Source: Acidilobaceae archaeon (GTDB lineage: Archaea; Thermoproteota; Thermoprotei_A; Sulfolobales; Acidilobaceae). Taken from it: DNA of 64,000 nt. Below the pieces are notes generated by a model, which was not told the origin of the DNA, did no database searches, and was given only the letters and a program-made list of their open reading frames with translations. The stretch covers positions 186,001 through 250,000 of the forward strand of contig JALWPV010000011.1 in assembly GCA_027080775.1 (NCBI GenBank), in the 5' to 3' direction. The translations under genes were made by a program, and so were the position numbers. Positions 1 through 64,000 of this stretch are shown here, one piece after another (within the stretch, counting starts at the first letter, position 1; each line of letters starts with the position of its first letter).

Positions 1-2
1 TC

Positions 3-272
3 TACGCCGACCTGTTGGCGGGAAAACTAGGCGTTTATGGTGACCGCATCCTAGTCAGGACACGATACCCTCTCCGCTACCACAGCCTCACCCTGGAGAA
101 GGGCGAGGTAGCCCTCATACCCATACCAGAGGCATTACTTTTAGCGGCTATAGGGCTCCTCGAGCCCCTGGAGAGCAACCTTCTTAAGTTGGCCTCTGCA
201 GTGGAGGCCGGGGTGGCTGGTAGAGGCGCTGAGGGTGAGGTGCGGAGAGGTGAAGTTCCCAAAGAAGATTAG
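3..272 (+). CDS. C-terminal part of a gene cut by the window edge; GINS B-domain-like
   Basis: The frame is open to the left edge, so this is the 3' end of a longer gene. The visible ~90 residues contain a segment with the pattern VRxxxP...LxxGxVAxIP...A...L...G..EPL (codons around 50-175), which resembles the small C-terminal B domain of archaeal GINS (Gins15/51) proteins. The last ~25 residues are a low-complexity Gly/Glu/Arg tail. It overlaps the L44e gene by 23 bases, so it is probably cotranscribed with the translation operon. The family assignment is inference from a short segment; an unrelated small beta domain is possible. The TTG at 15 is unlikely to be the real start because upstream codons read on in frame. 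Confidence 0.4.
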   Translation, partial: YADLLAGKLGVYGDRILVRTRYPLRYHSLTLEKGEVALIPIPEALLLAAIGLLEPLESNLLKLASAVEAGVAGRGAEGEVRRGEVPKED

Positions 273-537
273 GACGTACTGCCCCCGGTGTAAGACGCAC
301 ACCATCCATACCGTGATGGTGTACAAGCATGGTAAGAGGAGGAGTATGGCCCTAGGCCAGAGGAGGTATATGCGGAAGCAGGAGGGCTACGGTAGCCAGA
401 GGAAGCCCGAGCAGAAGAGGTTCGCGAAGGTCACTAAAAAGGTGACCCTCAAGATCAGGTGCACGCAGTGCGGCTATGAGAGGCACATACTAAACATAAG
501 GCTAAAGAAGATAGAGCTAGTCGAGACCGTGAGGTGA
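250..537 (+). CDS. rpl44e: 50S ribosomal protein L44e
   Basis: Component of the large ribosomal subunit near the E site. The 95-residue product begins MKFPKKIRTYCPRC, matching the family's typical start, so I chose the GTG at 250 over an in-frame GTG at 235 that would add five residues unlike the family. A Cys4 zinc ribbon is visible (CPRC near the N-terminus, CTQC near residue 75) around a very basic middle. Length fits the family (about 92-106). S27e follows after six bases, and this L44e-S27e-aIF2-alpha-Nop10 order is a classical archaeal translation operon. Confidence 0.95.
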   Translation: MKFPKKIRTYCPRCKTHTIHTVMVYKHGKRRSMALGQRRYMRKQEGYGSQRKPEQKRFAKVTKKVTLKIRCTQCGYERHILNIRLKKIELVETVR

Positions 538-543
538 TGCGCC

Positions 544-756
544 ATGGCGACCTTCGGGGTCCCTAGGCGTAAGATCCTCGTGCCGGAACCCCGCAGCCGG
601 TTCCTACTCGTGAGGTGCCCTAACTGCGGTAACAGGATGGTTGTGTTCAGCCACGCAACGTTCCCCGTGAGATGCCTCTTCTGCAATACGCCATTAGTCA
701 AGCCGACGGGTGGCAAGGCTAAGATACTTGGGATAATAGAGAAGGTCCTAGGCTAG
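544..756 (+). CDS. rps27e: 30S ribosomal protein S27e
   Basis: Small-subunit zinc-ribbon protein of 70 residues. The first CxxC (CPNC) and second CxxC (CLFC) are spaced about 19 residues apart, as expected for the S27e ribbon, and the segment ending in TGGKAKI is typical of the C-terminal part. It is spaced six bases from L44e and 64 bases from aIF2-alpha, consistent with one transcript. ATG start. No unusual features. Confidence 0.95.
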
Positions 757-820
757 CCCTCTGGAGCTGCTCTTAACTCCTCCAACGGTGCCTCCTGCAT
801 TGGGAGGAGCGTGAATATCC

Positions 821-1654
821 ATGAGCGAGGGCAAGCAGCGGAAGATAGAAGTGAAGCCTCGGAAGCCTCTCCCGGATGTCGGAGAACTCGTGGTTGGCAC
901 CGTACGCGAGATCTACGACTATGGGGCATACCTGACCCTTGACGAGTACGGAGGCATTAGGGCCTTCCTCCCATGGAGTGAGGTAGCATCTAGGATGGTC
1001 AGGAACATACGCCACGTCCTGCGGGAGGGACAGAAGGTTGTAGTGAAGGTAATCAGAGTTTACAGAAAGAGAAGACAAGTGGATGTGAGCCTCAAGAGGG
1101 TCTCCGAGGGCGAGCGCCGCAGAAAGATGATATGGTGGAAGCGCACATTGAAAGCCGCTATGATAGCCGAGATGGCGGCCGAGAAACTCGGCAAGGACTC
1201 CAAAGCTGCCTACGACGAAGTAGTATGGAAGCTCGACGACTACTACGGGGACGCGCTCACAGGGCTCGAGCAGGCAATAATCTATGGGGCTGACGCACTT
1301 AAGGAGGCCGGGATACCCGAGGAGTGGATCAAGCCGCTGCTAGATGAGGCGCGAGGAAGAGTAGAGGTCAAGAGGGTCCAAATCTCTGGCATACTAACCC
1401 TCCAGAGCCTAGCGGGCGATGGGGTCGAGAGGATACGAAAGATCCTGAAGGACGCCGAGGAAGCAGCAAAGAAAATTGATCCCCAATCGCTCAAGGTAAG
1501 GCTCTATACAATAGGAGCCCCCAAGTATCGGGTTGACATTTCAAGCCACGACTACAAGATAATAGAGAAGGCCATTAAGGCCCTAGTAAGTACCGCCGAG
1601 CACGAATCTAGGAAGCTCGATGTAAACTTTGCGTTCCAGAGGCTCAAGACGTAA
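821..1654 (+). CDS. aif2a: Translation initiation factor aIF2, alpha subunit
   Basis: Alpha subunit of the heterotrimeric factor that delivers initiator Met-tRNA to the ribosome. The 277-residue protein has the three-part archaeal architecture: an N-terminal S1/OB domain (about residues 20-95, with the VGTVREIYDYGAYL segment), a central helical domain (about 95-185) and a C-terminal alpha/beta domain. Length matches the family (about 265-275). The ATG lies 64 bases after S27e; Nop10 starts 23 bases downstream of its stop. Confidence 0.95.
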   Translation: MSEGKQRKIEVKPRKPLPDVGELVVGTVREIYDYGAYLTLDEYGGIRAFLPWSEVASRMVRNIRHVLREGQKVVVKVIRVYRKRRQVDVSLKRVSEGERRRKMIWWKRTLKAAMIAEMAAEKLGKDSKAAYDEVVWKLDDYYGDALTGLEQAIIYGADALKEAGIPEEWIKPLLDEARGRVEVKRVQISGILTLQSLAGDGVERIRKILKDAEEAAKKIDPQSLKVRLYTIGAPKYRVDISSHDYKIIEKAIKALVSTAEHESRKLDVNFAFQRLKT

Positions 1655-1677
1655 TCCCCAAGGAGAGGTGGAACACC

Positions 1678-1854
1678 GTGAAGTGGCTACTGCGTCGCTG
1701 CACCAGGTGCGGACGCTACACACTCCGCAGAGATAAGTGCCCTGTATGCGGCGCCCCCGTCAGAGTGCCCCATCCCCCGAGGTTCTCACCGGATGATAGA
1801 TACCTCAAGTATAGGTACATGCTCAAGAAGAGAATGGGCCTTATACCACCCTAG
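1678..1854 (+). CDS. nop10: Ribosome biogenesis protein Nop10 (H/ACA RNP)
   Basis: A 58-residue protein read from a GTG at 1678. It carries two CxxC knuckles (CTRC and CPVC, 17 residues apart) followed by a basic segment with HPPRFSPDDRY, the signature of Nop10. In H/ACA complexes it binds Cbf5 and helps pseudouridylation of rRNA. It directly follows aIF2-alpha, which is the common archaeal order. The PAC2-type gene that often comes next in archaea is instead at 32.7 kb, on the other strand. A purine-rich AAGGAGAGGTG stands just upstream of the start. Confidence 0.93.
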   Translation: MKWLLRRCTRCGRYTLRRDKCPVCGAPVRVPHPPRFSPDDRYLKYRYMLKKRMGLIPP

Positions 1855-1891
1855 CCGCTCCATGGGCTCCCTAATCGTGGGGGTTTGAAGC

Positions 1892-2410
1892 CTACCAGGG
1901 CACCTCCTTTAAGCCTAGTTTAAAGGCTATATAGTTCGTGGCGATGTGCAACGCCACTATGAGACCTGCGAACGCGGCTGTTACAATAGTATCGAGCCTG
2001 TAGCCTATTATTCTGATGGCTACAGTTGCCCCCACGTAGAAGTCTAGTTGATCCAGTAGCGGGGCGGGAGCGCCACGCTCTAGGCCCAGCCTTCTTTTTA
2101 TGAAGGAGCCCACGATATCGCCTAGCAGTGCTCCCACGCTGCCCACGGAGCCCGCTATGAGGTAGCCAGCGTCGCCGGCGATTAGGGCTATCACTGCAGC
2201 TATGAGGGATCCCGCTGCTACGCCAACCGCGAAGCCCTCTATAGTTTTTCCGTCCCCTAAGATTCTGCGGCCATCCACAAAATAGCGTCCTCCGTCTAGT
2301 GGGCGCCACCTGCGGCCTCCAAGCAGCTTACGGGCGGCTACTGGAGAAGCGTTTGCCACCATCGCTGGCAGAATGGCTAGGAAGAAGTCGAGCGGGCTTG
2401 CTAGATCCAT
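1892..2410 (-). CDS. carS: CDP-archaeol synthase CarS
   Basis: Membrane enzyme that activates unsaturated archaeal ether lipid (digeranylgeranylglyceryl phosphate) with CTP. The 172-residue product has four to five hydrophobic segments and the family signature: ANASPV near residue 20, GGRYFVDGRRILGDGKT around 40-56, and an LGDIVGSFIKRRLGLERG stretch around 96-113. The last four codons of the upstream ATPase gene overlap its ATG, so the two are translationally coupled. G1P dehydrogenase of the same lipid pathway lies 14 kb away. Confidence 0.9.
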   Translation of the reverse strand: MDLASPLDFFLAILPAMVANASPVAARKLLGGRRWRPLDGGRYFVDGRRILGDGKTIEGFAVGVAAGSLIAAVIALIAGDAGYLIAGSVGSVGALLGDIVGSFIKRRLGLERGAPAPLLDQLDFYVGATVAIRIIGYRLDTIVTAAFAGLIVALHIATNYIAFKLGLKEVPW

Positions 2411-2943
2411 TCCACACTACCCCTCACTCCAGCCCCGACCCTGAAGGCCGCTACGACGCGCCTGGGCTTTATGAAGCGTATGACACTTACACCAGGCTTG
2501 AGTCTCTCGACCACAGCTACATGTGTAGCCCAGGGCTCCACCCAGACGCCGCCCCAGGGTGAGCCTTCACCCCGAACCTGGCCTGCAGCTATTACGGGGA
2601 GGCTTGAAGCCCTCGAAATAGCCGCTGCTAGCGCCATAATCTTGGCCTCGCTCCTCTCGCCAGTGTAGTATGAGTTTATGGTATCAATAATCGCGGGCCT
2701 CCCCTGTGTGAGGCACTTGAAGAGTATCTCAAGCATGTGATCCATGCTAACGGCGAACAACCTATCCTCGACAGCAATGCTACCGGCCTCAGTGGCTATA
2801 TAGCAGGGCCTGAAACCGGCGGACTCAAGGTTTCTGGCAAGCAGACCAGCAAGCCTTGTCTTACCCACCGCTGGCTCTCCATAGTAGAACAGGAAACCCC
2901 CACTCGAGATTACGTCTAGTATTACCGGAGGCTCTTCCCCCAT
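2401..2943 (-). CDS. RecA-superfamily ATPase (RadA/KaiC-like core)
   Basis: A 180-residue single-domain RecA-fold ATPase. Walker A is GEPAVGKT at about residues 22-29 and a Walker B-like strand (AIIDTINSYY) is near 84-93. It has no N-terminal helix-hairpin-helix domain and no extended C-terminus, so it is shorter than RadA (about 320) and near the size of RadB or minimal RadA paralogues. Such paralogues are linked to recombination or regulation of RadA; the precise role here is unknown. It overlaps carS by ten bases and follows a winged-helix gene with a 24-base gap, suggesting one operon. Confidence 0.75.
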   Translation of the reverse strand: MGEEPPVILDVISSGGFLFYYGEPAVGKTRLAGLLARNLESAGFRPCYIATEAGSIAVEDRLFAVSMDHMLEILFKCLTQGRPAIIDTINSYYTGERSEAKIMALAAAISRASSLPVIAAGQVRGEGSPWGGVWVEPWATHVAVVERLKPGVSVIRFIKPRRVVAAFRVGAGVRGSVEWI

Positions 2944-2967
2944 AGTGCTTCCCTGGAGGGGTGAAAG

Positions 2968-3480
2968 CTAGAAGAGCCTCCCGGGCCTTCGGCGCTGCAG
3001 CATCCGCCTACGGACCTGGAGGTCGACTTGGTTGTCAATGATGCTAGCGAGATTCCTCAGTTCCTCGAAGTGCGTGCTTATGGTGTCAGTTAGAGCCTGA
3101 GGCGCCTCATATTTCTCTAGAGCCTCCTTACCATCACCAGTTACCCTCAACTTCCTGTACATCGTTGGCTCCGTCTCTATGAATCCCACGTAAAGTAGCG
3201 CTACTACATCACTCTTAAGCGATGGACTATAGGGAACCTCTCCGACCACGCTAAAGTCTCCATAACCCATATCATAGCCCAGCTCTTGTATCTTGTAAAT
3301 CAGATGCTGTAGGGTCCTCTCATGTATGGGGCCAAACTTGTCTATAACATAGAGTAGCCCCATTTGCCTCGGATTACTCAAGACCTTCTCCCTAGTAACG
3401 ACCTGCACAGTGATTATCTTGAGTTCCTTACCACCCTTGCCCTCAGCCTCACCACCGCGCTCCTGCTTCTTCCTAGCCAC
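2968..3480 (-). CDS. Uncharacterised protein with winged-helix-like core
   Basis: The 170-residue product has a charged, Gly/Glu-rich N-terminus (about residues 1-20), then a region that looks like a winged helix with an embedded dimer segment (about 35-125: RQMGLLYVIDKFG, then IYKIQELGYDMGYGDF and a beta-wing), and a basic tail ending RRRPGRLF. I do not recognise a named family. First gene of the apparent three-gene minus-strand set with the RecA-fold ATPase and CarS. A shared promoter region with the divergent S16 protease gene lies directly upstream. Confidence 0.7.
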   Translation of the reverse strand: MARKKQERGGEAEGKGGKELKIITVQVVTREKVLSNPRQMGLLYVIDKFGPIHERTLQHLIYKIQELGYDMGYGDFSVVGEVPYSPSLKSDVVALLYVGFIETEPTMYRKLRVTGDGKEALEKYEAPQALTDTISTHFEELRNLASIIDNQVDLQVRRRMLQRRRPGRLF

Positions 3481-3515
3481 GCACCCGTCACCCCCCTCCC
3501 ATGCGGGCCCCGTGA

Positions 3516-3523
3516 GTTTAAAG
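3516..3523. promoter_or_regulatory. TATA-like element in divergent intergenic region
   Basis: GTTTAAAG stands 36-43 bases before the winged-helix gene on the minus strand and about 54 bases before the S16 protease start on the plus strand. It is near-symmetric, so it could serve either or both genes. Spacing fits archaeal TATA boxes best for the minus-strand gene. Confidence 0.45.
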
Positions 3524-3573
3524 CACAGCGCGCATTGCCTTTCGGAACGCGAGGACTACCGGGTGCCGGAGGC

Positions 3574-5460
3574 GTGAACAGAAAACCCATAGCTATAGCC
3601 ATCGCGGTTTTCACACTTCTAGCCCTTCTACTGCCTGTCGCCTATGCCAACGTATACCAGGCTAAGCAGGATACCGTGGCAAGGCATTCCGGCCGCGTGC
3701 TTGTCGGCGCCTGGATATACGTTCCAGCTGTTTCGGGCAGCAAGGGCGAGCTCGTGAATCTAAGTGTCACGCTGGAGTGGCCCGGAAACGGGTCTATCGT
3801 AGTGGAATCGGAGGGCATTGTAGGAGCCTCCACGAAGTACAGCATAGCTACTGCCATCTGGACTGCCGCTCTCCTTGCAGGCTCTAATCCGGAGTACTTT
3901 AACGCTTACATAGACATCCACGCGACGGGGGAGATAAGCGGTCCCAGCGCCTCGCTAGCGGCTGCTACACTTGTACTGTCAATGCTAACACCCTTCTCGA
4001 ATACGTCACTCATGCATCACTACGTCGTCACGGGCGCCATAGTGCCCCAAGGATTCGCGGGACCCGTTGGCGGCGTGTCAATTAAATGCAGGGCTGCAAT
4101 AAGTAAGAACCTATCATTCGTTCTACCAGTCTCCAACGTCGGAGATCTGGATCCCCACTGCCTGAGGTTGAACTCTAGCCGCACCAGGATACTAGGGGTA
4201 GCCTCGATATTCGACACTGCGCGTGTGGTAGCTGGTGTACCCGCGCCTAGGATGCAGAGTGTTAACACTACATACCCCGCCTACCTCTCAAGTGCCTTCC
4301 GCCACGCAGCACTCTACATGATAAACCTTACAGAGAGGCTAACAGGTGAGCTGTCCTCTAAGAACACGAGTTCTCTCGTCAAGTATGATATGGCTAAGAT
4401 TTATGATCTCCTCAACGAGTCCGAGAAGACCCTACGCTCTGCCCCCTACAGCTCTGCTAGTTATGCGTTCACAGCATTGGCCGACGCTTATGCTCTACTA
4501 TATAGGCAGATGCTCGTTGAAAACAAGCTCAATCTCCGCAGCGAGTTGGAAAACATAAATAATATATTAAATAATTTAAAAATAAAAATAAATAATTTAA
4601 AATCTAACATTAAATGTTTCGAGAGACTGGAAACACTCTCCGTAGCGGCTGCAAGGCTCTCTGACTCAATATTCAACCTAGAGGTCTTAAATGAGACGCT
4701 TAAAAGCAAGGTATACAACTATACCGACCTAGCCTACTTCCTAGGGATGTCCAGAGCAAGAATATATAGCATAGAGAGCTGGCTTTATGCGTTTAACAAC
4801 ACGCAATGCCAGACACCCTTGCCAGCTAACCTAATATCATATCTCAGCATGGTATCACACTTCGTGATGCTTAACGCCAACTATACTATCTCCGTCTTGA
4901 GGGAACTAAACATGACATCGAGCGCCGATCTACTCTCGCAGCTTGCTAAGAGAGCTTCTAAGGCCTGGGGAGAGGGCGATTGGATACTAGCCTTTGGATA
5001 CTACAGGGAGATCCTATCACAATGCACGAGCATCATGTTTACAGACCTGATAACGTACATGCGTGGAGGGAGAGGTATGCTAGAAGAGTACTGGAGGGCA
5101 GGTGCGGCTCTGTATTCCTACACCTCTTCCATGTTATCCCTCCACGGCGTTAGAAGTCTTCTGGCTCCAGCGTACTTCGAGTATGCTAAGAACCTTCTTG
5201 ACACCGGAGATATCAATTCATCAATAGCTATACTATCGGACGCTATAGCGGCGAACGAGGTACTCCTCCCACTAACACTATCGAGCCCGCCTCCAGCCAA
5301 CACCTCTGCGTCGCTGAAGGCACTCAATGCGCCCTCGGCAACGCGCGAGGAACTCAACGCCCACATAGTCACAGCACTACTAGTGATGCTCGTAATAGGC
5401 TTCTCAGCAGGCTTCGCTCTGGCAATACGTATGCTCTTCAAGAGCACCTCGAGAGCCTAG
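3574..5460 (+). CDS. Secreted, membrane-anchored Lon-type (S16) serine protease
   Basis: The 628-residue product starts at a GTG followed by a classic signal/anchor segment (residues about 5-24). Residues about 45-205 match the Lon proteolytic fold: the Ser dyad motif GPSAS places the nucleophile at Ser125, and GGVSIKCRAA places the general base at Lys171. This resembles the archaeal secreted Lon-like family once called predicted S18 protease. Then follow about 380 residues of helices with coiled-coil stretches and many NxS/T sequons, and a C-terminal membrane helix (about 600-622) with a short basic tail. The topology implies an outside-facing protease. An in-frame upstream extension to 3364 would run through the divergent gene and is rejected. 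No AAA domain is present. Confidence 0.8.
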   Translation: MNRKPIAIAIAVFTLLALLLPVAYANVYQAKQDTVARHSGRVLVGAWIYVPAVSGSKGELVNLSVTLEWPGNGSIVVESEGIVGASTKYSIATAIWTAALLAGSNPEYFNAYIDIHATGEISGPSASLAAATLVLSMLTPFSNTSLMHHYVVTGAIVPQGFAGPVGGVSIKCRAAISKNLSFVLPVSNVGDLDPHCLRLNSSRTRILGVASIFDTARVVAGVPAPRMQSVNTTYPAYLSSAFRHAALYMINLTERLTGELSSKNTSSLVKYDMAKIYDLLNESEKTLRSAPYSSASYAFTALADAYALLYRQMLVENKLNLRSELENINNILNNLKIKINNLKSNIKCFERLETLSVAAARLSDSIFNLEVLNETLKSKVYNYTDLAYFLGMSRARIYSIESWLYAFNNTQCQTPLPANLISYLSMVSHFVMLNANYTISVLRELNMTSSADLLSQLAKRASKAWGEGDWILAFGYYREILSQCTSIMFTDLITYMRGGRGMLEEYWRAGAALYSYTSSMLSLHGVRSLLAPAYFEYAKNLLDTGDINSSIAILSDAIAANEVLLPLTLSSPPPANTSASLKALNAPSATREELNAHIVTALLVMLVIGFSAGFALAIRMLFKSTSRA

Positions 5461-5475
5461 AATAAGAGATTAGGA

Positions 5476-6132
5476 CTAGAAGAAGTCCAAGAGGCTTCTA
5501 CCACGCCTAGCGTCCCGCCCTCTCCCGGCTAATAGCTTGGATGCTTCCTCCCTAATAGAACCTCTAAAGTCCTCCTCGATGACACTCCTCAGCTGGGGAT
5601 TGTAGAGAGCCGCTGCAGGATGGTAGGTCGCTATTACCTCGACCTCTAGCCCAAGCTGCTTTATCGTCCCCCTTATCGGTACCCCATGCTCAGCACTCAG
5701 CCCTCTCCAGGGCCTGCCTAGCAAAGAGAAGAGAGTGCGCCCGGCATGTCTGCCTAGGGCAATCAGCAGTCCCGGCCTTATGATGTCTATCTGCTCCAAC
5801 AGATATGGAAGGCAAGCTCTTATCTCGGCCTGAGTGGGATCCCTGTTACCTGGAGGCCTGCATTTCACGATATTAGTTATGTAGACCTCCTCCCTCTTGA
5901 GGCCAGCAAGTCCCAGGAGGGCGTCTAGGAGGTGACCCGCGGCCCCCACGAAGGGCCTCCCGGTCTCATCCTCCCGACGCCCGGGGGCTTCTCCGACGAG
6001 CATCACCCTAGCATCGAGGGGGCCCTCGCCGGGGACAGGGTTCTTCCTATGCAAGTGAAGAGGGCACTTCCTACACTTCCTGATAGCGTCAACGAGTGAC
6101 ACGTACCTAGCCACCCTGTCCCTCTCCGCCAA
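5476..6132 (-). CDS. udg: Family 4 uracil-DNA glycosylase (4Fe-4S)
   Basis: Removes uracil from DNA, countering cytosine deamination at high temperature. The 218-residue protein shows the four cluster cysteines (Cys20, Cys23 and two more in NIVKCRPP and IRACLPY), the catalytic motif GEAPGRREDETGRPFVG and the HPAA motif. Its last residues, RSLLDFF, resemble a PCNA-interacting peptide, known on other crenarchaeal UDGs. TTG start; its first 26 bases overlap the end of the glycosyltransferase gene, so it probably belongs to the same transcript. Confidence 0.92.
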   Translation of the reverse strand: MAERDRVARYVSLVDAIRKCRKCPLHLHRKNPVPGEGPLDARVMLVGEAPGRREDETGRPFVGAAGHLLDALLGLAGLKREEVYITNIVKCRPPGNRDPTQAEIRACLPYLLEQIDIIRPGLLIALGRHAGRTLFSLLGRPWRGLSAEHGVPIRGTIKQLGLEVEVIATYHPAAALYNPQLRSVIEEDFRGSIREEASKLLAGRGRDARRGRSLLDFF

Positions 6133-7237
6133 TTCTCCATACCCCCCTGGATGATGCCACGTAATTCACTATAAAGCCTACAAGTATTCCTATAAACTGG
6201 CCTAGGATAGGATTGACGCCCATGTACGTTGAGAGCATGTACATGGTTAGAAACGTGGCTAGAAAGCCCCCGGCACTACTGGCATGATAGGCTGCAAGCC
6301 TGGCAAGCCACCCTTTCCTGAAGCCCGCCTCGAACGTCCATACCTCGTTAAACACAAAGTTCCAGAGAAGCCCCGACTCTATCCCAGCGATACTTGACAC
6401 AGCCTTCCCGAGGCCAGCTATGTATAGGAGGAGGTACATTATAGCCAGGTTCACCACTGTGCCCCCCGCGCCTACTATAGCGAACTTTGCTAGCTGGGAC
6501 AGCTCTATAACGTGAATAATGTAGTCTAGCATTACCTTGAAGCCTAACTTGCTTTTACCAGCTCTCCTGGGCTCGAAGACATATGGCACCTCCCCTACCC
6601 TAGCATTATCTATTCGAGCCAGTATTTCGAGTAGGACTTTGTAGCCCCTAGGCCTGAGCTGCTCTATTCTAGATAATACTAGATCTCTCCGGACGAGGAA
6701 AAAGCCAGACATGGGATCGCTAGTCTTACGCGCCCCCTTAACCAGTAACTTGGCCAGCAGAGTGGCACCCTTGCTTATCATTAAACGCAGCCTACTCCAA
6801 CCAGCCACACCGCCTCCTCTAGCATACCTCGATGCAACAACGATTTCATAGCCTTCATTCAAAGCCTTCCTTATGAGCTGGGGGAGATACCTGGGAGGGT
6901 GCTGGAGGTCGGCATCCATTACTACCACGTATTTTCCCTTCGCAAATTTTATACCATCTAGAATGGCTGTGGAGAGACCTCTAGCACCAATCCTCCTGTA
7001 GAGCCTGACTCGGGGGTCACGCTTCGAAACCTCTTCCACTATCCTCCACGTACCGTCAGGCGAGTTATCATCAACGACTATTATCTCATATTCTATCCCC
7101 TCGCGCTTGAGTATAGCACTTACCTCAGCAATAGTCCGCTCTATAACTTCCGCCTCGTTAAACGTGGGGATGACTACGCTTACGAGGGGGTTCTCCTCCG
7201 AGCCCGTCAGTCCGGCGCCTCCAGCGTTATAGCGCAT
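6107..7237 (-). CDS. Dolichol-phosphate-mannose synthase-like GT2 glycosyltransferase with GtrA-like membrane domain
   Basis: A 376-residue two-domain protein. Residues about 17-240 form a GT2 domain with the VVIPTFNEAE start, a VVDDNSPDGT strand and the metal-binding DADLQHPP motif, as in dolichyl-phosphate mannosyl- or glucosyltransferases. Residues about 248-370 hold four hydrophobic helices of the GtrA/DPMS type. It likely charges a polyprenyl phosphate with a sugar for surface glycans or N-glycosylation, the pathway completed by AglB at 53-56 kb. It overlaps the small upstream gene by a few bases. Confidence 0.9.
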   Translation of the reverse strand: MRYNAGGAGLTGSEENPLVSVVIPTFNEAEVIERTIAEVSAILKREGIEYEIIVVDDNSPDGTWRIVEEVSKRDPRVRLYRRIGARGLSTAILDGIKFAKGKYVVVMDADLQHPPRYLPQLIRKALNEGYEIVVASRYARGGGVAGWSRLRLMISKGATLLAKLLVKGARKTSDPMSGFFLVRRDLVLSRIEQLRPRGYKVLLEILARIDNARVGEVPYVFEPRRAGKSKLGFKVMLDYIIHVIELSQLAKFAIVGAGGTVVNLAIMYLLLYIAGLGKAVSSIAGIESGLLWNFVFNEVWTFEAGFRKGWLARLAAYHASSAGGFLATFLTMYMLSTYMGVNPILGQFIGILVGFIVNYVASSRGVWRIGGEGQGG

Positions 7238-7433
7238 AGAGGGCCATCCTCGCCTCCTCCGGCAGCTGATCTTCGTCTACAACCTCATACGTTAATGGGG
7301 CTTCCCTAACCTTAGGCCCAACTACTATATACCTAGATGGATCCTTCTCATCCCTGCTCTTAAGGACGCGTACCTTAACATACCACCCATCACTCCTCCT
7401 CACATACACGTACTTCCCATGCTTACCTCCCAT
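7227..7433 (-). CDS. Small conserved-looking basic/acidic protein of unknown function
   Basis: A 68-residue product starting MGGKHGKYVYVRR if the ATG at 7433 is used; a GTG three codons upstream is also possible. The N-terminal half is beta-like and rich in Tyr/Lys/Arg, the C-terminal half acidic. I recall similar short proteins in crenarchaea but cannot name a function. It overlaps the glycosyltransferase start by 11 bases and has its own TATA-like element about 40 bases upstream. Confidence 0.65.
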   Translation of the reverse strand: MGGKHGKYVYVRRSDGWYVKVRVLKSRDEKDPSRYIVVGPKVREAPLTYEVVDEDQLPEEARMALYAL

Positions 7434-7470
7434 ACCCTCCACCCCAAGGGCTGGTGTCGTCCCACCGGAG

Positions 7471-7480
7471 AGCTTTTAAG
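7471..7480 (-). promoter_or_regulatory. TATA-like element for the small gene at 7227-7433
   Basis: On the minus strand this reads CTTAAAAGCT, centred about 42 bases before the ATG at 7433. It abuts the 3' end of the predicted C/D-box RNA on the same strand, so the guide RNA gene and the downstream operon are packed head to tail. Confidence 0.5.
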
Positions 7481-7482
7481 AG

Positions 7483-7552
7483 TACTCAGCCCATTGACCC
7501 CCTATCATCGAAGACGGAGCCCCCCTCAACCTATGTCGGCCTCATCACCGTA
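7483..7552 (-). ncRNA. Predicted C/D-box guide sRNA (dual guide)
   Basis: Reading the minus strand: box C GTGATGA (7548-7542), a 12-nt guide, box D' TTGA (7529-7526), a 14-nt spacer, a degenerate box C' TCGATGA (7511-7505), a 15-nt guide and box D CTGA (7489-7486). UAC and GUA flank boxes C and D and can form a short terminal stem. A TATA-like element lies at a sensible distance upstream. The RNA would guide 2'-O-methylation with L7Ae, Nop5 and fibrillarin. The first guide's complement contains AUGUCGGC, a stretch I recall as conserved in 23S rRNA near the peptidyl-transferase centre; that target is inference. Confidence 0.65.
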
Positions 7553-7570
7553 GTACCGAGAAGTCCCCAG

Positions 7571-7580
7571 CTTAATAAAA
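7571..7580 (-). promoter_or_regulatory. TATA-like element upstream of the C/D-box RNA
   Basis: Minus strand TTTTATTAAG, ending about 23 bases before box C. This is the spacing expected if transcription starts a few bases before the box. No other feature on the minus strand would need it. Confidence 0.5.
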
Positions 7581-7693
7581 GGAGAGATAAGAAGAGGCGC
7601 CATACTAGGTTGAATATCCTAGCTGCCCCTAGGGCCCTGAAGCGCGCTGAAACACTTAACGGCACCGAGTTATAGAGACTCCAGGGCGGCGTC

Positions 7694-9040
7694 ATGCCCT
7701 CGAGGGAGCCGGAGATACCCGTAGCCCCTGTGGCGAGGGCTTTCGCTTGGACCCATAGTCACATAAGAGGGCTGGGCCTCGACGAGAGTGGGAGAGCCAG
7801 GAAAATAGCTGATGGACTAGTGGGTCAGGAGGAGGCTCGAGAGGCCGCTGGCGTAATAGTCGACCTGGTTAGGAGAGGCAAGTTTGCTGGAAGGGGGGTG
7901 CTCATAGCTGGTCCTCCGGGAACCGGTAAGACGGCTATAGCAATAGCCATGGCCCGCGAGTTGGGCGAGAATACGCCCTTCGTCGCATTGAATGCGGCCG
8001 AGATCTATAGCGTTGAGAAGAAGAAGACCGAGGTGCTCATGCAGGCCATCAGGAGAGCGATAGGTGTTCGAGTAAAGGAGAGGAGGAGAGTCTACGAGGG
8101 TGTTGTGACTAAGATAGAACCCATAACTAGTGGCTACTACCTGGAGGGCGCGGTAATCAAGCTCGAGACGAGCGATGACGAGAGAGAGCTATCCGTTGGG
8201 CCAGAGATCGCAGAGCAGCTTCTAGCCCTCAGGGTTAGAGAGGGGGACCACATACTGATAGACGCTGAGACCGGTGCAATACAAGTCCTCGGCAGGGTGA
8301 AGTCGAAACAGAGGAGGAAATATGACATAGACTTCATGGCTATAGAGAAGATGCCTGAGGGCCCAGTGCTCAAGGTTAAGGAGGTAGTACACGTTTTCAC
8401 CCTACACGACCTTGACGTCAGATTCGCTGGCTACGAGGCCAGGCTCAAGGGTATCTTCGGCCTCTTTACTCTAGAAAGGGAGATAGACGAGGAGGCCCGG
8501 AAGCAGACCGACTCCTTTGTCAAGAAGCTCCTCGACGAGGGGAAGGGAGAACTGCTACCCGGTGTTTTGTTCATCGACGACGCACACCTACTAGACCTGG
8601 AGAGCTTCTCATTCCTAACAAAAGCCATGGAGGCCGAGTTCGCCCCCATAATAGTGCTCGCAACAAACAGAGGCATTGCGCGCATACGAGGGACGGACAT
8701 TGAGGCTCCCCACGGGATGCCCCGCGACTTGCTAGACAGGCTTCTAATAATAGTCACGAGACCCTACACTGAAGAGGAGATCAAGGCGATAATCTCGATC
8801 AGAGCCGAGGAGGAGGATATACCCCTGGCCGAGGAGGCCTTAGAAGAGCTTACTAGAATAGGACACGGCAAGAGCCTGAGGTACGCTCTGCAGCTTCTCA
8901 CACCAGCCTACATCATAGCTTCGCGCAGGGGGTCCACGAAGGTGGAGCTAAGGGATGTTAAAGACGCCGAGAGACTATTCGCTGACGTAAAGAGGAGCCT
9001 CGAACTGGTCACGAAGTATGGGGACCTCATGCTACGCTAG
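7694..9040 (+). CDS. TIP49/RuvBL-family AAA+ ATPase
   Basis: Archaeal homologue of the eukaryotic RuvB-like (Pontin/Reptin) helicases. The 448-residue protein has Walker A GPPGTGKT near residue 78, an inserted OB-like domain II (about 125-235), a Walker B strand and a C-terminal lid. The Walker B reads LFIDDAHLLD, where the family usually has DEVH, so the catalytic glutamate position is Asp. A sensor-1 strand (IVLATNRG) and arginine-finger region (DLLDRLLII) are present. ATG start; TATA-like GTTATAG lies about 22 bases before it, so the mRNA may be nearly leaderless. Confidence 0.93.
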   Translation: MPSREPEIPVAPVARAFAWTHSHIRGLGLDESGRARKIADGLVGQEEAREAAGVIVDLVRRGKFAGRGVLIAGPPGTGKTAIAIAMARELGENTPFVALNAAEIYSVEKKKTEVLMQAIRRAIGVRVKERRRVYEGVVTKIEPITSGYYLEGAVIKLETSDDERELSVGPEIAEQLLALRVREGDHILIDAETGAIQVLGRVKSKQRRKYDIDFMAIEKMPEGPVLKVKEVVHVFTLHDLDVRFAGYEARLKGIFGLFTLEREIDEEARKQTDSFVKKLLDEGKGELLPGVLFIDDAHLLDLESFSFLTKAMEAEFAPIIVLATNRGIARIRGTDIEAPHGMPRDLLDRLLIIVTRPYTEEEIKAIISIRAEEEDIPLAEEALEELTRIGHGKSLRYALQLLTPAYIIASRRGSTKVELRDVKDAERLFADVKRSLELVTKYGDLMLR

Positions 9041-9092
9041 GCTAAAAGATTAAAGACCCCTCGCCTGGCGAACCCTAGGATGGCCAGCGAAC

Positions 9093-9104
9093 GGCCGAGC
9101 GGGC
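9093..9104 (+). repeat. 12-bp direct repeat, copy 1 (tRNA 5' junction)
   Basis: GGCCGAGCGGGC spans the tRNA leader and its first four bases. The identical 12-mer recurs at 9163-9174 inside the tRNA insertion. The distance is 70 bases, start to start. Confidence 0.8.
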
Positions 9105-9146
9105 CCGTAGCTCAGCCTGGTAGAGCGGCGGGCTCTTAACCCGTAG

Positions 9147-9178
9147 GCCGAGTCGGCGGCCTGGCCGAGCGGGCGGAA
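9147..9178 (+). other. Probable non-canonical tRNA intron (variable loop)
   Basis: These 32 bases break an otherwise standard tRNA-Lys. Crenarchaeal tRNAs often carry introns outside position 37/38, including the variable loop, removed by the splicing endonuclease at bulge-helix-bulge motifs. The best central helix I can draw pairs 9149-9152 with 9181-9184, three of four pairs being Watson-Crick, so the exact ends could shift by one base. AGGCC (9145-9149) can also pair with GGCCT (9158-9162). Confidence 0.55.
9163..9174 (+). repeat. 12-bp direct repeat, copy 2 (inside tRNA insertion)
   Basis: Exact copy of the 12-mer at the tRNA 5' junction. Copy 1 ends four bases into the mature tRNA; this copy lies wholly within the insertion. 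The match suggests local duplication or GC-rich coincidence. Confidence 0.8.
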
Positions 9179-9276
9179 GTCCCGGGTTCAAATCCCGGCG
9201 GGCCCGCCACACAAGGCCCCCAGGGCTCCTATCACCCCCTTCTCGAAGTGGTATTAGCGTTAAAGCCCTAGAGCCT

Positions 9277-10017
9277 GTGAGAGCGGGCCTGTCGTGGGGT
9301 GCCGCCTACTTGGAGGAGAGCGCATGCAGGCGTGCGAGAGACTACGGTCATAGGCTTAGATACGTAGTAGCCTCTCTGGAGGGGACCCTTCCTTCAGGGG
9401 CTGGTAGGCTCCTTGACGCTGTGAAGAGATACTTGTCCGACTCTGAGTACTTCCTGGCTAGGGGAGACTGTGAGAGTGCTTTGGTTGCTGTGTCTTATGC
9501 TGAGGGGCTGCTTGACTCGCTGGACTACCTAGGCGTAGCCAGAATCCCCTGGGACTCCAAGCCCCCGAAGAGTGAGAGGAAGGTGCTAGTAGCTGGTACC
9601 TTCGACATAATACATCCAGGCCACATAGAGCTTCTGCGGTTCGCCTCATCGCTGGGGAAGGTCTATGTTATAGTATCGAGGGACGCAAATGCTATGCGAA
9701 GCAAGGGAAGGCCCCCCGTCCTAGGCGAGGAGGCGAGGCTGCACGTGATCTCTTCCATCAGATACGTGTATAAGGCCCTTCTCGGCGACCCAGAGGATAT
9801 CCTAAGGCCCCTTGAAAGCGTGAAACCTGATATAATAGTACTTGGCCCGGACCAGCCCTTCGACGAGGAAGCCCTCGCCTCGAGAATCGAGGAGAGGCTA
9901 GGGTACAAGCCCAAGGTCATCAGATTCAGCTCTAAGAGGCCGTTTAATGGTGGCATGCGTGGCTCCCGCGATATAATCAGGAAGATCTGCAGGGAGCTAT
10001 GCCCCAACCTCGAGTAG
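9277..10017 (+). CDS. RibL-like FAD synthase / cytidylyltransferase with N-terminal helical (DUF357-like) domain
   Basis: Residues about 105-246 form a HIGH-type nucleotidyltransferase: VLVAGTFDIIHPGHIELLR at the start, with a later basic segment before the C-terminus, as in archaeal FAD synthase RibL or glycerol-3-phosphate cytidylyltransferases. Residues about 1-95 are helical and resemble the archaeal domain DUF357, with several cysteines. The fused form is longer than free-standing RibL (about 150). Likely role: FMN to FAD with ATP. GTG start; a TTG at 9310 is an alternative because a TATA-like GTTAAAG lies only 15 bases before the GTG. It ends 21 bases into the convergent endonuclease V gene. 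Confidence 0.8.
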   Translation: MRAGLSWGAAYLEESACRRARDYGHRLRYVVASLEGTLPSGAGRLLDAVKRYLSDSEYFLARGDCESALVAVSYAEGLLDSLDYLGVARIPWDSKPPKSERKVLVAGTFDIIHPGHIELLRFASSLGKVYVIVSRDANAMRSKGRPPVLGEEARLHVISSIRYVYKALLGDPEDILRPLESVKPDIIVLGPDQPFDEEALASRIEERLGYKPKVIRFSSKRPFNGGMRGSRDIIRKICRELCPNLE

Positions 10018-10707
10018 ACGAGGGCAGGGGTGTATTTTGAAGTCTCTAGAGGGTTCGACAAGCTTCTTAGAGGCCTTCGATATAGCATCGGCTAGCCGCA
10101 GCGGCTCGGGCAACTTATGCTTGAGATACTTCAACACTGTTCTTCGAGCATCCTCGAGCGTGACCCCATAGCCGGGGGATACATATATAGTGGAGCCCGT
10201 TGGAGTCCGTATTACCGCTGCCAAGGGCTCTCCATCGACTACTACATAGCCATTCCTTATGACGCCTACAAGCTTCTTCTTTGCAACGCCGATACTAGGC
10301 GTCCTAGTAGCGAATCCTACATGTGTCGCTATACCTATACGCCTAGGATGACTGAGCCCGTGACCGTCAACGAAGAATACCGAGGGCCTCCACTTTTCGA
10401 TCGCTTTAACCGCTAGGGGGCCTAGAACTGCCATCTCTCTGAAGGCTAGGAGCCCCGGTATGTAGGGGACGCATACGGCCCTAGTAGCAACCATGCAATC
10501 GACCGCGCTCTTTTTAGCTGCATCGTAGAGTAAAGCCACGCCGTACGCATATTCCGTACCGCTTAGCCTTCTATAGGCGACGTCGAGGCCCACTATGGCC
10601 TTCTCCGTCGAAGCCTTAAAGAGGACCGTTTTCTTTTCGAGTTCCTTAAGCACGATGCGGGCCATAAGCTTTTGGGCCATTATAGCCCTCGATGCAGAGA
10701 ACTTCAC
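9997..10707 (-). CDS. nfi: Endonuclease V
   Basis: Nicks DNA or RNA next to deaminated bases, chiefly inosine. The 236-residue protein shows the family motifs in order: GLDVAY (first metal Asp), VPYIPGLLAFRE (Glu), FVDGHGLSHPRRIGIATHVG (Asp and His), and IGVAKKKL (Lys). Length is normal. It complements the UDG at 5.5 kb in handling base deamination. It ends tail-to-tail with the RibL-like gene. Confidence 0.95.
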   Translation of the reverse strand: MKFSASRAIMAQKLMARIVLKELEKKTVLFKASTEKAIVGLDVAYRRLSGTEYAYGVALLYDAAKKSAVDCMVATRAVCVPYIPGLLAFREMAVLGPLAVKAIEKWRPSVFFVDGHGLSHPRRIGIATHVGFATRTPSIGVAKKKLVGVIRNGYVVVDGEPLAAVIRTPTGSTIYVSPGYGVTLEDARRTVLKYLKHKLPEPLRLADAISKASKKLVEPSRDFKIHPCPRLLEVGA

Positions 10708-10730
10708 CTGTTCACATGCCGACGTCGCAC

Positions 10731-11342
10731 TTACACCCCTACCACTCTGAGTTTTATGACGCGCTCCGCGTAGCCCTGAGGCGTAATCTTAACTATGTCT
10801 ATAGCGTCCCCGGAGCCCGCGTCCCTGCTTATGGCGGCCCTCATAGCGCTCTCGACAACCTTCTCGGCCTCGTCAACCGATATATCAGGTTTGTAGGCGT
10901 TCTCTATTACGCCAAGAGCAATAGTAGCGCCGCTGCCTGTAGCCGCGAACTCTTCCTCGGTGACAGCGCCTACGGGATCCAGTACGAACACACGTGGCTC
11001 CCCGTCATAATCGATGCCTGCTACTATCGCCTCCACATAGAGGGGCGTGATCCTGTAGGAGTAGAGGAGGTTGGATAGTAGCTTGGCTACAGAGCGAAGG
11101 GACATAGGCTTACCCGTGCCAACCTCATAGTATTTAACCTCTGCATCGATTATTCTCATCAAGCCACTCATATCACCATAGAACCCTGTGAGCGCTAGCA
11201 CTATCCTATCGTTTATCTTATGCAACTTCCTTATGTTTCTACTTACAATGAATCCCCCATAGCTCATCCTCCTATCAGCAGCGACGACCACGCCATTACT
11301 GGCTCTCACAGCCACCGCTGTGGCCCCAAAGGGTACGGACAC
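10731..11342 (-). CDS. psmB: Proteasome beta subunit, probably non-catalytic (PsmB1-like)
   Basis: A 20S core beta subunit of 203 residues from the GTG at 11342, giving a short propeptide like Sulfolobus PsmB1 (start also possible at TTG 11378). Against the canonical TTTVG...AADKR pattern, an ungapped alignment puts Ala at position 1, followed by Thr2; Asp17 and Lys33 (RKLH) are kept. It is therefore likely structural or weakly active, while the gene at 18.1 kb encodes the classical Thr1 subunit. A TATA-like element about 48 bases before the GTG supports this start. The alpha subunit is not in the window. Confidence 0.88.
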   Translation of the reverse strand: MSVPFGATAVAVRASNGVVVAADRRMSYGGFIVSRNIRKLHKINDRIVLALTGFYGDMSGLMRIIDAEVKYYEVGTGKPMSLRSVAKLLSNLLYSYRITPLYVEAIVAGIDYDGEPRVFVLDPVGAVTEEEFAATGSGATIALGVIENAYKPDISVDEAEKVVESAMRAAISRDAGSGDAIDIVKITPQGYAERVIKLRVVGV

Positions 11343-11385
11343 TCCCCAGCCACCGATCGCCAGCAGGGGGTAAGGCAACTAATTA

Positions 11386-11394
11386 CCTTAAAGG
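11386..11394 (-). promoter_or_regulatory. TATA-like element for the proteasome beta gene
   Basis: Minus strand CCTTTAAGG, centred 48 bases before GTG 11342 but only 12 bases before TTG 11378. Normal archaeal spacing (start site about 26 bases downstream) would put the mRNA start inside the longer reading frame, favouring the shorter protein. Confidence 0.45.
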
Positions 11395-11498
11395 TACACC
11401 GCCGCCTGACCGAGGAGTCCGGGCAGCACTCCCTCCACCCATGTCAAATCCCTGCCATCCCAGCTCATTGGAACTCCATCGAGGCGTAGTCGCCTTGG

Positions 11499-12068
11499 GT
11501 GCGGCGCTTGAGGAGGTGCCCCTACTGCGGCTCAACAAGACTTGTATGGGACGAGGAGCGGGGATACTTAGTCTGCGCCGATTGCGGCGCTGTCATCGAG
11601 CAGTTATTCTACGAGGGACCAACCAGATCCGAGGCTAGATGGGACTTTCAAAGTACTCGAGCCGTCCTCAGACTAAGAGCGAGCCCCCAGCCCTCCCCAG
11701 CTAGCAGGCCTGCTCGTCAGAGGGAACGAGCGATCCAGCCCGCACACGACACACAAGGGGATCCTCTGCTTCGCGAGTCGCTCAGAGAAGTGAGCAGCCG
11801 AGGGTACACCGGCAGAATAGCCGTAGCCCTAGCCCATTACATATCATCTAAGCTCTTAGGCATGAGTAACGAGGCTGCGCTTAGAGTTGCCTCCAATGCC
11901 TCCGGGTTAACTCAGAGGTACCTCTCGAAAAAGCTAAGGTACTTAAGCGTTGAAATAAGGAGTGCCATGGAGAATGTGGGTGAATTATTTGCCTCGAGAG
12001 AGAACAGAGTACGTGACGTGGGATCCCTCGAGGATAGCAAAGAGGCTACACGTGCCGACGTACGATGA
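11499..12068 (+). CDS. TFIIB-type zinc-ribbon protein, far shorter than TFB
   Basis: The 189-residue protein opens with a TFIIB-type zinc ribbon: CPYC at about residues 8-11 and CADC at about 27-30, with the GYLVCADCGAVIE signature. A proline/arginine-rich linker (about 55-80) leads to one predicted helical segment (about 90-165) with a GMSNEAALRVASNASGLTQRYL stretch reminiscent of half of a cyclin repeat. True TFB has two full cyclin folds (about 300 residues). It could be a TFB-derived regulator. The 3' end overlaps the NOG1 gene, so the two are probably coupled. Confidence 0.7.
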   Translation: MRRLRRCPYCGSTRLVWDEERGYLVCADCGAVIEQLFYEGPTRSEARWDFQSTRAVLRLRASPQPSPASRPARQRERAIQPAHDTQGDPLLRESLREVSSRGYTGRIAVALAHYISSKLLGMSNEAALRVASNASGLTQRYLSKKLRYLSVEIRSAMENVGELFASRENRVRDVGSLEDSKEATRADVR

Positions 12069-13035
12069 GGTCCTCGAGAAGATCAAGAGCAGGTATCCAA
12101 AGCGGTCAAGGTACAAGTCAAGGCTGGACGCTGAACTCGCTAGGCTACAGCTAGTCTACAACATAATAATATCGAAGACTAGCTTCGTAAGGGAGCTTGT
12201 CCGAGTACTGGATAGCCTCCACCCCTTCTTCTGGGACCTGATAAGGATCGAATTCAATGAGGATGAGATACACAAGGCGATAAGCTGCATAGCGAAGACC
12301 CGCAGGCTAGCCGGGCGCTTCTGGGAGAGGTACCGCTACCTCCTCCTGGGAGCCGAGTCTCCAAGGGAGCTAGAAAGGCTGTCCTCGGAGGGACGAGGGC
12401 GCATGCTTTCACAGCTCAAGAGGTGCAGCCGCTCGCTAGAAACGCTTAGGAGCCTAGTGGTTTTCCTCTCCAAAGTGCCAGCCATTAATCCCCAAGAGAA
12501 AACCATAATAATAGCCGGAGCCCCAAGTACTGGCAAGTCAACATTCATTTCAACGGCATCCCGGGCCAAGCCCAGGGTCTCACCCTTCCCGTTTACAACA
12601 CGCTCCATCCACGTCGGGCATACCGTTGTAGGTGATACGCGAATTCAACTCATCGACACCCCTGGCCTACTTGACAGGCCCCCCGAGGAGATGAACTCGA
12701 TAGAACTCAAGGCCGCGGCAGCGCTTAGGAGAATCAACGGCGTGATACTACTGCTCCTCGACGCCTCACCTAGTCCTGCGCTCGAGCTCGAGAGACAGAT
12801 CGGTATAATCGAGACGCTTAAGCGCCTCGGAGCCGTACAGAAGGGGTTATACATAATGATTAATAAGACTGACATAGCGGACCCTCACGCTAAATCCAAG
12901 GCTCGTAGAGAGGCGGAGGACCTCGTAGAGGCTGGTCTTGCTAAGGGCTACTATGAGGGAACCGCACTTTCCAGGGCGGATGTCGAGGGGGTGATAAGGG
13001 ACATCGCCGCTAGGGAGGGATGGCTCGCGGCCTAA
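12013..13035 (+). CDS. NOG1-family GTPase, ribosome biogenesis
   Basis: Large-subunit assembly GTPase. Helical N-domain (about 1-155), then G domain: G1 GAPSTGKST, a TTRSIHVGH switch, G3 DTPGLLD, and G4 NKTD. The GTG at 12013 gives [18 protein letters not shown], closely matching the usual NOG1 opening (NPF...VPTxDEL). Upstream GTG 11962 would overlap the zinc-ribbon gene by 107 bases, and GTG 12052 is a third choice with a good AGAGG site. It ends 26 bases inside the convergent rtcA gene. Confidence 0.88.
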
Positions 13036-14086
13036 TGAGTACCCTGAATGGCTTGCCCTCGGAGCCCTCTTCTATAACATAGGTGTAGCCGGGAATCATA
13101 ATGTCAAGCAATTGTAGAACCGTTAGCGCGTGAAGGGTAAGCCTAGCGCCCCATATCCGGGAAGGCCTATCAGAGAGGGCCAGGTAGACTATTATCATGT
13201 CAGACATATGCCTATCCAGAGCGGCTCCCGTCGCTATATCCTCGACGAGCTTGGAGGCGGCTTCCCTGCCTACCAACTCGGCCCTTTTACCCCTAGCCCC
13301 CAGCGAGTCTGCGCCCATAACAGTGTGCTCGAAGGATGCCCAGAGAGCCACGCCGCTGCCCGGGCCTAGGTGCGGGTCTCTCTGGGGTTCATACCACTCC
13401 ACCTCTATTTCCGGTTTAACCCCGAGCTTCTCCTCTATCAGGGCCTCTGCCGCCCTGGCCTGGCGCTCGGCTACATGCCTCGGGAGCCTGACAGCGTGGG
13501 ATATCCCCCTCACCCCCCTCAGCTGACCCTGCTCCAGGTAGTCCCTGGCTCTGAAGCCTCCAGGTGGATCCTCGACCTCGGCCTCGACTAAACCACCACC
13601 CCGAGGGTAGTGACCCCTCCTGTACAGGGTAACTTCCACGTCATAACCGAGCTGGCTAAGATGCCATAGGAGCACATTTCTCACATAGTCGATAGTGGGG
13701 GCCATGGGCACGTCGGTTCCGCCTCTGAGCCTTACCTTGATAGGGCCCTCGGCGAACGCCATGACTGGAAGCAGGGCCTGCAGGACCAGCGAGACACTCC
13801 CGGCAGTCCCCACGTCGAATTCATAGCTGCCACCCTTAATTCTGTGGGGCTCGAAGTATAGTGTTGTGCTACCCACGTAAGCGCCGCGCACCCTACCATC
13901 AGTGAGGGCTGCCAGGGCTTTTACCGCAGTTAGATGCTGCGGCCTCAGGCCCGGCCTCTTACGCTTTGCCCTTATGTTGAATACCTCTACCGGAACGCCT
14001 AGGACCGCTGCGACAGCCAGCGCTGTCCTCAGGATCTGGCCGCCACCCTCTCCCATGGATCCATCTATCCTCAGAGGCCCCCTCAA
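13010..14086 (-). CDS. rtcA: RNA 3'-terminal phosphate cyclase
   Basis: Converts RNA 3'-phosphates to 2',3'-cyclic phosphates using ATP. The 358-residue protein begins [18 protein letters not shown], the family hallmark, with [12 protein letters not shown] and GSTTL segments. The nucleophilic histidine is in DRHMSDMII. Length is normal (about 340). The NMNAT-like gene upstream on the same strand ends one base before its ATG, so the two are cotranscribed. Confidence 0.95.
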
Positions 14087-14087
14087 A

Positions 14088-14624
14088 TTAGCCCTCCCCG
14101 CTTGCCAGCCTCCTCAAGCGCTCCTCGAATCCCACCCTCGAGAGGTACTCCACCACGGCATCGGGAACGCACTCCCTCCACTCAGGAGAGCCCTTGATTA
14201 CCAGTTCCCGTATCCTAGTCCCACTACATTTCTCTCTATTATAGAATTTTGGTGTTAGGGCCACAAGTCCTATGTCCTCGAAGAGCAACCGCACCAACTC
14301 GTTCCCGGAGACTACGCCGTCGAAGGGGGGAAGCAACATCTTGAGGTACTGGACCCAGACCTTATTCATAGCTATGTCCATAACTGGCACTATCAGCACC
14401 CTCGATCTATAGTCGCGCCCTAGGAACTCTCTGAAGGCGATGTCTAACATCTCAAACCTTTCACCAGCCGTTAGAGGGTTCTTGAGCGTGAAGCTCTCCT
14501 GGGCGGAGCCTATCACTACTATAACCTCCTCGGAAAGACTCAGAGCATACTCTACGGTAGCCAAGTGGCCTCTATGTAGAGGCTGAAAGCGCCCTGGAAC
14601 GACGAGCCTCCTATACCCCCCCAC
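14088..14624 (-). CDS. NMN adenylyltransferase-family nucleotidyltransferase (paralogue 1)
   Basis: The 178-residue protein carries the HIGH-type motif [13 protein letters not shown] at the N-terminus, [12 protein letters not shown] in the middle and [10 protein letters not shown] near residue 150, as in archaeal NMNAT (NAD synthesis). A second, more canonical NMNAT is at 47.1-47.6 kb, so this copy may use another substrate. The GTG at 14624 is chosen because GGGGAGGTG stands just upstream and an earlier start would run into the divergent methyltransferase gene. Confidence 0.82.
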
Positions 14625-14649
14625 TACCCTGCACCTCCCCGGGGGCAAG

Positions 14650-15633
14650 GTGGGGGGTCCCATTATCTCTCTTAAAATAAGGCCCAGCAGGGAGGCCAGG
14701 AGGCTCGCGGAGAGATACGGCTATCTAGCATACATGGTGGAGCGCTACATAGAACTCCTAGGCGTTGAGGAGACTAAGGAGCTGCTAGAGGCTAACGAGG
14801 AACCCCTACCCGAGACTATTAGATGCAACGACTACATAATCGACTGCAGAGAGCTGGCGCACCGGCTTGAGGCAAAGGGGTTCGAGCTCAAGCCCCTCCA
14901 CCTAGCCCCTCACGGGTTAGTCGTAGCTAGGCAGCCCATTTCTATTGGGGCGACCCTCGAGTACCTCCAAGGCTTCTATTACATCCAGGACCCGGCTAGC
15001 ATGCTAGTAGCATATGAAATCGAGCCGAGGCCGCGGGAAACAGTACTCGACATGGCTGCGGCCCCCGGAGGCAAGGCAACTCAAATACTCCAACTTTCGA
15101 GGGATCAGGTATTCCTAGTAGCAGTCGATATATCACGACGACGCATGAGGAGCCTCAGGAGTAACATTAACAGGATGAGGTTTCGGAACTACATACTAAT
15201 AAGGGGAGACTCGAGGAAGCTCAATTTACACCGTACCGTGGATAAGGTGCTCCTAGACGCGCCCTCATCCGGCGAGGGCATAATTAGGAAAGATCCCACC
15301 AGGAAGCGTAGCAGGAGCCTGGAGGACATTCTCTCCCTATCAGCTCTCCAAGCCGATATGCTAAGTGCGGCGGTCAACTATGTAAAGGAGGGCGGAGTAA
15401 TCGTGTACTCGGCCTGCACTCTTGCGCCCGAGGAAGGTGAAGCCGTAATCTCATACGTACTCGAAAGGCATCCAGATGTAGAGGTTGTCCCACTAAGCAT
15501 ACCTCACTCCCCTGGAGTAGACGAGTACTTCGGTGTGAAATTTAATGGCTCCGTGAGGAAGTGCGGGAGGCTATACCCACATATACATGGGACGGAGGGA
15601 TTCTTCATATGCAAACTGATAAAGAGGCCATAG
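14650..15633 (+). CDS. RNA m5C methyltransferase (NSUN/RsmB family)
   Basis: SAM-dependent tRNA/rRNA cytosine-5 methyltransferase of 327 residues. An N-terminal RNA-binding part (about 1-110) precedes the Rossmann core: YIQDPASML, motif I VLDMAAAPGGKATQI, motif IV DAPSSGEG, motif VI YSACTLAPEE. The motif VI Cys (nucleophile) is kept, but motif IV has Ser where the family has Cys (PCSG). The NIP7-like gene starts within its last codons. GTG start; the TATA-like CTTAAAATAA at 14671 lies inside the gene, so a later start cannot be excluded. Confidence 0.88.
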   Translation: MGGPIISLKIRPSREARRLAERYGYLAYMVERYIELLGVEETKELLEANEEPLPETIRCNDYIIDCRELAHRLEAKGFELKPLHLAPHGLVVARQPISIGATLEYLQGFYYIQDPASMLVAYEIEPRPRETVLDMAAAPGGKATQILQLSRDQVFLVAVDISRRRMRSLRSNINRMRFRNYILIRGDSRKLNLHRTVDKVLLDAPSSGEGIIRKDPTRKRSRSLEDILSLSALQADMLSAAVNYVKEGGVIVYSACTLAPEEGEAVISYVLERHPDVEVVPLSIPHSPGVDEYFGVKFNGSVRKCGRLYPHIHGTEGFFICKLIKRP

Positions 15634-16142
15634 TCCGCTTAGAGAAGCTTAACGCCCAAGAGAAGGAGAGAATCCTCGCATTCCTAGAAGGCTTGGGATA
15701 TCCCGGCCTATTGGATATAGAGCGGCTCTACGCTCTACGAGTCAGAGGAGGCAAATACTATAACGTTTTCGAAGTAGATCCACCGCTATCCCGGATAGTC
15801 GGCATCACGCCGCGTACCCCATACTCCCTAGGCTTCAATGCTGGTACGCTAGACGCTAGATCACTAGGCTTCCGGCCGAGCCTACCACTGGCGTTCAGAG
15901 CCTGCAGGCTATGCCGTGCAGGCGTCATGGACTGCCACGTGCTGGACGAGAGGGGTGCGGCCATATTCACCTATGGCAGGGACGTCTGGCCCGAGCACGT
16001 AATAGCCGCTGGCGAGGGCTTAAGGCCAGTAATTTCGAGGCAGGGAGACTGCCTGGGCTGGGGAATCCTAATTAGTCACGATACCAATAAGTACCTCCAC
16101 CCTCTGCGTGACCTCGGCTGGTATCTCAGGAGAGGTGGCTAG
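15609..16142 (+). CDS. NIP7-like protein with C-terminal PUA-type domain
   Basis: A 177-residue product from an ATG overlapping the m5C methyltransferase end by 25 bases. The C-terminal half has the pre-PUA/PUA pattern IFTYGRDVWPEHV...DCLGWGILIS and ends DLGWYLRRGG, resembling NIP7 (FLYGNHVLKS...LGFG...DIGEYVR). NIP7 acts in rRNA processing and can partner with RNA methyltransferases. The 25-base overlap with an m5C enzyme fits a joint role. Similarity is judged by eye, so an RNA-binding PUA protein is the firm part. Confidence 0.65.
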   Translation: MQTDKEAIVRLEKLNAQEKERILAFLEGLGYPGLLDIERLYALRVRGGKYYNVFEVDPPLSRIVGITPRTPYSLGFNAGTLDARSLGFRPSLPLAFRACRLCRAGVMDCHVLDERGAAIFTYGRDVWPEHVIAAGEGLRPVISRQGDCLGWGILISHDTNKYLHPLRDLGWYLRRGG

Positions 16143-16144
16143 GC

Positions 16145-16918
16145 GTGAGTGACGGCGGAGCTGCCAGGCTTGCCTTGATACGGTATAAGATCTACGCTAT
16201 AGATGATGATGGCAGCGAAGTTCTCGTAGACACTACAGAAGAGGAGGAGGCCAGGAAGCACGGGCTAGAGGCGGCGGGACCCTTCGGGCCCAGGCTAGTG
16301 ATCATAGGTAAATCCCGACTTATAGATGCCGTCGAGGAAGCGCTTCGAGAGATGGGAGAGGGTGATGAAAGGGAGTTCATAGCCCCACCCGAGAAGGCTT
16401 ACGGGCTCCGGGATGAAAGGAAGGTTATACGTGTCCCGATAAAGCAGCTACGCCGCTCCGGAATAAGGCCTATAGTGGGCCAAGAGGTCGAAGTAGGCAG
16501 TAACAGGGGGAGGATCGTCAGGGTAACCGAGAGGTTCGCGTATATAGACTTCAACCACCCCCTAGCCGGCAAGAAGCTAAGGGTGTGGGTTAAAGTAGAG
16601 AAGGAGCTGAGAGACACTCAAGAGAAGGCGCAGTATCTTGTTGAGAGATGGCTTTATGTAAAACCGGTTAACGTTAGTTTTGACAACGGCGTGCTTACAA
16701 TAGAAATGCCCTCGGAGGTGCTAGCGCAGAAAGACTTGGAAGCGAAGCTCGCGCTCCTCCTAAGGGACATCACAGACGCGATACCCGAGGCGAGCGAGAT
16801 AGTGTACACCTTCAGATTCAAGGTGAAGCCCAAGGAAGAGCGAAAAGCTGAGGAGAAACAACTGGAGGAGAACGCGAATCCCGCAGGCGAGGAAGCAGGC
16901 GGGACCAGCAATAACTAA
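16145..16918 (+). CDS. FKBP-type peptidyl-prolyl isomerase (SlyD-like, extended)
   Basis: Folding helper of 257 residues. The FKBP core is split around an inserted-flap domain: an N-terminal strand (YKIYAIDDDGSEVLVDTT), GPRLVIIGKSRLI, the PPEKAYG segment, then the flap and FNHPLAGKKL typical of SlyD-like archaeal FKBPs. A C-terminal extension (about 165-235) is followed by an acidic, Glu/Lys-rich tail. The GTG starts two bases after the NIP7-like stop, so the three genes from 14.65 kb probably form an operon. Confidence 0.88.
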   Translation: MSDGGAARLALIRYKIYAIDDDGSEVLVDTTEEEEARKHGLEAAGPFGPRLVIIGKSRLIDAVEEALREMGEGDEREFIAPPEKAYGLRDERKVIRVPIKQLRRSGIRPIVGQEVEVGSNRGRIVRVTERFAYIDFNHPLAGKKLRVWVKVEKELRDTQEKAQYLVERWLYVKPVNVSFDNGVLTIEMPSEVLAQKDLEAKLALLLRDITDAIPEASEIVYTFRFKVKPKEERKAEEKQLEENANPAGEEAGGTSNN

Positions 16919-16957
16919 AGACGCCTCCTGTCACATAATCTAAAATTAAAATTCAAA

Positions 16958-18052
16958 CTATACTATACGAGTAACCCTAACGAGCCTCCTCGCGGCCTCC
17001 TCGGTGAGGCCACGCTCGCCTAGGATTGTGTATCTCTCAGGTCTTATCGACGCCGCCATTACCAGGGCCTTCACAACTATATCCTCGTCTAACCCAGCCT
17101 CAGCAGCTGTTGTGGGTAGACCCAGCCTTTCCAACATAGACCTTATCTTCCTCCACTTAAGGCCGTGAAGGTATGACATCATTATTGTGCCGAGGCCCAC
17201 CAGCTCGCCGTGTAATGGGGGATCCCTGACGAGCATCGTCACCGCATGGGCGAAGAGGTGCTCCGAGCCGCTAGCTGGCCTCGTGCTCCCGGCTATACAC
17301 ATGGCCACCCCGCTACTGACTAGCGCCTCAAGCAAGACCCTGAGTCCCTCATCGGTGCCAGCGGCGATCTCGTCTACATGCCTACTCACGTGACGAGCTG
17401 ACATTAGAGCCAGACTCGCTGCATAGCCACCATAGTATTCGCCCTTCAGCCTATGGGCAAGCCTCCAGTCCCTAACGGCGGTGTACTTACCTATTATGTC
17501 ACCGAAGCCAGCCCTGTTATAGCGTGGGGGGGCCTCCTTGATCACGCTAACGTCAATTATTATCATAACTGGCGCGCGTGCAGGCTTCGAGACAGGCTTA
17601 CCGAACCCCTTAAGACTAGCGAAAGGTGATGTTATGCCGTCGTGGGAGGCTACTGTAGGCACGCTAATAAAAGGGGCTCCGAGCTTGCTGGCTGCATACT
17701 TGGCTATATCGATAGATTTACCGCCCCCCAAGCCGACAACAGCTGCGAGTTCCTTCGAGTTCGACATGATCTCTATAACGCGCTCCGCCTCGGAAACCGT
17801 GGAGTCCCTGGCTATGACTAATTTCACTTCATACCCCAGTTCCGAGAGGCTGTCACGCACAAGGGAGTAGTATCGCTTGGCGACAGTGGAGCCAGAGACC
17901 ACGTAAACCTCATACGCGCCCTCATGGGGTAGCCCTAGAACCTCCCTAAAATAGGAGCCTATATCCCCTAGTATGTCGTAGCCTATTACAACCTTACGCG
18001 GTAGGTCTATTACGTGAATGAAACCCCCCAAACCACTGCACCTTCCTCTCAA
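16958..18052 (-). CDS. egsA: sn-glycerol-1-phosphate dehydrogenase
   Basis: Makes the glycerol-1-phosphate backbone of archaeal lipids from DHAP with NAD(P)H. Motifs seen: GLGGGKSIDIAKY (nucleotide binding), VPTVASHDGITSPF, and metal ligands in GFGDIIGK, GSEHLFAHAV and PLHGELVGLG. The 364-residue length is normal. A TTG at 18031 (MGGFIHVIDLPRK) is a good alternative start since the first seven residues look non-native. It is divergent from psmB2 with a shared TATA region. Confidence 0.94.
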   Translation of the reverse strand: MRGRCSGLGGFIHVIDLPRKVVIGYDILGDIGSYFREVLGLPHEGAYEVYVVSGSTVAKRYYSLVRDSLSELGYEVKLVIARDSTVSEAERVIEIMSNSKELAAVVGLGGGKSIDIAKYAASKLGAPFISVPTVASHDGITSPFASLKGFGKPVSKPARAPVMIIIDVSVIKEAPPRYNRAGFGDIIGKYTAVRDWRLAHRLKGEYYGGYAASLALMSARHVSRHVDEIAAGTDEGLRVLLEALVSSGVAMCIAGSTRPASGSEHLFAHAVTMLVRDPPLHGELVGLGTIMMSYLHGLKWRKIRSMLERLGLPTTAAEAGLDEDIVVKALVMAASIRPERYTILGERGLTEEAARRLVRVTRIV

Positions 18053-18082
18053 ATGCCAGTGATACGCCCAGCCCGGGCAGGC

Positions 18083-18091
18083 CTATTAAAA
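18083..18091. promoter_or_regulatory. Shared TATA-like element between egsA and the catalytic proteasome beta gene
   Basis: CTATTAAAA on the plus strand is centred 40 bases before the proteasome beta ATG; its complement TTTTAATAG is 31-39 bases before egsA. Both distances fit archaeal promoters, so it may work in both directions. Confidence 0.5.
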
Positions 18092-18126
18092 ACCGGTGAA
18101 GAGTCAATGCCTCCCGGGACGAGGAG

Positions 18127-18771
18127 ATGCTACCCAACCAATGGAGCATGCAGAGAGAGCCTCTAGCAACAGCGTTCCATGGCACGACAACAGTCGGCCT
18201 TATCCTGCCCCGGGAGAACGCTGTTATACTAGCCGCTGACAAAAGGGCGACTGCTGGCAACTACATAGCCAGCAGGAGGGCCAAGAAGATACTCAAGATA
18301 ACTGACTATGCCGGAATGACTATCTCTGGCCTCGTCGCTGATGCGCAGGCCCTAGCTGATACGCTACGCGAGAACGCCCGTTACTACGAGATAGTAAATA
18401 GTAAGAGGATGCCCATACTAGGCCTTGCAACTCTCCTCTCAAACATACTCTTCTCCTCGCGGTGGTACCCCTACGTAGTACAACTAATAGTAGCTGGCGT
18501 CGACGCAAAACCTAGGCTCTACGTGCTAGATCCATATGGGAGCATTACGGAGGAGAATGAATACGCCGCCACAGGCTCGGGATCCCCCATAGCGCTTGGA
18601 GTCCTCGAGTCACTATACAGAAAGGAACTCACGGTTGAGGAGGGTGTAAAGCTAGCAGTTGAAGCAGTGAGGGCCGCCATCTCGAGGGACTCGGCCTCAG
18701 GTGACGGCATAGACGTAGCGGTGATAGGCACCACAGGCTACGAAGAAAGAAATATACCCCTCAAAGCATAG
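18127..18771 (+). CDS. psmB: Proteasome beta subunit, catalytic (PsmB2-like)
   Basis: Catalytic beta subunit of the 20S core. A propeptide of about 20 residues ends in HG, and the mature protein begins TTTVGLIL with Thr1 as nucleophile. Asp17 (AADKR) and Lys33 (AKKI) are in place, and GSGSPIALG is the usual later motif. The propeptide is removed autocatalytically after Gly. Its partner with Ala at position 1 is at 10.7-11.3 kb. ATG start; an internal ATG seven codons later is possible. Confidence 0.94.
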   Translation: MLPNQWSMQREPLATAFHGTTTVGLILPRENAVILAADKRATAGNYIASRRAKKILKITDYAGMTISGLVADAQALADTLRENARYYEIVNSKRMPILGLATLLSNILFSSRWYPYVVQLIVAGVDAKPRLYVLDPYGSITEENEYAATGSGSPIALGVLESLYRKELTVEEGVKLAVEAVRAAISRDSASGDGIDVAVIGTTGYEERNIPLKA

Positions 18772-18828
18772 CCCCACCTGCCGGGCCCCCTCCTCCGAGG
18801 GGCTCAAGTTTCTAGGTCTCAGCGGTGA

Positions 18829-20910
18829 TTGGGTTTGCCATCAAGGGAAGCATCAGCGTCCAGGCGGGAACAGCGTATAGATAGGAGAGCCCTGATATCC
18901 GAGATATACTCTTACCTCAAAGACGCCGATATAGCATCCATAGAGTTCGAGGGGCCGGAGATAGCGGTTTATGTCAAGAATCCTAGATTCCTGCTGGAGG
19001 GCGAGGATAAGGTAAAGGAGTTGGCCAGGAGGCTGAGAAAGAGGATAGTTGTGAGGACTGATCCCTCCGTTAGGAAGCCCAAGAACGAGACTGTAAAGTT
19101 CATAGTAGAGAACGCTCCGGAGGACAGCGGCGTCAAGCCGGACGAGATACTCTTCGACGACGTCCTAGGCGAGGTCAGAGTTATCGCGGATAAACCCGGC
19201 AAGCTAATGGGTAAGGGCAAGTGGTTCGCGAACCTCGTACTAGCCAAGACGGGATGGAGACTCGTAGCCCAGAGGAGACCCCCACCGCCACTCTCTGGAG
19301 CCTCGCTAGTATCTGTGATGGAGTACGCTGTTAGAATGGCCTCAGAGCGTAGGAAGGCCCTGCGCAACATAGGGGAGAGGCTCTTCAGGGACAGGATTAA
19401 GGGCGTTAGAGTAGTACGGCTCACGGGCCTCGGCTCCTTCGGCGAGGTGGGGAGGAGCGCTATTCTACTCGACACGGGAGAGTCAAAGATACTACTCGAC
19501 GTAGGCGCCTCCCCCGACACGATAGGAACGGAGGCGATGCCCTACTTCGACGCACCCGAGTTTAGGGTAGAGGATCTCGACGCCGTGATAATAACCCACG
19601 CCCACGTTGACCACATAGGAATGCTGCCTCTACTCTACAAGTACGGCTACAGAGGCCCGGTATTCATGACTCCTCCGACCAGGGATATAGCCTCTCTAAT
19701 CCTTAGGGATTACATTAAAGTCGCTCTTAGAGAGGGTAGAGAGCCCCCCTATAGAGAGCAGGACGTGGACCTCTTCCTGCAACACGTGATAACTGTTAAC
19801 TACGGCGTAGTAACTGACGCTTCGCCAGACGTCAAGCTAACACTTGTGAATGCTGGCCACATACTCGGATCGGCCATGGTCCACCTTCACATAGGCCAGG
19901 GCCTCCACAACATTTTGTATACAGGCGATATAAAGTACTACATGGTTAAGGGCTCCAAGGCACATAGGCTCCTGCAACCAGCCTCCACAAACTTTCAGCG
20001 AGTGGAAACTGTCATAATGGAGTCCACCTACGGCGCCACCGAGCAACAGCCCCGAGAGGAGGCCGAGGCCCAACTAATTGAGGTAATCAACAGGGTGTAC
20101 AAGCGGGGCGGGAAGATACTGATACCCACAATGGCGGTAGGCAGGGCCCAGGAAATAATGTATGTTATACATACGGCGAGGGAGCAGGGCCTCATACCCA
20201 GAGATATCCCAGTATATGTCGATGGCATGATATATGATGTGACTGCCATATATACAGCTTATCCCGAACTCCTAGCCCCTCAGGTGAGAAACCTAATATT
20301 CAACGAGGCCATTAACCCATTCGTCGACGAGCATACTATATACATACATGACCCCTACAAGCGGGAAGAGATTGTCAGCGAGAAGGAGACATCGATAATA
20401 CTAGCGACAAGCGGCATGATGACAGGAGGCCCTGTCATAGAGTACTTCAAGAGGCTGGCAGAAGATCCAAGGAACGCCCTAGTATTCGTTAGCTACAGCG
20501 CCCCAGGCACCCTGGCCAGGCGCATAAAGGATGGCGAACGAGAGTTCTCTTTTGAAGAGAATGGAAAGATAAGACTACTCAGGGTAAAAATGGAGGTTGA
20601 GAGCATTGAGGGCTTCAGCGGCCACGCTAGTAGAAGCGAGCTACTATTGTTCCTCAAATACCTGACCCCCAAGCCACGCCTGGTAATACTAAACCACGGG
20701 GAGCCTAACGCCCTTATAAGTCTGGCCAGAGCGATAGCCAGGTCATGGCAGAGGCTGAGGTTTCAAGCGCCTCCCGAGATCGTGGTACCGGAGAACCTGG
20801 AGACTATCAGGGTATACCCCCGCCAGACCTCCCTACACACTGCGCCCTGCCACGTCAAGGAAGCACAGAGACAGCACGGCAAGCCCTCCTCTCCACCCGC
20901 TAGCGGGTAG
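18829..20910 (+). CDS. aCPSF1, beta-CASP ribonuclease with N-terminal KH domains
   Basis: Archaeal homologue of CPSF73, an endo/exonuclease that terminates transcription at U-rich 3' ends. The 693-residue protein has KH-type domains (about 25-175), a metallo-beta-lactamase core with HAHVDHIG, and a beta-CASP region with SGMMTGGP and FSGHASRSELL. The last 20 residues after the conserved end are an unusual Gln/His/Pro-rich tail not typical of the family (about 635-650). TTG start; one codon shift is possible. Tail-to-tail overlap of 11 bases with the MCTS1-like gene. Confidence 0.95.
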   Translation: MGLPSREASASRREQRIDRRALISEIYSYLKDADIASIEFEGPEIAVYVKNPRFLLEGEDKVKELARRLRKRIVVRTDPSVRKPKNETVKFIVENAPEDSGVKPDEILFDDVLGEVRVIADKPGKLMGKGKWFANLVLAKTGWRLVAQRRPPPPLSGASLVSVMEYAVRMASERRKALRNIGERLFRDRIKGVRVVRLTGLGSFGEVGRSAILLDTGESKILLDVGASPDTIGTEAMPYFDAPEFRVEDLDAVIITHAHVDHIGMLPLLYKYGYRGPVFMTPPTRDIASLILRDYIKVALREGREPPYREQDVDLFLQHVITVNYGVVTDASPDVKLTLVNAGHILGSAMVHLHIGQGLHNILYTGDIKYYMVKGSKAHRLLQPASTNFQRVETVIMESTYGATEQQPREEAEAQLIEVINRVYKRGGKILIPTMAVGRAQEIMYVIHTAREQGLIPRDIPVYVDGMIYDVTAIYTAYPELLAPQVRNLIFNEAINPFVDEHTIYIHDPYKREEIVSEKETSIILATSGMMTGGPVIEYFKRLAEDPRNALVFVSYSAPGTLARRIKDGEREFSFEENGKIRLLRVKMEVESIEGFSGHASRSELLLFLKYLTPKPRLVILNHGEPNALISLARAIARSWQRLRFQAPPEIVVPENLETIRVYPRQTSLHTAPCHVKEAQRQHGKPSSPPASG

Positions 20911-21442
20911 AGAGGGCCTCGCATGCCCTCCACAGCGCGTCACCGGGCCTCTGTGTTACCTTAACTGCAACCCCCTTCCTACCAGTGCCTACCGACTCCA
21001 CAACCTCGCTAGAAGGAAGAAGAGCCCTGCCCACGGCTACCGGCATGCCGGTAGGTTCGTCCACTATAACAACGAGGTCTCCAACGTCGAACGAGCCCTC
21101 CACAGCTCTAATACCCGGCAACATCAGATTTGCCCCACGCGTTACAGCCTTAGAGGCACCTCTATCCACTACGACGCGGGGTAGTGATTCCGCAGCACTC
21201 CTATTCCTTACAAGGAAGTATAGGAGAGGCTCTAAACCATCTCCAACAAGTAGGGCGGCAGGCTCCCCTCCAGCGATAAGTATCTCGTAGATGCGCCCAT
21301 GAGCCTCAACCCTTGCAATCTCGAGCTTGGTATCATCCGCTTCTGCCAATATCTTCCTGAGTAGGGGTAGAAGACGCCGCTTTTCCTTTTTTGAGAGGGG
21401 ATGCCGAGACTTCACCCTAATCTCGCCAGCCAATACAGCCAA
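20900..21442 (-). CDS. MCTS1/Tma20-like protein with PUA domain
   Basis: The 180-residue protein has an N-terminal pre-PUA domain (about 1-90) and a PUA domain (about 92-172) with VVVDRGASKAVTRGANLMLPGI and a GVAVKV strand. This closely follows the MCT-1/Tma20 pattern ([20 protein letters not shown]), factors that bind the small ribosomal subunit and act in initiation and recycling. An rRNA- or tRNA-binding role is likely. A TATA-like element is 36 bases upstream. Confidence 0.82.
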   Translation of the reverse strand: MAVLAGEIRVKSRHPLSKKEKRRLLPLLRKILAEADDTKLEIARVEAHGRIYEILIAGGEPAALLVGDGLEPLLYFLVRNRSAAESLPRVVVDRGASKAVTRGANLMLPGIRAVEGSFDVGDLVVIVDEPTGMPVAVGRALLPSSEVVESVGTGRKGVAVKVTQRPGDALWRACEALSTR

Positions 21443-21474
21443 CCCTCTCTATGACGCAGCCAATCGCAAAGGCT

Positions 21475-21482
21475 CTTAAACT
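21475..21482. promoter_or_regulatory. TATA-like element between the MCTS1-like and LSm genes
   Basis: CTTAAACT lies 36 bases before the minus-strand gene and about 49 bases before the LSm start. It is the only AT-rich block in this divergent gap. Confidence 0.4.
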
Positions 21483-21526
21483 CTTAGCCAGGCCTGAGCC
21501 GCCTGACCAGGAAACGGTGACGGGCC

Positions 21527-21760
21527 GTGTCGGGTGATACATTCAGGATACTCGCCGATTACCTCGAGACACAGGTGCTAGTTAGGCTGAAGGGCGGCCG
21601 CACACTCAAAGGCATACTAAAGAGCTACGACCAACACCTCAATCTAATACTAGCCGATGCCGAAGAAGTAGACTCGAGGAGTGGTAATACTAGGCCCTTA
21701 GGCCTCCTGATGGTAAGAGGAGACAACGTTGTCCTCATAAGCCCTGCTCCCCAGCAGTGA
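21527..21760 (+). CDS. LSm (Sm-like) RNA-binding protein
   Basis: A 77-residue Sm-fold protein. Sm1 is seen as VLVRLKGGRTLKGILKSYDQHLNLIL and Sm2 as LGLLMVRGDNVVLISP. These form heptameric rings binding U-rich RNA. L37e follows after 15 bases, a gene pair common in archaea. GTG start. A larger LSm paralogue is at 30.7 kb. Confidence 0.95.
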   Translation: MSGDTFRILADYLETQVLVRLKGGRTLKGILKSYDQHLNLILADAEEVDSRSGNTRPLGLLMVRGDNVVLISPAPQQ

Positions 21761-21775
21761 CGGGGGTGCTAGAGT

Positions 21776-21964
21776 ATGGGCAAGGGCACACCCTCATTCG
21801 GCAAGCATGGGCGGAGTAAGACGCACATAGTATGCCGGCGCTGCGGGAGGAGAGCGTTTAACGTCGCCAAAGGCTACTGTGCGGCATGCGGCTTCGGGAG
21901 GAGCAGGAGGATCAGGAGGTATTCGTGGCAGACTAAGAAGGTGAACAGAGTAAGGATAGTTTAG
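21776..21964 (+). CDS. rpl37e: 50S ribosomal protein L37e
   Basis: A 62-residue, highly basic large-subunit protein. It begins [11 protein letters not shown] as is usual and contains a zinc ribbon CRRC...CAAC (about residues 20-38). Length and composition are standard. It is paired with the LSm gene upstream. Confidence 0.96.
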
Positions 21965-22045
21965 AACTCGGGCAACATACTTACCCCGACGATTCTAGCA
22001 TCCTTAGTACTCTATCACAGGCCATGAAATGTGGGGGGAGTGCTA

Positions 22046-23197
22046 GTGAGTGTAGTGGATGATGTATGGCCATATATCCCCAGGAGGAGAAGAGTGCTCG
22101 AGGTGCTCTCCGCCAGCGAGGCATCACTAATAGTGCTTCTAGGCCCCCCAAACATGACGTATCTAACAGGTATCCGGGATCCCACAGGCTCCCTACTGAT
22201 ATCAGATTCTTGCGGCGACGCTATCGTGACATCCATACTAGACTACCACAGAATAAACGCACAAGCTCCTAGAGAGGTAGATGTAATAGCCGTAGGCAGG
22301 GAGGGGGAGGAGTCCATTAACACCGACATAATACCCCGCCTCTACCGCGGCACTCTTGCCAAGTACCTGAGGGGAGAGATTGAGAGGTGCGGAATCAAGG
22401 AGGTCTACGCTGACCTAAAAGCGGCGCCGGGCTACCTCAGGGAGACCCTAGAAGCCCTTAAGAGAGAGGGCGTTGAGGTCTCAGATGCAAGTGACGCCCT
22501 GGCCAGGGTTAGGTCTATTAAGGATGACTACGAGTTGGAGCTTATTAGTAAGGCTATTGAGATCTCGGAGAGTGCGTTCTCATCTCTAGTATCCAACTTA
22601 GGCTCCGAGCTGACGGAGGCCTTGGGAGCAGCAATTATATACAGCGAGATCATGCGCCGCGGAGCCTGGTCATACGCCTTTCCAACTATAGTAGCGTTTC
22701 ACGAGAACACGGCGTACCCTCATCATACACCGACCCCTAGAAAGCTAGGGCCCGAAGGACCTGTTCTCATAGATTGGGGCTCCGTCTACAGGGGTTACTG
22801 CAGTGATATGACCAGAACCTTCTGGCACGGCTCCTCTACGCCAGCGAGGTTCAAGAGCCTGGTAGAAGCCGTGATAGAGGCGCAGAATGCGGCGCTTGAC
22901 ACCGCCGGGCCTGGAGTCGCGGCTGGCCAAGTCGACAGGGCGGCAAGGGCCGTCCTCGAGAAGATGGGATATAGCAGGTACTTCATACACGGCCTCGGTC
23001 ACGGGGTCGGCATTGAGGTCCATGAGAGGCCGTACCTGAGGCCTGGTTCCAAGGAGGTGCTCGAGCCTGGGATGGTTGTCACCGTGGAACCAGGCGTCTA
23101 CATTCCCGGCCTCTACGGGGTGAGGATCGAGGACATGATTTTAATAACTAGGAGAGGCGCGAGACTACTCACGCGCCTAAGCAGGGTCATCGAGTAG
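22046..23197 (+). CDS. Xaa-Pro dipeptidase/aminopeptidase (M24 family)
   Basis: Metallopeptidase cutting Xaa-Pro bonds, for peptide recycling. Residues about 1-125 form a creatinase-type N-domain; the pita-bread catalytic domain follows with all five metal ligands visible: Asp in DWGSVYRGYCSDMTRTF (two), His in HGLGHGVG, Glu in TVEPGVYIPG, Glu in VRIEDM. GTG 22046 is chosen since GGGGGGAG lies seven to eight bases upstream; GTG 22031 is the outermost option. Confidence 0.92.
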   Translation: MSVVDDVWPYIPRRRRVLEVLSASEASLIVLLGPPNMTYLTGIRDPTGSLLISDSCGDAIVTSILDYHRINAQAPREVDVIAVGREGEESINTDIIPRLYRGTLAKYLRGEIERCGIKEVYADLKAAPGYLRETLEALKREGVEVSDASDALARVRSIKDDYELELISKAIEISESAFSSLVSNLGSELTEALGAAIIYSEIMRRGAWSYAFPTIVAFHENTAYPHHTPTPRKLGPEGPVLIDWGSVYRGYCSDMTRTFWHGSSTPARFKSLVEAVIEAQNAALDTAGPGVAAGQVDRAARAVLEKMGYSRYFIHGLGHGVGIEVHERPYLRPGSKEVLEPGMVVTVEPGVYIPGLYGVRIEDMILITRRGARLLTRLSRVIE

Positions 23198-23324
23198 AGT
23201 CAGAGTCGAGGTTAAGAGGCGCGCCTAGAGGTGTGATACAGATGCCGGGCGGGATGGCTGGCGCTCTGAGGCTGAGGCGCGAGCCTATGAAGGCTAACGG
23301 GTCTAAGCTACCGCCCGTCCAGCA

Positions 23325-24524
23325 ATGCCGTTGAGCGAGGCTAGGGTAGCAGTCATTGGGGCCGGCTTTTCCGGCCTCCTACTCTCAATAGCGCTAGCCA
23401 GACTAGGCTTCGAAGTTGACGTGTACGAAGAACACACGGGACCCGGCGTTCCTCCACACTGCACTGGAATCATCAGCCGGAATACGCTTTCCCTAATCGA
23501 GTACATAGCTGGACCCCTGCCCGGGAGCCTTATAGCCCAGAAGTTCGATGGCGTAACCATATGCTCACAGGGATATTGTAGGGCATTCAAGGTGCTGGGG
23601 GGCCTTATCAGGCTCGACAGGCCAGGCCTCGATAGGCATCTAGCCTCGATCGCGGCAAGATTGGACGTTAGGATACACCTTAAAACAAAAGTAACCAGCG
23701 TAGCGCCTGATGGAAAGCTAAAAGCATCGAACAGTGTTAAGGCCTACGATTATGTTATTATAGCCGAGGGCGCGAGACCCCGGCTTAGGGTAGAGCTGGG
23801 TGTAGGATGCCTCGAAGAACCCGCTTACGGTGTAAACTACATAACCACCCTGAACCCCTGCAGGCTAGGCCGCTACGAGCCCCGCACAACGCCTCTCGTG
23901 GCATTCGAGAGGCTCGAGAGTCCCGGATACCTCTGGGCATTCAGGGACGACTCACACTGCATCGTGGGTATAGCTTCGCACTCCACAAGAGATATCCGAC
24001 GCCTCCTTAATACGCTAAGAGGATCCCTAAAGGGCGCCTACGGAGGTCCCATTTACATCGGCCACACCGTACGCCCCCGGCTAAGAAGGGGCAGGGTAAC
24101 GGTTTTCGGCGACGCCGCATGCCTGAACAAACCGCTCTCGGGGGGAGGTCTCTACCCCCAGGCGCTGGCCGTTAAGAGGCTACTGGACTCAGCCAGGAAC
24201 CGGAGCCTCGCGAGGGCACTAACCGATAGCGTTAGAAGTGTACACCGCACGCTAGAGGCCTCGGCGCACCTCTCGAGGCTCGCACTGCGGAGGCCCAAGT
24301 TAGTTAAGTGCATCCTAGAGTCAATCAAGGATCGCTTAGGGCCCATAGAGTATGATAACTACCGCAGAACAGCATCGCAAGTACTATCATTCACCAGGAA
24401 GGCGAGCCTTTTCTCATGCGATACCATAGGCAGTGTGATGGGAGTCATAGCCCTCCTGAGGGGAGCACTGGAGAGTACCCTAAACCCCAGCCTTGTGAGC
24501 CACTTTATACGCCCCCGAGGATAG
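23325..24524 (+). CDS. FAD-dependent oxidoreductase, geranylgeranyl reductase family
   Basis: The 399-residue flavoprotein starts with the dinucleotide-binding fold RVAVIGAGFSGLLLSIALARLG and a YEEHTG acidic end of strand 2. PPHCTGIISRNTL is a GGR-type active-site segment, and VTVFGDAACLNKPLSGGGL is the second FAD motif. Members saturate isoprenoid chains of archaeal lipids or reduce quinone side chains; substrate is not shown by the sequence. About 127 bases lie between it and the prolidase gene, with no feature I can support. A predicted C/D RNA follows. Confidence 0.8.
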   Translation: MPLSEARVAVIGAGFSGLLLSIALARLGFEVDVYEEHTGPGVPPHCTGIISRNTLSLIEYIAGPLPGSLIAQKFDGVTICSQGYCRAFKVLGGLIRLDRPGLDRHLASIAARLDVRIHLKTKVTSVAPDGKLKASNSVKAYDYVIIAEGARPRLRVELGVGCLEEPAYGVNYITTLNPCRLGRYEPRTTPLVAFERLESPGYLWAFRDDSHCIVGIASHSTRDIRRLLNTLRGSLKGAYGGPIYIGHTVRPRLRRGRVTVFGDAACLNKPLSGGGLYPQALAVKRLLDSARNRSLARALTDSVRSVHRTLEASAHLSRLALRRPKLVKCILESIKDRLGPIEYDNYRRTASQVLSFTRKASLFSCDTIGSVMGVIALLRGALESTLNPSLVSHFIRPRG

Positions 24525-24589
24525 GAAGAGCAGGGGTGTGAGGCTCCACGGCCGTGACCCGAGTAGTGAGGAGCCGTGTTTAAGCCGAC

Positions 24590-24662
24590 CCCATGTGATG
24601 AGTGGTGACGGCATTGACGGCCTCCCAGAGGCCGATGAGAAGATGTCACCCTCGCTGACCTT
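24590..24662 (+). ncRNA. Predicted C/D-box guide sRNA (dual guide)
   Basis: Box C GTGATGA (24595-24601), 12-nt guide, box D' TTGA (24614-24617), 14-nt spacer, degenerate C' CCGATGA (24632-24638), 16-nt guide, box D CTGA (24655-24658). The spacing nearly repeats that of the predicted RNA at 7.5 kb, which supports both. No promoter sits at the right distance, so the RNA may be processed from read-through of the reductase mRNA. The region between the reductase stop and the Cgi121-like gene has no other reading frame of interest. Confidence 0.55.
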
Positions 24663-24681
24663 CTCCTGGCTGATAGGATTT

Positions 24682-25212
24682 TCACCTAGCTAGGGCTAGG
24701 TAATTCCTTGTGACGGTATGCAGGTCCTCCCGCTTACACGCCAGCTCGGCGACTCCCACAGCCTTCGGACTTACCCCAGCGACCTCGGCGATAAGTGACG
24801 CACACCTGTCCTTCTCGTGGCTCACCGCGTAGGCGAATAGATCCCCCTTAGATGCCCGGGTTATTATATCAGCTATTTTCCTCGCCTGGAGCGTGCCTAA
24901 CAGGATACCAGCCGTAAGTAGTGAGGGTCTCACGAGCCTTCGCCTGCCAGATAGTGTGTATTCCAGCGTGTAGAGATAGGCTTGCAGGACCTCGCATGGC
25001 CTCCTGGGGCGTGGGAGGCCTACTAGTACTACGCCTCTCTCTTCAGCCCTCCTAGAGAGAAGAGCTAGCTCACCGGGGTCTCCGCTAAAGGTAGAGTATC
25101 CTATGTAGAGTGTGACGCCTAGAACATCTACACTATAGCACTCAGCGCCTACTTCATGGATCCCCCTAGCTCTCTTTCCACCTCCTTCTTCTCCCAAGGG
25201 AAGACCACCCAC
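24682..25212 (-). CDS. Cgi121-like subunit of the KEOPS complex
   Basis: KEOPS makes the N6-threonylcarbamoyl adenosine of tRNAs; Cgi121 binds tRNA and the Bud32 kinase subunit. This 176-residue product has the typical helical core (about 70-125: CEVLQAYLYTLEYTLSGRR...LLTAGILLGTLQARKIADII) followed by a beta/alpha tail with a SLIAEVAG segment. The N-terminus is uncertain: no ATG exists in the first 40 codons, so a GTG at 25212 or TTG nearby is used, overlapping the upstream fusion gene by 50-64 bases. TsaC of the same pathway is at 45 kb. Confidence 0.75.
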   Translation of the reverse strand: MGGLPLGEEGGGKRARGIHEVGAECYSVDVLGVTLYIGYSTFSGDPGELALLSRRAEERGVVLVGLPRPRRPCEVLQAYLYTLEYTLSGRRRLVRPSLLTAGILLGTLQARKIADIITRASKGDLFAYAVSHEKDRCASLIAEVAGVSPKAVGVAELACKREDLHTVTRNYLALAR

Positions 25213-25928
25213 TTATCCGTGCTTGCAGCATAGTAGTCCGGCACGAACTTAGTCCACGGCTTTATATAGAGTGTAGCCGTTACTAGGCTGCGGGGGCCGT
25301 AGAGCGAGAGGAAGTTTACAACAGTCTCCAGCGTCAGGCCGCTGTCGCTAATATCGTCAACCACTAGCACCTTCTTATCATTAATGTTGCCTATTAGGGG
25401 TCTCCTGATGTAGGGTCGCTTCCCGCGGACGCCAGCACGCTCGTAGAGCTTAACCTCCACGGTCTCCAAGTCAGGAACCCCTAGGACGTCAGCAATTATC
25501 CTAGCCGGTATCACACCCCCCCGAAGGACGCCCACAATAACGTCTACTTCCCGGCCATCTCTGACGATTTTCTCTGCTACCCGATATGAGAGTTCTTCTA
25601 CATCGCTCCAGGAGAGCTCTAGGGTCTCCAGCCCGCCGTGGTTTACGGGTAGTATAACTATTTCTCTAGCTCTGCCCGGCACTGCTATCCTCGAGTCAAC
25701 GCCATCGACGAATACCAGGTAACCTGGCCTCGGCTTGCCATCCTCGTCGATCACATCCGCGAGTACCTTGTATCCAGCCCTAAGGAGCCGCAGGGCCTCA
25801 GCCCAGGTCTCAGCCTCAACCTCCACCTCCCTGACGCCAACGTCTCGCGCCAAACCACCGAGAAACACTACCCGTATACTCTCCCTAGACCTGTGGCTGC
25901 TAGTTGCCAGGGCCTCCCCTTCACGCAC
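25149..25928 (-). CDS. MoaD/ThiS-like ubiquitin-fold domain fused to a phosphoribosyltransferase
   Basis: A 259-residue two-domain protein. Residues about 18-99 follow the beta-grasp pattern of MoaD/ThiS/SAMP: a first strand IRVVFLGGLARDVG, a helix (WAEALRLL), YLVFVDGVDS near 70-79, and the closing IVILPVNHGG whose Gly-Gly is residues 98-99. Residues about 105-250 are a type I phosphoribosyltransferase with VIVGVLRGGVIPA and the PRPP loop VVDDISDSGLT (190-199), like xanthine/hypoxanthine PRTases. The Gly-Gly sits exactly at the junction. The gene overlaps the Cgi121-like gene. Substrate and any processing are unknown. Confidence 0.82.
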   Translation of the reverse strand: MREGEALATSSHRSRESIRVVFLGGLARDVGVREVEVEAETWAEALRLLRAGYKVLADVIDEDGKPRPGYLVFVDGVDSRIAVPGRAREIVILPVNHGGLETLELSWSDVEELSYRVAEKIVRDGREVDVIVGVLRGGVIPARIIADVLGVPDLETVEVKLYERAGVRGKRPYIRRPLIGNINDKKVLVVDDISDSGLTLETVVNFLSLYGPRSLVTATLYIKPWTKFVPDYYAASTDKWVVFPWEKKEVERELGGSMK

Positions 25929-26058
25929 CCAGCGCCTCCCCCACCGGTACAGGCGAGTTAAGCGGTATAATGAGGCGCAGGCACACTCAGCTGCAATACC
26001 AGCTATATTCGGGCTTTAGGATTTAAGCTAGCCCCCTCCTTCTTTTGATATCGATGTT

Positions 26059-26277
26059 TTATGCCTCCTCCCTCTCGCGTGCAGCCTGTCTCTCCCTGAT
26101 TTTAATTAGGTGCGTTATATAACCAGCGATCTGGTTCCTAAGCTTCTTAGATCTATACTCGATCAGCGTGCTCACAACCCTCTTGTTGTGCTCGAAATCC
26201 CTCGTAAATAGGTCTGGGTACATCTCGAGAAGCTTCCTAGCAGTCCTCTTCACGAGTGCCGTCCTCACCTTTCCCAT
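26059..26277 (-). CDS. rps17e: 30S ribosomal protein S17e
   Basis: A 72-residue basic small-subunit protein starting MGKVRTALVKRTARKLLE, with the conserved FEHNKRVV and KLRNQIAGYITHLI segments. Length is standard for archaea. The gene has its own TATA element 36 bases upstream and is divergent from the thermosome gene. Confidence 0.95.
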   Translation of the reverse strand: MGKVRTALVKRTARKLLEMYPDLFTRDFEHNKRVVSTLIEYRSKKLRNQIAGYITHLIKIRERQAAREREEA

Positions 26278-26312
26278 AAGGCCACCCGTGAGCCCTCTCC
26301 TGCGAATTACGG

Positions 26313-26320
26313 GTTTATAG
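26313..26320 (-). promoter_or_regulatory. TATA box for rps17e
   Basis: Minus strand CTATAAAC, 36-43 bases before the S17e start. Strong match to the archaeal TATA consensus in a GC-rich surround. Confidence 0.65.
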
Positions 26321-26353
26321 TTCTGCGCCGGATCCCGCAGAAGAAGCGCAAGG

Positions 26354-26361
26354 CTTATATA
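26354..26361 (+). promoter_or_regulatory. TATA box for the thermosome gene
   Basis: CTTATATA preceded by a purine-rich GCGCAAGG that fits a BRE. It lies 64-71 bases before the ATG, implying a leader of about 40 nt with GGAGG and GGGGG stretches. This is the strongest-looking promoter in the window, as expected for an abundant chaperonin. Confidence 0.7.
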
Positions 26362-26424
26362 GAAGTGTAGCCATAAGGGACTGCTGGGAGCTTAGGAGGA
26401 CCCGGGTAACAGGGGGTGTGGGAA

Positions 26425-28062
26425 ATGGCGGCTGTTGAGCCCACGGGGATTCCAGTAATCATACTGAAGGAGGGCACCCAGAGAACCTACGGCAGGGAGG
26501 CCCTCAGAAGTAACATAATGGCTGTTAGAGCTGTCGCTGAGATCCTAAAGACCACTTATGGCCCTAAGGGCATGGACAAGATGCTAGTCGATAGCCTGGG
26601 CGACATAACAATTACCAACGACGGGGCCACTATCCTGGACAAGATGGACATACAGCACCCTGCCGCCAAGATGCTAGTCCAGATAGCGAAGGGCCAGGAC
26701 GAGGAGGCCGGCGATGGCACCAAGACCGCAGTAATATTCGCTGGCGAACTACTCAGAGAGGCCGAGAAGCTGCTAGACAAGAACATACACCCCACAATAA
26801 TCATCGAGGGCTACAAGAAGGCCCTAGCGAAGGCGATAGAGACTATTGAGTCAATAGCCGAGCCTGTGAGCATAGACGACGATGAGAAGCTACTCCTAGT
26901 TGCAAGGACGAGCCTCAACAGCAAGGCTGTACGCGACGCCAAGGAGCACCTCGCCCGCATAGCAGTAGAGGCCGTTAAGGCCATAGCTGAGAAGCGCGGC
27001 GACAAGTGGTACGTCGACCTCAACAACGTCGGCATGATAAAGAAGCACGGTGGCAGCATCTTCGATACAAGGCTGGTCAAGGGCATCGTACTCGACAAGG
27101 AGGTCGTACACCCAGACATGCCTAGGAGGGTTGAGAACGCCAAGATAGCCGTGCTAGACGCCCCACTGGAGATAGAGAAGCCCGAGCTGGACATGGAGGT
27201 AAGCATAACGAGTCCCGAACTCATAAAGAGGATGATGGAGAAGCAGGAGAAGATTCTCGCAGAGAAGGTGGAGAAGATTGCTGCTACTGGTGCTAATGTG
27301 GTGATTACTCAGAAGGGTATTGACGAGGTTGCGCAGCACTACCTAGCGAAGCACGGTATCATGGCCGTGAGGAGGGTTAAGAGGAGCGACATAGAGAAGA
27401 TAGCCAGGGCTACAGGGGCCAGGATAGTAACGAACATCGACGACCTGAAGCCGGAGGACCTAGGCTACGCAGAGCTAGTGGAGGAGCGCAAGGTAGGAGA
27501 AGACAAGATGATCTTCATAGAGGGAGCAAAGAACCCGAGAAGCGTAACAATACTCATACGCGGCGGCTTCGAGAGGCTCGTTGACGAGGCCGAGAGGGCG
27601 CTAAGGGACGCTCTGAACTCTGTAGCCGATGCAGTAATGGACGGTAGGATAGTCGCTGGCGGCGGCGCCATAGAGGCCGAGGTCGCAAAGGCTCTAAGGG
27701 AGTACATCAAGACGCTGGCCGAGAAGGAGAGGCTTGCGATAGAAGCCTATATCAGGGCAATCGAGTCTATACCTCAGACCCTGGCCTACAATGCTGGCCA
27801 TGACCCGATAGACGTGCTAATGGACCTAACCTCGGCCCACGCTGAGGGCAAGAAGTGGCATGGCATCGACATAGAGACTGGCGAGATAGTAGACATGTGG
27901 GAGAAGGGAATCATAGAGCCGGCACGCGTGAAGATAAACGCCCTGAAGGCTGGCACCGAGGTAGCAACCCTCATACTAAGAATCGACGATGTAATCGCCG
28001 CTAAGAGGACTGAAGAAGAGGAGAAGAAGAGCGAGAAGAAGGAGGAAGAGGAGAAGGAGTAA
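26425..28062 (+). CDS. Thermosome (group II chaperonin) subunit
   Basis: ATP-driven folding chamber subunit, 545 residues from the ATG. Signature segments: [27 protein letters not shown], and GAIEAEVA...[10 protein letters not shown]. The C-terminus is a Lys/Glu run without the Gly-Gly-Met repeats seen in some families. An upstream GTG at 26416 would add three residues; the ATG gives the usual MAxxxPTGIPV start. No heat-shock operator was recognised. Confidence 0.96.
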
Positions 28063-28092
28063 CCTTCTAGCCCAAACCCCCACTAACCTACT

Positions 28093-28099
28093 TTTATAT
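28093..28099 (+). promoter_or_regulatory. TATA box for the Fap7-like kinase
   Basis: TTTATAT, centred 38 bases before the ATG at 28134, in the 71-base gap after the thermosome stop. Confidence 0.55.
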
Positions 28100-28133
28100 C
28101 CCTCAAACCTCCCATGGCCCGCCCGGTTGGAGC

Positions 28134-28760
28134 ATGTATGATGATTACGTCCTATTCGTGGCTGGGGTTCCCGGCACCGGGAAGAGCACACTATCTAGGC
28201 TCCTCTCTTCTGAGCTCAACTGCAGAGTCTACGAGACCTCGGAACTCGCTATCTCGCTGGGAGTAGCGAGCCCTGATCCTACTGGCCGTTACACGAGCGT
28301 GCTAACTCCTGAAGGCGCTGAGACCGTGGCTAAGGCTCTCGTCAGAGCTTCAAGGAAGGGGTGCATTATAGCTTCTACAGTGTATCCTGAGGTTCTCCTT
28401 GATCTTATGCAGTTCTCGGCGCTGGCCGTGGTCTTGCTGAGGCTAGATCCTAGGATCCTGGAGAGGCGCCTCAGAGAGCGCGGATGGCCGAGACCTAAGG
28501 TGTTGGAGAACCTTGTAGCCGAAGCACTTAACTACTACCACGAAGCGCTGTGGGATCATAGGCACTACGTGTTCGAGGTTGACACCACAGGTAAGAGCCC
28601 CCTGGAGACCCTCCACGCCACACTAGATCTCCTATGTGAATGGAAGCCAGGCTTTCACGTCGACTGGCTAGAAGACGAGTCCCTGACCGAGCTTGTCAGT
28701 AGCTGGCTGGGGGAACTCGATCTTCACAATAACTGGCTCCCCGAGGGAGGGAGCATATAG
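28134..28760 (+). CDS. Fap7/AK6-like nucleotide kinase
   Basis: Homologue of Fap7/hCINAP, an adenylate-kinase-type ATPase that helps finish the small ribosomal subunit. The 208-residue protein has a P-loop GVPGTGKST at about 11-19 and the LID-like RLRERGWPRPKVLENLVAEAL segment (about 110-130). About 30 residues at the C-terminus (ELVSSWLGELDLHNNWL) go beyond the usual ~180 and overlap the convergent ATPase gene by 93 bases. Confidence 0.8.
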   Translation: MYDDYVLFVAGVPGTGKSTLSRLLSSELNCRVYETSELAISLGVASPDPTGRYTSVLTPEGAETVAKALVRASRKGCIIASTVYPEVLLDLMQFSALAVVLLRLDPRILERRLRERGWPRPKVLENLVAEALNYYHEALWDHRHYVFEVDTTGKSPLETLHATLDLLCEWKPGFHVDWLEDESLTELVSSWLGELDLHNNWLPEGGSI

Positions 28761-30254
28761 TAGCGCCTCCCCTACCCCTAGTCTAGAGACCCTGTCCCTC
28801 AGGGAGGGCCTGAGGCCTAGAGTGTCAGCTATAAAGTTCTTATCGCTCGCCGCGCGGAGAGCATGCACAATCTTCGTTGATGTGTTGAGGACTAACGACT
28901 CTACACTTGACGGGGACTGTGTAATAACTACCATACTCATCCCATACTTCCTGGACTCTGCCATGAGGCGCGCTAGGAAACCCTGCTCTCCACTAAAGAC
29001 GTTATGAGCCTCATCCACTATGTAGATAGCGGGCGGCAGATTGCTTCTAACCCTCCAGTAGTACTCGCTGGCCAAGAGGAGTAGCTCGAATGCCCTTCGG
29101 GCGAAGCTCGTCCTTATACTGCTCGACTCTACAACCACAAGGCCATCCATTGAGAGAGGCTCGAGACTCTTTGCAAACAGCCCGGGGTACCTGTTGGCGA
29201 GTATACCTATCTTCCTTAGGAGCCCCCTCTTGACCTCGCGATCCCACTTACTCTCCTCGGGCAGAGCCTCGATCGCCTCAAGGAGCTCTTTAACGCTTTC
29301 AGGGGCTCTACTCGAGACAACCTTGTCTAGTAGGTATGCTTGGGGCCCGCTTAGGTCTAGAGCCGAACTGAGTACCTCGACCAGTCCCTCACTATCGTCT
29401 CCCGAGACAGGCCACACGCCAACACCGTCCCTGGTGGGATCCAGAACCCGCGGTCTACACGATGATAGCAGCCTAGTGTACTCACCCGCCCAATCGAGTA
29501 CAACCACCCTCCAATCGAGTTCCCTGTAGAGGCGGCATGCTAGTATGGCAGCCGTTGTGCTCTTGCCTGTTCCAGTGGAGCCGAAGATGCCCACATGCCC
29601 TAGTATATCACTAGCATCGATAGCTACGGGGACATCTACAGGGCTATCTATTCTTCTACCAATATAAACCGCTCTGCTACGCGGCCGACGCGGAGCCTCC
29701 CTCATAGCACTGCCGACTATCACTATGGGGAGTGATCCCTTTTGAGGCCTCATAGCGTCTATCAGCGATGAGATGCGGAGAGAGGGGCTACTGATCGCCT
29801 CCACCCTGAAGCTCTTGAGCGCTGAGGCTAGAGAGGCTATTATCTCAGACTCAACAAGCACCTGGGAATCCCGTGGCCCGAGGATCAACAGCAGTGAGTC
29901 ACTCCCCTCCGGGCTAATCAGCGAGGTCATGATATACTCGAGTCCGGTCCTGGCTGCCCTATCCTCAAGTATCCTAGCAAGAGTCTCTGGCGCCGAGTTG
30001 TCGAGTGCCTTAATTCTTAATGCTATAGCGGGCCTTTCACTGGCGCTGACCACCGCCTTCCTCCGCGGCGCTGCCGCCACCACAGCAAGAGAAACCACTG
30101 CTAATAATAAAATTAGTATATATTTTATTTCATTAATATTTATTATACCAGAGTAAGCCAAAAGAATCAGTGAGAATGCGATCCCGAGTAATAGTCTCAA
30201 GGCTCGAGGGATCCCGTCCAGCCTCCCGAGGACGCCATCCACAGGGCTCCCCAA
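28668..30254 (-). CDS. Membrane-anchored HerA/VirB4-like ATPase
   Basis: The 528-residue protein has two N-terminal membrane helices (about 19-36 and 44-62), a region without clear homology (about 65-205), then a HerA/FtsK-type motor: Walker A GSTGTGKST near 225, a VVLDWAGEYTRLL strand, the Walker B-type PAIYIVDEAHNVF near 425, and VVITQSPSSV. HerA relatives pump DNA; in crenarchaea the membrane-bound form CedB imports DNA. No Ced partners (CedA, CedA1, CedA2) are adjacent, so the role is open. An AT-only stretch encodes the second membrane helix. Confidence 0.8.
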   Translation of the reverse strand: MGSPVDGVLGRLDGIPRALRLLLGIAFSLILLAYSGIININEIKYILILLLAVVSLAVVAAAPRRKAVVSASERPAIALRIKALDNSAPETLARILEDRAARTGLEYIMTSLISPEGSDSLLLILGPRDSQVLVESEIIASLASALKSFRVEAISSPSLRISSLIDAMRPQKGSLPIVIVGSAMREAPRRPRSRAVYIGRRIDSPVDVPVAIDASDILGHVGIFGSTGTGKSTTAAILACRLYRELDWRVVVLDWAGEYTRLLSSCRPRVLDPTRDGVGVWPVSGDDSEGLVEVLSSALDLSGPQAYLLDKVVSSRAPESVKELLEAIEALPEESKWDREVKRGLLRKIGILANRYPGLFAKSLEPLSMDGLVVVESSSIRTSFARRAFELLLLASEYYWRVRSNLPPAIYIVDEAHNVFSGEQGFLARLMAESRKYGMSMVVITQSPSSVESLVLNTSTKIVHALRAASDKNFIADTLGLRPSLRDRVSRLGVGEALLYAPSLGEPVIVKIEFPQPATDKLGQGLVF

Positions 30255-30301
30255 TTATGCTGAAGCATGGCTTAGCAGTGGGGGAGTCCCCGTCGGATCC
30301 T

Positions 30302-30652
30302 CTAAGTACTCTTCTGGATGCACAAGTAGTACTTCTTATTTAGTTTGAGTCCTAATTTTCTATTAAACAGGAAGAGTATGCCCCACAGGGAGAACACTGT
30401 TTTACCTGTGATATCTTCGGATTCTACGAGATACCCGTGGCCGCAGAAGTCATACGACTTCAGAGCTTGCTCGGAGGGCTTCTCATCAGTTATTATGATT
30501 TTCACTCTCTCACCCTTGTCCAGGGAGAGCAGGTCCTCTATAACATCGAATACAACCTCTCCCCCATCGCTGGATCTTAGCTTGGCTATCCTCTGTCCCC
30601 TTAGCCGCCCAGGGTTCACCTCCACGACCTCGCCTTCAAGCTCCAGTTCCAC
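30302..30652 (-). CDS. rpo8: DNA-directed RNA polymerase subunit Rpo8 (RpoG)
   Basis: Small crenarchaeal polymerase subunit, orthologous to eukaryotic Rpb8. The 116-residue product has an OB-like beta pattern: LEGEVVEVNPGRL, VVFDVIEDLLSL, GERVKIII, then HGYLVES and TVFSLWGILFLF, which fit the conserved strands of Rpo8. GTG start. Divergent from an LSm gene with a shared AT-rich promoter. Lineages outside Crenarchaeota/Korarchaeota lack this subunit, supporting the taxonomic placement. Confidence 0.75.
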   Translation of the reverse strand: MELELEGEVVEVNPGRLRGQRIAKLRSSDGGEVVFDVIEDLLSLDKGERVKIIITDEKPSEQALKSYDFCGHGYLVESEDITGKTVFSLWGILFLFNRKLGLKLNKKYYLCIQKST

Positions 30653-30690
30653 GTGCCTCGCCCCACTGAGGCTAGGCCGGGGGGATGGAG

Positions 30691-30700
30691 TTTTTTATTA
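30691..30700. promoter_or_regulatory. Shared TATA region between rpo8 and the LSm gene
   Basis: TTTTTTATTA is 33-42 bases before the LSm ATG at 30733 and 39-48 bases before the Rpo8 GTG. A longer LSm frame starting at 30685 would include this element in coding sequence and is rejected. Confidence 0.6.
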
Positions 30701-30732
30701 ACTCCCAGCCGCTCCGACCCTGGTGCAAGCAT

Positions 30733-31179
30733 ATGGCCTACCCCACAGAGCCCCTTAGGAGGCTGACCTCAAAGATATTATCACTCATGGGACAGGAGGT
30801 CACGGTCAAGCTAAGAGATGGTAGGAGCTATAAGGGTAAGTTGGAAGGCATAGACCCCCAGACGCTGACTCTCGCACTCCTGGACGCATCCGAAGCCGAG
30901 GGCGCTAGTGTACCCCTAATCATTATCAGAGGCGATGTTGTATCCGAGATCCTTGCGCCGGAGTATAGTGTGTTCGACCCCGAAGAGTTCGCCGACTTCA
31001 TAGTGAAGCATGGCGGCATCGAGAGGCACCTGGTTAGAGTCTACAAGGACCTAGGTGTAGTCGAGATAGGCCGCGGCGTAAGGGTCACAAAGGATGGAGT
31101 GGAAGGCTCGGGTGCGCTTGCACACAGGGCTTATAGCCTCTTCAGAGAGTACCTTAGACAGAAGGGCGTCAAGGTCTAA
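30733..31179 (+). CDS. LSm protein with C-terminal extension (SmAP3-like)
   Basis: A 148-residue protein: Sm fold in the first ~75 residues (MGQEVTVKLRDGRSYKGKLEGIDPQTLTLAL, then VPLIIIRGDVVSEI) and an alpha/beta extension (about 78-148) with DPEEFADFIVKHGG. The two-domain layout matches crenarchaeal SmAP3, which forms large rings. Probable RNA metabolism role. TgtA follows 21 bases downstream. Confidence 0.87.
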   Translation: MAYPTEPLRRLTSKILSLMGQEVTVKLRDGRSYKGKLEGIDPQTLTLALLDASEAEGASVPLIIIRGDVVSEILAPEYSVFDPEEFADFIVKHGGIERHLVRVYKDLGVVEIGRGVRVTKDGVEGSGALAHRAYSLFREYLRQKGVKV

Positions 31180-31200
31180 GGGAGCGAGCGGGATCCCGGG

Positions 31201-32733
31201 ATGGAAGGCCCTGTAGGCGCCTTCGAGATCATAGATGTAGACTTGGCCGGTCGCATCGCCAAACTACACCTGCGTAACGCTAAGCTCGAGACTCCCGCAT
31301 TCTTCCCCGTCATCGATCCGATGCGCCAGGAGCTAGGCCTAGACCTAATAGCAGAGGCGGGCTTCGAGCAGGTTATTACAAACGCCTACCTAGCCTACAA
31401 GAGGTACGGCCCGCAGCCACGGGGCAGCATAAGGGAGCTCCTGGGCTGGCGTGGAATTGTTATGACCGACTCGGGTGCTTATCAGATACTAGAGTATGGC
31501 GATATTGGAGTAACCCAGGATGAGATACTACTGTACCAGAAGGAGATCCTCAAACCCGACATAGGCGTTATCCTCGATGTCCCCACAGGCGATGTTAGCC
31601 GCTTGGAGGCCGAGAAAACGGTTAACGAGACCATCAGACGCTCGCAGGAGGCGCTCAGGGTAATAGACCCTACTAGTGATGACGTGCTATGGGTCCTACC
31701 AATCCAAGGAGGCCGTTATCTAGACCTAGTGGAGGCCAGCGCACGCCACGCAGCTAACTCTCCCTATAGGATGTATGGTATTGGAAGCCCAACTGTATTC
31801 CTGGAAAGGTATAGGTATGATACAATAATAGATATGATCCTTGCAGCTAAGAGAGCACTGCCTCCAGGGAGACCGGTACACCTCTTCGGTGCCGGGCACC
31901 CCCTCATAATCCCGTTCGCCGTTGCCTTGGGGGTCGACACGTTTGATAGTGCAAGCTACATAATCTACGCTCGAGACGGCAGATACATCACAGAATACGG
32001 TGTATACCGTGTGGAGGACCTGGACTACCTACCCTGCGAGTGCCCGGTCTGCAGCCGCTACAGCCCCCGTGAGCTGGCCGAGATGCCTAGAGAGGATAGA
32101 ACCAGACTCTTAGCGTTGCACAACCTACACGTGATCTCGAAGACCCTCAAGAGAGTGAAGCAAGCCATAAGAGAGGGAAGGCTCTGGGAGCTCCTGGAAG
32201 AGACTGCCAGGCGCCACCCCGCCGCTTACAGGGCCCTACTCAAGATGAGGAGGGCCCACTCCATCCTCGAAACCCACACGCCCCGCGTGAAGCCGAGGGT
32301 TAGGGGCCTGAGGCTTTACGGCTTCGAGAGCCTATGGAACCCGAGGCTGACCAGGCTCCGATCTCGAGTGCTAACCCACTACCTACCCGAGAGGCTCAAG
32401 CGCCTCAGGCCTAAGAGGCTGATCCTGAGGCCTCTACCCCCCTCCATCGAGGCCTGTAAGCGCGGTTCCAGCGAGGATGGCTACGTAGTATACTACTCGC
32501 CCTACCTAGGCCTTATCCCGAAGGAGTTATGCGGCGTCTACCCTACAATACACGCTGACTACCCACACAACTATTACCAGGATCGAGTCTTGAAAGTCCT
32601 TGTCTCCGAGATACGGGCAGTCCTCGCTATCGCAAGGCGAATCGGAGTCGAAGCCGAAATCCTAGGCGAGCCGGATAGTTTGTGCTGGATTCTCTCCAGG
32701 ACCGTGGGTGGGGCCAGATGCGGGGGAGGGTAG
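31201..32733 (+). CDS. tgtA: Archaeosine tRNA-guanine transglycosylase, catalytic part
   Basis: Exchanges guanine 15 of tRNA for preQ0 on the way to archaeosine. The 510-residue protein has the TIM-barrel motifs MTDSGAYQ (Asp nucleophile region), ILDVPTGD, and the zinc site CECPVCSRYSP...LHNLHV. The following domain (about 345-505) is the archaeal C1-type extension. The usual C-terminal PUA domain is missing and seems to be encoded separately at 33.5-33.9 kb on the opposite strand. ATG start. Confidence 0.94.
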   Translation: MEGPVGAFEIIDVDLAGRIAKLHLRNAKLETPAFFPVIDPMRQELGLDLIAEAGFEQVITNAYLAYKRYGPQPRGSIRELLGWRGIVMTDSGAYQILEYGDIGVTQDEILLYQKEILKPDIGVILDVPTGDVSRLEAEKTVNETIRRSQEALRVIDPTSDDVLWVLPIQGGRYLDLVEASARHAANSPYRMYGIGSPTVFLERYRYDTIIDMILAAKRALPPGRPVHLFGAGHPLIIPFAVALGVDTFDSASYIIYARDGRYITEYGVYRVEDLDYLPCECPVCSRYSPRELAEMPREDRTRLLALHNLHVISKTLKRVKQAIREGRLWELLEETARRHPAAYRALLKMRRAHSILETHTPRVKPRVRGLRLYGFESLWNPRLTRLRSRVLTHYLPERLKRLRPKRLILRPLPPSIEACKRGSSEDGYVVYYSPYLGLIPKELCGVYPTIHADYPHNYYQDRVLKVLVSEIRAVLAIARRIGVEAEILGEPDSLCWILSRTVGGARCGGG

Positions 32734-32741
32734 TAGGCGGC

Positions 32742-33485
32742 TTACATGTAGAAGGGGCCGCTCTCCCTGCGGCGGGGGCTCTCCTCACCACTCTCACTCA
32801 TTTCAGCCAGCTTCATGAGGAGCGCCTTCTGTTTTTCCGCCGCCTCCTCCAGTGCTGGTGCCTTGAGTTCCACGCCTAGGATCTCTGAGAGTACTTTCAT
32901 ACCGCGTAGCACTGCATCATAATCGACTTCCTCAACCATGGAGTATGGCAGGAGTATTAGTGTTGGTATCTCATAGTACTCCATTAATATATAGAGTGTG
33001 GCTAGGGGGCCCATTACCCCGAGGCCCTCTTCCATTTGTGGGGCAGGCAATTTACCTCCCAGTTTAAGGTAGTAGGAGTTACCTATCCATCGGTAACCAT
33101 ACTCCTCGTTCTCTGGCATGTAATCCCTACTAAGGCCTCCAGCTAAGACCGCGAGCTTGACGCCGAGCTCGGCCGCGAAGGAGGCTAGGGCCTCAGTATA
33201 TGCCGTCCACTCCTCGCGCTCTGGCATCGCCCTGTTAAGTATGAAGACTACGCGGGGCTCCTCGGAGTAGTAGATCTCATATGGGAACCCAGGCCCGTCT
33301 GACTCGATTATTATCATGGGGGGGATATCACCTTCGGGTAGTATGAAGCCCGCCTTTCTGGCGCCTAAGGCCTGAGCAGCGTATTTAGTGAGTAGGTATC
33401 CAACCATGCCAAAGCCCCGGAAGCCCGTCACGAGAATAGAGCCCTCCAGGAGATTCCGCGGCACCCGCAACACTACCTCAGCCAC
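32742..33485 (-). CDS. PAC2-family proteasome assembly chaperone-like protein (PbaA type)
   Basis: The 247-residue PAC2-fold protein has the typical opening ILVTGFRGFGMVGYLLTKYA and an ILAGGLSRD-like strand region. Residues about 205-240 form a helix, and the protein ends GPFYM, a good HbYX motif (hydrophobic-Tyr-X), as used by PbaA and proteasome activators to dock on the alpha ring. It overlaps the upstream PUA-type gene by one base, and PAN lies just beyond. GTG start. Confidence 0.88.
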   Translation of the reverse strand: MAEVVLRVPRNLLEGSILVTGFRGFGMVGYLLTKYAAQALGARKAGFILPEGDIPPMIIIESDGPGFPYEIYYSEEPRVVFILNRAMPEREEWTAYTEALASFAAELGVKLAVLAGGLSRDYMPENEEYGYRWIGNSYYLKLGGKLPAPQMEEGLGVMGPLATLYILMEYYEIPTLILLPYSMVEEVDYDAVLRGMKVLSEILGVELKAPALEEAAEKQKALLMKLAEMSESGEESPRRRESGPFYM

Positions 33486-33949
33486 TACCTCCTCACCCTC
33501 ACAACCTCACCATACTCCAAGCTCCTAGCTAGGCCCGCGGAGACCCTCGCCCTGCCAGTAGCAAGTACTTCATCGCCGGGAGTCACCACGACTACCTCGT
33601 CGCCGGGGCGTATGTTATCATCCATCTCTACTAGGTCCCTCGCCAACACGCTCCCCCTAATATCTCTATCACCACGCACGATAACCCGGAACCGCGGCGA
33701 CGGCTCAGCCCTGACTATAACCCTACCCATCACCTTCGATATCGTGAAGAGGCCCGTAGTGGGCCTCAGTGTCAAGGCGTGCTTACCGTTGATATAGACA
33801 TAGCGTATGCGCCCCCTCGCCACGGTTATAGTCACGGAATCCCTGAGAGCATAGAACGCATCGGCTACACGCCAGCTAAACTGAAATGCTAGCAATGAAA
33901 CTATCAAGTCAAGCTCCTCGGGATTGGGCCTTCGAGGCCTCAAGCGCAC
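33485..33949 (-). CDS. Free-standing TGT C-terminal/PUA domain protein
   Basis: A 154-residue protein matching the last two domains of full-length archaeosine TGT: the C2-type segment LLAFQFSWRVADAFYAL...GRIRYVYINGKHALTLRPTTGLFTIS (about 17-75) and a PUA domain (about 83-150: RFRVIVRGD...IRPGDEVVVV...EVLATGRA). It likely binds the tRNA acceptor/CCA end for TgtA, whose own gene ends without these domains. Stop/start overlap with the PAC2 gene suggests one transcript. Confidence 0.82.
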   Translation of the reverse strand: MRLRPRRPNPEELDLIVSLLAFQFSWRVADAFYALRDSVTITVARGRIRYVYINGKHALTLRPTTGLFTISKVMGRVIVRAEPSPRFRVIVRGDRDIRGSVLARDLVEMDDNIRPGDEVVVVTPGDEVLATGRARVSAGLARSLEYGEVVRVRR

Positions 33950-33983
33950 ACCGAGGAGAGGACCCGGTGTCCCGAGGGCTCTT

Positions 33984-34023
33984 AGCCCTAGCGCCCCCTA
34001 GTACCTTAGAGGGCGCTAGGGCT
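33984..34023 (-). terminator. Strong hairpin downstream of PAN
   Basis: A 13-bp perfect stem (33984-33996 with 34011-34023), extendable by three further pairs after one mismatch, sits 10 bases past the PAN stop. There is no U-tract after it, so it may be an mRNA 3'-end stabiliser or processing signal rather than an intrinsic terminator. Confidence 0.45.
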
Positions 34024-34033
34024 AGGGGGTTAG

Positions 34034-35236
34034 TTATGTGTGCAGAAGGCTACTCCCCCCTACTTTGCTGGAGCTTCTCAGCCTCTTCTTCACCTTCTCA
34101 ACTGCCTTGAGGAAGTCTGTTAAGTTTACTACTTTAGAGTTCCTCCGCAGTGCATTATAGCCGGCCTCGACTACTACCGCTTTCAGGTCGGCGCCGCTGA
34201 AGCCCCCCGTTATCTCCGCTATCATCTCCAGATCCACGTCTCCATCTAGCTTCATCCTCCTCGTGTGTATTCTCAGTATCTCCACTCTCCCCCGCTTGTC
34301 CGGCAGGGGTATCTCGATGATGCGATCGAACCGTCCCGGCCTTAGTAGCGCTGGATCCAGTAGGTCTAGCCTGTTGGTAGCAGCTATCACCTTAACATTG
34401 CCCAGAGGGTCAAAGCCGTCCATCTCGGCTAACAGCTGGACTAGCGTCCTCTGCACTTCCCTGTCGCCGCTTGTGCCCAGCTCTAGGCGGCGGGCCCCTA
34501 TGGCGTCTATCTCGTCTATGAATACTATTGATGGGGCCTTACGCCTCGCAAGCCTGAAAACCTCCCTCACGAGCCTGGCCCCCTCTCCTATAAACTTGTT
34601 CACGAACTCACTGGCAACCACCCTTATGAATGTCGCCCCCGACTCCCTGGCGACCGCCTTGGCTAGCAGGGTCTTGCCCGTACCGGGCGGGCCGTAAAGC
34701 AGGACCCCCCTGGGGGGCTCTATTCCCAGCTCTCTGAAGAGGTCCGGCCTCTTAAGCGGGAGAACCACGGCCTCATATACCTCTCTTATCTGCTCTCTAA
34801 GCCCGCCTATGTCATCGAATGTAACGTTAGGCTTCTCGACTACCTCCATACTCTTGACTATAGGGTCAAACCTATTAGGGAGGACGCTAACTATCGTCGA
34901 GGCCCTATTGTTGAGTGCCACCATCATGCCGGGCCTCAGCGATTGGGGATCGATTCCAGCCACAGTATTCACTATCAAGTTTGGCCCAGTGCTACTCTTC
35001 ACTATAACCCTCCCATCATCCAAGACCTCCAGCACGACGGCCTCGATCAGTGGGGGGCTGAGTAGCCTTGTCACCTCGCTCTTATAGTGCTCCAGATCCC
35101 TCTGAAGCGCTATCTTCTCCTTCATGAGTTCCTGCACTCGCCTCCGCAGGTACTGGATCTCCTCTTCGAGAGGCGCGGCGCCGTAGCCCCCCTGCGGCTT
35201 GCTCCTGCTATTGCTGCTAAGCGACACGGCTCCCAC
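34034..35236 (-). CDS. Proteasome-activating nucleotidase (PAN)
   Basis: Hexameric AAA ATPase that unfolds substrates for the 20S core. Layout of the 400 residues: N-terminal coiled coil (about 20-58), OB domain (about 60-115), AAA module with Walker A GPPGTGKT, Walker [12 protein letters not shown], and arginine-finger region LLRPGRFDR. The C-terminus reads SSLLHT and lacks the HbYX docking motif usual for PAN. An upstream TATA-like element supports the start. Proteasome beta subunits are at 10.7 and 18.1 kb. Confidence 0.94.
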
Positions 35237-35264
35237 TCCATCACCTGGACTCCGCGGGGATACA

Positions 35265-35274
35265 CATTAAAAGG
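35265..35274 (-). promoter_or_regulatory. TATA-like element for PAN
   Basis: Minus strand CCTTTTAATG, centred 34 bases before the PAN start. Confidence 0.55.
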
Positions 35275-35293
35275 GGACACGCCAGTCGCATCT

Positions 35294-35300
35294 GATAATA
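35294..35300 (+). promoter_or_regulatory. TATA-like element for the MBF1-HflX operon
   Basis: GATAATA, centred 37 bases before the TTG start of MBF1. It is the only promoter candidate I find for the next seven overlapping genes. Confidence 0.5.
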
Positions 35301-35333
35301 CCCTCTGGGGCCGCGCGGCCCGTGGGAGGGGCG

Positions 35334-35828
35334 TTGCCCAGGAAGAAGGAGACGCTTTACTGTGAGATATGTGGGATGCCCATAGTCGGGCGCCCCTACT
35401 ATGCCGAGGTAGACGGCGTCGAAATGGTGCTCTGCGCCAGCTGCTACATGAAGCTCGTGAGGAGCGGGAGAGCGAAGCCCATCCGCCGCAGGGAGACCCC
35501 CAGGAGGGTCGTAGCGAGGCCTAGGAGGAGTGAGATCGTAGAGTATGAGATCGTAGAGGACTACTACGATCGCATCAGGAGTGCCCGCCAGGCGAGAGGC
35601 CTCTCAACGAAGGAGCTAGCCATGAAGCTCCGCATAAGCGAGTCCCTGCTACGCAAGATAGAGCAAGGCAAGATGAAGCCGAGCATAGACCTGGCAAGGC
35701 GGATAGAGAAGGTGTTAGGCGTGAAGCTGCTCGTGCCGACCGAGGAGCCTGAGGAGCCGCTGGCCCCGCCTAGCGGCGACTACCCCACACTGGGTGATGT
35801 GGTAGTTATACGGAGGGATGAGGATTAG
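35334..35828 (+). CDS. Archaeal MBF1 (multiprotein bridging factor 1)
   Basis: The 164-residue protein has an N-terminal zinc ribbon (CEIC and CASC, about residues 10-34), a basic linker and a Cro-type helix-turn-helix (about 78-135: IRSARQARGLSTKELAMKLRISESLLRKIEQGK). aMBF1 associates with the small ribosomal subunit and is stress-linked. The TTG at 35334 follows GGGAGGGG and is preferred to an in-frame GTG at 35322. It overlaps HflX by 11 bases. Confidence 0.92.
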   Translation: MPRKKETLYCEICGMPIVGRPYYAEVDGVEMVLCASCYMKLVRSGRAKPIRRRETPRRVVARPRRSEIVEYEIVEDYYDRIRSARQARGLSTKELAMKLRISESLLRKIEQGKMKPSIDLARRIEKVLGVKLLVPTEEPEEPLAPPSGDYPTLGDVVVIRRDED

Positions 35829-36963
35829 CTTGGAGAGGGCCTTCCTAGTCATACCTCGCTCTAAGAAAGGCCAACTGGAAGAGGCGCTGAAGCTAGCCGA
35901 GACCGCGGGCTATAGAGTAGTCAGGATATGGAAGAGCAGGTACGAGCGGAGGCTGGGTAGGGGGCTGATAGAGGAGATCTCCCTAAAGGCCGAGGAGGAG
36001 AATCCCGACGCAATAATAGTGTATGGCGAGCCGCAGCCGTCAACACTCTTCGCACTCATGAAGGCCACGCGCAGGAGGGTCATAGACCGGGTAGAGCTTA
36101 TCCTAGAGATCTTCGTGCGCCACGCCGGGAGCCGCGAGGCCAAGCTCCAGATCGAGATGGCAAGGATCAAGCACGAGATACCACTAATCAGGGAGATGAT
36201 CAGGAGGAGCAAGATGGGAGAGCTCCCAGGCTTCCTGGGGCCCGGAGGTTACGCTGTGGACGCTTACTACCGCCACCTCACAAGCAGGCTCGCCAAGCTA
36301 AGGAGGGAACTCGAGGGGCTCCGACATCTGAGGTCAATAAGGAGATCCAAGAGGTACCGTGAGGGCATGATCCACGTCTCCATAGTAGGCTATGCAAGCG
36401 CGGGCAAGACCACGCTCTTCAATAGGCTGACAGGCCTATCCAAGAGAGTCGGCCCCGAGTACTTCACCACACTACAGCCTAAGCACTATAGGGTAAGGCT
36501 TAGGGGCATGGATGTAGTCTTTATAGACACAGTCGGCTTCATCCGGGACGTCCCCCCCACTATAATCGAGGCATTCCACAGTACCCTGGAGGAGATAAGT
36601 GATAGCAACGCTATAATATTCGTGGTTGACGCGAGCAAGCCTCAGGGAGAGATTGTCGAAGAACTCGCATCGGGCTTCGAGATCATGGAGCAGGTAGGGG
36701 CCGTCGGAATCCCCACCATTGTAGCCGCTAACAAGATCGACCTTCTAGACAACGAGTCGCTGAGGGATAAGCTAGCCCTACTGGAGGGCCTAGCCTCCCC
36801 TAGGAGCGAGGTAGCGTGCGTCCTGCCCATATCTGCGTATAGGGGCGTCAACATTGATAGGCTCTCCGACTGCGTGATAGAGGTGGCCGGGCATGGAGGA
36901 GCCCTGGAGGCCCTACGGGAGGGTCTACGTGCTACGGCTGGGCCACAGGCCCGAGAGAGATAA
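35818..36963 (+). CDS. hflX: HflX-type GTPase
   Basis: Ribosome-associated GTPase that splits stalled or stored ribosomes. The 381-residue protein has the HflX N-domain and glycine-rich helical linker (about 90-180, [25 protein letters not shown]), then the G domain: G1 [10 protein letters not shown]3 DTVGF, G4 NKID. Length is normal. The next gene, Trm56, starts 71 bases before its stop. Confidence 0.93.
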
Positions 36964-37456
36964 GAGGATAACCACGCACGTCGCATTGGTTGCCAGGGCC
37001 TTCGGGGCTAACGGATTCATACTAGAGGGCATATGCGACGACTCTATCACCGCATCCATCAAGGGGGTCCTCGAGAGATGGGGCGGGGAGATGCACCTAG
37101 AGTGTGGAGTCAACGGCAAGAGCTATGTCAGGAGGTGGAGGGGGGAGGGGGGACGCGTGGTCCACCTCACGATGTACGGTCTCCCCCTCGACTTCGTAGT
37201 AGAGGAGATAAGGGCCGACCCAAACCCCAAGCTGGTAATCGTAGGGGCCGAGAAGGTAGAGAGATTCTACTATGAGGCAGCCGACTGGAATGTAGCTGTT
37301 GGCAACCAGCCGCACTCGGAAGTAGCTGCCCTAGCTTTGTTTCTGGATAGGCTATATAGGGGCCGGGAACTCTATACTAGATATCCTAGGGCGAGACTCG
37401 AGATACGACCATCAAGGAGAGGGAAGAGCGTGGTGTCGAGCAGTGAGCCAGGCTGA
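36893..37456 (+). CDS. tRNA 2'-O-methyltransferase Trm56 (C56)
   Basis: SPOUT-class enzyme methylating C56 in the T loop of tRNA. The 187-residue protein begins with the family signature [29 protein letters not shown], and [39 protein letters not shown] is the knotted SAM site. It overlaps HflX by 71 bases; a later start is unlikely because the signature lies at residues about 11-39. TFE starts within its end. Confidence 0.93.
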
Positions 37457-38000
37457 CTCCGAGCTGCTGGAGAGATTCGTGCGGGCCGTGGCCTCCATGG
37501 TGAGGCTGGACTCGGATCACGCAGCCACCATACTCAGGAAGCTGCTCTCGGAGAAGAACGGGAAGGGACTCAGCGACGAGGAGCTGGAGGAGCTAACCAA
37601 CATCAGACAGGGCGAGATAAGGAGGATCCTACGGCTCCTATACGAGCTAAGGCTAGCCTCCTATAGGAGGGGCAAGCACCCGGAGACGGGTGCCACGCGG
37701 TACTACTGGAAGCTTAACCTACACACGATAAACAACGTGCTCCTCAGCAGGAAGAAGAGCGTGCTGCGCAACCTCGAACTTAAGCTAGAATACGAGGAGA
37801 ATAACCAGTTCTACTACTGCCCCCTCGACGGCTCCCGCTACACGTTCGACGAGGCGTACGAGTACGACTTCCAGTGCCCGAAGTGCGGCAGCATACTAGA
37901 GGAGGACGATAGAAGCGAGATAAAGGAGGTCCTCAGGCTAGTAATCAGTAGGCTCAGGGAGTCGATAGCGAGGGATGAGGAGAGGCTTGCCCGCCAGTAG
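37443..38000 (+). CDS. tfe: Transcription factor E, alpha subunit (TFE)
   Basis: Archaeal TFIIE-alpha, aiding promoter opening. The 185-residue protein has a winged helix (about 5-95) and a C-terminal zinc-ribbon region (about 118-150). The second knuckle CPKC is intact, but the first reads CPLD, so one of four zinc cysteines is replaced by Asp. The C-terminus is charged helix. GTG start overlapping Trm56 by 14 bases. Confidence 0.92.
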
Positions 38001-38991
38001 ACCTGTGGCTATCGACCTATTCAGCGGAGGCGGAGGCTTCGCCAGGGGCTTCGAGTTCGCGGGCTTCAACGTGAAGGCCGCAGTAGACAACTACCCTCCA
38101 GCCGCCAAGACATACAAAGCCAACTTCCCCCACAGCGTAGTAATAGCGGATGACGCCAAGGAACTCACTGGAGAGGAGATACTCTCCTACGCCAGCCTCA
38201 CCCGCGGAGAGGTCGACGTAGTAATAGCGAGCCCGCCCTGCGAGCCCTTCACAGGAGCGAACCCAAGGCGCAGGGAGGACCCGCTCATGAGGCTCTATGA
38301 CGACCCTGCTGGCCAGCTGTTCCTCCACGCCATAAGACTCATAGGGGAGATCAAGCCGAGGTTCTTCGTTATCGAAAACGTGCCCGGGATCCTCGAGGCC
38401 CCCATAAGGAGGGCTATAGCGAGGGAGCTCAGGCGAGCTGGCTACCCCAGGATATACTTCAACGAGTTGAGGGCCGAGGAGCATGGAACCCCCAGCAGGA
38501 GGCTTAGGGTCTTTGTATCAAACACCCTCCTGAGGCCCCCGAAGAGGCGGGGCCCCACGGTGGAGGAGGCCCTCCGAGGCCTACCCCCGCCCGGGGCCCC
38601 ATGGCCGCCAAACCACGACCCTCCACCATCGCCCGGGAGAAGGCATGAGAGGAGGCTCCCGAGGCTCAGGTGGGGGGAGGCACTGATCTACTACCGAGGA
38701 GCGGGTGGGCGGAGGCTACCGAACTATGTAAGGCTGCACCCCCATAGACACGCCCCAACGGTAATGGGGACTAGCAGATTCATACACCCCTACGAGCCCA
38801 GGCTTCTGACGGTGAGGGAGCAGGCACGCCTCATGGGGTTCCCGGACTACCACGTGTTCCTCGGCAACCGAGACGCACAGTATAACCAGGTCGGTGAGGC
38901 CGTGCCACCGCCGCTGGCTAAGGCTATAGCCTGCCACCTCCTCGAGCGGCTCTCCGGTGATGAGGGTGCGGGTAATACCTGTGCTCCATAA
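37975..38991 (+). CDS. DNA (cytosine-5) methyltransferase
   Basis: The 338-residue protein has C5-MTase motifs: I AIDLFSGGGGFARGFEFAG, IV VIASPPCEPF with the catalytic Cys, VI FFVIENVPGI, VIII-like GTPSRRLRVF, and IX/X LTVREQARLMGFPD...NQVGEAVPPPLAKAI. The target-recognition region (about 195-260) is Pro/Arg-rich and short. No restriction endonuclease is adjacent; it sits in the transcription/translation chain, overlapping TFE by 26 bases. A TTG at 37987 after GAGGAGAGG is a possible start. Codon use looks like the neighbours. Confidence 0.93.
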   Translation: MRRGLPASRPVAIDLFSGGGGFARGFEFAGFNVKAAVDNYPPAAKTYKANFPHSVVIADDAKELTGEEILSYASLTRGEVDVVIASPPCEPFTGANPRRREDPLMRLYDDPAGQLFLHAIRLIGEIKPRFFVIENVPGILEAPIRRAIARELRRAGYPRIYFNELRAEEHGTPSRRLRVFVSNTLLRPPKRRGPTVEEALRGLPPPGAPWPPNHDPPPSPGRRHERRLPRLRWGEALIYYRGAGGRRLPNYVRLHPHRHAPTVMGTSRFIHPYEPRLLTVREQARLMGFPDYHVFLGNRDAQYNQVGEAVPPPLAKAIACHLLERLSGDEGAGNTCAP

Positions 38992-39436
38992 CACGAGTAG
39001 TGTCCAGAGGCTCCTAGACTTCGCGAGGCTCGTGGCCGGGCTGGGCCTGGGGGAGCTGGTGGTGACTAAGGCCTATGGGGCGGCGGCCCAGCACGGCCTA
39101 GGGGAGCTGGGGAGGCTCGCCTACAAGAACAACATGAACCTCGTGATCCTACCGGATCTAGGCGACGCTATCGACCTGCTAAAACCCGAGAATGTGTTAA
39201 TAGTCACCAGGCGGGGGGAACCCGAGGCCTTCGACCCCCTGGCCCCGCCCCACTTGGAGGGGAGGATCCTCGTGGCCTTCAATGGGGGGGACCCCGACTT
39301 CGGCGAGGCCGAGATAGGCATGGGGAAACCCATCTATCCCCCCGGCGTCCAGGGTAGGCTTGGGCCGGCTGCCGAGGCGGCCCTAGTACTCTACCCCCTG
39401 CTCCGGAGTGTGGGCCGTGTTGAAGAGGGCGGCTGA
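38960..39436 (+). CDS. SPOUT-like (SpoU-type) methyltransferase candidate
   Basis: A 158-residue alpha/beta protein starting MRVRVIPVLHNTSSVQRLLDFARLV. The glycine-rich C-terminal half (RILVAFNGGDPDFGEAEIGMGKPIYP...PAAEAALVLYPLL) resembles the knotted region of archaeal SpoU-like proteins of uncertain function. No catalytic residue can be named. It overlaps the C5-methyltransferase by 32 bases and the next gene by 29, so it is tightly coupled. Confidence 0.55.
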   Translation: MRVRVIPVLHNTSSVQRLLDFARLVAGLGLGELVVTKAYGAAAQHGLGELGRLAYKNNMNLVILPDLGDAIDLLKPENVLIVTRRGEPEAFDPLAPPHLEGRILVAFNGGDPDFGEAEIGMGKPIYPPGVQGRLGPAAEAALVLYPLLRSVGRVEEGG

Positions 39437-40589
39437 GAAGCCCGTCTCGGAGCTGCTCTCACTAGCGGCGCACTACACTAGCGTCGCGGTGGATCTAGCC
39501 CTCTACACCCTAGCCTCGCGGGACCAGCTAGCGGCTAGGGAGGTTCTCAGGCTAGAGAGGGCTATAGATGACTATCTATCCGACATCATAGCTGGGACCG
39601 CGCTTGCCATAAGGGCCCCGAGCCAGACTGGGCTGGCCATAGGCATAGTAGTCCTGGCCGAGGCTTTCGATAAGATAAGCGATGCCGCAGGGGACCTAGC
39701 CGGCCTCGTCCTCAGGGGGCTACCAGTGCATAAGTTCGTCAGCGCCTCGAGCGTGTGCTGCGGTGAGGTCGTGACCCTGGTTAGGGTCAACCGGAAGCCG
39801 CTTGAGATGCCCTCACTCGTCGACCTCTTACTGCTCAGGAGAGACGGCGAGTACAGGATCTCGCCCGAGTGGAGCGATGTCAGGGAGGGCGACATAGTAG
39901 TCATACGGGGCCCCCTGGAGGAGGCCGAGGAGTTCTCCAGGGCGGTGGGCTACTCGATCTACTCCCAGCTCAGTAGGGGCACACCGGCCCTCATATCAGC
40001 CATAGCCGGCGACGACCTATCCAATGCGGTGCTCCAGATAAAGAGCCTCGCGAGGCTAATGCTCGACCTAGCACTGCACAGCCTCCTCTACAACGACAAG
40101 GCCCTCGCACGCGAGGTCCTCAGGCTCGAGGACGAGGCCGACTCACTCTACATCAAGGGCCTCGAGGCGGCCTTCGCAGCAGGCAACCCTGCTGCCTCGG
40201 AGGAGATGGTGTCAATAGCCGTATTCATTAAATCCATGGAGTCGATAGCCGACGCCGCCACAATGATAGCCAATATAACTATCGAGGGCCTCGTATCGGA
40301 CTTCCTCGTGGAAACCATGGAGGAGGCTGAGGAGGCCTACCTCAAACTCCTTGTGGGTGAGGAGCTAGAGGGGAAAACAATCAACGAGCTTGGATTAGAA
40401 GATGACGGGTTCCTACCCGTGGCGGTTAGGAGCGGCTCCACCCTCATACTACCAGTGCCGAGGGACTACAAGGTGAAGGCTGGCGACCTAATCATAGTTA
40501 AGTACTACCAGCCCGAGGGCGGGGATCCCACTGAGGCCTTGGAGGCGAAGGGATACAAGGTTATACCCCCCGGTTCACCGGAGGGCTAA
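39408..40589 (+). CDS. Tandem PhoU / TrkA-C (RCK-C) domain protein
   Basis: The 393-residue protein repeats one unit: a helical PhoU-like domain (about 10-105 and 200-300) followed by a TrkA-C beta domain (about 112-182 and 310-385). The second TrkA-C ends with the GDLIIVKYY signature. Soluble PhoU-TrkA-C proteins are thought to regulate cation or phosphate transport through ligand binding. No transporter is adjacent. Last gene of the overlapping chain that begins with MBF1. Confidence 0.85.
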   Translation: MWAVLKRAAEKPVSELLSLAAHYTSVAVDLALYTLASRDQLAAREVLRLERAIDDYLSDIIAGTALAIRAPSQTGLAIGIVVLAEAFDKISDAAGDLAGLVLRGLPVHKFVSASSVCCGEVVTLVRVNRKPLEMPSLVDLLLLRRDGEYRISPEWSDVREGDIVVIRGPLEEAEEFSRAVGYSIYSQLSRGTPALISAIAGDDLSNAVLQIKSLARLMLDLALHSLLYNDKALAREVLRLEDEADSLYIKGLEAAFAAGNPAASEEMVSIAVFIKSMESIADAATMIANITIEGLVSDFLVETMEEAEEAYLKLLVGEELEGKTINELGLEDDGFLPVAVRSGSTLILPVPRDYKVKAGDLIIVKYYQPEGGDPTEALEAKGYKVIPPGSPEG

Positions 40590-40630
40590 CCCCGAATTAA
40601 CCCTCGGAGCACGAGAAGGCCTTAGGGAGC

Positions 40631-41881
40631 GTGGTGCCCAGGATCCCCCCAGAACTGTGCGCCAGGTGCAAGGGCTACAAGAGGCTATGCGGCCTACCAA
40701 CGTGCCCCATCCTCGAGAGGTTCAGGAGCCAGCTACGCGCCACCCTCAAGGTAGACGCCACCACGGCCGAGGGCTACACTCCCCCCTCAGCACTGGTGGG
40801 CGAGCACGACTACCCTAGGGTCAGCGTCTACTATATGCTCCCCCCAGGCGAGGGGGCCGAGGAGGCCCGGTACCACGACGCCCCTAGCCTATGGGTTGAG
40901 AGGAGGGAGAGCCTGCACAACATAATAAGGCTGCGTAGCTCCATGGTGGCGGCCCGCCTCAGGGTGGACGCTAGGAGCCCCCAGAGCCTCTATGACAAAG
41001 AGTTCCTCTATGCCTCCGTTAGCGTGGCCCCCGTTGACTCGGAGGTGGAGCTAGCCAGGCCTCCAACCCCCCGGTTAATCTTTGATGGCATCTCGAAGCC
41101 CGTAGGCCCAAGCGGCCCGGCAAGGAGGATAAGGGTAACCGGTAACCCTAGGCTCCACCCCCGCCTGGAAAAGCTCGTTTGGGACGAGGCCACTGCTTCC
41201 ACCGCTATAGTAGAGCTGTATAGGTCTGGCGTCGATGTCTACACAATACACCGGGCCCTTAGTCTAGGCATGCTGGGGAGGCCCAGGAACCGCCGCCTCG
41301 TGCCGACGAGGTGGGCCATAACAGCGGTCGACGACACGATAAGTAGGTGGCTCCGCTCGGCCCTCAGAGACAGGCCCTCGATAGACACCATCGAGGTCTA
41401 CAGGGCCGAGTACCTGGGCAATAGGTTCACGATAATCCTCTACCCCGGCAGCGGCTGGTTCGAGTGGGTGGAGGTCTGGCACCCCGCTGGCCTATGGACT
41501 CGTAGGGCCCGAGAACCCAGCGCCTGGAGGGTCGCTGAGGATCCCCTGGGCCGCGCCACCGACGTTGACGGTGGCTTCTCCGCCGCCAGGCTGGCAGTGC
41601 TGGAGAGTCTCTACAGGAGGGGGCGCGTGGCCGACGTTATAATACTCAGGGAGATCACGCCCTCATACTACGCCCCAGTCGGTAACTGGCACATAAGGGA
41701 GACGGTGCGCAGGGCCCTAGCGGGCTCACCCGTTAGATTCGATGACCTCAACGACGCTGTGGGGGAGGCACTGGCCTCCCTGGAGACCCCGGAGGCCCAG
41801 CGTGCAGCCCTAAAGGCTAGCCCCCTCCTCAGGGGCGTGCGGCGCTCGAGGCTCACAGACTACTGGCCCGAGCTCGGCTAG
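40631..41881 (+). CDS. DNA repair protein NreA
   Basis: Archaea-specific repair factor. The 416-residue protein has an N-terminal cysteine cluster CARCKGYKRLCGLPTCP (about 11-27), a SALVGEHDYPRVSVYYMLPP segment and long conserved alpha/beta core with a WFEWVEVWHPAGLW stretch. The tail SRLTDYWPELG contains a PCNA-interacting-like LxxYW, as reported for NreA. GTG start, 41 bases after the PhoU gene. Confidence 0.9.
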   Translation: MVPRIPPELCARCKGYKRLCGLPTCPILERFRSQLRATLKVDATTAEGYTPPSALVGEHDYPRVSVYYMLPPGEGAEEARYHDAPSLWVERRESLHNIIRLRSSMVAARLRVDARSPQSLYDKEFLYASVSVAPVDSEVELARPPTPRLIFDGISKPVGPSGPARRIRVTGNPRLHPRLEKLVWDEATASTAIVELYRSGVDVYTIHRALSLGMLGRPRNRRLVPTRWAITAVDDTISRWLRSALRDRPSIDTIEVYRAEYLGNRFTIILYPGSGWFEWVEVWHPAGLWTRRAREPSAWRVAEDPLGRATDVDGGFSAARLAVLESLYRRGRVADVIILREITPSYYAPVGNWHIRETVRRALAGSPVRFDDLNDAVGEALASLETPEAQRAALKASPLLRGVRRSRLTDYWPELG

Positions 41882-41961
41882 GCCTTTAACGGTAACACTA
41901 GCGTAGCACCCACTCCCCCAGCCAATTACTACACCCTCCCCCAGGACGTCGAGGGGGCCCA

Positions 41962-42717
41962 TTGAGGGACGTCGACTACAGGACTATAGCTGAAGCCCTA
42001 GCCCGCCAGGGCTCTAGGAGGTCCAGGGGACGCGGGGGGCCCAGGAGCAGGGTTGTGGACGCGATAATGGTCCTACTCCTATCAAAGCCCATGAGAGCCG
42101 CCGAGATAGCAAGCGTGCTCGGCTTCCAGTCGAAGTACATCAGCAGCTACCTCAGCTACTGGAAGGCCAGGGGCTACGTTGACTATGATCGGGGCTTCTG
42201 GTACCTAACCCCCCTCGGCGAGGAATACGCCCACGAAATAGTGGATAGGCTCCGCCGCAGCCTCGAAGACGAGTATGCAAGACTAGCCCGCAGCGTATTA
42301 TTGTCAACTGAAATAGTTAGCTCGACAATAGATGGCAAGAGGAAGCCTAGAGAGCCGGCGAATCCGGGGAAACCACAGTCATTCATTGCTGGGTTAATGT
42401 CATCTGGTGGCAATAAACGACAAGGAGCTAGTAGGGTTGATCGAGTCACATGCGTCCTCCGCCTCCTGAAGGGTAGGCTTGACGAGGAGGAGTTCGAGGT
42501 GATAAGTACTATACTCTCACACTACGCTAGGTGGGGGAGCACCTACCTCTATGCCGACCAACTCCAGGAGAAGCTGCAGGCTGATCAGAAGTGGCTCTTC
42601 GCTAAGCTTCGAAGCCTTCAGACGAAGAACCTGATCTACATCTACGCCGACCCCCGCCTAGGGGTGAGAGTGGGCCTCTCCAAAGCCCTCCGCGAGACGT
42701 TAGAGTACTGCGAGTAA
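41962..42717 (+). CDS. WhiP-like double winged-helix protein (replication initiator candidate)
   Basis: The 251-residue protein has two winged helices: about 25-95 (VVDAIMVLLLSKPMRAAEIASVLGFQSKYIS..., wing FWYLTPLGEEYA) and about 155-245 (DRVTCVLRLL...LQEKLQADQKWLFAKLRSL...). A polar linker of about 50 residues lies between. The order and the SSYLSYWKARGYV motif recall WhiP, the crenarchaeal Cdt1-like protein that binds one replication origin in Sulfolobus. Assignment is from memory of the family. The repeat-rich downstream gap fits a binding region. TTG start after GAGGGGG. Confidence 0.6.
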   Translation: MRDVDYRTIAEALARQGSRRSRGRGGPRSRVVDAIMVLLLSKPMRAAEIASVLGFQSKYISSYLSYWKARGYVDYDRGFWYLTPLGEEYAHEIVDRLRRSLEDEYARLARSVLLSTEIVSSTIDGKRKPREPANPGKPQSFIAGLMSSGGNKRQGASRVDRVTCVLRLLKGRLDEEEFEVISTILSHYARWGSTYLYADQLQEKLQADQKWLFAKLRSLQTKNLIYIYADPRLGVRVGLSKALRETLEYCE

Positions 42718-42739
42718 GATCTTGCAACCCCTGAGGCTG

Positions 42740-42850
42740 GTAGTATCAATACTACTATACACCTCCCGTACTATCGCGTCAACATTCATGATAGTACTCT
42801 CAACTAGCGAGCTGCCTTGAGAATGGTTTGGCTAATGATACTCGGTAGTA
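42740..42850. repeat. Inverted-repeat cluster downstream of the WhiP-like gene
   Basis: The 315-base gap between the WhiP-like stop and the next frame holds GTAGTAT-CA-ATACTAC (42740-42755), GTACTATC...GATAGTAC (42768-42775 and 42790-42797, 14-base spacer) and GATACTCGGTAGTA (42837-42850). TAGTA/TACTA occurs at least five times in 111 bases and again at 42909. The block is clearly AT-richer than its surroundings. No canonical ORB element was seen. It may be an operator or origin region. Confidence 0.6.
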
Positions 42851-43032
42851 AGGCCTAGCCTGCCGACAAGAGCACCCATCACCGGGCAGCGAGGCAGTAC
42901 TGGCTGTTAGTAGGAGTAGGGGATAGAATAGCAGGCAGCCTAGAGCCCTCGGCGGGGTGGGCAGGCCTGCGCTGGAGCGTCAGGGAGAGGTCAATCAAGA
43001 AGGCTCTACTTGATAGCATTGAGAGCCATGGT

Positions 43033-43278
43033 GTGAGTGCGGGGGAACTCGCTGAATGGCTCTGGGAGGAGTTCGGGATACGCGTAAGACCCGAGTGGCC
43101 GCGGGTCAGGCGTGCTGTGCTGCGCTCGGCGGATATTGAAGCTAGAGATCTTGCAGTATTTATGATTGAGAAGGGCCTCACACCCGACGAGGGGCTATGG
43201 GATGCTAGACCAGCAATACGTCTGCGAGGCGCTAGCGAGCCTAGTGAGGATAGCGAGGGGGAGCGGGGCAGCGGTTAG
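43033..43278 (+). CDS. Small protein of unknown function, start uncertain
   Basis: An 81-residue frame from a GTG, with plausible coding character (AGELAEWLWEEFGIRVRPEWPRVRRAVLRSADIEARDLAVFMIEKG) and a low-complexity Ser/Glu/Gly tail. The frame stays open upstream to 42859 and reads like protein (KKALLDSIESHG) but offers no ATG, GTG or TTG, so either the start is 43033 or an unusual codon such as CTG 42967 is used. It overlaps the next gene by 77 bases. Function unknown. Confidence 0.4.
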   Translation: MSAGELAEWLWEEFGIRVRPEWPRVRRAVLRSADIEARDLAVFMIEKGLTPDEGLWDARPAIRLRGASEPSEDSEGERGSG

Positions 43279-43873
43279 GGGCTTCGATGAGTACCAGGTA
43301 CTCGAGGCTCTAAGGCTCATGGTGAGGGGGCCCCTGGGTAGGCCCACGCTGGAGCGCGAGATCGGCATAGGAGAGGCATCGGCTAAGACCCTACTCAGAT
43401 CCCTGAGGGAGGCTGGCCTCGCCGAGCGGTGCGGGACGGCGCACTGCGTCACTGAGAAGGGCTTGGCAGTCGTTAAGGCCCTCAGGGAGATATGCATCAT
43501 CGGACCGCTCGAGACCGATTTACCGGGGGATCTATCGAAGATCGTCCTCGCAGCGTCGTCGGCCATAGAGCCTCCCATAGACGTTGTCAGTGTCCATCAC
43601 GTGAGGGATCACCTCGTAGCTAGGAGCTGCAAGCCCGTTGTAATAGGGGCCTACTGGCCTCCCGAGACCGTGAGGTTCCCGGGCGTCCCCCCCGAGACTG
43701 AAAGGGCCCTAGTGGAGGTGGCGCTAGAAGCCTTCGCCAGGGCACAGTGCGCGATCGAGAGTGAGCGTGGCGCCGCTCTGGTGCTGGCGCCACACCGCTG
43801 CGGCTCCAAGGCCGCGGCGGCCCTCATAGCGGCGGCCGCGGAGAAATGCCTGGCGGGAAAGCCTAGGCCCTAA
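43202..43873 (+). CDS. Winged-helix domain protein of unknown function
   Basis: The 223-residue product from ATG 43202 has an N-terminal winged helix (about 20-90: [48 protein letters not shown]) and an alpha/beta domain (about 95-220) with a [11 protein letters not shown] segment and alanine-rich C-terminus. This resembles crenarchaeal two-domain regulators or enzymes of unknown function. A small ligand-binding domain is plausible. 29 bases upstream of OTCase. Confidence 0.7.
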
Positions 43874-43902
43874 GTACCTCTAGAGCCGCAGGCAGGGACC
43901 CG

Positions 43903-44862
43903 GTGGGGTCCGCGGTGGTCAGGTACTCGGAGCTACGAGGCAGGGATCTCCTGTGCCTGGCCGACTGGAGCAGGCATGAGGTTGAGGCTGTATTCGAGAC
44001 CACGAGGATGCTGAAGTCTCGCTTCTACGCTGGTGAGCGCGTGTTACCGCTCCTCGCGGGCAGGAGTATAGCGCTCATATTCGAGAAGCATAGCACTAGG
44101 ACCCGCGTGAGTCTTGAGGTGGCTGCCCACCAGCTTGGGGCCCATGCTCTCTACCTGAGCAGGGACCAGCTCCAACTGGGCCGTGGCGAGACCATAGCCG
44201 ACACAGCCAGGGTGCTCTCGCGCTACGTAGACGCTATAGTGGCTCGCGTGAGAAAGCATGAGAGTCTACTGGAGCTCGCCAGATACTCGAGGGTGCCAGT
44301 ACTCAACGCCTTGAGCGACCTCTCGCATCCCATGCAGGCAATAGCGGATCTCTACACCATACTGGAACACAAGGGCAGGCTCCGCGGGCTCAAGCTAGTC
44401 TTCGTCGGCGATGGATCCGACAATGTGCTGCATAGCCTCCTAGTGGCTGGCGCGATGTTCGGCATGCACCTCGTGGTGTCGAGCCCCCCGCAGCTCAGGC
44501 CGGCGAGGGTGGTTCTAGAGGCTGCCATGAGGGAGGCTGAGGCCAGTGGTGCGACGATAGAGTTCGAGGAGGACCCCATGAAGGCTGTGGAGGGGGCCGA
44601 TGTGGTCTATACCGATGTATGGGTCAGTATGGGCCAGGAGAGCGAGGCCGAGTGGAGGAGGAAGATGCTGAGGCCATACCAAGTCAACGGCAGACTAATG
44701 GAGAGGGCGGGCAACAAGGCGATATTCATGCACTGCCTCCCGGCACATAGGGGCGAGGAGGTCACGGACGACGTGATAGACGGTCCGCAAAGCGTGGTGT
44801 GGGATGAGGCCGAGAACAGACTACACACCGAGAAGGCCCTCCTCAGCCTCATTGTCCCCTAA
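43903..44862 (+). CDS. argF: Ornithine carbamoyltransferase
   Basis: Joins carbamoyl phosphate and ornithine to citrulline, or runs backwards in arginine fermentation. The 319-residue protein has STRTR (carbamoyl phosphate site), [15 protein letters not shown] and the ornithine motif HCLPAHRG. No other arginine biosynthesis gene is nearby; carbamate kinase is 6 kb away, which would suit the catabolic direction or substrate channelling. GTG start. Confidence 0.95.
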
Positions 44863-45168
44863 GCCTAGCGCGCCGAGGGCCAGAGGGGTTCCATGGACGC
44901 TCTCGAGTACATCAAATACCGAGTCGAGGATCGTGTTGACCTCCGGGACGCTCCCCGAGGACACCGTTCTCCTGCGCTCATCGTACTCTACAACCACCTC
45001 GGGCAGACCTAGGAGGGGGGCCTCATCGGAGCCTACTGGTAGATCCACCTCCTCGACCTCGCACTCCAGGCCGTAGTGCCTAGCTAGGATAAGGGCCGCC
45101 AGCCTGGCCCTCTCGACAGCCATCCTCGTGGAGTAGTCGAACGCCCCATATACGGTGATGACTAGCAC
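44821..45168 (-). CDS. Small alpha/beta protein of unknown function
   Basis: A 115-residue product. The first 50 residues look like a thioredoxin-type beta-alpha-beta unit ([33 protein letters not shown], then VEEVDLP), but no CxxC exists. The middle PEVVVEYD strand would be consistent. The end overlaps OTCase by 42 bases. I do not recognise a family. Confidence 0.55.
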
Positions 45169-45229
45169 CCGACGGCACCCTTCGGGGAGGTGGTGGAGCC
45201 TAGTTATAGGGAGCCAGGCCCTGTGGCAC

Positions 45230-45874
45230 TCACAATCGCTTGAGATCCCTGACAGCCTCCTCGATACGAGCTGAGGGCAGCGAGCCCTCGCGGAGCACGT
45301 GGTACTCGTCGCCTACCACCCATATTACAGTGGATGGTCTCCCTAATGGCGTGGGTCCACCGTCGATGTAGAGGTCAACGCTATCGCCAAGCATAGCCAT
45401 AGCCTCCTGGGCAGTCACCGGCGGCGTCATGCCGGACTTGTTGGCGCTCGTGCCAATAATTGCGCCGCCGGTGAGGCGTGCGAGTTCTCTCGCCACCCTG
45501 GAATCGGGGAGCCTAACACCTATCATGCCATCGCTCGATGCCAGGTACCTGGGAGCCCGTGGGGAGGCGGGCGCTACTATCGTTAGGGGGCCAGGCCAGA
45601 AGAGCCTTGCAATCATCCAGAAGAGTGGGCTGGGCACCACGTAGTCGATAGCATAGTGTGCCTCTGCTAGAATAATTGGGAGTGGCTTATCCCTCCCCCT
45701 CTCCTTTACCTCATACACCCGCCGCACGGCACCAGCGTTGTGGGGGTCAGCGCCGAGCCCGTAGAGTGTATCGGTTGGATAAACCACAAGCCCCCCGCTC
45801 CTCAGGATGGAGGCGGCCTCACGCAGGATCTCGGGATCGGGGCATTTAGGGTCTACCACGAGGGACCCCGGCAA
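45230..45874 (-). CDS. Threonylcarbamoyl-AMP synthase (TsaC/Sua5, YrdC domain)
   Basis: First enzyme of tRNA t6A synthesis: threonine, bicarbonate and ATP to threonylcarbamoyl-AMP. The 214-residue YrdC-domain protein has VVYPTDTLYGLGADP, KERGRDKPLPIIL, WPGPLTIV, GVRLPDS and GTSANKSG. It lacks the C-terminal Sua5 domain. TTG 45874 is preferred because the shared TATA element lies about 36 bases upstream; longer frames would overlap the aRF1 gene. The Cgi121-like gene at 24.7 kb belongs to the next step. Confidence 0.93.
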   Translation of the reverse strand: MPGSLVVDPKCPDPEILREAASILRSGGLVVYPTDTLYGLGADPHNAGAVRRVYEVKERGRDKPLPIILAEAHYAIDYVVPSPLFWMIARLFWPGPLTIVAPASPRAPRYLASSDGMIGVRLPDSRVARELARLTGGAIIGTSANKSGMTPPVTAQEAMAMLGDSVDLYIDGGPTPLGRPSTVIWVVGDEYHVLREGSLPSARIEEAVRDLKRL

Positions 45875-45906
45875 TGCATTTCCCCGCGAAGCTATGCCAG
45901 GCCAGG

Positions 45907-45914
45907 AATATAAT
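45907..45914. promoter_or_regulatory. Shared TATA box between TsaC and aRF1 genes
   Basis: AATATAAT, 38 bases before the aRF1 ATG on the plus strand and 36 bases before the TsaC TTG on the minus strand. The spacing is good for both. Confidence 0.6.
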
Positions 45915-45947
45915 GCGTGGCCCCGGGGAGTCTGTGGGGGATAGGGC

Positions 45948-47063
45948 ATGGGAGAGGCCAGGCTAGAAGAGAAGCTGAGTGTAACCAAGAGGCAGCTCGC
46001 GATGATACTTCAGGAGCTGAAAAAGTGGAGCGCCCCAGCTACGGTGTTACTCTCTCTCTATATACCCCCCGGTAGACCCATTAGTGATGTCATGAACCTC
46101 CTGCGCCAGGAGCACTCCATATCCGATAACATAAAACTGAAGAGGACCCGGCAGGCGGTGCAGAGGGCCCTCTCCGCAGCCATGGATAGGCTGGCCATGA
46201 TACAGAAGGTGCCCCCTAACGGCCTGGTGCTCTTCTGCGGCGAGAACATGGATACGGGGGATTTCATATGCTACGTGTTCTCGCCACCCGAGAGGGTGCC
46301 CGTTTTCTACTATAGGACGGATAAGTTCTTCCACACCGAGTTCCTCGAGGACATGGTTGAGGAGCGAGACGTGGTCGGTATAATCATAGTCGAGCGTGAC
46401 CAGGGCACTATAGGGATCCTCAAGGGCATGAAACTCGAGGTGCTCGAGGAGGTAAGCGGCTACGTGCCAGGCAAGCACAAGATGGGGGGGCAGAGCCAGA
46501 GGAGGTTCGACAGGATCATAGAGCAGCTAGTGGAGGACTTCTTCAAGAGGCTGGGGGAGCACGCTAATAGGCTTCTGCTACCCTATTTGGAGAAGGGGAG
46601 GCTCAAGGGGATAATAGTTGCTGGGCCCGGCTACGCAAAGAAGGACTTCGTCGAGGGAAAGTACCTTGACTACAGGCTCCAGAGGCTCGTGGCAAAACAG
46701 CTCGTAGACGTCGCCTACCAGGGGGAGGCTGGGCTCAGGGAGGCTGTGATAAAGGCTGAGAACGTTGTCCAGACCCAGCTGTACAGAGACGCAGTCAACG
46801 CTCTAGAGGAGTTCAAGAGGCACCTAGCCAAGGGGACGGGGCTAGTGGTCTACGGTGATAGGGACGTCAAGGAGGCGCTGGAGATGGGGATGGTGAAGAC
46901 TCTCCTGATCCACGAGGATAGGGATGATATAGAGGAGCTGAAGGCGCTGGCCGAGAACTATGGTGCTACCCCAATAGTTATACCGTCGAGCCTGCCGGAG
47001 GCCGAGTGGTTCAAGAACGCCTTCAACGGCTTAGCCGGGATACTGAGGTACAAGATTAGATAG
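45948..47063 (+). CDS. Peptide chain release factor aRF1
   Basis: Reads all three stop codons and releases the peptide. The 371-residue eRF1-type protein has the three expected domains; the catalytic loop reads KMGGQSQRRF in the middle domain. In the decoding domain the stop-recognition motif, normally NIKS, is NIKL (about residues 59-62, codons AAC ATA AAA CTG). Length is standard for archaea. ATG start. Confidence 0.95.
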   Translation: MGEARLEEKLSVTKRQLAMILQELKKWSAPATVLLSLYIPPGRPISDVMNLLRQEHSISDNIKLKRTRQAVQRALSAAMDRLAMIQKVPPNGLVLFCGENMDTGDFICYVFSPPERVPVFYYRTDKFFHTEFLEDMVEERDVVGIIIVERDQGTIGILKGMKLEVLEEVSGYVPGKHKMGGQSQRRFDRIIEQLVEDFFKRLGEHANRLLLPYLEKGRLKGIIVAGPGYAKKDFVEGKYLDYRLQRLVAKQLVDVAYQGEAGLREAVIKAENVVQTQLYRDAVNALEEFKRHLAKGTGLVVYGDRDVKEALEMGMVKTLLIHEDRDDIEELKALAENYGATPIVIPSSLPEAEWFKNAFNGLAGILRYKIR

Positions 47064-47069
47064 CCGCTC

Positions 47070-47612
47070 TCAGTCCATGCTGTAGAGCTCTGCCACCCTC
47101 TCAACGCCTCGTATGCTCTCTATGAACTCCCCGGTTGACCGTGTAACAGTGTCGCGCCACCTAGGGTCGTGGCGTGCCATCAGCGCCCGTATTCGGTCGC
47201 CGCGCCACTCATCTCTATTGAAGAGGGGAGGCTTTACTACCTCTAGGCCGGCATCGCGGAATATCCTAGCTATTATGGGGTTTCTGGCTAGTATGAAGTC
47301 CACCTTCGGCACGTAGCTGAGAACATAGGTCACACAGCCAATATTGGTCTCAAGGGTCTCTATAGTGGCGGTGACGAGCTTCGAGAGCGGGATCCCCTCA
47401 TCCATGAATGAGAGCCTGATCATCTCTATCCTCTCGCCAGCAGTGAAGGGGTTGCGGGGGGTGTAGTTCTCGGAGGCCATGCCGACCAGCAGTACTATCT
47501 CGTCTATGCCGAGGTTCTCGAAGGCCCACTTGACTATGGATAGGTGGCCCTTATGGAACGGCTGGAACCTGCCGAAGATGAGTGCCCTCCTCACAGCCAA
47601 GAGGCCCGGCAC
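47070..47612 (-). CDS. NMN adenylyltransferase (canonical archaeal type, paralogue 2)
   Basis: NAD-synthesis enzyme of 180 residues. Motifs fit the archaeal family closely: IFGRFQPFHKGHLSIVK, NPFTAGERIEMI, and the ISGT-equivalent WRGDRIRALMARHDPRWRDTV. The SGT is replaced by RGD in this copy, while the paralogue at 14.1-14.6 kb keeps SGT. It ends seven bases past the aRF1 stop in convergent orientation. Confidence 0.85.
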   Translation of the reverse strand: MPGLLAVRRALIFGRFQPFHKGHLSIVKWAFENLGIDEIVLLVGMASENYTPRNPFTAGERIEMIRLSFMDEGIPLSKLVTATIETLETNIGCVTYVLSYVPKVDFILARNPIIARIFRDAGLEVVKPPLFNRDEWRGDRIRALMARHDPRWRDTVTRSTGEFIESIRGVERVAELYSMD

Positions 47613-47675
47613 CAGGCGCCTAGCTGGGGCTGGCTCAAGTAAAAAGGGAAGCCTAAACTCCGTATCGAGGAACGC

Positions 47676-48296
47676 GTGGTGGAGCTGTCCGTGCGCCGCA
47701 GGGTCAGCGGGCGCTGGAGGGGTTCTGGTGTAGGGGAGCCCTGGAGCTGGCTGCTAGCGCTAGCAGCCCTCATGCTTGGCGTGGGTGGGTTGGAGGCCTT
47801 CACGCTCCGTGGGATTGCAAGCGGGCTCGTCTCTGGGATAGTTATAGGCTTCGTAGTGCATGAAGCTGCTCACCGCAACGTCGCGCGTAGAGCCGGGATG
47901 TACTCGGAGTTCGTAGCATCGCCCATAGGCGTCCTGATAACAGCCGCTTCGGCTGTGTCCCCAATAAAGATCCTAGCTCCAGGCTACGTGCAGGTGTGGG
48001 GCTACAGGTTCAACCCTACAGGCGCAATTAGAAGCGTGGAGGCAGGCCCCCTCTCGAATATAGTCCTCTCAACAGTATTTACTGCGGCTTCCCTGCTAGC
48101 CCTTCAGGAGGCGCATCCACGCCTACACTCCTGGCTACTGGATGCTGGCGGCGTAAATGCCTGGCTCGCCCTCTTCAACCTGATACCAGTGCCTCCACTC
48201 GACGGTTACAAGCTTTTCAACTCGACCAGAAGGCGCTGGGCACTCCTCATACTTGCATCGACCATTATATACTTACTCTACTATGTAGTTCCCTGA
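47676..48296 (+). CDS. Site-2-protease-like intramembrane metallopeptidase (M50)
   Basis: The 206-residue membrane protein has about five hydrophobic helices. HEAAH (about residue 62) is the zinc site, and NLIPVPPLDGYKLF (about 170-183) carries the third ligand Asp, both typical of M50. AGPLSN is the conserved mid-segment. It would cut transmembrane substrates, perhaps anti-regulators. GTG start. No PDZ domain. Confidence 0.9.
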   Translation: MVELSVRRRVSGRWRGSGVGEPWSWLLALAALMLGVGGLEAFTLRGIASGLVSGIVIGFVVHEAAHRNVARRAGMYSEFVASPIGVLITAASAVSPIKILAPGYVQVWGYRFNPTGAIRSVEAGPLSNIVLSTVFTAASLLALQEAHPRLHSWLLDAGGVNAWLALFNLIPVPPLDGYKLFNSTRRRWALLILASTIIYLLYYVVP

Positions 48297-48323
48297 AATG
48301 GAGCTGCCGGCTGCGCGTAGGCC

Positions 48324-48710
48324 TTAGAGCATGTAGAAGGCATAGTTCACTACGTCTTGGAAGTCGTTAGGTAGTGCCTTGCCCTTCGACTTATAGTACT
48401 CATAGACCTTCTCGAGGAACTTGATGAAGACGGGGCAGTTCTCGAATTTCCCGTCTCTGTCACATCTATCCTGCCTTCCCTCAACAGTTACCATCAGCAG
48501 GCACTGCTTCGTTTTCTTATCATAGTATGGACAGAGCTTATGGTACTGCTTAGCGCTTCTGATCATCTTCTGTATCCACCTCTTCTCGGGGGTGAGCTCC
48601 TTCTCTTCAACACCGACGTCTTCATCTATAAACTCGTCATCTCCTCGGGGAGTTACCAAGCTCTCACCCACCCTCCCGGGAGGGCTATGGGGTATTTCAC
48701 TCCCCACCAT
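48324..48710 (-). CDS. Small Cys4 protein of unknown function (copy A)
   Basis: A 128-residue product from ATG 48710, which follows GAGGAG; an earlier ATG (48728) adds six residues. The acidic N-terminus precedes a cysteine segment: LCPYYDKKTKQC...RCDRDGKFENCPVF (about 60-95), then a helix. Four cysteines suggest a metal site. The pattern C-x2-Y...C...C...CP recurs in the gene at 50.2 kb. Overlaps the upstream gene by 14 bases. Confidence 0.65.
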   Translation of the reverse strand: MVGSEIPHSPPGRVGESLVTPRGDDEFIDEDVGVEEKELTPEKRWIQKMIRSAKQYHKLCPYYDKKTKQCLLMVTVEGRQDRCDRDGKFENCPVFIKFLEKVYEYYKSKGKALPNDFQDVVNYAFYML

Positions 48711-49032
48711 AATACTCCTCTTCGTCATCCAGGTAGTAATAGCCCTCCTCCTCCAGGAACTCGGCCAGATAGTAGTACCCCTGGCGGTCGACGACTACCT
48801 TGTTCTCCTTCATGAGTTCATTGAGGGCGTATCTTATCTTATCCTCGCTTGCAAGCCCCGAGAGGTATGAGTGTAGCTCTCTTATGTTCATCCTCTCATG
48901 CTTGCGTAATAGGTTTAAGAGTATCTCCTTCAACTCCTCCTCGTTAGGAGCAGTATACACGATGACGTCGGGATCCTCATAAACCACGCTTAGATTATTG
49001 GTTATCTCGACATCGTCCCCCTTCTCCTTCAT
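48697..49032 (-). CDS. Winged-helix-like acidic protein of unknown function
   Basis: A 111-residue protein with a winged-helix-like centre (about 35-95: ELKEILLNLLRKHERMNIRELHSYLSG...KIRYALNELMKENKVVVDRQGYYYLA) and a strikingly Glu/Tyr-rich tail (EEEGYYYLDDEEEYYGGE). It is likely cotranscribed with the Cys4 gene. A TATA-like GATATAAG is about 46 bases upstream on the minus strand. Unknown function; DNA-binding is possible. Confidence 0.65.
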   Translation of the reverse strand: MKEKGDDVEITNNLSVVYEDPDVIVYTAPNEEELKEILLNLLRKHERMNIRELHSYLSGLASEDKIRYALNELMKENKVVVDRQGYYYLAEFLEEEGYYYLDDEEEYYGGE

Positions 49033-49225
49033 AATGTGACCCCCCGAGCACTCGGGCGGTAGAGGCTCTATCAGCCCTTATATCTCTTAGAGCGAAGCGT
49101 TGGATAGGAGTAGTGCTTCATTAAGAGCTGCAAGTGTTTACCATGCACCTTTCAAAGCCTAAGACCAGGGCCTCTCACGTCTTAAGAGGAGACCCCGGAA
49201 CAGGAGCCAGGCAGGGGGCCGGGCT

Positions 49226-49579
49226 GTGAATTCTAGGGACTCGATCCTACTGAGCCTAGCAGCCACGAGAGAACTCATAATGGATGAGGCGCGTAAGCTC
49301 GAGAAAATGGAGGCTGTACTAGCGGATAGCGGCTCGCCGGGGCTTCACGTCCTTAGGGAGTGGATAGTTTCGCTGCGCGGCCTAGCGCAGAGGGTATTCG
49401 TTGTAGAGGACTACCTGAAGAGTGGGTTGAGGGCCTCTGCAAGCCTCGAGGCCTGCTCGAGCCTCGAGGTCGTTTATAGGATGCTTAGCGGGCCCCGGGA
49501 CCCTGTCTATGAGAACGTGAAGGTGCCATTAGCCTCATTAGCCGCCTTGCTCCAGAGGCTCTGCGGGGATGAGCGGTAA
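49226..49579 (+). CDS. Helical protein of unknown function
   Basis: A 117-residue, mostly helical product with a GTG start. It has two long amphipathic segments (about 3-38 and 45-75) but no motif I recognise. Codon usage and length favour a real gene, but support is thin. The 193-base gap before it holds only the TATA-like element of the minus-strand gene. Confidence 0.45.
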   Translation: MNSRDSILLSLAATRELIMDEARKLEKMEAVLADSGSPGLHVLREWIVSLRGLAQRVFVVEDYLKSGLRASASLEACSSLEVVYRMLSGPRDPVYENVKVPLASLAALLQRLCGDER

Positions 49580-49640
49580 CTCGGCCTCTTCCGAAGCCTT
49601 GATGAGGACGCTTTAGGCCAGCGACCCACCCGCTAATGAA

Positions 49641-49664
49641 TTTTAGGGTTGAGCGTCTATTATA
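49641..49664 (+). promoter_or_regulatory. AT-rich promoter region for the HTH gene
   Basis: Contains TTTTAG (49641-49646) and CTATTATA (49657-49664), 35-40 and 17-24 bases before ATG 49681. Either could act as TATA box, and both lie inside an in-frame extension to 49636 that is therefore unlikely to be translated. Confidence 0.45.
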
Positions 49665-49680
49665 CTCGTGGGGTGATAGC

Positions 49681-50223
49681 ATGGCTGAGGGTCAGGGTGA
49701 GGTTGTTACAATTGAGGTAGACTTCTCCCACATACCTGTTAAGCCGACGACGCCGAAGGAGGTGCGCGAGCTAGAGCTAGCCCTAATCATCGGGACTCTC
49801 TTCAGGCCTGACGTCCTAAAGATGATCATGAGCCCCGAGGAATTCACGACATGGGTCGATAGCCTAGCGGTAGCGGCTGGTGCCCTAGCTCGTGAGAAGG
49901 CGGGGTATCCGATCTCAAAGATAGCCGACGAGTTGGGCAGGACGGAGGCCACAATAAGGAACCACCTCCAGGGCCGCACGAAGGCTGGCGCCCTAGTGGC
50001 TGAGACATACAAGATGCTAGCCAGGGGCAAGCTGAAGATAGCGATACCAGCAACAACGGGGCTTGCTCCACGCGAGGAGGTGGAGTCACTCAAGAAGCAA
50101 CTCGAAGATGCCAGGAGGGAGGTGGAGGACCTCAAGGCGAGGCTGCAGAGGATAGCCGGTATCGCCCGCGAGATAGCGGATAAGGCTGGCCTCATAGTAA
50201 AGGAGGCTGGCGTAGAGGGATAG
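49681..50223 (+). CDS. Helix-turn-helix protein with C-terminal coiled coil
   Basis: The 180-residue protein has a Glu-rich start, a central DNA-binding-like domain with YPISKIADELGRTEATIRNHLQG (HTH, about 78-100) and a heptad-patterned coiled coil (about 135-170: EEVESLKKQLEDARREVEDLKARL). Such architecture fits a dimeric transcription regulator. ATG 49681 is supported by the promoter region and a GGTGAT site. The next small gene starts 20 bases later, so the two may be cotranscribed. Confidence 0.75.
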   Translation: MAEGQGEVVTIEVDFSHIPVKPTTPKEVRELELALIIGTLFRPDVLKMIMSPEEFTTWVDSLAVAAGALAREKAGYPISKIADELGRTEATIRNHLQGRTKAGALVAETYKMLARGKLKIAIPATTGLAPREEVESLKKQLEDARREVEDLKARLQRIAGIAREIADKAGLIVKEAGVEG

Positions 50224-50242
50224 CTGGGGGAGGCGCTTTATA

Positions 50243-50470
50243 ATGGCGTCCCAGCAGAGGAAGCAGTACATGATGTATCCCCGCATCTTTTTGTTGAACC
50301 GGAAGCCCTCTAGTGAGTGTGAATACTTCGAGGTCGAGAAGACCTCCGAGGGCCTCTACGTGGCTTACTGCAGGGTCCTAGGCAGGTACCTGACGCTCTA
50401 TCAAGTCGAGAAATGCGAGAAAGCCTGGAAGACCTGTCCCTACAGGAGGTTCGGTGTTACAGTCAGCTAG
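50243..50470 (+). CDS. Small Cys4 protein of unknown function (copy B)
   Basis: A 75-residue protein with four cysteines: SECEYF...AYCRVLGRYLTLYQVEKCEKAWKTCP. The layout (C-x2-Y/F ... C ... C ... CP) echoes the product at 48.3 kb, suggesting a shared metal-binding fold. Strands appear to alternate with the cysteines. It overlaps the convergent gene by eight bases. Function unknown. Confidence 0.65.
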   Translation: MASQQRKQYMMYPRIFLLNRKPSSECEYFEVEKTSEGLYVAYCRVLGRYLTLYQVEKCEKAWKTCPYRRFGVTVS

Positions 50471-50816
50471 GCCTGACCCTCCTTACACTGACGCCCAGCT
50501 CCTTGGCCTTGGCCAATAGCTCCTCGCTAACGCGGGGCCCCGCTCCGTAGAGGACTAGCACGGGCCTACCCTTACCCTCAGCACTGCTAGCCAGATCCTC
50601 GACAATACTAGCCGGGACCTTGCCCGAGGACCAGTAGACCCTGACGGCTAGGGACTCGCGCCTCTTCCACGCCCTAAAGTGCACCGGAGCCCCAGGGTCA
50701 TCGGATATCATCTCCACCTCATAGCCAGCCATCCTATAGCGGGCAGCTACCTTACCTGGAACGCCGTACCTGCTGGCGAGCTTCTTAGCCTCGAAGGCCT
50801 GCTCCGCAGTCACCAT
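50463..50816 (-). CDS. Alpha/beta protein of unknown function
   Basis: A 117-residue product from ATG 50816. The first helix (AEQAFEAKKLASRYGVPGKVAARYRMAGYEVEMI) is followed by strands with FRAWKRRESLAVRVYWSSGKVP and VLVLYG, which recall a restriction-endonuclease-like or Holliday-junction-resolvase-like core, but no complete PD-ExK is visible. A longer upstream frame is Arg/Gly/Pro-rich and is a shadow of the carbamate kinase gene. TATA-like element about 44 bases upstream. Confidence 0.6.
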   Translation of the reverse strand: MVTAEQAFEAKKLASRYGVPGKVAARYRMAGYEVEMISDDPGAPVHFRAWKRRESLAVRVYWSSGKVPASIVEDLASSAEGKGRPVLVLYGAGPRVSEELLAKAKELGVSVRRVRPS

Positions 50817-50856
50817 CCCTTGATCGCCTCCCAGTGGAGGCTGGCTGTGGGTAGCC

Positions 50857-50864
50857 CTTATAAT
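50857..50864 (-). promoter_or_regulatory. TATA-like element for the gene at 50463-50816
   Basis: Minus strand ATTATAAG, centred about 44 bases before ATG 50816. Confidence 0.5.
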
Positions 50865-50887
50865 TCGCATAGGAGGCGGGCCTGCTT

Positions 50888-51817
50888 CTAGGGCTCTATT
50901 ATGGTTCCGGACTCCAGGTTGATCACGTCTATGGCCTCGTCTAGATGGCCTATAACGGCTCTCCTCCCCGTCTCCTCGACGAACTCCACTGCCGCCTCGA
51001 CCTTCGGGCCCATGCTGCCTGGGGGGAAGTAGCCCCTCTCGAGGAGCCTCCTGGCGTCGCGGGCGCTGAGCCGGGCGAGCCATCTCTGGGTGGGCTTGCC
51101 GAAGTCCAGTGCGACACCTGGTACGTCTGTTAGTATAATGAAACGCTCTGCCTCGATGAGCCTGGCCAGCACGGAGGAGGCAAGGTCCTTATCTACAACG
51201 GCTTCAACCGGCTCTAGATCCTCGGTTACGGGGATCCCGCCTCCCCCAACAGCGATCGTTACGACTCCGCCGGAGGCGAGTGCTTTGATTATAGGTGCCT
51301 CCAGCACGTCGAGAGGCCTCGGGCTCGGCACCACGCGCCTGTAGCCCCCGCGGGCGTCGCGGCGCATGACCCAGCCCCTCTCGCGGGCTAGCCTCTTGGC
51401 CTCCTCCTCGGTGTAGTAGAAGCCTATGGGCTTGGATGGATTCGAGAAAGCCGGGTCAGACCGGCTAACCACGACCCTCGTCACTATGGTTGCGGCCGGT
51501 ACCTCAACGCCCCTCCTCCTAGCGGCTATTGTTATCGAGTGCTGTATCAAATACCCCAGCCAGCCCTGGGTCATAGCGTCAACTATGTCAAGGGTCTGGC
51601 GGGGCCTCTCGGGCGGGAGCGACTCCATAGCCTCCAGGAGGTAACCAGCCTGTGGGCCGTTCCCATGCGTAACCACTATACGGTACCCCCTAAGGTATGC
51701 CTCAACAATGGCCTCAGCAGCCCTCGAAACGTTGCGCCACGCCTCGCGGGGGTCCCCCCTCTCACCCTTCCTCAGGATGGCGTTACCGCCTAGGGCGACA
51801 ACGATAAGCTCCTCCAT
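50888..51817 (-). CDS. arcC: Carbamate kinase
   Basis: Makes ATP from carbamoyl phosphate and ADP, or the reverse. The 309-residue amino-acid-kinase-fold protein has VVALGGNAILRKG, VVTHGNGPQAGYLLEAME, and the later VAVGGGGIPV and DKDLASSVLA motifs of the family. With OTCase at 43.9 kb it can convert citrulline to ornithine with ATP gain, or feed carbamoyl phosphate as in Pyrococcus. No arginine deiminase is visible. ATG start. Confidence 0.93.
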   Translation of the reverse strand: MEELIVVALGGNAILRKGERGDPREAWRNVSRAAEAIVEAYLRGYRIVVTHGNGPQAGYLLEAMESLPPERPRQTLDIVDAMTQGWLGYLIQHSITIAARRRGVEVPAATIVTRVVVSRSDPAFSNPSKPIGFYYTEEEAKRLARERGWVMRRDARGGYRRVVPSPRPLDVLEAPIIKALASGGVVTIAVGGGGIPVTEDLEPVEAVVDKDLASSVLARLIEAERFIILTDVPGVALDFGKPTQRWLARLSARDARRLLERGYFPPGSMGPKVEAAVEFVEETGRRAVIGHLDEAIDVINLESGTIIEP

Positions 51818-51865
51818 GACTTCCCCCTCGGCTATCGAGAGCCAAAAAGAGACAGTAGGGTGGGG

Positions 51866-53218
51866 TTAGCCCTCCAGCTTGGCCCTAGCCCTCTCGAGGA
51901 ACTCATCGACGTACTCGCTTATGCTGGGGCCTTCTATTATCTCCAGCTCGTAGGAGACCCTAACGACGGGCTTATCTATATCTATGAGTCTCGTTATATC
52001 AGCCGGCGTCCCTAGTATGACGGCGTCGGCTGGGACTCTCTTTATCGTCTCCTCGAGGTCCCTCAGCTGCTCCCTGGAGTAGCCAGTGCTCGGGAGTACG
52101 TTGGCCATGTGCCTGTAGGTTTCATACATCTTCTTTATCACGCCGACTGCATAGGGGCGCGGATCCACAATCTCGGCGGCGCCATACTTCTTGGCTGCGA
52201 CGTATCCAGCGGCGTAGGGGGCGCCTCCGTGTGTTACGGTGGGCGAGTCCTCCAGCACGAGGACCTTCTTGCCCTCCACTAGATCGGGCTTGTCAACGGT
52301 TACAACACTCCTCGCTACTGAGATCTTCGCGTGGGGGTTCACCCTCCTAATATTGGCCTTCACAGTCTCTATGGCCTCGCTGCTGGCCTGGTCGGCCTTG
52401 TTAATTATCACGGCGTCAGCCATCCTCACGTTGACTTCGCCGGGGAAGCTCCCGACCTCGTGGCCCGGCCTCATGGCATCGGCCACTGTTATCATGTAGT
52501 CGGGCCTCACGAAGGGCCAGTCATTGTTTCCACCGTCCCAGAGTATTATGTCGGCCTCCCTCTCGGCGAGCGCCACTATCTGGCCGTAGTCCACGCCGGC
52601 GTATACGGGTATGCCCATGCGTATGTACTGCTCGTACTCCTCCCGCTCCTCGACTGTGACGCCGTAGCGGTCTAGGTCCTCCGTTGAAGCGAACTTCTGC
52701 ACAGCCATCTTGGCTAGGTCGCCGTAGGCCATGGGGTGCCTTATGGGAGCCAGTCTGTAGCCTCTCCTCGTTAGCTCGCGTGTTATAGCCCTAGAGACTG
52801 TGCTCTTCCCGGCGCCTGTCCTCACGGCTGTAACTGCTATCACTGGCTTGGAACTCTCTATCATGGTGTCCCTGGGGCCTAGTATCATGAAGGAGGCGCC
52901 GGCTGCGAGGGCCCTGCTAAGCTTCTCCCCGACGTCACTATAGAGGAGGTCGCTATAGGCTAGGACGACGATATCCACGCCTAGGCCCTTGACTATCTCC
53001 TCCATCTGGGACTCGGGTAGTATCGGTATACCGTGGGGATAGAGCTTGCCTGCTAGCTCTGGCGGGTACCTCTTGCCGATTATGCCCGGTATCTGGGCGG
53101 CGGTGAAGCCCACGACCTCGTATTCGGGGTTGTCCCTGAATACCATGTTGAAGTTGTGGAAGTCCCTGCCTCCAGCGCCCAGTATTAGGACCCTCCTTCG
53201 TCTCACATGTAACACCAA
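51866..53218 (-). CDS. Cyclic 2,3-diphosphoglycerate synthetase-family P-loop protein
   Basis: The 450-residue protein resembles cDPG synthetase of hyperthermophilic methanogens. Residues about 1-125 form a Rossmann-like domain (RRRVLILGAGGRDFHNFN), then a P-loop domain with AVRTGAGKST near residue 130, ILWDGGNNDWPF near 230 and ADAVIINKAD near 268. cDPG is a thermoprotective solute in some hyperthermophiles; in crenarchaea the family's role is not settled. It follows carbamate kinase upstream on the same strand, 48 bases apart. Confidence 0.82.
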   Translation of the reverse strand: MVLHVRRRRVLILGAGGRDFHNFNMVFRDNPEYEVVGFTAAQIPGIIGKRYPPELAGKLYPHGIPILPESQMEEIVKGLGVDIVVLAYSDLLYSDVGEKLSRALAAGASFMILGPRDTMIESSKPVIAVTAVRTGAGKSTVSRAITRELTRRGYRLAPIRHPMAYGDLAKMAVQKFASTEDLDRYGVTVEEREEYEQYIRMGIPVYAGVDYGQIVALAEREADIILWDGGNNDWPFVRPDYMITVADAMRPGHEVGSFPGEVNVRMADAVIINKADQASSEAIETVKANIRRVNPHAKISVARSVVTVDKPDLVEGKKVLVLEDSPTVTHGGAPYAAGYVAAKKYGAAEIVDPRPYAVGVIKKMYETYRHMANVLPSTGYSREQLRDLEETIKRVPADAVILGTPADITRLIDIDKPVVRVSYELEIIEGPSISEYVDEFLERARAKLEG

Positions 53219-53320
53219 GCGTTACATAGCGGGGTGCAGCGGAATATAAGCGCTGACCCCCCGGGCGAGCCAATATTTTAGGGTGGCCCCAGTGTAAGCC
53301 CCGCTACGGGGCTTCAAGCG

Positions 53321-55714
53321 GTGGCTAAACGGGCTCGCTCCAAGAAGGCTAAGGGCACTAGTGGCCCCACACTAGCTGACTTCTACGCCGCTATAGAGAG
53401 GGTATCGTGGCCCCTAACCATAGCGCTGCTCGTAGCCGTGATAGCCGTCGGCCTCTACATAAGGCTGCTCCCAGCGCTACACTACAAGCTGGAGCTGGAC
53501 GCCAGCGACCCGTGGATCGAGTACTGGATAACGAAGTACATCTACGACCACGGCCTCTTCCACCTATCGGGCCTGCGCGACGTTAAGCTCTTCTGGTACC
53601 CCGAGGGCAGGGACTTCATAACAACGTCAAGAATAGGGTTGCCGTGGCTGGCGGCCGCCACCTACCCTATAGCGAGGCACTTCGGCCTAACTCTCCGGGA
53701 GTGGGTTGCGCTAGTACCACCCATTGCGGCGGTATTCGGTGTGGTATTCGTGTTCGGCTTCGTCTACAGCCTCACCCGCTCCAAGCTCGGAGGCCTCGTG
53801 GCTGCGAGCCTCTACTCCCTCACGCCAGGAGCCATAGTGAGGACGACCGTCGGCTTCGTCGAGAAGATAGGGGTCGCATTCCCCATACTAGTGCTCTATC
53901 TCTGGGTCCTCCTACTCGCATTCAGAGCCAAGAGGCCCCCCAGGAGGGCCCTCCTAGCCTTCACCGCTGGCGCCATCGCCGGGGCGATAGGCTTCATATG
54001 GGGAGGCTATGCTATAGCCCTAGGCCTGCTCGTACTGATAGCACTCCTGGAGCCTTATCTCGAGCCACCAACGATGGGGAGGCTCCTCCACATATACATA
54101 CCGGCATCGATCGGGGCGTACCTGCTCCTAGCGGTAAACCCGGCCTTCGGCCCGCTCTACATAGAGAGGTTCTACGGCCTCCTAGCGGTGGCCCCGACAG
54201 TGCTCTACGCGCTCTTCGTAGCGGCTAGGCGCTGGGCTGGAGCCTACAACTGGAGGATGCACACCTGGATCCTCCTAGCACTAGGCGTAATCATCGCTTC
54301 TCTAGTGGCATCAGGCTACAGCGGCCTGGGGGGTAGGGCGCTCGCAGCCCTCGGGGCAAAGAGGCTTAGCCCCCTCGTCGAGAGCGTCCAGGAGCACATG
54401 CCGGCATCGTGGGGGGTCATCTTTAGGGAGTACGGCGTCGCCCTGGTGCTCAGCCTGATAGGCATTGTAGCGGAGCTATACCTAGCCTACACTAAGAAGC
54501 ACTCGGGCCCCTACGCGGCGATGGCCCTCGCCATATACATAGCCGCCCTGCTACTGCTCTACGCTAACAAGAACATGAGCTACTTCACGGAGATGGCGGC
54601 ATCCATGAACGCACTGGCGGCGGGGGTATTCACGGGCACCATAATGCTCCTGCGCGGATCGGAGCCCCCGCCCAGGAAGGCGAGGGCCCGCAGGAGGCGG
54701 GAGGAGGTAGACCAGCTCCACGCAGTCATGGCAACAGGCATAGTCCTAATAGTACTAGCAGGTGTGGCGTTCAGCCTTAACACTGCGTATGCGATGAACG
54801 CCTCCAAGGCCCCAGCAATAATGACCTCGATGCTCGGAGCGCTAGCCGAGAGGAGGGGCAACAAGACAGTGGTGGTGGTTCCAGTCAATGGGGCCTGGAC
54901 CGATGCGCTCGACTACATTAAAACGCATACGAGGCCCGATGCACTCATAGTGTCGTGGTGGGACTACGGCTACTGGATAACGGTCAACACGAATAGGACC
55001 ACTGTAGCGGATGGTGCAACTCTGAACGAGACCCAGATACGCATACTGGCCCGCGTACTCACGGGCACGGAGGACGGCGCGTCAGCCCTCCTCAAATACT
55101 ACTTCCACGCGGTACCAAATAACACGTATATTGTCTTCTATGATGTCTTCTACGCGCTCTACAATAACGGCACGATGACGGTGCTCCCCATGCCCAGCGT
55201 GAACAGGGTCAACAACACCGACGTCTTCATAGTCCACGGCCAGGGCGATCTCCCGAAGTCCTTCCAGATGCTCAGGATAGGCTACAGGATAAACCCATTC
55301 GCCCCCACGCCATTCACAAGCAAGTACTCGACCACAGTCTACGTAGGGGGAGTAGCGTACCACCACTTCCCCGGCTTCGTCGGGGAGCCCGACTCTAACA
55401 GGCAGCTCGTCTATAACACCCTCCTCTACAAGCTAACAGTCTATGGCCTCTACAAACTCAACGATGGCTTCAACCACTTCATACTAGACAATGGCTGCGA
55501 GACCATACTCCACAAGCTAAACACGACACACCCAATAGTGTTCCCATCGGTCCTACGCGCCTACAGGGCAGCCACCCTAACGCCGGTCACGCTCCACAGG
55601 TTCACCCTAGTCAACATGTCAATAGGATGCCCCGTAGACGCCGCGACGCTGAGCAGCAAGGGCGAGGCCAGGCTCCTGATGGTCATAGTATTCATCTATA
55701 AGTGGACGGGCTAG
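53321..55714 (+). CDS. aglB: Oligosaccharyltransferase AglB (STT3 family)
   Basis: Transfers lipid-linked glycan to Asn of NxS/T sites outside the membrane. The 797-residue protein has about 11-13 transmembrane helices (to about residue 495), an early ELDASDPWIEYW acidic loop, and the catalytic-site signature WWDYGYW near residue 547 in the soluble C-terminal domain (about 500-797). The protein itself has several NxT/S sequons in that domain. GTG start; TATA-like CAATATTTTA 41-50 bases upstream. The DPM-like enzyme at 6-7 kb may feed it. Confidence 0.95.
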   Translation: MAKRARSKKAKGTSGPTLADFYAAIERVSWPLTIALLVAVIAVGLYIRLLPALHYKLELDASDPWIEYWITKYIYDHGLFHLSGLRDVKLFWYPEGRDFITTSRIGLPWLAAATYPIARHFGLTLREWVALVPPIAAVFGVVFVFGFVYSLTRSKLGGLVAASLYSLTPGAIVRTTVGFVEKIGVAFPILVLYLWVLLLAFRAKRPPRRALLAFTAGAIAGAIGFIWGGYAIALGLLVLIALLEPYLEPPTMGRLLHIYIPASIGAYLLLAVNPAFGPLYIERFYGLLAVAPTVLYALFVAARRWAGAYNWRMHTWILLALGVIIASLVASGYSGLGGRALAALGAKRLSPLVESVQEHMPASWGVIFREYGVALVLSLIGIVAELYLAYTKKHSGPYAAMALAIYIAALLLLYANKNMSYFTEMAASMNALAAGVFTGTIMLLRGSEPPPRKARARRRREEVDQLHAVMATGIVLIVLAGVAFSLNTAYAMNASKAPAIMTSMLGALAERRGNKTVVVVPVNGAWTDALDYIKTHTRPDALIVSWWDYGYWITVNTNRTTVADGATLNETQIRILARVLTGTEDGASALLKYYFHAVPNNTYIVFYDVFYALYNNGTMTVLPMPSVNRVNNTDVFIVHGQGDLPKSFQMLRIGYRINPFAPTPFTSKYSTTVYVGGVAYHHFPGFVGEPDSNRQLVYNTLLYKLTVYGLYKLNDGFNHFILDNGCETILHKLNTTHPIVFPSVLRAYRAATLTPVTLHRFTLVNMSIGCPVDAATLSSKGEARLLMVIVFIYKWTG

Positions 55715-55781
55715 AGGGCCCGGCCGCCTATTAAGGAGGCCTCCACACGAAGCAGTGGCCCCCGGGGGTTCAGCTGGTTTG

Positions 55782-56267
55782 ATGCGCTCACGCAAGCGCC
55801 AGAACCCGCGGATACTAGCCGCAAGGGCCCTTCAGAGGGTTCGCTTAGCCCGTATGAGCATAGCACGACTCGCCCACAGGCTGAGAGAGGGCTCTGCTGA
55901 CGCTAGGGGCTCTGAGGACCTCTTAGTCACACTTAGGAGGGTAGAGGATATACTGGAGTATATCAGCTTAAAACTTGAACTATACCTTGCTACGGGCGTG
56001 GCCCTGAGCGATACCGTAGGAAAGGCGGCGGAGGCTTCTAGAGCGCTGGGCACGCTTGCCTCGACCCTGCCTCCCCAGACCGCGACGCTCCTCATGGAGG
56101 TTGATGAAGCCCTCAGGGGTCTTGCCGACGCGCATGGGATAGCGCCTGCAGGTCTCGAGATAGCCGGCGCGCCTCGAGGCATCGTTGACGATGAGGAGGT
56201 GGCCAGGATACTCAGGGAGGCGGAGGCCGTGGCCAGGCAAAGGACTAAGGAAAGCCTCGACCTCTAA
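55782..56267 (+). CDS. ESCRT-III-like (CdvB-family) protein
   Basis: The 161-residue basic-to-acidic helical protein fits crenarchaeal CdvB paralogues: a very basic helix 1 (about 5-35), LLVTLRRVEDILEYISLKLELYLATG as the helix-3 type segment, LASTLPPQTATLLMEVDEALRGLA, and a C-terminal EEVARILREAEAVARQR helix. ESCRT-III proteins assemble membrane-constricting filaments in division and vesicle release. It lacks a clear CdvC-binding MIM tail. ATG 55782 is preferred to an upstream in-frame start at 55755. It sits 67 bases after AglB; no CdvA or CdvC is adjacent. Confidence 0.72.
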   Translation: MRSRKRQNPRILAARALQRVRLARMSIARLAHRLREGSADARGSEDLLVTLRRVEDILEYISLKLELYLATGVALSDTVGKAAEASRALGTLASTLPPQTATLLMEVDEALRGLADAHGIAPAGLEIAGAPRGIVDDEEVARILREAEAVARQRTKESLDL

Positions 56268-56497
56268 CCCGTCATAGCATGTAGCATCCAAGGGCGTCCG
56301 GCGTGCTAGGGGGCTCCTACTGTGGTCCACTCCCCATCGGCGCCCGGCCTCCGGCCTGGCTAGGAGCAGTCACAGCCCCCCTGGATTCAGAGGATAAACA
56401 AGCGTCTTAGGGCTCTATAGGCCCTGGTTAAAGGGGTCGGGCAGACGGGCGCTAACCCTTAAGCCCCCAACTGCTTCGCTTCCGCCAGGCGAGGGGC

Positions 56498-57880
56498 TTG
56501 GCTCAGTGGAGCGTCCTAGAGGTCCTACGCTCCAACCCGGGTGTGCTGAGGGAGGTCTTAAGAAAGAGGTTTATGGACCCCTCACTGGCGGACCGCGCTT
56601 ATGAGGTCGACCTTAAGTGGCGTAGGATACAGGTGCGCCTCAACGAGGTTAGGCATAGGCACAACCTTGTGACCAAGGCCATAGCTAAGACTAGGGACCC
56701 CGAGGAGAGGAAGAGGCTGATAGAGGAGGCGAGGCTCCTCCTGAGGGAGAGGGAGGAGCTCGAGAGGGAGTTCCAGAGGCTTGACGAGGAGAGGAGGAGG
56801 CTGCTGGCCCAGCTCCCTAACCTCCTCGACGATGACGTACCGATCGGTGAGGAGGACGCCTACGTCCCCAGGGAGTACTGGGGAAAACCCAGGGTCTGGA
56901 GGGGCTTCGAGGACGCCTTCCTGAAGGAGACTGTAGCCAGGGGCTTCAAGGTCGACTACGAGCTGATAGACTGGAAGCCTAAGGGGCATGCTGACATGAT
57001 GGAGGAGGTGCTTAAACTCGGCGACACGCTGAAGGCGGGCAAGGTCGCGGGATCAAGGTTCTACTACCTCTTCGAGGACCTAGTGTGGCTTGACATGGCG
57101 CTCCTAATGTTCGCCATAGATAGGCTAACGGCGAAGGGCTACACGCTCGTGCTCCCACCCTACATGCTTAGATATAAGGTGATAAACGGTGTAATAGATA
57201 TGGAGACGTTCAAGGATGCTATATATAAGATAGAGGGGGAGGACCTCTACCTAATAGCTACTGCTGAGCACCCGCTCGCAGCGCTCTACAGCGGCGAGGA
57301 AATCTATGACGACGAGCTACCAAAGAGGCTCGTTGGAGTAAGCCCCTGCTTCAGGAAGGAGGCCGGAGCAGGCAACAGGGACTTGAAAGGCATATTCAGG
57401 GTCCACCAGTTCCACAAGGTAGAGCAGTTCATCTACTCCCTCCCCGAGGAGAGCAGGAGGCTCCACGAGGAGCTGATAACAAACGCCATGGAGCTATTCA
57501 AGGAGCTGGGGATACCATTCAGGGTCATAAACATCCCCTCAGGAGACCTAGGAGCCTGTGCCGTGAAGAAGTACGACCTCGAGGCCTGGATGCCCGCCCA
57601 GGGCCGGTACCGGGAGATGGTGAGCGCGAGCAACTGCACGGACTGGCAGGCCTTCAGGCTCGGAATAAGGCTAGTGAGGAGGAAGGGGATGGAGCGGGGC
57701 TATGTCCACACGCTTAACAGTACAGCCATAGCGTCAACCAGGACCATAACAGCGATACTAGAGAACTTCCAGGAGCCAGACGGCACCGTGGTCATACCCA
57801 AGCCCCTACGCAAGTACCTAGAGCCATTCGAGGCCGCTCCCAAGGACTACATTAAACCGAGGCCTAAGAGGCCCGCTTAA
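56498..57880 (+). CDS. serS: Seryl-tRNA synthetase
   Basis: Class II synthetase of 460 residues. The N-terminal tRNA-binding coiled-coil arm (about 25-105) is followed by motif 2, [26 protein letters not shown], and motif 3 near the C-terminus ([14 protein letters not shown] pattern, here ASTRTITAI). This is the standard, not methanogen-type, SerRS. TTG start; CCCTTAAG 35-42 bases upstream may be its TATA box. The 230-base gap before it holds nothing else I can support. Confidence 0.95.
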
Positions 57881-58208
57881 CCCTCCTCCTCAGACCACCT
57901 ATCAGCGACGACCAGAGCCCAGTCTTCTCGCCCTCCCCCTGACTGAACCCCCCAGCGCCGCGGCCGAGCGCTATGGCACGGGCCTGGTCGGGCGTCAGGT
58001 AGACATACCTCTGAGCGAGCGCCAGCAGGATCCTAGCCTCCTCGTCAGTAGCATAATCCAGGGGATCACCCCTCATGCCAGAAGAGCGCCACCTCTCGAC
58101 GAGTCTCTCGTTTATCCTCCTAACCTGCGGGTCCGAGTAGAGTGCTGCGAGCACCCACTCATCCTTAATATCGAGTAGCTCCCGGAGCCTATCCTTGACG
58201 CTGGTCAA
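57864..58208 (-). CDS. Helical protein of unknown function
   Basis: A 114-residue, charged, helix-rich product ([22 protein letters not shown], then [12 protein letters not shown], then [14 protein letters not shown]) with a low-complexity Gly-rich stretch and basic tail. No motif recognised. It starts four bases after the MIP18-like gene stop on the same strand and overlaps the serS end by 17 bases, so it probably shares the MIP18 transcript. Confidence 0.6.
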
Positions 58209-58212
58209 GCCC

Positions 58213-58710
58213 CTACGCCTCCCCAGCCGCCTGCTGGGCCTGCATCTGCTTCTTCCACTGCTCGACCACGTCGTACCCGAATATTGCCTTGAGCATCTCC
58301 CTACCCTCCTGCGTTACCCTATCGGGATCCCAGGGCGGGTCGAATGTAATCTCTACCACTACATCCTCGGCCTCGGGGACCGCCTCCCTGACCGCTTCCT
58401 CGGCGAATGCTGCCACAGTACCAACTACGGGGCATCCAACGGCTGTGAGTGTCATCAATATGTATATGACGGGCTTGCCGCTCTCACCCTTCTCGACGTG
58501 TATCTCGTATATTAAGCCCAGGTCATACACGTTGACGGGTATCTCGGGGTCGTAGACATCCTTTAAGGCCTTAATTATCCTCTCTATGATCTCGGGATCG
58601 CCACTTACCACGACCCCATCCTTATTCCTCACTATCTTCTTGCCGCCAGCGCCGCCTCCTGCGTCCTCCCCTACATTGCGCTCACTCAAGTCTTGATTCA
58701 CCCCAGCCAA
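58213..58710 (-). CDS. MIP18-family (DUF59) iron-sulfur assembly protein
   Basis: The 165-residue protein has a Gly-rich start and the MIP18 core from about residue 35: KDVYDPEIPVNVYDLGLIYEI, the MTLTAVGCPVVGTVAAFAEEAV motif with the family cysteine, and VEITFDPPWDPDRVT. SufT/MIP18 proteins help insert Fe-S clusters into targets such as the UDG and radical-SAM proteins in this window. The last ~25 residues are Gln/Ala-rich. Confidence 0.92.
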   Translation of the reverse strand: MAGVNQDLSERNVGEDAGGGAGGKKIVRNKDGVVVSGDPEIIERIIKALKDVYDPEIPVNVYDLGLIYEIHVEKGESGKPVIYILMTLTAVGCPVVGTVAAFAEEAVREAVPEAEDVVVEITFDPPWDPDRVTQEGREMLKAIFGYDVVEQWKKQMQAQQAAGEA

Positions 58711-58748
58711 TCTCCGCGGGGCTAGGGCTTCGCCGAGGGAATATAGCC

Positions 58749-58928
58749 TCAGCTACTTGTCCTCCCCCTCTCTCTGAGGTAGACTAGAAGCGAGGCCAGG
58801 TATGGCGTGGCTAGGAGAAAGGCTAGGGAGGAGTAGAAGCACGTACTGCAGTGGAGCCACCCGGAGACTATGGCTGACAGTGTGGCTGCCGAGGCTAGGG
58901 CTATGAAGAGCTTAATCTGGGTGCCCAC
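58749..58928 (-). CDS. Small predicted membrane protein
   Basis: A 59-residue product from GTG 58928 with two hydrophobic segments (about residues 4-22 and 27-48) and a basic tail RERGRTSS; two cysteines (CSTC) lie between the helices. It overlaps the end of the CinA-like gene by 17 bases. Being short and hydrophobic, it is weakly supported, but the codon context fits a coupled gene. Confidence 0.5.
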   Translation of the reverse strand: MGTQIKLFIALASAATLSAIVSGWLHCSTCFYSSLAFLLATPYLASLLVYLRERGRTSS

Positions 58929-59763
58929 AGGACCTCTTGGTAACCTTGCCACCAAGCCTCTCAGCCTCGGACGCTATCTTCTCTGAGATTGACTCGGCCA
59001 GCCTCTTGGCCTCCTCTTCGCTGGGGGCGCTCGCCAGGACCCTCACGTCGAGGATCGGGCCCAAGACCTCGTGGCCCTTGGGGTGGCTCTTAATGTAGGC
59101 TGAGGGGTTCCTCCTCGCTAGCTCCTCGAGTACTGGGGCCAGGCCGGACTCGGGCACTCCCTCAATCACGGTCGAGCACTCCCAGAGAGCCATTGGCGGC
59201 GCTATCTTCTTCAGCTCTGGTACGACGTAGTTATCGAAGATAGCCTCCATCTCGGCTGGAACCCCTGGCAGCGACACAACCATAACTCCGTTATGCTCCA
59301 CGAGAACGCCGGGAGCCGCTCCAGCAGGGTTGGGTAGGGGCTTCGAGCCCTTAGGTAAGCGAGCCATCTTCTCGCGTTCGGGGGTCAGAGGCAGGTTCTT
59401 CTTGGAGTAGAACTCCTCGACCATTTTCAGGGCCTTAGGGTTTAGCTCCAGGGGCCTACCCAAGGCCTCGGCCACGGCTTCGAGTGTCTTGTCATCATAG
59501 GTGGGGCCAAGTCCCCCAGTCGTGATTATTACTCTGGCCCTCCCCAGGCCTCTACGCATCTCCTCAACTATGTCCTCCAGGGAGTCGGGGACCTTTATGA
59601 TCCTCCTCACTCTGAAGCCTAGGAATGTGAGCCTGCGGGCGAGCCACGCCGAGTTCGTATCAACAATCCTACCTATGAGCAATTCATTACCTATAGCTAG
59701 TATCCACGCCTCAGGCTGGGATGAGGAGCCTGGCACGGCTGGATCACCAGTACCCGCTCTCAT
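58912..59763 (-). CDS. CinA/MoaB-like molybdopterin-binding-fold protein
   Basis: The 283-residue protein has the MoCF fold: AWILAIGNELLIGRIVDTNSAWLARRL, VIITTGGLGPTYDDKTLEAVAEAL and VVSLPGVPAEMEAIF. It matches the N-terminal domain of CinA and archaeal homologues, which have been linked to NMN/nucleotide metabolism rather than molybdopterin. The ATG at 59763 is chosen since a TATA-like element at 59826-59834 would place the mRNA start after the upstream ATG/GTG codons. Downstream of SHMT on the same strand. Confidence 0.85.
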   Translation of the reverse strand: MRAGTGDPAVPGSSSQPEAWILAIGNELLIGRIVDTNSAWLARRLTFLGFRVRRIIKVPDSLEDIVEEMRRGLGRARVIITTGGLGPTYDDKTLEAVAEALGRPLELNPKALKMVEEFYSKKNLPLTPEREKMARLPKGSKPLPNPAGAAPGVLVEHNGVMVVSLPGVPAEMEAIFDNYVVPELKKIAPPMALWECSTVIEGVPESGLAPVLEELARRNPSAYIKSHPKGHEVLGPILDVRVLASAPSEEEAKRLAESISEKIASEAERLGGKVTKRSCGHPD

Positions 59764-59825
59764 CCCTTCGGGGCGCCGCGCCCCTGTCCGCGGGTCGGCG
59801 CGCCATACTGCCATGCCTAGCGACC

Positions 59826-59834
59826 CCTTATACA
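59826..59834 (-). promoter_or_regulatory. TATA-like element before the CinA-like gene
   Basis: Minus strand GTGTATAAG, about 65 bases before ATG 59763 and just inside the gap after the SHMT stop. It argues for the shorter protein and for a promoter of its own. Confidence 0.45.
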
Positions 59835-59841
59835 CTTACCG

Positions 59842-61146
59842 CTAGTGGCTCAGGTCTAGGAGGCTGGTGACGGGTTCCCCTAGCTCCCTCTCGTCCAGCG
59901 CGTAGTGGATCCTCAGGAAGTTGGATCTGAACTCCGCCACGTCCCTGGCGACGCTCTCCGGGTCCTCCCTATCAATCAGAACCCTCTTAAAGAACCTCGC
60001 TATCTCCTCCATCTCATCCTTGCCCATGCCGAAGCGCGTCATCTCCTGGACTCCTAGGCGCAGCCCACTGGGGTCCTTAACGTCCTCCGGCTTATCGTAT
60101 GGTAGGAGGTTCTTGTTCACTATTATGTTAGCCCTCTCGAGAAGCGTGGCGGCCTTAGCGCCCCTGCCCTGAGCCCTTACATCAACGAGCACCTGGTGGC
60201 TCCGGGTATACCCTAAATGCTCCCCGAGGACCTTGAAGCCCTCTGCAGCCAGGGCCTCGGCGAGCCTTCTGGCGTTAGACACGATCGCCTTAGCATAGTC
60301 CTCGCCGTAGAGCTTCATCTCGACCGCCGTCACGGCCGTGGCGGGTAGCCTGTGGAGGTGGTGGTTACTCACGAACCACGGAAAGACGACCTTGCTTATG
60401 GCCTTGAATAGATCCCGGTCCCTCGAGGCTATGAGGCCCCCCTGGGGGCCGGGGAAGGTTTTGTGTGTAGACGCGGTCATGACGTCGGCTCCCCTATCCA
60501 GGGGGTTGGGCCACGCCTTGCCTACGATCAAGCCCAGCACGTGGGCGGCATCGTATACTACCCGTGCGCCCACGCTATGCGCGATGGGCGCCAGCTCCTT
60601 GACGGGGTGGGGGAAGAGGTACACGCTGCCCCCGAGCACTATAAACTTTGGTTTGACCTCCTCAATCAACTTGGCAGCCTTATCGGCATCGACGTTCATG
60701 GAATCGGGATCGTAGGGCATCTCCACGTGCTCTATACCCAGGGCGCCCAGCGTGCCAAACTTGGTATGGCTAACGTGCGCCCCCGCCTGGACAGGCGCAA
60801 TGACGGCCTTATCTCCCGGGCCAGCTAGGACCCTGAAGGTGGAGGCGTTAGCCACGGTCCCACTCACTGGCCTGAGGTCGACGTAGGCGCCTCCCAGTAG
60901 CTCGCCCATGAACTCCTGCGTGGCACTCTCAATCTCGTCGATATACCTAGTTCCCTGGTAGTATCTCTTGAAGGGCTTGCCCTCCGCGTACCTGTGCATG
61001 AAATCGCTTACATAAACCTTGAGTGCGAGTGGGCTCATGACGTTCTCGCTTGCTATCAGGTTAATAGCCCTCCTCATGCGCCACTCGTTGTTCTCCCTCG
61101 TGAATCTAATCACGTTCCTCAGGAACTCGTACTCGGACGCCTGCAA
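59842..61146 (-). CDS. glyA: Serine hydroxymethyltransferase
   Basis: PLP enzyme linking serine, glycine and the one-carbon pool (in crenarchaea with a modified folate/pterin). The 434-residue protein has [11 protein letters not shown] near the start, the PLP lysine in [14 protein letters not shown], and [12 protein letters not shown] near the end. Length is standard for archaea. Probably expressed separately from the CinA-like gene. Confidence 0.96.
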
Positions 61147-61210
61147 GCCTAATCATCCTCCATGATCTATTATCCCCGCCGCACTATTTCCCCCTTATGG
61201 GGGCTGGCGC

Positions 61211-62023
61211 TTGACTGGGGTCCCGCGCCGCTATTATCGTAGTGTTGGGGAGAGCCTCTCTGTCCTAGGCCTCGGCACATGGGCTATACGCGACTACCGG
61301 GCCGCTGAGGAGGTCCTAGTCAAGGCTGTCACCGAGTATGGGGTGAATAGCATTGATACCGCCGAGATATACGGTGGCGGCCTTGCAGAACAGCTCGTTG
61401 GCAGGGTTGCCTCGAGGGTAGGTAGGGACGAGGTATTCATAACCACCAAGCTACCGCCGGAGAGGTTCCGCACACGGGAGAGCGCTGTTAAAGCTGCAAG
61501 GGCCTCACTTTCCAGAATGAATCTGAGGGATGTGGACCTGCTCTTAATTCACTGGCCCGACCCCCTGGTGCCCGTAGAGAGGCTGGTAAGGAACTTGGAG
61601 GCCGTGGCGGATGAAGGCCTCGCCAGGTATGTCGGTGTGAGCAACTTCAGCAAGACCCTCCTAGAAGAGGCGATGGAGGCAGCGAGGAAGTACGAGATCG
61701 CGGCTGATCAGATTCACTATAGCATAGTAGAGAAGGGGCCCGAGAGGGAGAGTCTAATAATGCTAGCGGCAGAGCGTGGCCTTATGGTACAGGCATATAG
61801 GGTCATAGAGAGGGGTGGCGTGGCCCTCGATGAGGGCTTGGCTGGGATAGCAGGTGAGCTGGGCCTTAGCCCTGTTCAGCTAGCGGTAGCATACGTCATT
61901 AATGGGTGCATCACATGTATGGCTCTAGTGAAGACGGAGACCCTCGATCACCTGGAGGAGCTGGTCAACGCCGCTACCCTAAGGCTCTCGGAGGACGTGT
62001 TGAGTAAGCTCCGCCGTATATAA
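61211..62023 (+). CDS. Aldo/keto reductase
   Basis: NADPH-dependent carbonyl reductase of 270 residues. The barrel shows LGLGTWAIRDY at the start, NSIDTAEIYGGG with the catalytic Asp and Tyr, EVFITTKL with the catalytic Lys, and LLIHWPDP with the His. YVGVSNFS and a C-terminal ALVKTETLDHLEE follow. Substrate unknown. TTG start; divergent from SHMT. Confidence 0.93.
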   Translation: MTGVPRRYYRSVGESLSVLGLGTWAIRDYRAAEEVLVKAVTEYGVNSIDTAEIYGGGLAEQLVGRVASRVGRDEVFITTKLPPERFRTRESAVKAARASLSRMNLRDVDLLLIHWPDPLVPVERLVRNLEAVADEGLARYVGVSNFSKTLLEEAMEAARKYEIAADQIHYSIVEKGPERESLIMLAAERGLMVQAYRVIERGGVALDEGLAGIAGELGLSPVQLAVAYVINGCITCMALVKTETLDHLEELVNAATLRLSEDVLSKLRRI

Positions 62024-62122
62024 GTGTAGACGGGGGGTTACTGGTGTCACCTGTTTAATATCGTCCCTCCACTAGTTAGGCCTCCGGTTCTCTAAGGCAT
62101 TCTCCGGGGAGGGGGGTCCCTG

Positions 62123-62578
62123 GTGGCTAGTGTAGATGCAGCTCTAATAACCGTGAACTTGGCTGTAGACGAGCCCATCGAGTACAGCGCTTTCGTGGAG
62201 AAGGTAATCAGAGCCGCCGATAAGGTGAGGAGGGAGTACGGCATAGCCGTGAGGGTAGAGGTGCCCTCAACGACGTACTTCGATCCGCTTAGGGGTTGGG
62301 TGCACAACTTAGCCGTGGATGAAGCGTCCGGCGGCCGTGGAGCCCCGCATTTCTCTATAATTAGAGATGGAGCCGCTGTAGAGGTGACAATAAGCGATGA
62401 GTGCAGAGATGATGAGCTTGAGAGGGCTCTACTCGAGGCAGCTCTGGCGATAATGTCTCCGAAGACTGCTTCGGATGATGCAAGCCATGTTTATTCCAGC
62501 TATAACAGAGACCCAGGATCCTTCGCTTCAGGCGAATATTTAATTGAAATCGCCGTAGAGGGAAGCGCTGCCATGTAA
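62123..62578 (+). CDS. Protein of unknown function
   Basis: The 151-residue product looks like an alpha/beta domain (AALITVNLAVDEPIEYSAFVEKVIRAADKVRREYGIAVRVEV, then HFSIIRDGAAVEVTIS, helix DELERALLEAALAIM) and a polar tail. The first part loosely recalls thioredoxin- or ACT-like folds. No catalytic motif. TTTAATAT about 65 bases upstream may be its TATA box. GTG start. Confidence 0.6.
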   Translation: MASVDAALITVNLAVDEPIEYSAFVEKVIRAADKVRREYGIAVRVEVPSTTYFDPLRGWVHNLAVDEASGGRGAPHFSIIRDGAAVEVTISDECRDDELERALLEAALAIMSPKTASDDASHVYSSYNRDPGSFASGEYLIEIAVEGSAAM

Positions 62579-62651
62579 GCTCCAGTAAGATATCGCTAAA
62601 AATGGGCTCGATATTAGCATCGACTGCCTCCTCGTGATGGCAGGGTAGCCC

Positions 62652-62855
62652 TTAGAGCCTCTCAGGCGAGGCCCTCCTAGCGTCGGGGAGGCCTAGGGCG
62701 TGGCCTATAACGTGTGAAACCAGATCTCGTGGGCTAGTGAAGAGCGCGCCGCAGAGCGGGCATACGTAGAAACCCTTCTCGTCGACGTCCACGCGTAACC
62801 TAGACCCAGAATATTCGACAACAACTTCCTTGTGGGAACGCTCCGCCTCCACCAT
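62652..62855 (-). CDS. Single C2H2 zinc-finger mini-protein
   Basis: A 67-residue protein. Residues about 32-52 form a classic finger, CxxC-x12-HxxxH (CPLCGALFTSPRDLVSHVIGH), after a short basic/acidic beta-like N-terminus (VVVEYSGSRLRVDVDEKGFYV). One isolated finger could bind protein or nucleic acid; such mini-proteins occur in archaea with unknown roles. The structured GC-rich gap lies directly upstream. Confidence 0.7.
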   Translation of the reverse strand: MVEAERSHKEVVVEYSGSRLRVDVDEKGFYVCPLCGALFTSPRDLVSHVIGHALGLPDARRASPERL

Positions 62856-63145
62856 GCTTCCTCGCCCCTACGCAGCTACTGGAGCACCCACGTTACCAGT
62901 AGAGGGGCGGTCCTCACCGGCTCGACCCTCCCCATCGCCCCCTCTCTCGGGGGGCTCTGAGGGTTCGGGCTAGGGCCTAGTCACCCCGCCAGAGGCTGTG
63001 CCCCGCCTGACCGTTCCGCCGCCATCTTCATCCCCCCATGGGGGGTCTCGGCGGACGTGAGACCGGCGGGGCCCTGATATGTAGGGGGTGGTTGCAGGCT
63101 CTTTAGCTCTCCCCCCTCGAGCGCGCCCCGGAGGGGCTAGCGGGT
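62856..63145. other. GC-rich structured intergenic region, no gene recognised
   Basis: 290 bases without a convincing protein frame. Visible structures: a CCCCCC-AT-GGGGGG palindrome (63031-63044), a stem GGTCTC/GAGACC around a 9-base loop (about 63043-63063) and alternative pairing CCGCCG/CGGCGG around both. The base composition is more C/G-skewed than the neighbours. I looked for SRP RNA, RNase P RNA, 5S rRNA and C/D boxes on both strands and saw no adequate match. Candidate structured RNA or leader of the isomerase gene. Confidence 0.4.
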
Positions 63146-63760
63146 TTGCCCGCGTCCGAGGCTCTAAACGCTATGAGGGAGATAGCGGCCTTCATCGAGA
63201 AGGCTGCCTCGGAGATAGATCCTAGGCAGGTCGACGAGTTCATAGACCTCCTAGTTGACGTTTATAAGGCTAATGGCAACCGCAAGATACTAGTCATGGG
63301 GGCCGGACGCAGCGGCCTGGTGGGTAGAGCCTTTGCAATGAGGCTCATGCATCTAGGGTTCACTGTCTACGTGCTCGGCGACACAATAGTACCCAGCGTG
63401 ACAAACCGCGACGTTGTAATAGCTATATCAGGCTCCGGCAAGACGAGGCTCATAGTGACGGCCGCCGAGGCGGCTAAGGCCGTGGGGGCCAGGATAGTTG
63501 CAATAACTACCTTCCCCGAGAGTCCTCTTGGCAGGTTGGCTGATATAGTCGTGAAGATCCCCGGGAGAACGAAGGAGGCGTTCAAGATGGATGACTACTT
63601 CGCCAGGCAGATCCTGGGCATACACGCCCCCCTGGCCCCCCTGGGCACGCTCTTCGAGGACACGACCCTCGTGTTCCTCGACGGTGTGATATACGAGCTC
63701 ATGGGCAGGCTAGGCGTCAGTGAGGAGGAAATGAAGAAGAGGCACGCCAACATAGAGTAG
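63146..63760 (+). CDS. hxlB: 6-phospho-3-hexuloisomerase (SIS domain)
   Basis: Interconverts hexulose-6-phosphate and fructose-6-phosphate; in archaea this is the reverse ribulose-monophosphate route that supplies pentoses. The 204-residue protein has the SIS fold: [51 protein letters not shown], and the C-terminal [12 protein letters not shown] typical of PHI. TTG start. No hexulose-phosphate synthase (HxlA) is adjacent within the window. Confidence 0.93.
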
Positions 63761-63778
63761 GGGCGGGGAGGCGCCCTG

Positions 63779-64000
63779 GTGACCCTCAGAGTCCTCAGAC
63801 CCTTCGACCCGTGGAACAGCCCCCTCTGCACCTGCCCCTTCAAGTATAGCCTAAACCCTTACACCGGCTGCAGCTTCAGATGCCTCTACTGCTACGCCAC
63901 AGCCTACATAGGGGTTAGGGACAGCACACCGAAGCGCGGCCTCATAAGGGACCTACTCCACGACCTTAGGATACTACCACCGGGGATCCTAGTCAACCTC
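63779..64000 (+). CDS. Radical-SAM protein (SPL-type), cut by window end
   Basis: The first 74 codons of a gene on the plus strand. The iron-sulfur motif reads CSFRCLYC (CxxxCxxC), preceded by FKYSLNPYTG and followed by YATAY, as in the spore-photoproduct-lyase-like radical-SAM proteins of archaea. The GTG starts 18 bases after the PHI stop, so cotranscription is likely. Function of the full protein cannot be inferred further. Confidence 0.85.
   Translation, partial: MTLRVLRPFDPWNSPLCTCPFKYSLNPYTGCSFRCLYCYATAYIGVRDSTPKRGLIRDLLHDLRILPPGILVNL

Follow-up and report, generated by a model that had tools for sequence, protein, structure and literature searches.

A Urm1 domain fused to a purine phosphoribosyltransferase in heat-loving archaea as a probable precursor for JAMM cleavage after an invariant Gly-Gly

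The window, by which we mean the whole 64,000-nucleotide stretch of DNA analysed here, carries on its minus strand a gene (25149..25928) with a GTG start that encodes a 259-residue protein, in which a Urm1-type ubiquitin-fold domain is fused to a purine phosphoribosyltransferase (PRTase). We propose, with a probability of about three in four, that this protein is a precursor cut by a JAMM protease after Gly99 to give Urm1 and a PRTase of normal length. Cleavage, the role of JAMM and the function of the freed Urm1 are all inferences, with no cleavage, mass-spectrometry or expression data behind them.

A fusion of a ubiquitin-fold domain with a PRTase had been predicted at this place from the DNA letters alone, and the reading frame is present there as described. 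Its beta-grasp domain occupies residues 18-99 (25632..25877, minus strand, as are the other parts of the gene), or approximately 16-99, and ends in P94-V-N-H97-G98-G99, with the proposed cleavage site after the last residue of the His97-Gly98-Gly99 motif (25632..25640). A variable linker of residues 100-106 (25611..25631), free of in-frame ATG, GTG or TTG codons, separates it from the PRTase domain at residues 107-253 (25170..25610). The core of the latter begins near W107 and is that of a complete type I PRTase, including the PRPP-binding loop VVDDISDSGLT (V189-T199; 25332..25364), which was read from the sequence and is conserved in the fused family. The Gly-Gly foreseen at the junction, at the end of an ILPVNHGG stretch, and the full PRTase foreseen a few residues past it were therefore both correctly located.

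Profile and structure searches, together with the gene neighbourhood, identify the N-terminal domain as Urm1 rather than a generic MoaD/ThiS domain. Residues 18-99 match NCBIfam Urm1_like (NF053661) with E 3e-10 and 40 bits, under the curated cut-off of 70 bits, which is exceeded only by five genomes of family f11 (Sulfolobaceae type); all other Urm1-type genes of the 98 relatives likewise fail to reach it. The same residues match S. solfataricus Urm1 (PDB 4wwm) with E 0.011; the 'LE' that follows the Gly-Gly in this entry is most likely an expression tag. Profile A2, built from the fused domain and its stand-alone counterparts, finds yeast Urm1 (2pko, E 6e-10) and also 4wwm, the second match being expected because Sulfolobaceae-type Urm1 rows sit in the profile. 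AlphaFold predicts a confident beta-grasp, with a pLDDT of 86.6 for the domain modelled alone, and a Foldseek search with this model gives SAMP1 and Urm1 as the best PDB matches, with SsUrm1 and fungal Urm1 among the top ones. In the full-length AF2 model the block of residues 91-100 has a mean pLDDT of 65, which marks a low-confidence junction. The fold that the original prediction had staked on residues 18-99 is thus present, but its assignment to the MoaD/ThiS type did not stand: the domain has no match to PF02597 (ThiS/MoaD) at E <= 1, none was found at the fused locus of the window genome at E <= 0.01, and the PvxHGG end is of the Urm1 type, clearly separable from the FPPxxGG end of the MoaD type, so that a MoaD or ThiS identity was rejected. 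The HGG closes the Urm1 domain but stands internal to the polypeptide.

The second half, predicted to be a purine-salvage PRTase, can be placed more precisely, being of the archaeal GpT-2 hypoxanthine-guanine-xanthine type, with its 6-oxopurine PRTase activity inferred. It matches Pfam PF00156 (E 1e-24), and its closest solved structure is the S. solfataricus GpT-2 HGXPRT (4z1o), which is matched by sequence with E 4e-39 and by Foldseek with a TM score of 0.83 by target and 39% identity. Whereas the window PRTase is fused, 4z1o is a stand-alone enzyme, and it has 7 residues ahead of the point where the match starts, at query residue 106. Judged from this alignment, cutting behind Gly99 would give the PRTase an N-terminus of roughly the length seen in its stand-alone homologue.

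The surroundings of the gene point to the same identity of the first domain. In the window the order is S17e, fusion and Cgi121-like gene, with the ribosomal protein S17e gene upstream of the fusion on the same strand (26059..26277; PF00833, E 3e-19), and past it a thermosome (HSP60) subunit on the plus strand (26416..28062; PF00118, E 1e-193) and a HerA-like ATPase on the minus strand (28668..30254; PF01935, E 5e-20), both also neighbours at the Sulfolobus urm1 locus (PMC2948915). Makarova and Koonin described the Sulfolobales Urm1 neighbourhood as S17, the small protein arCOG07188, HerA and HSP60 (PMC2948915); the window neighbours match it, and therefore the fused domain holds the place of the Urm1 that has been studied experimentally (PMC4569737, PMC12625751).

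Downstream, the fusion is overlapped by a gene for a probable divergent homologue of the KEOPS subunit Cgi121 (24682..25212, minus strand), whose true start probably lies inside the ORF. Its resemblance to Cgi121, anticipated in the original prediction, holds at the level of the family: family profile A4 matches Cgi121 structures (1zd0, E 1e-12; 2k8y, E 6e-8) and 11 of 32 members match PF08617, but by itself the window protein has no Pfam match. The gene 3' of Urm1 belongs to one family throughout the order, seen in loci L031-L035 and many others, which includes a gene of about 130 residues beside the f11 urm1, and this gene is probably arCOG07188. Cgi121 had been described as absent from Sulfolobales and Desulfurococcales (PMC2948915), a point that later KEOPS papers may have addressed.

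Full-length Urm1-PRTase fusions occur throughout GTDB family f1, a family of heat-loving archaea, and their presence in 43 genomes rules out an artefact of one assembly. All 43 fused proteins keep Pro94, His97, Gly98 and Gly99 at a median pairwise identity of 50%, which likewise rules out a Gly-Gly by chance and satisfies the expectation that it be kept among fused relatives. Around the junction the mean column entropy rises from 0.88 bits at residues 95-100 to 2.35 at residues 101-105, and after the second Gly comes a linker of 6-15 residues in which 12 different residues occur directly next to it, among the most variable positions of the protein. The PRTase gene tree, from which genus g6 is missing, needs one change and is consistent with a single origin of the fusion (support 95/84). 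Two g6 genomes (G027 and G047; loci L070 and L071) have re-split the fusion and are nested within fused g6 relatives; a second PRTase tree, to which g6 was added, lacks the separate-gene outgroup and is rooted at its midpoint only. The re-split Urm1 of these two genomes ends in HGGVFGG or HGGMLGG, with a second terminal Gly-Gly four residues on.

In sister families the same motif is a true C-terminus. The Urm1 gene of f4, f8 and f10 is separate, has HGG as its exact end and either overlaps the PRTase gene or adjoins it, and the f11 Urm1 likewise ends at HGG. Most genomes of f3 and f5 have short tails past HGG on Urm1. Within f2, genera g51 and g52 have Urm1 joined to a Cgi121 homologue, as does a single f5 genome (G051), and HGG again marks the junction (L209-L212, L205, L048); no such fusion was found in f1, and this is apparently an event separate from the fusion to the PRTase.

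A further constraint comes from two single-contig genomes, G015 and G023, in which the only match to the Urm1 profile is the fusion, and no PF02597 ubiquitin-like protein (Ubl) was found by profile search at E 0.01. Both keep JAMM, E1 and Ncs6-type genes. With no other Ubl detected, a fusion left uncut would leave E1 without a usable detected Ubl.

These observations bear on the choice, left undecided by the original prediction, between a precursor and a fixed regulator. It is conceivable that the protein stays whole, with Urm1 serving the PRTase as a fixed regulatory or docking domain and HGG kept as a structural element, and this would agree with a fusion kept family-wide, with a tree compatible with one origin of the fusion and with a two-domain model that folds well. 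Yet HGG is invariant though the neighbouring linker drifts in length and sequence, it is the true C-terminus in sister families, one sub-lineage has re-split the fusion, the same junction motif joins Urm1 to an unrelated partner as well, and G015 and G023 would have an E1 but no usable detected Ubl; we therefore consider a permanently whole protein unlikely. The invariant HGG, the exact HGG ends of the sister genes, the re-split within the fused clade and the co-occurrence with JAMM described below favour a precursor, the cleavage being an inference. A variant that we hold with equally low confidence treats the fusion before cutting as a zymogen-like or sensing form, in which Urm1 would keep the PRTase (or Urm1 itself) inactive until the JAMM cut activates both together. 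If this were true, purine salvage and the supply of the sole modifier or sulfur carrier found in G015 and G023 would be tied together one-to-one.

The JAMM assignment rests largely on co-occurrence. A JAMM gene (Prok-JAB, PF14464) scores over the cut-off in 41 of the 43 genomes in which Urm1 extends past HGG, compared with 8 of the 41 with an exact HGG end (Fisher p 2e-13); counted by genus, the numbers with and without JAMM are 14/0 for extended and 3/13 for exact-end Urm1 (p 5e-6). The 43 extended genomes, drawn from several families and each at least 85% complete, should not be confused with the 43 fused sequences, which form a different set. These counts are uncorrected for phylogeny, and the families share ancestry; for f11, the counts take in only those genomes in which the C-terminal tail of Urm1 was read, and genera were pooled. 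By this cut-off f1, f3, f5 and g51/g52 are positive for JAMM, and f4, f8, f10, f11 and most other f2 genera are negative. Some exact-HGG genomes have it too (g35, some f3, G139 and f15), so JAMM is not sufficient for extension. At least two f3 genomes carry the JAMM gene directly beside an Ncs6-type gene for tRNA thiolation (G087:C2:34420-35156; G078:C37:8204-8949).

The window genome (G000) encodes a JAMM/MPN+ protein with an intact HxHP..S..D motif away from the fusion (G000:C28:25815-26078), an E1-like protein (G000:C28:78207-78890) and an Ncs6-type protein. Against the view that JAMM processes the fusion it can be said that JAMM has other likely substrates in this genome, in the form of a MoaD-MoaE fusion. 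The genome also carries further MoaD-type Ubls, and the argument from a sole detected Ubl applies to it less cleanly than to G015 and G023. The MoaD-MoaE-like linear fusion, identified by eye, has an internal SGG junction of the classical JAMM substrate type (L229:764-1627, minus strand), and a ThiS-family frame of 151 residues (L231:841-1293, plus strand) ends in ...VSPRALFVV, without Gly-Gly.

Biochemical precedent exists for the proposed cut. HvJAMM1 cleaves a SAMP1-MoaE fusion exactly after the Gly-Gly, the cleavage being JAMM-dependent in vivo and HvJAMM1 being needed there for the fusion to work (PMC4443979), while CsJAMM cuts SAMP precursors and CsRpn11 a ubiquitin precursor (PMC6043591). 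By analogy with HvJAMM1 on SAMP1-MoaE and CsJAMM on SAMP precursors, we infer that Urm1-PRTase is cut after Gly99. According to this proposal, one polypeptide of Urm1, linker and PRTase would be translated, and the JAMM/MPN+ metalloprotease encoded elsewhere in the genome would cut it after Gly99, freeing a Urm1 with an exposed C-terminal Gly-Gly. The E1-like enzyme of the genome could then adenylate the freed Urm1, which may serve tRNA 2-thiolation by the Ncs6-type enzyme, protein urmylation or both. The second product would be a purine-salvage PRTase with an N-terminus of about stand-alone length.

The cut after Gly99 could also be the work of some protease besides the detected JAMM, or of the fusion itself, as a precursor needs cutting but not by this particular enzyme, and two genomes with extended Urm1 have no JAMM over the cut-off (G033 and G047, incomplete MAGs at 92% and 87%). 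We regard this as distinctly improbable in view of the strong co-occurrence of JAMM and the biochemical precedent for it. Still less probable is a role of Urm1 as a proteasome tag built into the protein to control PRTase turnover, with the 20S proteasome trimming Urm1 from the front. In support of it, one report describes the S. acidocaldarius 20S proteasome digesting the Urm1 of N-terminal Urm1-GFP fusions, with GFP accumulating as an intermediate (PMC4569737); but trimming of this kind leaves unexplained the invariant Gly-Gly, the exact HGG ends in sister genomes and the association with JAMM, and it would destroy the only detected Ubl of G015 and G023. That the PRTase is also made alone from an internal translation start, the fusion being only apparent, can hardly be credited, for although the linker contains an in-frame ATG, GTG or TTG in 19 of the 43 fused genes and the split genes necessarily start separately in G027 and G047, no start codon lies in the linker of the other 24, among them the window gene (which rules out a linker-internal start in the window gene), the frame is open in all 43, and the C-terminus of Urm1 would remain blocked.

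Fused or extended Ubls have been described before, and a cut after an internal Gly-Gly has a parallel in eukaryotes. In eukaryotic ubiquitin-ribosomal protein fusions the modifier is N-terminal and is released by a cut after Gly-Gly; the modifier, the partner, the protease class and the origin all differ from those of the window fusion. JAMM-cut Ubl-enzyme fusions are already known for the MoaD branch, where the MoaD-MoaE and SAMP1-MoaE fusions (Deinococcus DR0402/DRJAMM and Haloferax HvJAMM1; PMC4443979, PMC8832034) likewise have an N-terminal Gly-Gly Ubl followed by an enzyme in genomes with JAMM; MoaD and MoaE, however, share one reaction, whereas no reaction is known in which Urm1 and a purine PRTase both take part, and the window Ubl is of the Urm1 type. 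A Ubl-Cgi121 fusion is known from Thaumarchaea (Makarova and Koonin 2010, PMC2948915), in a related neighbourhood (S17, Ubl, Cgi121) and with the Ubl also joined to a neighbouring gene, but its partner is a KEOPS subunit and not a PRTase. The Caldiarchaeum ubiquitin precursor (CsRpn11) and SAMP precursors (CsJAMM; PMC6043591) likewise have an extension past Gly-Gly removed by a JAMM-family protease, the ubiquitin precursor carrying a nine-residue tail where the window fusion carries a complete enzyme. The free-standing Urm1 of Sulfolobales (Saci0669 and SsUrm1 4wwm; PMC4569737, PMC12625751) shares fold, HGG end and neighbourhood with the window domain, but is unfused and ends exactly at HGG, and the f11 genomes examined have no JAMM over the cut-off. 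A survey of archaeal gene fusion and fission (PMC11237513), searched by term, lists MoaD-MoaE and MoaD-MoeB and does not mention Urm1. In the literature searched, which excluded subscription literature and database annotations and included term searches within the Ubl papers, we found no Urm1-purine PRTase precursor, no repeated capture of downstream genes by Urm1 and no tie of these to JAMM.

The repeated fusion of Urm1 to its downstream gene in genomes with JAMM, to the PRTase in one lineage and to Cgi121 in others, suggests that JAMM makes Urm1 tolerate C-terminal fusions. If the proposal is true, an archaeal Urm1, a relative of eukaryotic Urm1, would in some lineages start out as part of a fused precursor, like eukaryotic ubiquitin, and JAMM proteases would mature Urm1 and not only MoaD/SAMP. 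Since G015 and G023 showed no Ubl other than the fusion, cutting of the fusion should in that case be needed there for any E1-dependent sulfur transfer or urmylation, and the fusion of these two genomes would offer a simple system for testing.
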